Source: a virus
Length of the DNA stretch: 25,494 nucleotides
Virus record (IMG/VR): IMGVR_UViG_3300021085_000196
Coordinates: 1-25,494 of that record
Strand: one strand, 5' to 3'
Under the pieces are notes generated by a model. It was not told the DNA's origin. It made no database searches and saw only the letters and a program-made list of their open reading frames with translations. Positions 1 to 25,494 of this stretch are shown here, one piece after another. Positions within the stretch are counted from its first letter, which is position 1, and the number at the start of each line of letters is the position of its first letter. Made by a program: the position numbers and the translations under genes.

Positions 1-3000
1 GACTATCAAACAATGGAGTTAAGTTCCAACTAATAACACCTGCGTCAGTTAGGAAGTTTGGAGTATAATCTGCTCCTGCGCCTCTTGCCACTCGTTGTAG
101 TGTCGGTAATCCTTCGTGCCAAGTTCCTGCATCACCACTTAATGTTTTAATTAAGTTTCTTTGGAATGCTTCGTTAATACCTGCGCCATTTGGATCTAAG
201 AATAATTCAAACATACGTGCTACTTTTTCTAGCCACGCATCTGGAACTGCTGTTTGTCCGCCTACTGTGCCGGCGCCCATAATTCTTACACCGTTAGTTG
301 TAACTTCACGTTTGAAGAAATCACTACCATCGCCGGTAACATTACTAATTGCTCCGTTGTTGTATTCTGGATCTGCCGGTACCCCAGCAACTTCTGGTGT
401 TCCTCCTGATTGGAAATAATCTTCCCATTCGTCAACATTTTCAATGTTAATTTTGTAAACAGGTAACCCGCTTGCATCTGTAGTTACTTCGTATTCGTCG
501 CTCTCAGTACTAAGTGATTTCATTATTGCATTAGGATTGCCTAATGCTAATATTGTCGAGCCGTCATCTGCTAGATAAGTTTTTGTACTTCCGTCATAAT
601 TTATATCGTCAACTCTTGTAGCATTTAGATATACGTTATAAGTTGTATCTACTTCTAAAGGTTTAGACAAAGTAAACGAAGTTTGTAATTCTGTAGTAGG
701 AAAGCTCTCATCATCAAAGTTTTCATCATAATTATCCCATTCAGTAGTGTACCAAGGACGACTGTCGTAACCTAAATCTTGACCAAATTCAAACGAACGT
801 ACTTCTACGCCGCCGTAATCAACTCCGTCCATTAACTGTCCTAAGTCCTTACCGTACTGTCCTGTTTCAGGATTATATAGTAAATTAATTCTATCAGCAG
901 CTGAAAGAAGTTCATAACTCTTATTATATGTTACTGCAATAGTGGTGCCAGTAACACGAGATCTTTCAAGAATTATGTAACCATATTCACTTGTATGCGT
1001 TTCTCCAGCAGCCTTTATGCTTTCATTATTATACGAATATTCACTATCAAGTGCTTCAACACCATCAATAACGACACTTACATTTGCTTTAGTTAAGTCT
1101 AACGGCCACTTCAATTGGATTTTTAATTCAGTACCAGTGCTTATGAATGTTTCAGTTTCTTTTAGATTTAGAGTTTCAAAATTAGGAGTAATTCTATCAA
1201 ACTTTTGTTTAACATTAATTGTTCTAATTTTCTTATTGCCTAATACAATACTAACTCTTGGCTGTTCGCCGTCTTCTGCTTGTGTTCCTTCGATATTAAC
1301 AGTAGGAATACTAGTATATCCGCTTCCTTGATTGTCTACTCGAATACTTTTTACTTGTCCGCTGCCAATAAATGCTGAAGCAGTTGCACCAGTGCCGCCG
1401 CCGCCTGAAATTATTACTGACGGAACTTCAGTATATCCACTTCCGCCGCTTTCAATTAATATTTCAGTAACACTATATGTAAAATTATCAATCCAATTCT
1501 TTTGCGGGAATTCATTTACATCAAAATTAATATCTGATAGCACTCCGTCATTGATTGTAACTTTTGGTGAAATAATTTCTCCACGCTGCGGATCGTAAAA
1601 TGGTGATAAATCAAAATCTGTTACAACACTTTGAGTATTATCTAATTTATCGTATGCTGACAAATATTCTCTAATTTTAGTTTTGTAAGGTTTAACTTCT
1701 TCAACATACGCTTCAAAACTAGGTAAATTGTCATTCTGGAATGTGGTTTTTTCTTTTAGCTCGCCAACGTTATGTTTTGCTTTTATAAAACTTGTTTTAA
1801 ATATCCAATCAGCATAATTTTGTTCTGATAATACATAACGCAAACTTGCAAATAATAATTGATTATATTCATTTGCTAATTCGTCTACAAATAATTCATC
1901 TCTAACTGTTTCTAATATTTTACGCAATTCAGTTGACGAGTTTTGATCAGTATTGTAAAGTTTATCTGAAAACTCAACCGTTCCATTTTCTCTACCTATA
2001 GTTTTGTAACCCGTAGTATAATCTGGTGTGTCAATGTTTACTATTTTTTCTAATAGTATCCAGCCGCCGCTTCCAACGTCACTAACTTTAGATATATCAC
2101 CAATATTATCATCAATAATATTTAACTGGTAAAAATCATCAATTAAGAAATCAATTGCAGTAAGAGAACTAAACCCATCAGCATACCAGTCTACATAATT
2201 CCAATAATCTTGTACATTGTATGATCGCTGACTCGATATTGACCAAGTTCTAGTAACATCATTCCAAGCGTAAATTGACCATGCTCCGCCTATTGTACTA
2301 TCAGCACGTACTAGTGTACTGAGAGGCCTAACAGAAAGTGTTAAATCATCTTTATAATAAGTGCCACCGTTAACTACATCAACACTCGTAATAATACCAA
2401 GTGTATTAATATTAGCACGTAGTTCTAATCCACTGCCAGTACCGGTAGCTACGATTTTTGGTGGTGTTTTATATCCACGCCCTGGATTTACTAAAGTTAC
2501 ACTTGTTACTGATCCATCAACTACTACCGGTTCTAGTATTGCTTGTGTTGCTCTAACTGTTCCAACTAAACGCAATTCTTCATCAGTATCTATTACGCTA
2601 TCGTATAGTCCAGATAATGTCGACGGTAAAGGATCTGACTCAGTTAACTTTGTAAGATTAAGATTGTCAACAGCAAGTTCATTTATAAGAACTCGATTTA
2701 CTCTTTCAATAAATTGTTTTAATGCTTCTTGTCTATTAATAAACCAACTTTGTCTAGGTCTGTTTTGATTGCCATACTTCTGTTTTACACTCAAACTTGA
2801 ATCAGGAACTTCTCTATTATACTTGTCTGCTCCGATCAAACTGTCAAACCATTTTTCTTCAATTACATCTTTAGGTCGACTTGTTTCTAGCCCGTCAGTA
2901 ATAATCTGATATTCAGTATGAATATTATTGTCTTGATTATTAATAGTCCAATAACGGAAGTTTATTGCAACATCATTATCATTAGTTAATTTATTTGAGT

Positions 3001-6000
3001 TATGTACTACAAATCTATCATTGCCAAGAATAGTTACAAACTTTAATTTTTGTCCTGCAGGATCTTGTATTATATTAGCAATATCAAATCCTGTTCTATT
3101 TCTTCCTTCAATGTTTGGTACTACTTTAGTATCTTTAACCCAAAAGTAATATCGTTTACTGAAGCTCTGAGAAATATTATCATATATATCTTTTTCTACA
3201 TATTGTGCATCGCCATATTTTGTTTGGCCGCTATAACCGTCAGCTATTCCCTGATTAGTATTAGCTCTCTGATCCCATTGTGACGGAATTACTCTTGACT
3301 CAACCCATTCATAAATATCAACACTTGCGCCTTGTGCAAGATTTCCCCAAATATTATTTGAATATATAATATCGCCTTGATGATAATCAACAAATTTTAC
3401 TGTGCTTAAATCCCACCATAACTTACCAACATTTTTACTATTCCAAGAAGTTAGTGCTTCTTTGCTTGAACTGTTGCCAATATTATAGTTTGCAGGATCA
3501 AAATAAGTCTTGTAAGATAATTCTTGTTCTGCAATTCCAGCAATTTTTCCTAGTACAGGATCAATTATATCCAAACGAGAAAGCATTACATTTTTATTAG
3601 TATCATATATAAAGGCTCCTCTCATTTTATTAATATCAACAGGAATAACTGGGCTTCTATGTACAGCCCAAACTCTTGCTTCACTATCTTTTATATAAAC
3701 AGCAACTTTGCCGCCTTCTAGTGCCGGAAGTCCTACTAATATTGTATTGTCTTGAACAATAGCGTTTTTGCCAAAGTTTTTAACATTAAAATTATTATAC
3801 TTTAATCTTTGACCAAATACTAACGTATCATTTATATTCTCATATAGGTATACAATTCCACTGTCTTGAACAGAACTTACATGAGTTGTAAATCCGTTAT
3901 CAAATGTAGTTTGCCCTACTGATAATTCACGTTGCGGATCATTAACATATTTGCTATTAAATGTAGCTTCTGAATTAGTATCTCTATTTAAATATCTGTC
4001 AAATGTAGTTTCTAAAATAATATCACTTGTACTACCTGTAACAATTAATTGATCACCATCAAAATCTAACCTCAATCCAAACTCTTCAGCAAGTTCTTTA
4101 TTTGGACTTTCTAATGTTTGATGTAAATTAAATGTTCCGCTTGTATTTTTGTAAACGTATACTTTACCTTGTAATAAATTTTCTCCTGTTGTACTAGGAG
4201 CACTAACTGCAACAAGGTTACCATTATTTGAAACTGAAACTCTTGCTCCAAATCCTAGACTATCTTGAGGAGCTGCAAATTCTGTTAGATATTCAAAGTG
4301 GTTATCTTTTAAAGTATAAATTATAAGTTTATTGCCAGTTGAATATTCAGCAACAGTAGCTAATGTGTTGCCACGTTTACTAATATCAAATGTTTTTCCA
4401 AACGTACTTGTGTTTAAATTAATAATACTAGAATCGTCTCCTGGAAAAACATATCCAGATGTATTAGGCAAGTACCCTACAAAGTCAATATGATCACTTA
4501 ACAATCTCCATTTGGTATCATCAAATTCTTCATCGCCTAGGTTAGTAAGAGCCTTGTAAAATATATCGTTGTATATAACAATTTGATTTTCATAGTAAGA
4601 ATCAGTATTACTATACACTCCTTTAAAGTTTTGATTTTTTCCTAACTGCCAATTATACTCGCCAAATTCGTTTGATCCATGTATAACAAAATAAACTCTG
4701 CCAGCACCGCCGACAGCGTCAGTATCATTAATATGATTTTCTTCACTGTTTAATACTAGTCTGTAGAAATTATCGTTATTAATTAACTTAACATCAGCTG
4801 CAAGTTTTCTATTATTTTCTCTGTTAGGAAGAATATATCCGTTAACTAAATCATAATTATCTGTTTCAGTATTATAAGAATATACAAAGAATGCACCTTC
4901 TTTTATAAAGGAACTTGCATCTCTACCAACGTTAATAGGAATATTACTAACTTCTTGCCAATCATTATTTTCAGTACTTGGTACTAACGGATTTCTTGGT
5001 AAGCCAGGTTTAAACTCTTCAATCCAAGTTTGATATTCTATACCTGAAATAAATTTAGTTTCATAATCTGCAATTTCATCTGTTTGACTACTAATTGCAT
5101 ATGTAAGTTTTGGTGGAATAACAAAATTTTCTGTATGCTGAAATACTGCTAGTTTACCAATATCTTCGTCGGCTAGTTGTCTAGACTCTGTTGAACCTAT
5201 AAATGTTTGCTGTATACCAACTTCTTTGTATAGGAACATTGCTTCTGTAACTGTTCCGCTATAACGTTCACCAAATGTAAATATTCCTGCAACGTCTTTA
5301 ACATATATTCTACATTTGTTTAAATCTCTTTGGTAATATGTAACTGTTGCAGTAGCCCCAGTTTTTCCTTCACGTACAGTATCGCCTACTTGAAAATCAA
5401 TAAGACTATTATGAGTAAAGTCAATATATCCGTCCCACAAATCATACGGTGTTTGAACTGTATTAATAATACTATATGGATCATCACCAAATCCTGTGTC
5501 GCTTATATCAGGTAAGTTTCCAGATACATCTCTAATGTCATTTAAGAATACTCCAACTTTAGTAGTTGGGTCAGACACTACTTTATCTGAAACATTTTTA
5601 GGCATTCGAACAACCCATCGAGAATCTAAAACATCAACTTCTGTTGCGTCTCCGGCAATACCCTGACTTTTGTGACTTAAAACTCTAATTAGATCAACTT
5701 CTTTTTGGAAAGGCTGATCAATTGCTCCTAAAACTTGTACTGGATTATCTAATGCGTTTTGTGTACTAGAATTATAAGGAAGTCTTGTAGTACTTTCTCT
5801 CCAAGTAGCATCAGGATTAGTAAATGCATTAGGATTATAACTGTTTTTAACATCTGATATAACTAAACCGTATGCATTATCGGATGTAGTGTTTCCAGGA
5901 ATATAAGAATTATCTGTTGCAATTTCCCAGAAGCCGCCTAATACATCACTTCGATCAATTGCATCATGTAACGGACGGTTGTATGTGCCGATTAAGAACT

Positions 6001-9000
6001 GATCATTAATATAAAGTTCTCCGTCTTCGTCAAATACTCCGTTTTTGTCGTTAGCGTAAATTACTAATCTGCCTAATTCTTTTCTAGTATATATAACTGT
6101 AGCATTACCAGTAGGAGTAGTAACTCTTGCACCTGTTTCAATTAATGTAGAAATATCAGTTGGCACTGTATTTGAACCTAAGTCTGTCCATTCAAGTGCT
6201 GTTTGACTTGTTTTGTTAATTAAGTTGCCGTCTGTTTTAAATATACCAGATACATTAATTACTTCTATTGTGTTATTATTAATTTTATTTACTGTACCAA
6301 TTACAGTATTGTTATCTTGACCAATTAAATCGCCAACACTAATATTTACTGTAGAAATTACACCTGTAGTTGTAAGTGTTACAGGAATATTTGGTGTATT
6401 TACTGGATCTATAATATAAAATACATCTTCAACCTTACGTCTAATAGTATGTACTGTTTCAGTTAAAAATGCTTTAGTTATTTCTGGCTGAGTATTATTA
6501 AAAGGAGAATTAACTTTACGAATAACACCTTGAATTGTGCCATCACCTAAATTGAAGTTGCTCGGGTCTGCTCCGATTGGCTCTCCGGTAAATCCAACTG
6601 TGCCGTTTAGCTTAACTGTTAAATCTGGATCTCTATACAATTCAACTTGTTGATCAAGAAGTTTTTTAACATAATATGTAGTACCTTCTAGTCCCTTAAC
6701 ACCCTCTTGTCTTATAGTATCAAAAGGAATATTAACATCACTATTATCAAAAGTATCTGATCTAAAAGTTAAGTTATCATTAGCAAAATCTGTTAATATT
6801 ATTGCATCACCGTCTTGTAACCCATGATCAGTACGTGTTGTAAGTGTTACAGGCTTAATAACTCCATCTTCTTCAATTTGCATACCAAGACCAACAATGT
6901 CAATACCTGGTTGATTAATATATGCATTAGATAGATCGTTCCAATCAAAGTAAACTCTATCTCCTACATTACTTCCTTCAAATGCATCTGCTGATGCTCG
7001 AACAAGCATATGATCTGTTGTTACATCTTTTAACGGATAATCACCTGTAGTAAGTATAGGAAGATCTAGATAATTATTATACGTTTTATATAATTCTGAA
7101 CGCCATCTGCTAACACTATCAAATGTACCAAATACAACATTATCAGTTCTTCCAAAAACACGTCTACGTGATTTATATAATCCGCCGTTATATTGTACAA
7201 TAGAACCTAATTTATAATCACTTGTAAAACTAAAGTTATCTTTAAATGCACTTTTTACATAAGTTGCTTCTGGTGCTCCAACAACAATATGTTTTCCATC
7301 TGGACTCATTGCAACGCTATCACCATAACGGCTTGAACCGTTATCAAAATTTGCAATAGGTTCTAATGTTTGATGTGGTTGTAAAGTACCAAACACCGTA
7401 CTTCCATCTTGCTCTCTTTTGTAAACGTGTACTTTACCTTCGCCGTCTGTTGGAGATCCAACAGCAACAAACGTATTATCTGCATCAGTTGCAATACTAT
7501 CGCCAAACGCATCAGCAGTATTGTTAGGGTTAGTTATATCTTCATCAAAATTGTAAGCATTTGATGCTTTCAATACATTCCATGTATTTTTATCATCAAC
7601 ACTATCAACCCATATTAATTCGTCTTTGCTAATATCTGTTTCGGCATACTTGTTTGCATCTTCAAGTTTTCCTACACGATTTGATATCAGTGTTGAAACT
7701 ATACCTGCTAAATTAGTTTCTTCTTCAGTGAGTACACTTTCACCTAAATTAATAGTAACTCTATTTAAATTTACATTTACTACTTCATAAAATCCGTCAA
7801 TATCTGCTACATTTCTAAGTCCAATATAACTACCTATAGCAAAATTAGATATTCTATCTAAAATAATTTCTGCTTGATTTGATTCTAACGGAACTGCACC
7901 AGTAGCCGTAAATACTGTATCAACGTGTTTATACACATTCCATTCTTGACCTTCAAATGTTACCCAAATGTAGTCTCCTTCAGATACAGTTTCGATATCT
8001 AAATTAAGTATATCTGCTTTGTTTCTTACTACGTATCTTACATCAGTTTCTCTAACATATCCAGCAGTCTTAATTGGTGTTTCAGACAAATATGTTGTTG
8101 GAAACGGAGTATGTGTATATTCGTTTGGTTTTACATATACATCACTTGATCGCTGACGATAAACTAAGTCAGTTTCGTCACCAGTAATTGTATCTGTTAA
8201 CAATACAGGCTGAGGACTTAGTTTCATATTTTCTTCGTCTAAAATAAATTCAATTTCATCAAACCCGTCAGCAGCCCCGTACTGACCTGCACGTATTGCC
8301 CATTCTTCGTAAAATTCTAAACTTTCTTTATCTGCTGCTCCTAATGCATCAAACAATTTAGTTAACGCATTTCGAGTACCTTTATCTTGTATCATACCTT
8401 GATAAAATTTATACTGCGAAACATCATCATTAATAATATTTGCAAGGTAATCTCTTTTTTGGTAACCAATTAAATGCTGTGCTACTTCTTGTTGTCCTAC
8501 ATCAAAATTATCAGTATCTAGATCGTAAAAGTCTGCAAACTGATTTGTTTTATATTCTAAGTTTGTTAACAATTTTGGTGTAGGCTTTTCTGCTAATCTA
8601 TACCAATTTGTTGCTACGAAGTCTTTTGTTCCGCCTACTTTAGTAGTAGCAGTATAGTAAAATTCTTTAAACTTAACTACGTCTCCAATAGCATAATCTC
8701 TATACGGCGTCCATTCTGTTGTTACTGCTTGGTCATAAACAAACCCTGGGATATTTAACCCGCCTGTCCAGTCAGCAGTTCTGTACCCTAGTACACGAAT
8801 ACGCTCTTGTCTATATCCTGCTTCAGGATCGTAAATTACATCTTTGAATTCAGTTACATTATCTAATAGTACAACGTGCTCTTTTTGAACTAATGGAAGT
8901 TTCAATGAATATATTCCATCAGCTGTATTTTTTAAAGATAATACAAAAGTATTATCATCTTGCCTAAATATATTACAAAATTCTTGTTTTAATTTAGATC

Positions 9001-12000
9001 CGTCAGCTTTAACTAGTCCGTAATCATAAAAAGTATCAAATACATTATCAACTACTAGACTATCTCTTTTAAATTGTATTTTTCCTGCCGACGGACTTAC
9101 TGTTATTAATGCTCCACTATCCCAGTTCTGTAATGTCCAAAACATAAATTCTTTTGAACTTAGTTTCCAGTTTTCAACAGTTTCAAGTTCGTTATTAAAA
9201 CTATCAAATACAAATCCAAGGTCTTTTAAGTGTTCGCCGTAACCTATTAAAAAATCAACAACTTCTTGTGTAGTTTTTAATAGTGTACCATATGGTAATT
9301 CTTGTGGGAAAACTTTGTCAAACTTTGTTCTAAATATTGCAGAGCGGCCGCCCACTTGCGGTAAACTAGACAATTTAACAAATTTACTAACATCAAATAC
9401 TTGTGTACTAGTATGTCCTGCTGTTGTTTTATAAAATTGTCCGTTGTTTCTAACTACTGAACCTTCAATGTAACGTTGATTAGAATCCCATTCAACATAG
9501 CTATCACTTATTCCACCAACATTAACTATAGGGTCTTTTTCGTTTGGTTGGAAATTATAATATGTAAATGACGGCCTTGTTGAATCATAACCTCTTAGTA
9601 TGTACCCACTAGAGGCTTTTTCAATAACAACTCCACTATATGTAACTAGCTCTACAGGACTACTTGTTTGAAGTATTACTTCATAATTCTCATCTGGAAC
9701 AAAAACATTACCTTCACTAAGTGGTGTGCGTGAATCTAAAATTAAATTAAATTTACTCTTGTCAGTAAATCCACCAATTTTAAATGCCATTTGATTAGTT
9801 ATACTTTTTACGTTATCTTGGTATTCTTGATAATTTACAAGAATATTACTTGCAAGATAATTAGCAATAAGATTAACAAATCCCGATGTATATATTCTTG
9901 TTCTAGTTTCTAATGTAGAGTTATTTGGAAAGACTAAATCTTGTAATCTAATACGTTTGCCTGTTTCTGAATAAACAATCTGATCAGCACTATTCCTTTG
10001 TACACGTAATCTATCAAATCCTAATCCAATAATTTTTGCAGGTTGTAATAATACCCAGGCTTTAAATAACGAAAATGCATATTCTGAGCTTCTGCGCCAG
10101 GCTGTTTCAACCGGAGCTTCGTCACCAAATACAAATGTACTTCGTGTTAATCTATTAACATAATTTTGTGCATATCCGCTATCTAACGGACTTAGTAAAT
10201 TACCTTGTTCGTCAACTGGAATATAAGTTGTAAGATTTGGACGTTTATACTTGTCAACTATTTGTTTTACAACATTAGGTTGTGCTATAATTCCTTTTTC
10301 TAAATCTTGCCACATTAATAAATTGTTACTAGTATAAGGAGCAGGACCGTACTGTGTTTCCCACCAAGTAGGCTTAATGCTAAATCCTAACATTTCCCAC
10401 GGATGAGTATGCGGACGATCAGTATCAAATGCTTGTTTATATATTGCTCTCCAATAACCTGGTAATTGTTGACCTGTTGGAGAAGCCATGCTACTATAGT
10501 TGTATGTAAATTTGTTTGCTCTTTCGTAAAAACTAAAATCAGTATAATCAACATCACCAACTACACTCAACCAAGACGCAAAGTCTTTAAGCATAACTGT
10601 ATCTATCTGGTCTTTAGAAATTGATGTATTTCTGTTCGCTCCTGGAATAAAATCATTTATATCAATAACAGTTTCGTCATAGGATACTTTTAAATTATTA
10701 TAGATTCTTTTTTCAAATTCTAATAATAAATCGTCTCGATAATCACCATATGCTCTTGTTATAGACCCGTCATGACCTTGTATAACTTCTGTAGGTTCTA
10801 AGTAACTATTATCAATAAACTTTTGAGGAACAAACTTTGGATACATTCCTAATTTTGTAGGAGTAGGAGGCACAAACGAACCGTCTGTATTTTCGTACTC
10901 ATATATAGTTATTTGGTCATCTTCAGTTAATGGTACTTCAATTTCGCAAAATCCGTCTGTGTTAAAAGAATATTGCTCACCGTATATTAATTGTTCGTCA
11001 TTAACATATACTGTTACTGCTTTAATATCTGATTTTGTAATATCGTATGCTTCTGATAATGCATAAAATTTATTGTTAGGAATTCCAGTGTATGTAAATA
11101 ATCTAGCGCCGCCAGTTGGAACCATATCACTAAAATAAAATGGTAACGAACTAGTTTTATTTTTGTTTAATTCTTTAAAAATTAAATCAACATGTGCTTT
11201 TGGTGTTCCGTCAAATCCTAGCTGTGTAGATGTCTGTAAAAATAATCTTTTAAACTTTGCATATTCTCGTCTTGCAAAATCAATAGACTTAACAATATTG
11301 GCACTTTTATCTGTAAGATGGTATAACGCTAAATTTATAGGACCTGTATGCTGTAAGAATCTTCGACCATATTGTGAAGGATTAGCAATATCTCGTAAGT
11401 TTCCAACGCCCGGAAAATTACCAAAGAAACTGTCAGCTTCTTGTACTATACTAGATACATGCTCATTTACTTCACCTAAAGTAAACGAAGTAACATCGTT
11501 GTTTAACGGATTTCTTTCTAAGTTGCCTGCAATTTCATAAACACCGTTTTCATTTTTAGTTGCTGCAGAACGTGATCTTAAAACTACAATGTCGTTGGTC
11601 TGTAATTCTGAATTAAATTGTACAACTGCATTATTATCAATATTTACAATACTAAAATCAACACCTTCAAATTTAAAGTCGTTGTTAACTGTAACTCGGA
11701 TATTTAGATCTGTTAAAAAAGCACTATCATTATATACATCTACAATAAAATTCTTTTGATTACGAGTTGCAGTATATTGTCTTAGAACTCTTTGTGTGCT
11801 TTCGCTACTTGCTTTTGTCCAGCCGTTAACACTAACAAAGTTTTCTCTACTACTATGTTTATGTAAAAAGCCGTTGTCAGTACCAAGTGATACTGTTTCT
11901 AAATTAGTATCAGTATATGTAAATGTTCTTTTTAACAAATCAAAGTTAAACACAACGTCGCCAACATTTTCAATACTTCTATATGTTAACGGAAATCCAA

Positions 12001-13777
12001 GTTGTGCATCATCTGTGCCGGTTCCTATAGCATATGAAAAAATCATATTACCTGTAAATGTACTATCAGTATAATCAGCATAACTTACACCGGTATTATC
12101 AAATAATTCAAATAATGGTTGTTGATTAGCTAGTGTTTTTTCTTGTGTTAGATTCCAGGTTGTTCCGTTGTAATAAAACATACGTCCTTGATAATCTTGG
12201 CCGTTTAGTGCTAACACTGTTTCATTTTCTAAAGGATTAGAATCTTCTTCCTCTATTAAACTTATTTGTCTACGACCTTTATGAGTAAGAAATTTTATTT
12301 TAAATATTTTTCCTGCTTCGCGAATATCTTCTTCAGCAGTAAATAATACTCTCATGCCATCAACTAAATCAATACCATCTATGTTATAGCCTACTGATCC
12401 TTCAATTGTTGAGAAAATATCCTTTGTAAATGTATCAATTAAGTCAACATTTGTTTTATTAACTATACCAAAGTTCATTAACTTTAAATCTGCATTAAAT
12501 TCGATAATTGGTCTAGTAGCACGTTGTGCTTGGTCAATACTAATAGTTTGTCCGTTTGCTAATGCACTTTGTTCAATTACATCTTTATGGAACCATCGAT
12601 TATAACGACTCCACATATTTCTGTCTAAGCTACCTCTATTAATAATAATATAATCTTTAGATGCAGGATAACCATTTGCATTAGCAAACGGTAGTCTATC
12701 AAATGCGTTTATATCAAAAGGAACATCTTTATTTTCTGAATATGCTCCAGGTATTTCTAAATCTGTTTCTTTAATTAAGCGAATAGAACTGCCTACACCT
12801 TCTACATAAAAGTCGCCTTGACTGTAAATTTCAGGAGTCACAAATCCTGCAAATGATATTTTCATACCATTAGATAAACTTAATCCGTCTTTTGTAGTGT
12901 AACTAGTTTTTCCAATTACTTCTCGACTAACATCAATCTCGGTATTTTCTTCAATGTCTCGAATTTGTATTAATCCAGTATTATTAATATCGTCATCTGC
13001 AACATAATATAATATTTCCGGAGTATCATTTCTCACAGTAATTGTAATAGTGCCTTTTTCAACTGCTTGGTCACTAACACCGTCATTATAATTAAAACTA
13101 GATTCTAATGTACGCTTTGTTTTGAATGTTAAAGGTGCGCCAGGAGTTTCTATATCAAATGTGTATGTTTGTCCTCTATATAAAATTAATGTTGGATTAT
13201 TTACTAAATCATCTGTGCTGAAACTATAAGTGTTATTATCGACATTATTAATTAAACTTACAGCAATAGTACTTTCAACGCCTCGACTTTGTCCTGCAAT
13301 CCTTACTGTTTGAGGACCATAAGGAAGCCAATAATATTCACGGAAGTTTGTAAATTTATCCCAATCAATATTTGGGTTCCAAGCGTAATATTCCTGTGAG
13401 TTTAATACTTCTTGATTGTTAACGTCTCCGCCAAAACTGTTAATTTGGTTTAAATAATCGTTATAGTCTTTGTAAAAAGTTGTATTATCTAAATTATCTT
13501 TAATTAATGTAACTGGTTCAAATTGATAGTTTTCTCTTTGTACTGATACATCACCTACATAGTTGTCATCGGCGTTGTATGCTTTTGATACCTTCTTACC
13601 ATAATATCCGTTAAGTTTTTCAGCTACACCAGGTTGTGTAAGCTGATCTAATGTAGATTGTAAAAACTTTTTGTTAGCGTCAGTTCTAAAAAACTTAGGA
13701 AGAAATTTTTCACTTTTTCTATTAGTATTACCATCAGCCGGTAATGGATATTCGCTTTGGTCGTTTTCGTAAGCCAT
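1..13777 (-). CDS. Giant virion structural protein downstream of gp6 (C-terminus outside the window)
   Basis: The reading frame is open from the ATG at 13775-13777 to the left edge. I checked every codon and saw no in-frame TAA, TAG or TGA, giving at least 4592 residues (roughly 500 kDa). It starts inside the gp6 stop codon (TAATG), so translation is probably coupled to gp6. The N-terminus (MAYENDQSEYPLP, then a KFLPKFFRTD motif near residue 25) resembles very large structural proteins that follow gp6 in marine T4-like phages. Visible inside are FG-GAP-like propeller stretches (about residues 2070-2180 and 3110-3400), four short aromatic/glycine modules resembling CBM5/12, and glycine-rich GSGYT repeats near residues 3770 and 4110-4190. 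No signal peptide or catalytic motif was recognised. Its place after gp6 matches T4 gp7, but I see no clear gp7 similarity. A baseplate-peripheral, adhesin-like role is inferred. Confidence 0.88.
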   Translation of the reverse strand, partial: MAYENDQSEYPLPADGNTNRKSEKFLPKFFRTDANKKFLQSTLDQLTQPGVAEKLNGYYGKKVSKAYNADDNYVGDVSVQRENYQFEPVTLIKDNLDNTTFYKDYNDYLNQINSFGGDVNNQEVLNSQEYYAWNPNIDWDKFTNFREYYWLPYGPQTVRIAGQSRGVESTIAVSLINNVDNNTYSFSTDDLVNNPTLILYRGQTYTFDIETPGAPLTFKTKRTLESSFNYNDGVSDQAVEKGTITITVRNDTPEILYYVADDDINNTGLIQIRDIEENTEIDVSREVIGKTSYTTKDGLSLSNGMKISFAGFVTPEIYSQGDFYVEGVGSSIRLIKETDLEIPGAYSENKDVPFDINAFDRLPFANANGYPASKDYIIINRGSLDRNMWSRYNRWFHKDVIEQSALANGQTISIDQAQRATRPIIEFNADLKLMNFGIVNKTNVDLIDTFTKDIFSTIEGSVGYNIDGIDLVDGMRVLFTAEEDIREAGKIFKIKFLTHKGRRQISLIEEEDSNPLENETVLALNGQDYQGRMFYYNGTTWNLTQEKTLANQQPLFELFDNTGVSYADYTDSTFTGNMIFSYAIGTGTDDAQLGFPLTYRSIENVGDVVFNFDLLKRTFTYTDTNLETVSLGTDNGFLHKHSSRENFVSVNGWTKASSESTQRVLRQYTATRNQKNFIVDVYNDSAFLTDLNIRVTVNNDFKFEGVDFSIVNIDNNAVVQFNSELQTNDIVVLRSRSAATKNENGVYEIAGNLERNPLNNDVTSFTLGEVNEHVSSIVQEADSFFGNFPGVGNLRDIANPSQYGRRFLQHTGPINLALYHLTDKSANIVKSIDFARREYAKFKRLFLQTSTQLGFDGTPKAHVDLIFKELNKNKTSSLPFYFSDMVPTGGARLFTYTGIPNNKFYALSEAYDITKSDIKAVTVYVNDEQLIYGEQYSFNTDGFCEIEVPLTEDDQITIYEYENTDGSFVPPTPTKLGMYPKFVPQKFIDNSYLEPTEVIQGHDGSITRAYGDYRDDLLLEFEKRIYNNLKVSYDETVIDINDFIPGANRNTSISKDQIDTVMLKDFASWLSVVGDVDYTDFSFYERANKFTYNYSSMASPTGQQLPGYWRAIYKQAFDTDRPHTHPWEMLGFSIKPTWWETQYGPAPYTSNNLLMWQDLEKGIIAQPNVVKQIVDKYKRPNLTTYIPVDEQGNLLSPLDSGYAQNYVNRLTRSTFVFGDEAPVETAWRRSSEYAFSLFKAWVLLQPAKIIGLGFDRLRVQRNSADQIVYSETGKRIRLQDLVFPNNSTLETRTRIYTSGFVNLIANYLASNILVNYQEYQDNVKSITNQMAFKIGGFTDKSKFNLILDSRTPLSEGNVFVPDENYEVILQTSSPVELVTYSGVVIEKASSGYILRGYDSTRPSFTYYNFQPNEKDPIVNVGGISDSYVEWDSNQRYIEGSVVRNNGQFYKTTAGHTSTQVFDVSKFVKLSSLPQVGGRSAIFRTKFDKVFPQELPYGTLLKTTQEVVDFLIGYGEHLKDLGFVFDSFNNELETVENWKLSSKEFMFWTLQNWDSGALITVSPSAGKIQFKRDSLVVDNVFDTFYDYGLVKADGSKLKQEFCNIFRQDDNTFVLSLKNTADGIYSLKLPLVQKEHVVLLDNVTEFKDVIYDPEAGYRQERIRVLGYRTADWTGGLNIPGFVYDQAVTTEWTPYRDYAIGDVVKFKEFYYTATTKVGGTKDFVATNWYRLAEKPTPKLLTNLEYKTNQFADFYDLDTDNFDVGQQEVAQHLIGYQKRDYLANIINDDVSQYKFYQGMIQDKGTRNALTKLFDALGAADKESLEFYEEWAIRAGQYGAADGFDEIEFILDEENMKLSPQPVLLTDTITGDETDLVYRQRSSDVYVKPNEYTHTPFPTTYLSETPIKTAGYVRETDVRYVVRNKADILNLDIETVSEGDYIWVTFEGQEWNVYKHVDTVFTATGAVPLESNQAEIILDRISNFAIGSYIGLRNVADIDGFYEVVNVNLNRVTINLGESVLTEEETNLAGIVSTLISNRVGKLEDANKYAETDISKDELIWVDSVDDKNTWNVLKASNAYNFDEDITNPNNTADAFGDSIATDADNTFVAVGSPTDGEGKVHVYKREQDGSTVFGTLQPHQTLEPIANFDNGSSRYGDSVAMSPDGKHIVVGAPEATYVKSAFKDNFSFTSDYKLGSIVQYNGGLYKSRRRVFGRTDNVVFGTFDSVSRWRSELYKTYNNYLDLPILTTGDYPLKDVTTDHMLVRASADAFEGSNVGDRVYFDWNDLSNAYINQPGIDIVGLGMQIEEDGVIKPVTLTTRTDHGLQDGDAIILTDFANDNLTFRSDTFDNSDVNIPFDTIRQEGVKGLEGTTYYVKKLLDQQVELYRDPDLTVKLNGTVGFTGEPIGADPSNFNLGDGTIQGVIRKVNSPFNNTQPEITKAFLTETVHTIRRKVEDVFYIIDPVNTPNIPVTLTTTGVISTVNISVGDLIGQDNNTVIGTVNKINNNTIEVINVSGIFKTDGNLINKTSQTALEWTDLGSNTVPTDISTLIETGARVTTPTGNATVIYTRKELGRLVIYANDKNGVFDEDGELYINDQFLIGTYNRPLHDAIDRSDVLGGFWEIATDNSYIPGNTTSDNAYGLVISDVKNSYNPNAFTNPDATWRESTTRLPYNSSTQNALDNPVQVLGAIDQPFQKEVDLIRVLSHKSQGIAGDATEVDVLDSRWVVRMPKNVSDKVVSDPTTKVGVFLNDIRDVSGNLPDISDTGFGDDPYSIINTVQTPYDLWDGYIDFTHNSLIDFQVGDTVREGKTGATATVTYYQRDLNKCRIYVKDVAGIFTFGERYSGTVTEAMFLYKEVGIQQTFIGSTESRQLADEDIGKLAVFQHTENFVIPPKLTYAISSQTDEIADYETKFISGIEYQTWIEEFKPGLPRNPLVPSTENNDWQEVSNIPINVGRDASSFIKEGAFFVYSYNTETDNYDLVNGYILPNRENNRKLAADVKLINNDNFYRLVLNSEENHINDTDAVGGAGRVYFVIHGSNEFGEYNWQLGKNQNFKGVYSNTDSYYENQIVIYNDIFYKALTNLGDEEFDDTKWRLLSDHIDFVGYLPNTSGYVFPGDDSSIINLNTSTFGKTFDISKRGNTLATVAEYSTGNKLIIYTLKDNHFEYLTEFAAPQDSLGFGARVSVSNNGNLVAVSAPSTTGENLLQGKVYVYKNTSGTFNLHQTLESPNKELAEEFGLRLDFDGDQLIVTGSTSDIILETTFDRYLNRDTNSEATFNSKYVNDPQRELSVGQTTFDNGFTTHVSSVQDSGIVYLYENINDTLVFGQRLKYNNFNVKNFGKNAIVQDNTILVGLPALEGGKVAVYIKDSEARVWAVHRSPVIPVDINKMRGAFIYDTNKNVMLSRLDIIDPVLGKIAGIAEQELSYKTYFDPANYNIGNSSSKEALTSWNSKNVGKLWWDLSTVKFVDYHQGDIIYSNNIWGNLAQGASVDIYEWVESRVIPSQWDQRANTNQGIADGYSGQTKYGDAQYVEKDIYDNISQSFSKRYYFWVKDTKVVPNIEGRNRTGFDIANIIQDPAGQKLKFVTILGNDRFVVHNSNKLTNDNDVAINFRYWTINNQDNNIHTEYQIITDGLETSRPKDVIEEKWFDSLIGADKYNREVPDSSLSVKQKYGNQNRPRQSWFINRQEALKQFIERVNRVLINELAVDNLNLTKLTESDPLPSTLSGLYDSVIDTDEELRLVGTVRATQAILEPVVVDGSVTSVTLVNPGRGYKTPPKIVATGTGSGLELRANINTLGIITSVDVVNGGTYYKDDLTLSVRPLSTLVRADSTIGGAWSIYAWNDVTRTWSISSQRSYNVQDYWNYVDWYADGFSSLTAIDFLIDDFYQLNIIDDNIGDISKVSDVGSGGWILLEKIVNIDTPDYTTGYKTIGRENGTVEFSDKLYNTDQNSSTELRKILETVRDELFVDELANEYNQLLFASLRYVLSEQNYADWIFKTSFIKAKHNVGELKEKTTFQNDNLPSFEAYVEEVKPYKTKIREYLSAYDKLDNTQSVVTDFDLSPFYDPQRGEIISPKVTINDGVLSDINFDVNEFPQKNWIDNFTYSVTEILIESGGSGYTEVPSVIISGGGGTGATASAFIGSGQVKSIRVDNQGSGYTSIPTVNIEGTQAEDGEQPRVSIVLGNKKIRTINVKQKFDRITPNFETLNLKETETFISTGTELKIQLKWPLDLTKANVSVVIDGVEALDSEYSYNNESIKAAGETHTSEYGYIILERSRVTGTTIAVTYNKSYELLSAADRINLLYNPETGQYGKDLGQLMDGVDYGGVEVRSFEFGQDLGYDSRPWYTTEWDNYDENFDDESFPTTELQTSFTLSKPLEVDTTYNVYLNATRVDDINYDGSTKTYLADDGSTILALGNPNAIMKSLSTESDEYEVTTDASGLPVYKINIENVDEWEDYFQSGGTPEVAGVPADPEYNNGAISNVTGDGSDFFKREVTTNGVRIMGAGTVGGQTAVPDAWLEKVARMFELFLDPNGAGINEAFQRNLIKTLSGDAGTWHEGLPTLQRVARGAGADYTPNFLTDAGVISWNLTPLFDS
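1255..1470 (-). repeat. Glycine-rich GSGYT repeat pair near the visible C-terminal end of the giant protein
   Basis: Two consecutive units read E-S-G-G-S-G-Y-T-E-V-P-S-V-I-I-S-G-G-G-G and D-N-Q-G-S-G-Y-T-S-I-P-T-V-N-I-E-G. They are joined by an alanine/glycine stretch and a strand with V-K-S-I-R-V. A related, weaker unit (SVTLVNPGRGYKTPPKIVA) lies at about 2440-2515. Such GSGYT-x-x-P-x-V repeats are common in structural proteins of marine phages and probably form beta-solenoid or beta-sandwich segments. That fold is inferred. Confidence 0.6.
3601..4440 (-). other. FG-GAP-like beta-propeller region in the giant protein
   Basis: Residues about 3113-3393 contain successive short units of the type FGxxVSVSxxGNLVAVSAP followed by GKVYVYK, LHQTLESP and EEFGLRLDFDGD. 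Further on come GIVYLYE and FGKNAIVQDNTILVGLP with GGKVAVY. The alternation of FG-x-sv-(d/n)G-x-lv-vg-aP with a following vyvY strand is typical of FG-GAP/integrin-alpha-like propeller blades, which bind ligands or metal ions in adhesins. At least three blades are readable. The fold is inferred from the motif pattern only. Confidence 0.6.
4502..4615 (-). repeat. CBM5/12-like module 4 in the giant protein
   Basis: The module runs from Y-S-N-T-D-S-Y-Y-E-N-Q-I-V-I-Y-N-D-I-F-Y (about residue 3055) to D-D-T-K-W-R-L-L. The N-Q-I-V-I-Y-N-x-x-F-Y-K-A core matches the other copies except that N replaces the usual G. It lies just N-terminal to the second FG-GAP-like region. Confidence 0.45.
7091..7219 (-). 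repeat. CBM5/12-like module 3 in the giant protein
   Basis: The module starts with D-Y-K-L-G-S-I-V-Q-Y-N-G-G-L-Y-K-S (about residue 2187) and ends with F-D-S-V-S-R-W-R-S-E-L. It lies immediately C-terminal to the first FG-GAP-like stretch and has the cleanest G-x-I-V-x-Y-N-G-x-x-Y-K signature of the four copies. Confidence 0.45.
7240..7560 (-). other. FG-GAP-like repeat pair in the giant protein
   Basis: Residues about 2073-2180 contain two adjacent units: DAFGDSIATDADNTFVAVGSP followed by GKVHVYK and LQPHQTLEP, then RYGDSVAMSPDGKHIVVGAP. These are close to the FG-GAP blade consensus and to the blades near residue 3200, including the shared VYVYK and HQTLE stretches. Two blades alone do not close a propeller. 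The rest may be diverged, or blades may pair with another chain. Confidence 0.6.
8594..8713 (-). repeat. CBM5/12-like module 2 in the giant protein
   Basis: The module begins with W-T-P-Y-R-D-Y-A-I-G-D-V-V-K-F (about residue 1689), continues with FYYTATT and ends with the typical tail D-F-V-A-T-N-W-Y-R-L. It has the same spacing of aromatics and glycine as the other three copies, with F in place of the usual YNG turn. Confidence 0.45.
9371..9490 (-). repeat. CBM5/12-like module 1 in the giant protein
   Basis: This module of about 40 residues starts at about residue 1430 with W-D-S-N-Q-R-Y-I-E-G-S-V-V-R-N-N-G-Q-F-Y-K and ends with F-V-K-L. The pattern Y-x2-G-x2-V-x-Y/N-N-G-x2-Y-K followed by a hydrophobic end about 20 residues later recalls chitin-binding type 3 (CBM5/12) modules. 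It recurs three more times downstream in the same protein. Sugar binding is inferred. Confidence 0.45.
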
Positions 13778-16700
13778 TAGTAACTATAGCCTCCACTTGA
13801 TGAACTAGATGATCCAGAGGAACTACTTGAATTATTTGATCCTGCTGAACTTGAATTAGACACACTACTTGAGCTGCCTGAATATGATGCTGGTGTTGAT
13901 ACTGCTACTCCTGGAGAGCTTACAATATTTGACTGTACTGTTGTTGTTTCGTCTGCATATATTGCGCCATTGGCTTTTAATTTTGACGCAGTAAGCGATG
14001 TTACAACTTCAATATTTTCTACTGTAGCAGAACTTACAAATATTTCATCCGCTTCTGATTTAACTTCAAACATGCTTCCAAAAGTTAAACCTTCTTGCAA
14101 AGGAACAATTACAAAAGCAGACAAATTAGGTGCTATTTTACTCATTACATATGTACTAAGTTCAGTAAAATAAAATGTGTCTCCGAACTCCCAATTTTCA
14201 ATTGCAAAAAACTCATTAATAGCACCTATTACAGATGCTTTAATTTCGTTATCGTTTACAACACGATTAGGATTTTTAACTATTTTAAATGTTGCTTTCA
14301 AATCTTCAGACGAGTCCTTTCCAAATAATACTTTGTACTTAACCGGATGATAAATTACTTCGTCACTGATTGACTTTATTGAATTAATATCTTCGCCAAA
14401 GTTTACAAAAAGTGCATCACTACTTGGTGCTAGTGGTTTTATAGTCGAACTACTCTGTAAATATTGTCTAAATGCAGTATCATACTGTTTTGTTAGCATA
14501 TAGACATCGATTATATTTGAACTACTAGGATCTATTCTATTGCTTTCGTCCGCAGCATGTTCGTATTGGAAAATAATATCGTCTCTACCTTCGTATGCAC
14601 GATAATTTACAACTAGTTCTAATAATTCGGTAGTTGTATTATATACTTTAAATATGTCTTTATCAATTATATAAAATACACTGTTGTCAGGATAAGTTGT
14701 TACACCATTATCTATAATTTCTTGCTCATTTAAAACTGGTTTTATTAATTCGCTTGTAGAATTAACATATCTAAAGTCGTCGATGTTATCAGTTGTTATG
14801 TACTCTTTTAAAAATATAAATTTATTTTTATCGTTAGTAGTAACAAACTTTGTAAAAATTTCTGGATCATCAACTACGCCATCGTCATCTGAATCAAAAA
14901 AACCAATTTCTACTTTTTTACTATCTACATATCCTTCTGCATCTCTGTATTCTTTTATAATTTCCCAATTAAAAGGTACAGTAAACGGAGTAAGTGCATA
15001 CCCACTTGCAATTGGTTGCGTATTAATACTCATCAAACTAATTTTATCTTTTACAATTTGATTAGTTATTGGATCATAAACTTTGTCCGAACTATCATAA
15101 TAAAATCTTATTTCTTTATCACTTTCGAATACGTATCTCTGTCCTCTGGAAGTAATAGTGTAGGTTTCTCCGTCAGTTTCAAATAATAATAACCAACTTG
15201 AATCAAGATTTTGATTTGTTAGATCTCCTGTTTTACCTGTACTAAACAAAGACTGAGTATCAAGATTTGGTTCTAATACTACACGCCAAGTTGTAGTATT
15301 GAAATCATATCGTAGACCAAAAGTTTTATATGTAAACACTTGATCAATAATTTGTGTTTGAATCTGAGTTTCAATACCTGTCACAAATACTGGTTTAATT
15401 TCTGTAAGTAATGGAGCAGTATTTAAGTCACCGTTAATTGCACCAGGTATTATATCGTTAAGAATAATGGCGCCTAGGCCTTCGTTTGTATTATCAACAC
15501 CAGGGCCGTTAACACTTACAACCTTAGTCCATTTATAAGTAGTAGAGCCTGGATGATCAGCAGGTCCAGCCATTATAGTGCCATCTGGCATAAAATGATA
15601 ACCTTGCGGCGCAGTAAATTTTAACATTGATCCTGGTTCTAAAAATTGTAATGTTGAACCAGTAAACGACCCTGTTCTTAATTTAGACAAATCTGTATCT
15701 GTTAAGTATCCAGTTGAAATATTTTGTGCTTTAGTTACTTGATTCCAACGTGCGCCTAAATCGCTTACTAATATTTTAGAAAACTTTGCATAGTAAAAAT
15801 TCTTAGTTTTATAATCACTTATAATTCTTTCAATTTGATTTTTTATTACGCCTTCAATATCTGTTCGTGTATTAAATGTAAAATTTTCTTTACTAGTAAG
15901 ATTTTGTGTGTAAATTACGCCATCTTTACCGTATAAGTTTGTTTTACTATATTTTCCGGTTGCATCAAGTAAGTCATAATATCTACTAATACCGCTTGAT
16001 GTTCTGTTCACACTTTTTACTTTTATAATTTCTTGACTAACTGCTAACGGCGCAATATTATAATCTTCACCTGTAACCATTCTATTTTGTGTATAGTATG
16101 TTGCAGGAGCGTTTGCTTTTATTTCTTCATTTGTTTCTGAAGTAGTGCCGTTGTCAATTGTATATTTTAATTCTAAACCAATAGTAAGTTTTTCGCTAGT
16201 ACCTGATTTACTTTGATACGGTATACTAATTGTAATATTAATTAATTCATCTGGTGTAATTACATAGCTTTTATTTTCACTAACTCTATAATAAACTTTA
16301 AAGTTACCTTTAGGAAGTTCACCGAATGTTCCGTCACTAAAAATTAAACTAATTCTATCTTCAACTCTAGTTAGCACTGAATAAATGTTTCTTATGTTTT
16401 TACTTAAACTGTTATAAACAATATTATTGCCTTCAATTGCATCAACTTTTGTCCACAATTCTGATTCATTGCCTATACTATCTAACTTGTATAGCCAAGT
16501 GTCAGTGTTGTTTACATCTATTGCATCAAGTGCAACTACTTGGTTAGTAGAAGGATTAGAAACATTAAAGTTTCCTTGATCTAATCTACCTTGTCTAAAG
16601 TGTGCAAAAAATCCTGTATTTGAGCTTCCTGCGCCTTGGCCGTCATCTCTATATAAAAAAGCAAAGTTATTGCCTGGCAACGGTGCTTCTTCTGTAATTT

Positions 16701-17367
16701 CTGTGTTTTCTAAACCAGTCGATACTATTTCAAAATTTGTATTTCTTCCGTCAACACTTTTACTAAATGCAAATACAGGAATATCTGTATTTGTTCCGTT
16801 TACTCTATATTGTTCTGCACTTACTCCATTTACTGTTGCTGTTTTTACAGGACGACCATATACTGAGTTTGCAGGAAGTGACGAATTTAAAACTTTAATA
16901 AATTGTTCGTACCAATCTTGATTTGAAATGTCGTTCCAGAGTACAGTTTGTCCTGATAAGTTAGTGCCATTAGAATCATATAATTCTTCAGTAGTGCTTA
17001 CAGTTTCAAATTTTAGTAATCCATTAGCTGCTTGGTTACGTTTAGGATTATAGGAAAGCAATCTTGCTAAACGTAATACACTTTCGCGGCGTTCTGCTAA
17101 TTCTAAGAAATTTTCACGAGCATTTAAATCAATACGATAGCTAATATTTTGACCTAGGAAAGCTATAAGGTCAATTAATGCTAAGTATTCACTTGATTCA
17201 ATATAGTCATTAAAATCCTCTGGATAATTTTGACGTATATAGTTAATCATAGTTCTACGCAAATTGTCAAAGTCATAGCTTTGGAAATCTGCGTTACGGA
17301 ATGATTGGTAGACTCGCTTCCAATCTTCCGCTAGTAATAATCTGTTCTGTCTGTCTGTGCTTGACAT
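13777..17367 (-). CDS. 6: Baseplate wedge subunit gp6
   Basis: This 1196-residue protein matches the gp6 family: the N-terminal region (RQNRLLLAEDWKRVYQSFRN, then DLIAFLGQNISYRIDLNARE around residues 65-85) and the C-terminal region with KYKVLFGKDSS and FGDTFYFTELSTYVM are typical of T4-like gp6 wedge proteins. In T4, gp6 forms the inner wedge ring that ties baseplate wedges to the hub. The protein is far longer than T4 gp6 (about 660 residues), so the middle is expanded. The last 40 or so residues are almost all Ser, Gly and Asn, ending SSSGGYSY. The start is supported by an AAGGAAAG ribosome site at 17373-17380, 5 bases before the ATG. A late-promoter motif lies upstream. The stop overlaps the start of the giant gene by one base. 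Confidence 0.95.
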   Translation of the reverse strand: MSSTDRQNRLLLAEDWKRVYQSFRNADFQSYDFDNLRRTMINYIRQNYPEDFNDYIESSEYLALIDLIAFLGQNISYRIDLNARENFLELAERRESVLRLARLLSYNPKRNQAANGLLKFETVSTTEELYDSNGTNLSGQTVLWNDISNQDWYEQFIKVLNSSLPANSVYGRPVKTATVNGVSAEQYRVNGTNTDIPVFAFSKSVDGRNTNFEIVSTGLENTEITEEAPLPGNNFAFLYRDDGQGAGSSNTGFFAHFRQGRLDQGNFNVSNPSTNQVVALDAIDVNNTDTWLYKLDSIGNESELWTKVDAIEGNNIVYNSLSKNIRNIYSVLTRVEDRISLIFSDGTFGELPKGNFKVYYRVSENKSYVITPDELINITISIPYQSKSGTSEKLTIGLELKYTIDNGTTSETNEEIKANAPATYYTQNRMVTGEDYNIAPLAVSQEIIKVKSVNRTSSGISRYYDLLDATGKYSKTNLYGKDGVIYTQNLTSKENFTFNTRTDIEGVIKNQIERIISDYKTKNFYYAKFSKILVSDLGARWNQVTKAQNISTGYLTDTDLSKLRTGSFTGSTLQFLEPGSMLKFTAPQGYHFMPDGTIMAGPADHPGSTTYKWTKVVSVNGPGVDNTNEGLGAIILNDIIPGAINGDLNTAPLLTEIKPVFVTGIETQIQTQIIDQVFTYKTFGLRYDFNTTTWRVVLEPNLDTQSLFSTGKTGDLTNQNLDSSWLLLFETDGETYTITSRGQRYVFESDKEIRFYYDSSDKVYDPITNQIVKDKISLMSINTQPIASGYALTPFTVPFNWEIIKEYRDAEGYVDSKKVEIGFFDSDDDGVVDDPEIFTKFVTTNDKNKFIFLKEYITTDNIDDFRYVNSTSELIKPVLNEQEIIDNGVTTYPDNSVFYIIDKDIFKVYNTTTELLELVVNYRAYEGRDDIIFQYEHAADESNRIDPSSSNIIDVYMLTKQYDTAFRQYLQSSSTIKPLAPSSDALFVNFGEDINSIKSISDEVIYHPVKYKVLFGKDSSEDLKATFKIVKNPNRVVNDNEIKASVIGAINEFFAIENWEFGDTFYFTELSTYVMSKIAPNLSAFVIVPLQEGLTFGSMFEVKSEADEIFVSSATVENIEVVTSLTASKLKANGAIYADETTTVQSNIVSSPGVAVSTPASYSGSSSSVSNSSSAGSNNSSSSSGSSSSSSGGYSY

Positions 17368-17392
17368 ACTTGCTTTCCTTTATTTGATACAG

Positions 17393-17400
17393 TATTTATT
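17393..17400 (-). promoter_or_regulatory. Late promoter motif upstream of gp6
   Basis: The minus strand reads AATAAATACTGTATC, matching the T4-like late-promoter core NATAAATA and also the CT following it. It lies in the 61-base gap between gp25 and gp6, 25 bases upstream of the gp6 start, with the ribosome site in between. Recognition by gp55-bearing RNA polymerase is inferred. Confidence 0.65.
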
Positions 17401-17428
17401 AAGATTAGAAAAGTACGTATTTAATTCT

Positions 17429-17875
17429 CTAGACAAGAATTGCATTGTCTTCATCAAATTTTAAACGCATACTTTCTGATATATTATATGGCAAATATGT
17501 TAATGTACACTCTATCATTATACCACTTTCATAAGTATCTACTGTAACTTGATCTACTTGTACTCTTGGATCATAGTTAATAACTTCTGTAACATTATCA
17601 GCTATTGCATTTCTTAATGCAGCAGTCATTGGTTCAAATAATACGTCCCATATAATAGTACCAAAAGCAGGATTTTCTAATTTTTCGCCTACTCGTATAT
17701 GAAAGTGGTTGATAATGTCTTGTTTTATTAGAGCAATGTCGTAAAGATTAAAACTACCGCTTTCGCTGTTTACAGTAGAAATGCCTTTGTATGCTCTACT
17801 TTCAATCGGAGCCGAAGGCCGTTTATTAGTTTTTACTTGTATTTCTTTATATAATTTTTTCTCTTGTGTGCTCAT
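17429..17875 (-). CDS. 25: Baseplate wedge subunit gp25
   Basis: This 148-residue protein belongs to the gp25/lysozyme-like baseplate wedge family, whose members help trigger sheath assembly on the baseplate. It has no lytic role despite the old family name. The signature region is visible in residues about 42-82: the helix LYDIALIKQDIINHFHIRVG, then GEKLENPAFGT, I-I-W-D and LFEP. The C-terminal part carries D-P-R-V and the strand MIECTLTY. Length is close to T4 gp25 (132 residues). The start lies 15 bases after the gp5 stop. The ribosome site is weak (AGGG about 10 bases upstream), suggesting read-through translation from gp5. No separate promoter is seen. Confidence 0.93.
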   Translation of the reverse strand: MSTQEKKLYKEIQVKTNKRPSAPIESRAYKGISTVNSESGSFNLYDIALIKQDIINHFHIRVGEKLENPAFGTIIWDVLFEPMTAALRNAIADNVTEVINYDPRVQVDQVTVDTYESGIMIECTLTYLPYNISESMRLKFDEDNAILV

Positions 17876-17890
17876 AACGTATTTACCCTA

Positions 17891-20371
17891 TTATTGTGGA
17901 CCGGCTGCTGGAGAAGCATCAGTATCGACTCTGTTACCTGCTTCAATATTTGTACCTGCTGGTTCTGTTGTAATGCTTGATACAGGAGTTAAGTCTCCAG
18001 TAATAATTTTACTTGCAAACCCTCTACCAAGTCCAATACGATTGTTTGTTTCTGCACCGCCTTGATCAGCATAGCCAACTGCTCTGCGGAATTGTTGTCC
18101 TAAGGCGCCAAAGTCATAACTATCCCAACTAACAGATTTAGACTGAATATATGCACACGCAATTCTTACTGCGATTTCTGGATCATTAACTAAGTCGGGA
18201 TTTTGTACAATTTCTGGGTGTCCTGCTTTAGGTCCGTAAGTTTCATAATTGCTTTTAAATGTTAACTGTATAAGCCCTCTACCACGATACTTGTAACCTT
18301 CATTTTGAGCATTACCATAACGTCCGCCATACATTGTATTAGCAATTGCTGCTGGTCCTGCTGCAACTAGCTCGTTAGCAAATGCTAAACTTCTAACACG
18401 AGTTGGAAATACTCTGCGCAGTGTAGCAGCTCTATAATTTAAGTTTTCGCTTCTTGGTTTAAATCCGCACTCTGCTTGTATCTGTGCCATTGCCATACCA
18501 AGTGCTTCTGCATTACCCGGAGTTTCCCCAGGTGCAAGTCTGTTTGGATCTGCTGTTTTAAGTGCGTTTGCAGGATCAAGACCAATTTTCTTTATAAGTT
18601 CGCCTAAGAAGAATTGTTGCAATAATGTAACTTCAACAGGTTTAGCAGGTTGATTTCCTGTTGGGCCTACTTCCCCCGGAATAACTGTTTGTGGACCATT
18701 TAAGTTTGCTGCACTAACTGTTGCGCCTGTTGCTGCACCACTACCTGCTAAGTCTGCATCACTGCCTAACTGAGGCGAAGTTTCTCGTAATGCTGGACTT
18801 GGATTTGGTGCTGCTTGTGTATATTGCGGCGTGAATGTGCCTGGGTCTAAATGTTCATGTGCATTCCAAGGCTCATGAACAGGAACTCTAACAGGCCATA
18901 ATGCAGATGCTGCTGTATCTGCAACTGAAGCACTTCCTGCCGCTGCTGCTTCGGCTGCTGCTGGACCATTCATATGAATTTCGGTAGCTGTTTCGTTATG
19001 ATTGCCGCCACTAAGAATGTCTGTGTTTCCGCCTGCTGTTAGATAATTATATCCCCCAGTGTTTAAGTCTAAATTTGCTTGTGTATCTTTTCTATCGCCA
19101 GTTGTGTTAACATCAAATGTTGCTTGATTAGTAACAGTATGAGCACCAGTTACTACTAAGTCTCCTGTTGCACCAACAAATATTTTTTGCGATGCACCTA
19201 CATAATGATTTTCGTCAGCGCCGATTTCCATATTATGTTTAGCACCAACTTTATAGTCACTATTTTGACCAACTGTTAATTTATAATCTCTACCTGCATT
19301 ATAATTAATATCTCTAGCAGCAGTCATGTTAATATCTCTATCAGCACTAATATTGAGATCAACATTTGTTCTAATACTAATACTATCTTGTGCGTAGATA
19401 TCAATTTTGCCGTTACCTGTTAGTTCGACCCACGACGATCCATTAGCATTACCAATATAAATTAAATCTTCTGAATTATGCATCAATATCTGATGCCCTG
19501 TACGAGTTCTAAATCTCATACATTCGCCTTTAGGAATAGTTTTTATACCTGTAGTTGCATCTCTATCATCTACTAAGTTTGTATATTCTTTAGCACCTTG
19601 TGTGGCATAGCTATTTCTTATTTCTCTTTCGTCGCCATCGTCCATTACAATGCTAGAACCACCAAGTACACTGCTAAAAGTTTGTGTTCTTGCTTCTTGT
19701 GGACCAACTGGACCTTTAGGTGCACCTTCTCTTTTATCTCGAGGTCCTGGAGTACTCATTCCAAATATATGAGACGGAACTTCTCGACGACTGGACGAGT
19801 TTGCAGGTCCTCTAACTGGATCATCAACTAAACCTTGCTTTGCAAGAGTTGTATAAAAATCTGTATTGACTGGCTTAATATATACATTTGGATCTGTTCC
19901 AACTGTGGAAGTAGTTCGTTTGTTATATTCTCCTACAGGTAATGGACGTCCTTGTTCTTGATTGTTATATTCTGAACCTGCCCACGGATCAGGAGTCATC
20001 CAATTCATGTAAGTATCATGTATACAACTTATCCAATAACCTCTTGCAATATTACCTTCAGCAAACATTACAAGAACTCTTGTACCAGGAGTCGGTGGCA
20101 CCATCCACATACCATAAGACTTTTGTGTTCCTGCAAAATCTTCTTTAGTACTATTTCCACTTATAGGCGTTACTCCGGCAAACGGACTTGTATATTTTAC
20201 AGTAACAATTTGTCCTGAACGTTCTGGTTGATTACCTGCTGTGCTATTTCTTAATAATTCAACTTGTAATGTACCCATACGTTTTGGATCAAGATGCGAG
20301 ACTACAATAGCTTCGTATGGCCCTGGATTTCTTACTATGTTCTGCTGTCTTGGACGTCCGTCAATTGCCAT
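17891..20371 (-). CDS. 5: Baseplate hub / tail spike gp5 with a C-terminal GH19-type muralytic domain
   Basis: This 826-residue protein has the parts of a T4-like cell-puncturing hub in a different order. Residues about 15-125 resemble the N-terminal OB-fold (NPGPYEAIVVSHLDPKRMGT, then V-M-F-A-E-G and GYWISCIHD). Residues about 315-465 are short repeats such as ISADRDINMTAARDINYNAG and GASQKIFVGATGD, typical of a gp5/VgrG triple beta-helix needle. An Ala/Pro/Gly linker follows. Residues about 580-790 resemble a GH19 chitinase-like muramidase: AQIQAECGF with a likely catalytic Glu634, YGGRYGN, and the signature YRGRGLIQLT (696-704) preceded by Glu691. In T4 the lysozyme is of GH24 type and lies between the OB-fold and the helix. 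The start is set by AGGAAAG upstream of ATG, 8 bases after the previous gene. Confidence 0.9.
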   Translation of the reverse strand: MAIDGRPRQQNIVRNPGPYEAIVVSHLDPKRMGTLQVELLRNSTAGNQPERSGQIVTVKYTSPFAGVTPISGNSTKEDFAGTQKSYGMWMVPPTPGTRVLVMFAEGNIARGYWISCIHDTYMNWMTPDPWAGSEYNNQEQGRPLPVGEYNKRTTSTVGTDPNVYIKPVNTDFYTTLAKQGLVDDPVRGPANSSSRREVPSHIFGMSTPGPRDKREGAPKGPVGPQEARTQTFSSVLGGSSIVMDDGDEREIRNSYATQGAKEYTNLVDDRDATTGIKTIPKGECMRFRTRTGHQILMHNSEDLIYIGNANGSSWVELTGNGKIDIYAQDSISIRTNVDLNISADRDINMTAARDINYNAGRDYKLTVGQNSDYKVGAKHNMEIGADENHYVGASQKIFVGATGDLVVTGAHTVTNQATFDVNTTGDRKDTQANLDLNTGGYNYLTAGGNTDILSGGNHNETATEIHMNGPAAAEAAAAGSASVADTAASALWPVRVPVHEPWNAHEHLDPGTFTPQYTQAAPNPSPALRETSPQLGSDADLAGSGAATGATVSAANLNGPQTVIPGEVGPTGNQPAKPVEVTLLQQFFLGELIKKIGLDPANALKTADPNRLAPGETPGNAEALGMAMAQIQAECGFKPRSENLNYRAATLRRVFPTRVRSLAFANELVAAGPAAIANTMYGGRYGNAQNEGYKYRGRGLIQLTFKSNYETYGPKAGHPEIVQNPDLVNDPEIAVRIACAYIQSKSVSWDSYDFGALGQQFRRAVGYADQGGAETNNRIGLGRGFASKIITGDLTPVSSITTEPAGTNIEAGNRVDTDASPAAGPQ

Positions 20372-20379
20372 TTACTTTC

Positions 20380-22965
20380 CTATGTTCTATTCTGAAAACC
20401 CCAAACATCAACATTTGATCTACTTGCTGTTGCTGTTGGTGTTGCCGCTGGTGTTGCCGCTGGTGTTGCCGCTGGTTCTGTTCCTGATGCTGCTGGTGCT
20501 GTTCCTGTTCCTGGTGGCGGCGTATTTGCTGTTGTTGGCGGATTTGCAGTATCTGTGTTGCTAGTATTATCGCTTTCTGTTGGTGCAATTGCACTTGTAT
20601 TATCTGGAGTGCCTGATCCTTCGTTTTCGTCTTGATTATTTCTTCTAAGTAAGGATAATACTTGTGTAAATTTACCTCCAGTAAAACTGTTTTCTACAGT
20701 AATAACTTTATACAATCCGCTAAACGCACCAATTGTAACATTCTTGTCTACACTTGGAAAAATTATCTCTCCGTTTTGATAATCTATCGGAGTTCTAAAA
20801 TTAACGTTAACTTCGACTTCTCCTCGTTGATGATCCATTGTTCCATCTACTGTATAGGCTTGTGCTAATGGAGGACTACTGTAATTTCCTACGCCGCTAT
20901 CTGCTAGATAATATGGATCTCCCATTATTGTAATATCCATAGTAAGCATATCTACACCATTATTTACAATTGCTTCGTTAAACATTCTTGCAACCTGGAC
21001 TTCGGGACTATTACTATCACTGCCCCCTGTTTGTCCAGTACTTAATCCATCATGTGTTTCTTTAACTGGAGCATCGCCGCCATATGAAGGAGCATCAACT
21101 CCGTCTGCTGCGTCAAAGTTTGCATTATTAGGATTAGATGCGCCGTCTCTTGATGCATTTCTAGAGTCGCCGCTACCATTTATATTTGAGCCTAATGCTT
21201 TATAAAATGAATTATTAAATTTAATTTCAAAGTCAAGTATATCGTCATTTTGACCAGTGTAAATGTAGTCATACGTTTTTGCAGCTTGTGCTTTTCGTTT
21301 TTTAATTCCTACTGACGGTTGTGTGGTATTGGAGAACACACTAGAGTGTACTTTATAAGGAACTACAGCATACACATAAACTTTAGGATTTTCTCCAGTA
21401 CGTCTGCGTACTTCAGGATCAGGTACTAAAAATGTTTGTGTTTGTACTCTATACCAAGGAATCATACCGTCACTGTCAGGTTGTGCTTGTGCTGCTGCTC
21501 TACCATAAGAACTTAAAATTAAAAGTTCTTCAATAATTTGCTCAATACTTGTTCCTTGTTGGAATTGGAATGTCTTAAATTCATTTGAAATTTGAATTTT
21601 ATCAGTTCGATAAACTCCAGTCTTACCATCAACTGCGAATACTTCTCTACCAAAAGGAGTTGTGCCTCCTTCTGCCATAGATTTTGCTGGGGTTGATTTT
21701 CCTATATCATTTACTGCTGATTCATTTTCAGCAACTCGACGTATGGCTGCAACAATGTTATTATTCGAAACTGTAGTTAACAAATACTTTTGATATTGCT
21801 CTTCACCTTGTTCAAGTAATTCATTGAAATCATCTTCGGTACCTGATTGTCCTAAAGATGTGAAATATTCTTCAATAGTCATTGCAGGCTTCTCTGCACT
21901 ACCAGTACCGGCTATGTTTGCTAATCCTAAACTAGAAGTTAATTCTTTTGGAAACATAATTACTATTTCATCTTTATTAATCGGCGCTTGACTATCTTGT
22001 GCATTTTCTTGTACACGTTTGTTTAATATTGCTGATAAACTTTCAGGTCCAGTTTGTAAAATTTCTAATAAATTACTTCCACTTATTTTTTCGTCTGCTG
22101 GTATAGTTTGTGTGTTAATTGTTTGGGCTTGCTCGTTCCAAGCAAATGCTTCAACAGCATAAGCACTTCCGCCAGCATTAACATCAAATTCAACATTTGC
22201 TAATTTTAAAGGAAAAACTCTTCTAACATTTGCTCCAAGAGCTAACTTATTACCTGCATCGTCCCAACCTACAAAATCAATTATCATAGCCCAGGGAGCT
22301 TTTAAATAATCTTGGTGTCCTGCTTTGTTTGCGGCAATCATTAATGTTTGTAAAAACAATCCCATACTATAAGGTTCGTGTACAGTAAAGCTGAAACTAG
22401 TTGCATTTGAACTTCTAGTTTCAGTAGTAGGAGCAATAACAGATCCAACTGTAAAGTCATCAATAAAATATTCTAATTGAGCAGTTTCACTTTCGTAAGC
22501 TGTCATTGCTTTGCCTGGGGCGCCGCCGCCTGAACGTAATACTGTTACTTGTGGATCTCTTACTCTATATGTGCTATCAGGAAAATTAAGTTCGTTAACT
22601 GTTAAACATGCAAAAGTAAGATTGTAATTATAACTTGCAAAAGATTTTAGTAAATTTTCTGTCGAGCCTAAAGGACTGTCAGGCGTTAAACTTTGTGCAA
22701 GTGCTTCTACACCTTGTTTGGAAACTATACTTTCAATTCCTGCTTTTATGCCGTTGACATCTAAATCCGGTATTAAACTTCCAACATCAAGATCGGCGCC
22801 TGATGTAAACTTGTCAACAACATTAATTCCAGTGTTTACAAGATCTGAGGCATTTTGTAATCCTGTTTGTGAAACTACATCATTCAAAAGGTCTTCGCCT
22901 TGTCCTCGTACAAGATCTAAACTCTGTTGTGCAAGTTTTGTGGGTCTAAAATTACCAAATGCCAT
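20380..22965 (-). CDS. Virion structural protein, probable baseplate hub component (gp27-like position)
   Basis: This 861-residue protein lies between gp53 and gp5 and is translated from an ATG 4 bases after the gp53 stop, with AGGA upstream. I recognise it only as a structural protein of marine T4-like phages, not a named T4 family. Residues 1-110 are mostly helical in character. A beta-rich core starts near residue 110 (YNLTFACLTVNELNFPDSTY). Around residues 720-790 lie NVNFRTPIDYQNGEIIFP and FSGLYKVITVENSFTGGKF, resembling hub proteins that contact the tube or spike. The tail (about 795-861) is low-complexity Thr/Pro/Ala with three PAAT repeats. No gp27 gene is otherwise visible, and the position next to gp5 makes a hub role plausible. 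That is inference from context. Confidence 0.7.
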   Translation of the reverse strand: MAFGNFRPTKLAQQSLDLVRGQGEDLLNDVVSQTGLQNASDLVNTGINVVDKFTSGADLDVGSLIPDLDVNGIKAGIESIVSKQGVEALAQSLTPDSPLGSTENLLKSFASYNYNLTFACLTVNELNFPDSTYRVRDPQVTVLRSGGGAPGKAMTAYESETAQLEYFIDDFTVGSVIAPTTETRSSNATSFSFTVHEPYSMGLFLQTLMIAANKAGHQDYLKAPWAMIIDFVGWDDAGNKLALGANVRRVFPLKLANVEFDVNAGGSAYAVEAFAWNEQAQTINTQTIPADEKISGSNLLEILQTGPESLSAILNKRVQENAQDSQAPINKDEIVIMFPKELTSSLGLANIAGTGSAEKPAMTIEEYFTSLGQSGTEDDFNELLEQGEEQYQKYLLTTVSNNNIVAAIRRVAENESAVNDIGKSTPAKSMAEGGTTPFGREVFAVDGKTGVYRTDKIQISNEFKTFQFQQGTSIEQIIEELLILSSYGRAAAQAQPDSDGMIPWYRVQTQTFLVPDPEVRRRTGENPKVYVYAVVPYKVHSSVFSNTTQPSVGIKKRKAQAAKTYDYIYTGQNDDILDFEIKFNNSFYKALGSNINGSGDSRNASRDGASNPNNANFDAADGVDAPSYGGDAPVKETHDGLSTGQTGGSDSNSPEVQVARMFNEAIVNNGVDMLTMDITIMGDPYYLADSGVGNYSSPPLAQAYTVDGTMDHQRGEVEVNVNFRTPIDYQNGEIIFPSVDKNVTIGAFSGLYKVITVENSFTGGKFTQVLSLLRRNNQDENEGSGTPDNTSAIAPTESDNTSNTDTANPPTTANTPPPGTGTAPAASGTEPAATPAATPAATPTATASRSNVDVWGFQNRT
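20438..20473 (-). repeat. Three perfect tandem copies of a 12-base repeat
   Basis: The unit ggtgttgccgct (plus-strand reading) occurs three times in a row. Being a multiple of three bases, it keeps the frame and adds P-A-A-T units to the C-terminal tail of the hub-like protein. Degenerate copies flank it on both sides. Confidence 0.9.
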
Positions 22966-22969
22966 TTAA

Positions 22970-23269
22970 TTAATATCCTAAAAATTTCTGTAATTGATTT
23001 TGTTGTGGTAAAAATATTTTAATCCCGGCTTCTAAATCAAATACAGGATCTTTTAATACATCCATATTTCTTTGTGCAAACACCCACCAAAGTTTAGGTG
23101 TTCCATAAACTGAGAATGCTAATAAATCAGGCCTGTGTGTAAATTGTGGCTGTACTTCGTATAATACATCAGAATCACTTTTAGGAATTGGACGTATTTG
23201 TAATACATTTAAACTTCCTCTAGTAATTCTTGTCTTGCCATATGGGCTTGTAGCTCCGTAAGATGCCAT
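22970..23269 (-). CDS. 53: Baseplate wedge subunit gp53
   Basis: This 99-residue protein matches the gp53 wedge family, which in T4 closes the wedge-to-wedge contacts when the baseplate assembles. The diagnostic stretch is in the middle: FTHRPDLLAFSVYGTPKLWW followed by VFAQRN, D-V-L-K-D-P-V-F and the LysM-like I-K-I-F-L-P end. It is about half the length of T4 gp53 (196 residues), which is usual for the marine version carrying only the core. The ATG sits in the gp48-like gene's stop (TAATG), so the two genes are translationally coupled. Confidence 0.88.
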   Translation of the reverse strand: MASYGATSPYGKTRITRGSLNVLQIRPIPKSDSDVLYEVQPQFTHRPDLLAFSVYGTPKLWWVFAQRNMDVLKDPVFDLEAGIKIFLPQQNQLQKFLGY

Positions 23270-24117
23270 TAGATAAATCCTCCATTACCAAGATAATCAC
23301 CTTTAACAAACTTATCAAGACTAAACTGTGATGTTTTTGCTCTTGAGTATATTGGTGTACATGTTATCATAACTTGACTTTGTACTGGTGCCCACCCTTC
23401 ACTAAGTCCACTTACTGTTGTACCTTCGTTATCAACTTCTACAGTGCCGTCAACTTGAGTTTTGATATAATCAACATCCGAAGGTAAATCAACACTAAAC
23501 GTTTTAATAATAACCGGAACATTTGGAAATACAAAATCTCCGTATCCGTTTAAGAATACTATAGGCGGTGGTGAACCAGCATTTGAACTTTTTCCGTATG
23601 CCATTTTGGTAACACTTCTTAGATAATGAAGTGTAGCTGCCCAATACTGTGCATCTACTGCATTTTCGCAAAAGAAATCGCCTGTAATAACAATATCGTC
23701 AATTTGGCTGTTCTGATACTGTGGGAAAGGATAATTACTATGTGTAGGATGCATTGCATCGTAATTAGCTGAATGCTGAATTAATATTGTAGGAGTATAT
23801 GGAAAAACTAATCCGTCAGTTTCGTCAAGTGGTTTAAGTATACCATCTTTAGGCATTGTTGACGGTATGCTTAATCGGACTCGCCAATCGCTACTAGTGC
23901 CAGGAGGCTGTGCAGCAGTTTCTGTTTTTAATGTTGGGTTAGATGATGGTCCTCCAAGTAATGACTTTAATATACTTGCAGCGCCGCCGCCCAAAGCATT
24001 ATCAAGAGCATTGTTAACAAGATTATTGCCAAATTTTGAAGCCTTGTTTTCAATGTCGCTTGTAAAGTTCTTAACATTAGATTGAACAACGCTTTTGAGT
24101 TTGTCGCCGAATGCCAT
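23269..24117 (-). CDS. 48: Baseplate tail tube cap protein, gp48-like
   Basis: This 282-residue protein is the first gene of the minus-strand late block. It resembles proteins annotated as gp48 (baseplate tail tube cap) in marine T4-like phages: a low-complexity helical N-terminus (residues 1-60), DWRVRLSIPS near residue 77, LVFPYTPTILIQHSANYDA near 104, YPFPQYQNSQIDDIVITGDF, YWAATLHYLRSVTKM and a C-terminal VMITCTPIYSRAKTSQFSLD. The repeated short beta segments fit a tube-like beta-barrel that would connect hub and tail tube. gp54 is a related alternative. The start is firm: AGGAGA at 24125-24130 lies 7 bases before ATG, and a late-promoter motif lies 23 bases upstream. Confidence 0.78.
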   Translation of the reverse strand: MAFGDKLKSVVQSNVKNFTSDIENKASKFGNNLVNNALDNALGGGAASILKSLLGGPSSNPTLKTETAAQPPGTSSDWRVRLSIPSTMPKDGILKPLDETDGLVFPYTPTILIQHSANYDAMHPTHSNYPFPQYQNSQIDDIVITGDFFCENAVDAQYWAATLHYLRSVTKMAYGKSSNAGSPPPIVFLNGYGDFVFPNVPVIIKTFSVDLPSDVDYIKTQVDGTVEVDNEGTTVSGLSEGWAPVQSQVMITCTPIYSRAKTSQFSLDKFVKGDYLGNGGFI

Positions 24118-24140
24118 AATTAGTTCTCCTATTATACTAT

Positions 24141-24147
24141 TATTTAG
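24141..24147 (-). promoter_or_regulatory. Late promoter motif upstream of the gp48-like gene
   Basis: The minus strand reads CTAAATAATAG. CTAAATA matches the late-promoter motif I recall for marine T4-like phages, a variant of T4 TATAAATA. It is 23 bases upstream of the gp48-like start, leaving room for a short leader with the AGGAGA ribosome site. It directly abuts the -35 box of the oppositely directed gp55 promoter. Confidence 0.65.
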
Positions 24148-24176
24148 TTGACAAAATTATATACGTAGTTTATAAT
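24148..24176 (+). promoter_or_regulatory. Consensus host-type sigma-70 promoter for gp55
   Basis: TTGACA (24148-24153), a 17-base spacer and TATAAT (24171-24176) make a perfect consensus promoter. The expected transcript start is about 24182-24184, giving a leader of about 17 bases that contains the gp55 ribosome site. This suggests gp55 is transcribed by unmodified host polymerase before late expression. Confidence 0.88.
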
Positions 24177-24189
24177 AGAGTAATAACTT

Positions 24190-24194
24190 GGAGA
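24190..24194 (+). promoter_or_regulatory. Ribosome binding site that fixes the gp55 start
   Basis: GGAGA lies 5 bases before the ATG at 24200. The in-frame TTG at 24188 overlaps this site and is therefore unlikely to be the start. Confidence 0.85.
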
Positions 24195-24199
24195 AATTA

Positions 24200-25042
24200 A
24201 TGCGAAGAAAAAATTATCTTAACAATAAAGACATGTTAAAGGAAATACATAAGTCAAAAAGTTCGTTTTGTAGTTTTATAGAGCCGACATACAATCAATA
24301 TGACATCATATTGCTCGATACTGCTAAAATTAATATACGAACTATTGCAGAAGCAAAGCGAAATAAAGCAAAAAGATTAACATTGGCAGACTTTGAGGCT
24401 AGAAAATTAGCCGGAGAAAAAGTAAAACAAGCACAATGTGAAGTAGATTACAGAAAAATTACAAAAGAAGAACTAATTTTCCGTATTATGACATTTGATC
24501 ATATTCCAGAAGAGCCAGGACGTAAAAAGAACCCTAAAACAATAGCAGATACTAAAGTTAAACTAAATTTCCCTCCATTTCAGCATTACAAGTTTAACGA
24601 CGAAGGAGAATTAGTTTTAGTTGGTAAAAGTCATTGGGAAGGCGGCATGGAAAACGGACACTTTAGTATGAAACATGCTAAAGCAACAAACGAACTTGCT
24701 CGTATGTGGATTAAATTATGTGAACGTTATGCAACAAGAGGAAATGTACGTGGATATACATACAACGACGAAATGCGAGGACAGGCAATCTTACAATTGG
24801 CACAAATTGGTCTACAGTTTGATGAATCAAAGTCCAACAATCCATTCGCTTATTATACAGCCGCCGTTACAAACTCATTTGTACGAGTTATTAACCTTGA
24901 AAAACGAAATCAAAACATTAGAGACGACATCTTAGAAATGAATGACATGAATCCAAGTTATACTAGACAGCATAACGCAGAATGGGAAGCTGCCATGAAG
25001 CGAGAGCATGATATAGCAAACAAAGCTACCAAAAAAACTTGA
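24200..25042 (+). CDS. 55: Late transcription sigma factor gp55
   Basis: This 280-residue protein is the T4-type sigma factor that directs host RNA polymerase to late promoters. The N-terminus has KNYLNNKDMLKEI, close to YNYVNNKELLQAI in T4 gp55. The core (about residues 190-240) has GYTYNDEMRGQAILQLAQIG, FDESKSNNPFAYYTAAVTNS and FVRVINLEKR, lining up with the T4 region-2-like segment. Between these lies an insertion of roughly 100 residues, charged and with KKNPKTIADTKVKLNFPPFQ, so the protein is much longer than the 185 residues of T4 gp55. The C-terminus is basic (ANKATKKT) and shows no hydrophobic clamp-binding tail of the SLDFL kind. It has its own consensus promoter. The stop TGA lies inside the next promoter. 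Confidence 0.93.
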   Translation: MRRKNYLNNKDMLKEIHKSKSSFCSFIEPTYNQYDIILLDTAKINIRTIAEAKRNKAKRLTLADFEARKLAGEKVKQAQCEVDYRKITKEELIFRIMTFDHIPEEPGRKKNPKTIADTKVKLNFPPFQHYKFNDEGELVLVGKSHWEGGMENGHFSMKHAKATNELARMWIKLCERYATRGNVRGYTYNDEMRGQAILQLAQIGLQFDESKSNNPFAYYTAAVTNSFVRVINLEKRNQNIRDDILEMNDMNPSYTRQHNAEWEAAMKREHDIANKATKKT

Positions 25043-25067
25043 CATTAGGCTAAAAAGATAGTAATAT
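25039..25067 (+). promoter_or_regulatory. Sigma-70-like promoter for gp47, overlapping the gp55 stop
   Basis: TTGACA (25039-25044), a 17-base spacer and TAATAT (25062-25067) form a promoter with a perfect -35 and a 4-of-6 -10 box. The gp55 stop codon TGA (25040-25042) is part of the -35 box. The leader resembles that of gp55 (GGAGAA-x-TTAAT). Confidence 0.6.
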
Positions 25068-25081
25068 ATTGTTAATAGTAT

Positions 25082-25086
25082 GGAGA
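25082..25086 (+). promoter_or_regulatory. Ribosome binding site that supports a TTG start for gp47
   Basis: GGAGA lies 7 bases before the TTG at 25094. The reading frame has a stop at 25076 and no ATG between that stop and the conserved protein start. The nearby ATG at 25080 is in another frame that stops after about 20 codons. Confidence 0.75.
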
Positions 25087-25093
25087 ACTTAAT

Positions 25094-25494
25094 TTGTTTA
25101 AGAAAGCAGCCGTCTTTACTGACATCCACTTTGGATTAAAAGGTAATAGTAAAGTTCACAATAACGATTGTGAAGAATTTGTAGACTGGTACATCGAACA
25201 AGCACAAAAGAACGGTTGTGAAACCGGTATCTTCTGCGGCGATTGGCATCATAATAGGAACAGTCTTAATCTAACTACTATGGACGCAACTATTCGTAGT
25301 TTAGAAAAACTAGGTAAAGCATTTGATAAGTTTTATATGTTTGTAGGCAATCACGACCTGTACTATAAAGACAAACGTGACGTGAGTTCTACTATATTTG
25401 GTAAACATATCGACGGCATTACATTTATTGATGAAATGTATACTGAAGATGATGTTACACTAGTGCCTTGGTTAGTTGGCGATGAGTGGAAAAA
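25094..25494 (+). CDS. 47: Recombination endonuclease subunit gp47 (Mre11/SbcD-like), 5' part
   Basis: The first 133 codons of a calcineurin-like phosphoesterase are present and run off the right edge. Metal-binding motifs in order are F-T-D-I-H-F-G near residue 10, GDWHHNRN near residue 55 and VGNHDLYYKD near residue 87, followed by T-L-V-P-W-L, which matches L-I-P-W in T4 gp47. With gp46 (SbcC/Rad50-like, not in the window) it forms the nuclease complex that resects DNA ends for recombination-dependent replication. The start is a TTG. The neighbourhood fits: gp55 and gp47 also lie close together in T4. A separate host-type promoter precedes it, so it is probably expressed early to middle. 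Confidence 0.92.
   Translation, partial: MFKKAAVFTDIHFGLKGNSKVHNNDCEEFVDWYIEQAQKNGCETGIFCGDWHHNRNSLNLTTMDATIRSLEKLGKAFDKFYMFVGNHDLYYKDKRDVSSTIFGKHIDGITFIDEMYTEDDVTLVPWLVGDEWK

Follow-up and report, generated by a model that had tools for sequence, protein, structure and literature searches.

A conserved 36-bp element in which the promoter of a gp55-like late sigma gene and a divergent T4-type late promoter appear interleaved

The 25,494-nucleotide stretch of viral DNA analysed here (IMG/VR virus record IMGVR_UViG_3300021085_000196, positions 1 to 25,494; hereafter the window) raises the question of how a gene for a late sigma factor can share its upstream region with a late promoter that reads the opposite way. 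To our knowledge, little has been described of how T4-type phages restrict their late sigma factor or take it out of use. A preliminary description of the locus had proposed a compact negative-feedback switch from early to late expression, in which a polymerase carrying gp55 on the late motif would cover the -35 region of the gp55 promoter and could shut off gp55 transcription. The features of the locus are as follows.

22970 to 23269, minus strand: gp53-like baseplate wedge gene (phrog_7145, E 4.9e-24)
23269 to 24117, minus strand: virion structural gene with its ATG at 24117, leading the divergent baseplate cluster (phrog_12050, E 8.1e-52)
24124 to 24129, minus strand: Shine-Dalgarno sequence GGAGAA of the divergent structural gene (from the sequence)
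24141 to 24147, minus strand: T4-type late motif CTAAATA, read as TATTTAG on the plus strand; predicted start ~24135; 23 bp to the divergent ATG (from sequence and comparison)
24148 to 24153, plus strand: -35 element TTGACA of the gp55 promoter (from the sequence)
24157 to 24172, no strand assigned: 16-bp dyad TTATATACGTAGTTTA, consensus TWAANTRYGYANTTWA; candidate operator or upstream element (from intergenic enrichment)
24171 to 24176, plus strand: -10 element TATAAT of the gp55 promoter, after a spacer of exactly 17 bp; predicted start ~24183 (from the sequence)
24190 to 24195, plus strand: Shine-Dalgarno sequence GGAGAA of gp55 (from the sequence)
24200 to 25042, plus strand: gp55-like late sigma factor gene, 280 aa, ATG at 24200 (PHROG profile matches)
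25094 to 25494, plus strand: gp47/SbcD-like nuclease gene downstream of gp55, cut by the window end (phrog_100, E 6.1e-33)

Read directly, the minus-strand CTAAATA ends at 24147 and the plus-strand TTGACA begins at 24148, as the preliminary description had it, and the gap between TATTTAG and TTGACA is therefore zero. The gp55 promoter (24148-24176), TTGACA-N17-TATAAT, matches the host sigma-70-type consensus at 12 of 12 positions. With CTAAATA taken as -12 to -6, the convention of PMC1524935, the leftward late start is predicted at ~24135, near the position 24134 given earlier, and about 48 bp from the rightward start predicted at ~24183. Two other candidates at the locus were rejected: a minus-strand TATAAT at 24131-24136 has no fitting -35 and would place its start inside the Shine-Dalgarno sequence, and a search of Rfam for an RNA element gave no match. 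The window has CTAAATA four times where 10.5 occurrences would be expected, and the motif shows no excess over a reversed control in 30 related contigs; since it is not over-represented, the window alone cannot decide between chance and a real element at 24141-24147.

The gene behind the TTGACA promoter was correctly named as gp55. The PHROG matches of its product are phrog_12791 (E 6.5e-81) and phrog_234 (E 5.6e-23, residues 157-276), and its sole PDB relative by profile is T4 gp55 (7d7c, E 1.9e-10, with 7d7c residues 23-115 aligned); the phrog_234 and 7d7c matches indicate homology to T4 gp55 in sigma region 2. T4 gp55 covers none of the N-terminal part of the protein, and these ~150 residues, which are extra relative to both T4 and cyanophage gp55, are kept across jumbo phages. 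The C-terminal tails in the alignment, where a hydrophobic/acidic sliding-clamp epitope would lie, are short, variable and mostly charged, and Pfam models for gp45 gave no match in a search whose control was also silent. The minus-strand genes downstream of the late motif encode structural, gp53-, gp5- and gp25-like products and are thus virion (late) genes, and the gene at 23269-24117 is placed as in RaK2, 121Q, CBB and MIJ3, as judged by annotated neighbours. A promoter-like TTGACA-N17-TAATAT was also seen at 25039-25067, ahead of the gp47-like gene, where relatives have similar sites.

We then turned to the late motif in related phages. When sequences upstream of genes were compared in the window and seven long relatives, no 7-mer was more enriched than ATAAATA (47-fold), and most of its copies stand 16-30 bp ahead of a start codon; CTAAATA is a minority form of the late motif in these phages. 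The window itself holds a second late motif, together with a second copy of the dyad.

17393 to 17399, minus strand: late motif ATAAATA upstream of the gp6-like gene 13777-17367 (from the sequence)
17409 to 17424, minus strand: second copy of the dyad, 9 bp from this late motif (consensus match)

The orthologous gp6-like promoter has ATAAATA in six genomes and CTAAATA in two, and because the two forms interchange at orthologous sites, the motif at 24141-24147 was counted as T4-type. On this comparative evidence the late motif is a real element in these phages. The whole window contains no copy of TATAAATA, where 5.7 would be expected by composition, which suggests that late motifs are avoided inside genes. 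Several relatives also keep a pair of late motifs that face each other, ATAAATA-N24-TATTTAT, in the interval between divergent genes, at 45471-45508 in G007 (where the flanking genes look structural), 87278-87315 in G005, 69709 in G015, 102148 in G020 and 50572-50609 in G016; at these loci, named L109, L086, L092, L106 and L117, late transcripts of the two directions would have overlapping 5' ends.

For comparison of the gp55 locus we used 80 IMG/VR relatives of the window's gp55 (75-89% identical), in which the promoter could be aligned by anchoring on TTGAC...TATAAT in 78 sequences including the window (66 distinct). Conservation of the spacing in related phages, proposed earlier as a check, holds in the window's own clade, as TATTTAG touches TTGAC in 76/78 loci of the anchored alignment (64/66 distinct). 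A 1-bp deletion in L069 and L080 gives a TATTTAT that overlaps TTGAC by one base, with both elements retained, and in L051 the layout at gp55 differs from that of the other relatives. The gp55 spacer is 17 bp throughout the aligned set, and TTGAC is invariant and TATAAT almost invariant among the 66 distinct sequences, partly as a result of the anchoring. Of 30 contigs, 27 hold the composite of late motif and TTGAC just once, and there it stands at the gp55 locus. That TATTTAG might be a piece of a general early promoter was rejected, TATTTAGTTGAC being found once per contig and being absent from other TTGAC promoters, and no late motif lies within 60 bp upstream of other TTGAC promoters in eight contigs. 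L078 and L079 carry a tandem pair of TTGAC-TATAAT promoters before gp55, with the composite in the upstream one.

A scan of IMG/VR viral contigs for the composite, in which the base before TTGAC was left free and gaps of up to 20 were allowed, gave a similar picture. The two elements abut in 137/138 of the pattern matches listed, and the base before TTGAC in the abutting ones is G in 119 and T in 18, never A or C. Among the matches listed, gp55 lies directly downstream in 130/138 and a divergent structural gene is present in 127; seven of the eight without gp55 directly downstream are at contig ends, and the eighth has a different gene and a gap of 20. The T form, which is the canonical ATAAATA on the minus strand, occupies the same position in 17 distinct contexts whose gp55 is mostly 58-76% identical to that of the window. 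As judged from these alignments, the late motif at the gp55 locus switches between two known spellings while its position stays fixed. Mean pairwise identity reaches 83% over the 36-bp composite (24141-24176), whereas the flanks stay at 36-37% and the 4-fold sites of gp55, for which saturation is 36%, at 45%. In these sequences two other distances are free to vary: 5-18 bp separate the late motif from its Shine-Dalgarno sequence, and 21-65 bp the -10 from the gp55 start. Since the flanks and synonymous sites are near saturation, the identity of the composite points to selection and not to descent alone.

The dyad at 24157-24172 fills the gp55 spacer, runs into the -10 and, on the upstream side of the late motif, is separated from it by 9 bp, at late-promoter positions -22 to -37. 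The gp55 spacer is constrained in the window's clade to TTA-N5-GTA, with TTA and GTA nearly invariant, a constraint that spacers of other TTGAC promoters do not have. Allowing up to one mismatch, 20 of the 31 matches to the consensus TWAANTRYGYANTTWA are intergenic, although non-coding DNA makes up 3% of the sequence, and 200 permuted palindromes used as a control gave a mean of 2.5 intergenic matches out of 41.7; the enrichment is somewhat circular, in that the gp55 locus accounts for 5 of the 20 intergenic matches and also contributed to the consensus. The window, G001, G015, G010 and G016 have the dyad 9 bp from the late motif of the gp6-like promoter with no more than one mismatch; the other genomes have partial matches there, and elsewhere the dyad overlaps late motifs at other spacings. 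An upstream element general to late promoters was rejected, given that 70 other late sites yielded at most 0.2 bits per upstream column; by sequence, only a subset of late promoters carries the dyad. In about 15 of the 66 gp55 spacers CAGA replaces the dyad centre. This alternative centre, TTAWCAGAGTA, is a discrete form (e.g. in L005, L006 and L066), and other sites of G020 retain the TACGTA form despite the CAGA-type gp55 spacer of that phage.

We found no close relative in culture, and more distant phages show a looser arrangement. In clade 2 (relatives of PA5oct-like gp55) the late motif lies exactly 35 bp from TTGAC in 24/34 distinct cases and the gp55 spacer is not conserved, whereas a dyad-like ATAAA-N8-TTTAT is conserved at a distance of 7 bp from the late motif and recurs 7 bp from another ATAAATA (G031, 101473). 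At the gp6-like promoter of clade 2 no late motif was found at that start. As the dyad-like sequence of clade 2 stays with the late motif while the gp55 promoter is 35 bp off, the dyad is most simply read as part of the late promoter. Divergence of gp55 from a structural cluster was found in RaK2, 121Q, CBB, XaC1, MIJ3, Vibrio 2.275.O and SCTP-2, and likewise in Phosso and Atu_ph07, there with one extra gene between, and a minus-strand late motif lies between gp55 and the cluster in all nine; in cyanophage ACG-2014b gp55 is not in a divergent arrangement. The gap between late motif and -35 in cultured jumbo phages ranges from 0 (Atu_ph07) to ~79 bp (Phosso), some of the -35 calls being weak. 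In Atu_ph07 the late motif is followed after 8 bp by TTAACTACTAATTTAA, with no obvious -10, and a search for relatives of this phage found only Atu_ph07 itself. The gaps in clade 2 and in the cultured relatives indicate that tight overlap is unnecessary for the life cycle in general.

Starting from the sequence, the gene identities, the conservation of the elements and their fixed geometry, we favour, at a probability of roughly 0.6, the reading that the 36 bp at 24141-24176 form a shared element of interleaved opposite promoters, which would switch from early gp55 to late baseplate expression by mutual exclusion. What we infer is which proteins occupy the element, that they exclude one another and which way the switch runs. 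In the rightward direction, the host-type TTGACA-N17-TATAAT promoter would drive gp55 and probably gp47 too, and in the leftward direction the T4-type late promoter ([C/A]TAAATA with the dyad 9 bp upstream) would drive the baseplate genes. The gp55 promoter would thus be threaded through the late promoter, with TTGACWWWW in the 9-bp linker and the dyad in the spacer and the first bases of the -10. The abutment can be explained by this interleaving, since the gp55 -35 sits in the linker between late motif and dyad, and the two promoters appear better described as interleaved opposites than as merely touching.

Host-sigma polymerase, gp55 polymerase and any dyad-binding protein would be expected to exclude one another at such an element. 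Mutual exclusion of the two holoenzymes is likely from known RNAP footprints, given that the elements interdigitate and the starts are only about 48 bp apart, and with early and late promoters woven into one nearly invariant stretch, their simultaneous use is probably impossible. In T4, the contacts of late complexes reach to about -39, and activation by gp45 lengthens the footprint by 13 bp on the upstream side (PMC2988020). The gp55 promoter would be in use in the early phase; as gp55 accumulates, the late promoter would be engaged, the host polymerase displaced, gp55 transcription lowered and the baseplate genes turned on.

A simple shut-off of gp55 by its own product fits less well. TATAATAAATA, in which ATAAATA is fused to the gp55 -10, occurs in 14/141 distinct contexts, which may partly share ancestry (carriers include L035, L039, L044, L061, L066, L136, L195 and L226), and may give the late sigma gene a promoter that serves both early and late. 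With a late motif on its -10, gp55 could transcribe its own gene late, which counts against simple shut-off. Of the feedback switch proposed in the preliminary description, the two elements and their conserved spacing within the clade are thus borne out, whereas simple gp55 negative feedback is weakened by the TATAATAAATA contexts, by the variable gaps and by the interleaving explanation; occlusion in the opposite direction, or via a dyad-binding protein, could fit as well.

The last of these leads to a possible, though clearly less probable, reading, in which a phage-encoded dimeric regulator on the dyad acts on a subclass of late promoters (baseplate, gp6-like) and blocks the gp55 promoter, with no polymerase competition. 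The enrichment of the dyad between genes and its identical 9-bp spacing at two late promoters are what such a regulator would leave, as are the conservation of the gp55 spacer in the window's clade and not in clade 2, the dyad-like sequence kept 7 bp from the late motif in clade 2 and at G031 101473 despite the distance of the clade 2 gp55 promoter, and the TTAACTACTAATTTAA site of Atu_ph07 beside its late motif in a place with no obvious -10. However, we identified no candidate protein, the dyad takes other spacings to late motifs elsewhere, its centre is absent from about a quarter of gp55 spacers, and the consensus is partly circular. We hold as somewhat more doubtful still the specific form in which the upstream dyad defines a late-promoter subclass for a putative phage regulator, so that one binding event would turn the baseplate genes on and gp55 off.

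Simple compactness, two independent and uncoupled promoters inherited in a short divergent gap, would suit compact phage genomes with a coding fraction of 96-99% and the other gaps of the cultured relatives, but it seems unlikely to us in view of a geometry that is frozen while flanks and synonymous sites approach saturation and start-codon distances vary freely, and of a sole junction change, the 1-bp deletion, that kept both elements. Positive coupling, by which rightward gp55 transcription would leave negative supercoils that help to open the divergent late promoter and turn on the baseplate genes, is if anything slightly less probable again. It agrees with the divergent layout with starts 48 bp apart and with the far higher level of basal gp55-RNAP transcription on supercoiled DNA compared with relaxed DNA (PMC2988020), yet gp45-activated late transcription works on relaxed DNA (PMC2988020), and coupling of this kind requires neither the exact abutment nor the fixed spacer, both of which are frozen.

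The interleaved element preferred here belongs to a large group of uncultured marine phages and, being frozen and tying the gp55 promoter to a late promoter, offers a directly testable site. Our results also suggest that late promoters in this group can carry an upstream element beyond the 8-bp box, unlike the T4 model; in T4 late promoters the upstream DNA is not conserved (PMC7892883, PMC2988020). We found no report of interleaved gp55 and late promoters in the literature.

In terms of known systems, the locus combines two established kinds, T4-type late promoters and overlapping divergent promoters. T4-type late promoters (TATAAATA; NATAAATA in S-PM2; ATAAATA in CBB and GAP32) resemble those described here in motif, in distance to the start codon and in the structural genes downstream, and here a gp55 homologue is encoded next door; the differences lie in the CTAAATA variant at the gp55 locus and in the dyad 9 bp upstream at two promoters. 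The late promoters of Aeromonas phage Aeh1 are known to carry CTAAATA (PMC1524935), with C at -12 as here; this is the rule in Aeh1 and a minority form in the present phages, where ATAAATA is general, although almost all gp55 loci in the window's clade have it. In RB49 and S-PM2, early and late promoters overlap (PMC2984593) and likewise set timing through a shared control region, but there both promoters are described upstream of the same genes, whereas here they are divergent and one drives the late sigma gene itself. In the jumbo phages CBB, RaK2, 121Q and the PA5oct-like MIJ3, gp55 and a baseplate cluster diverge on either side of a minus-strand ATAAATA; for CBB, a gp55 behind a TGAAACG-type promoter and ATAAATA late promoters have already been described (PMC5259590). 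The gap between late motif and -35 is ~2-4 bp in the RaK2/CBB group, 22 bp in MIJ3 and ~79 bp in Phosso, whereas in the window's clade the two elements abut.
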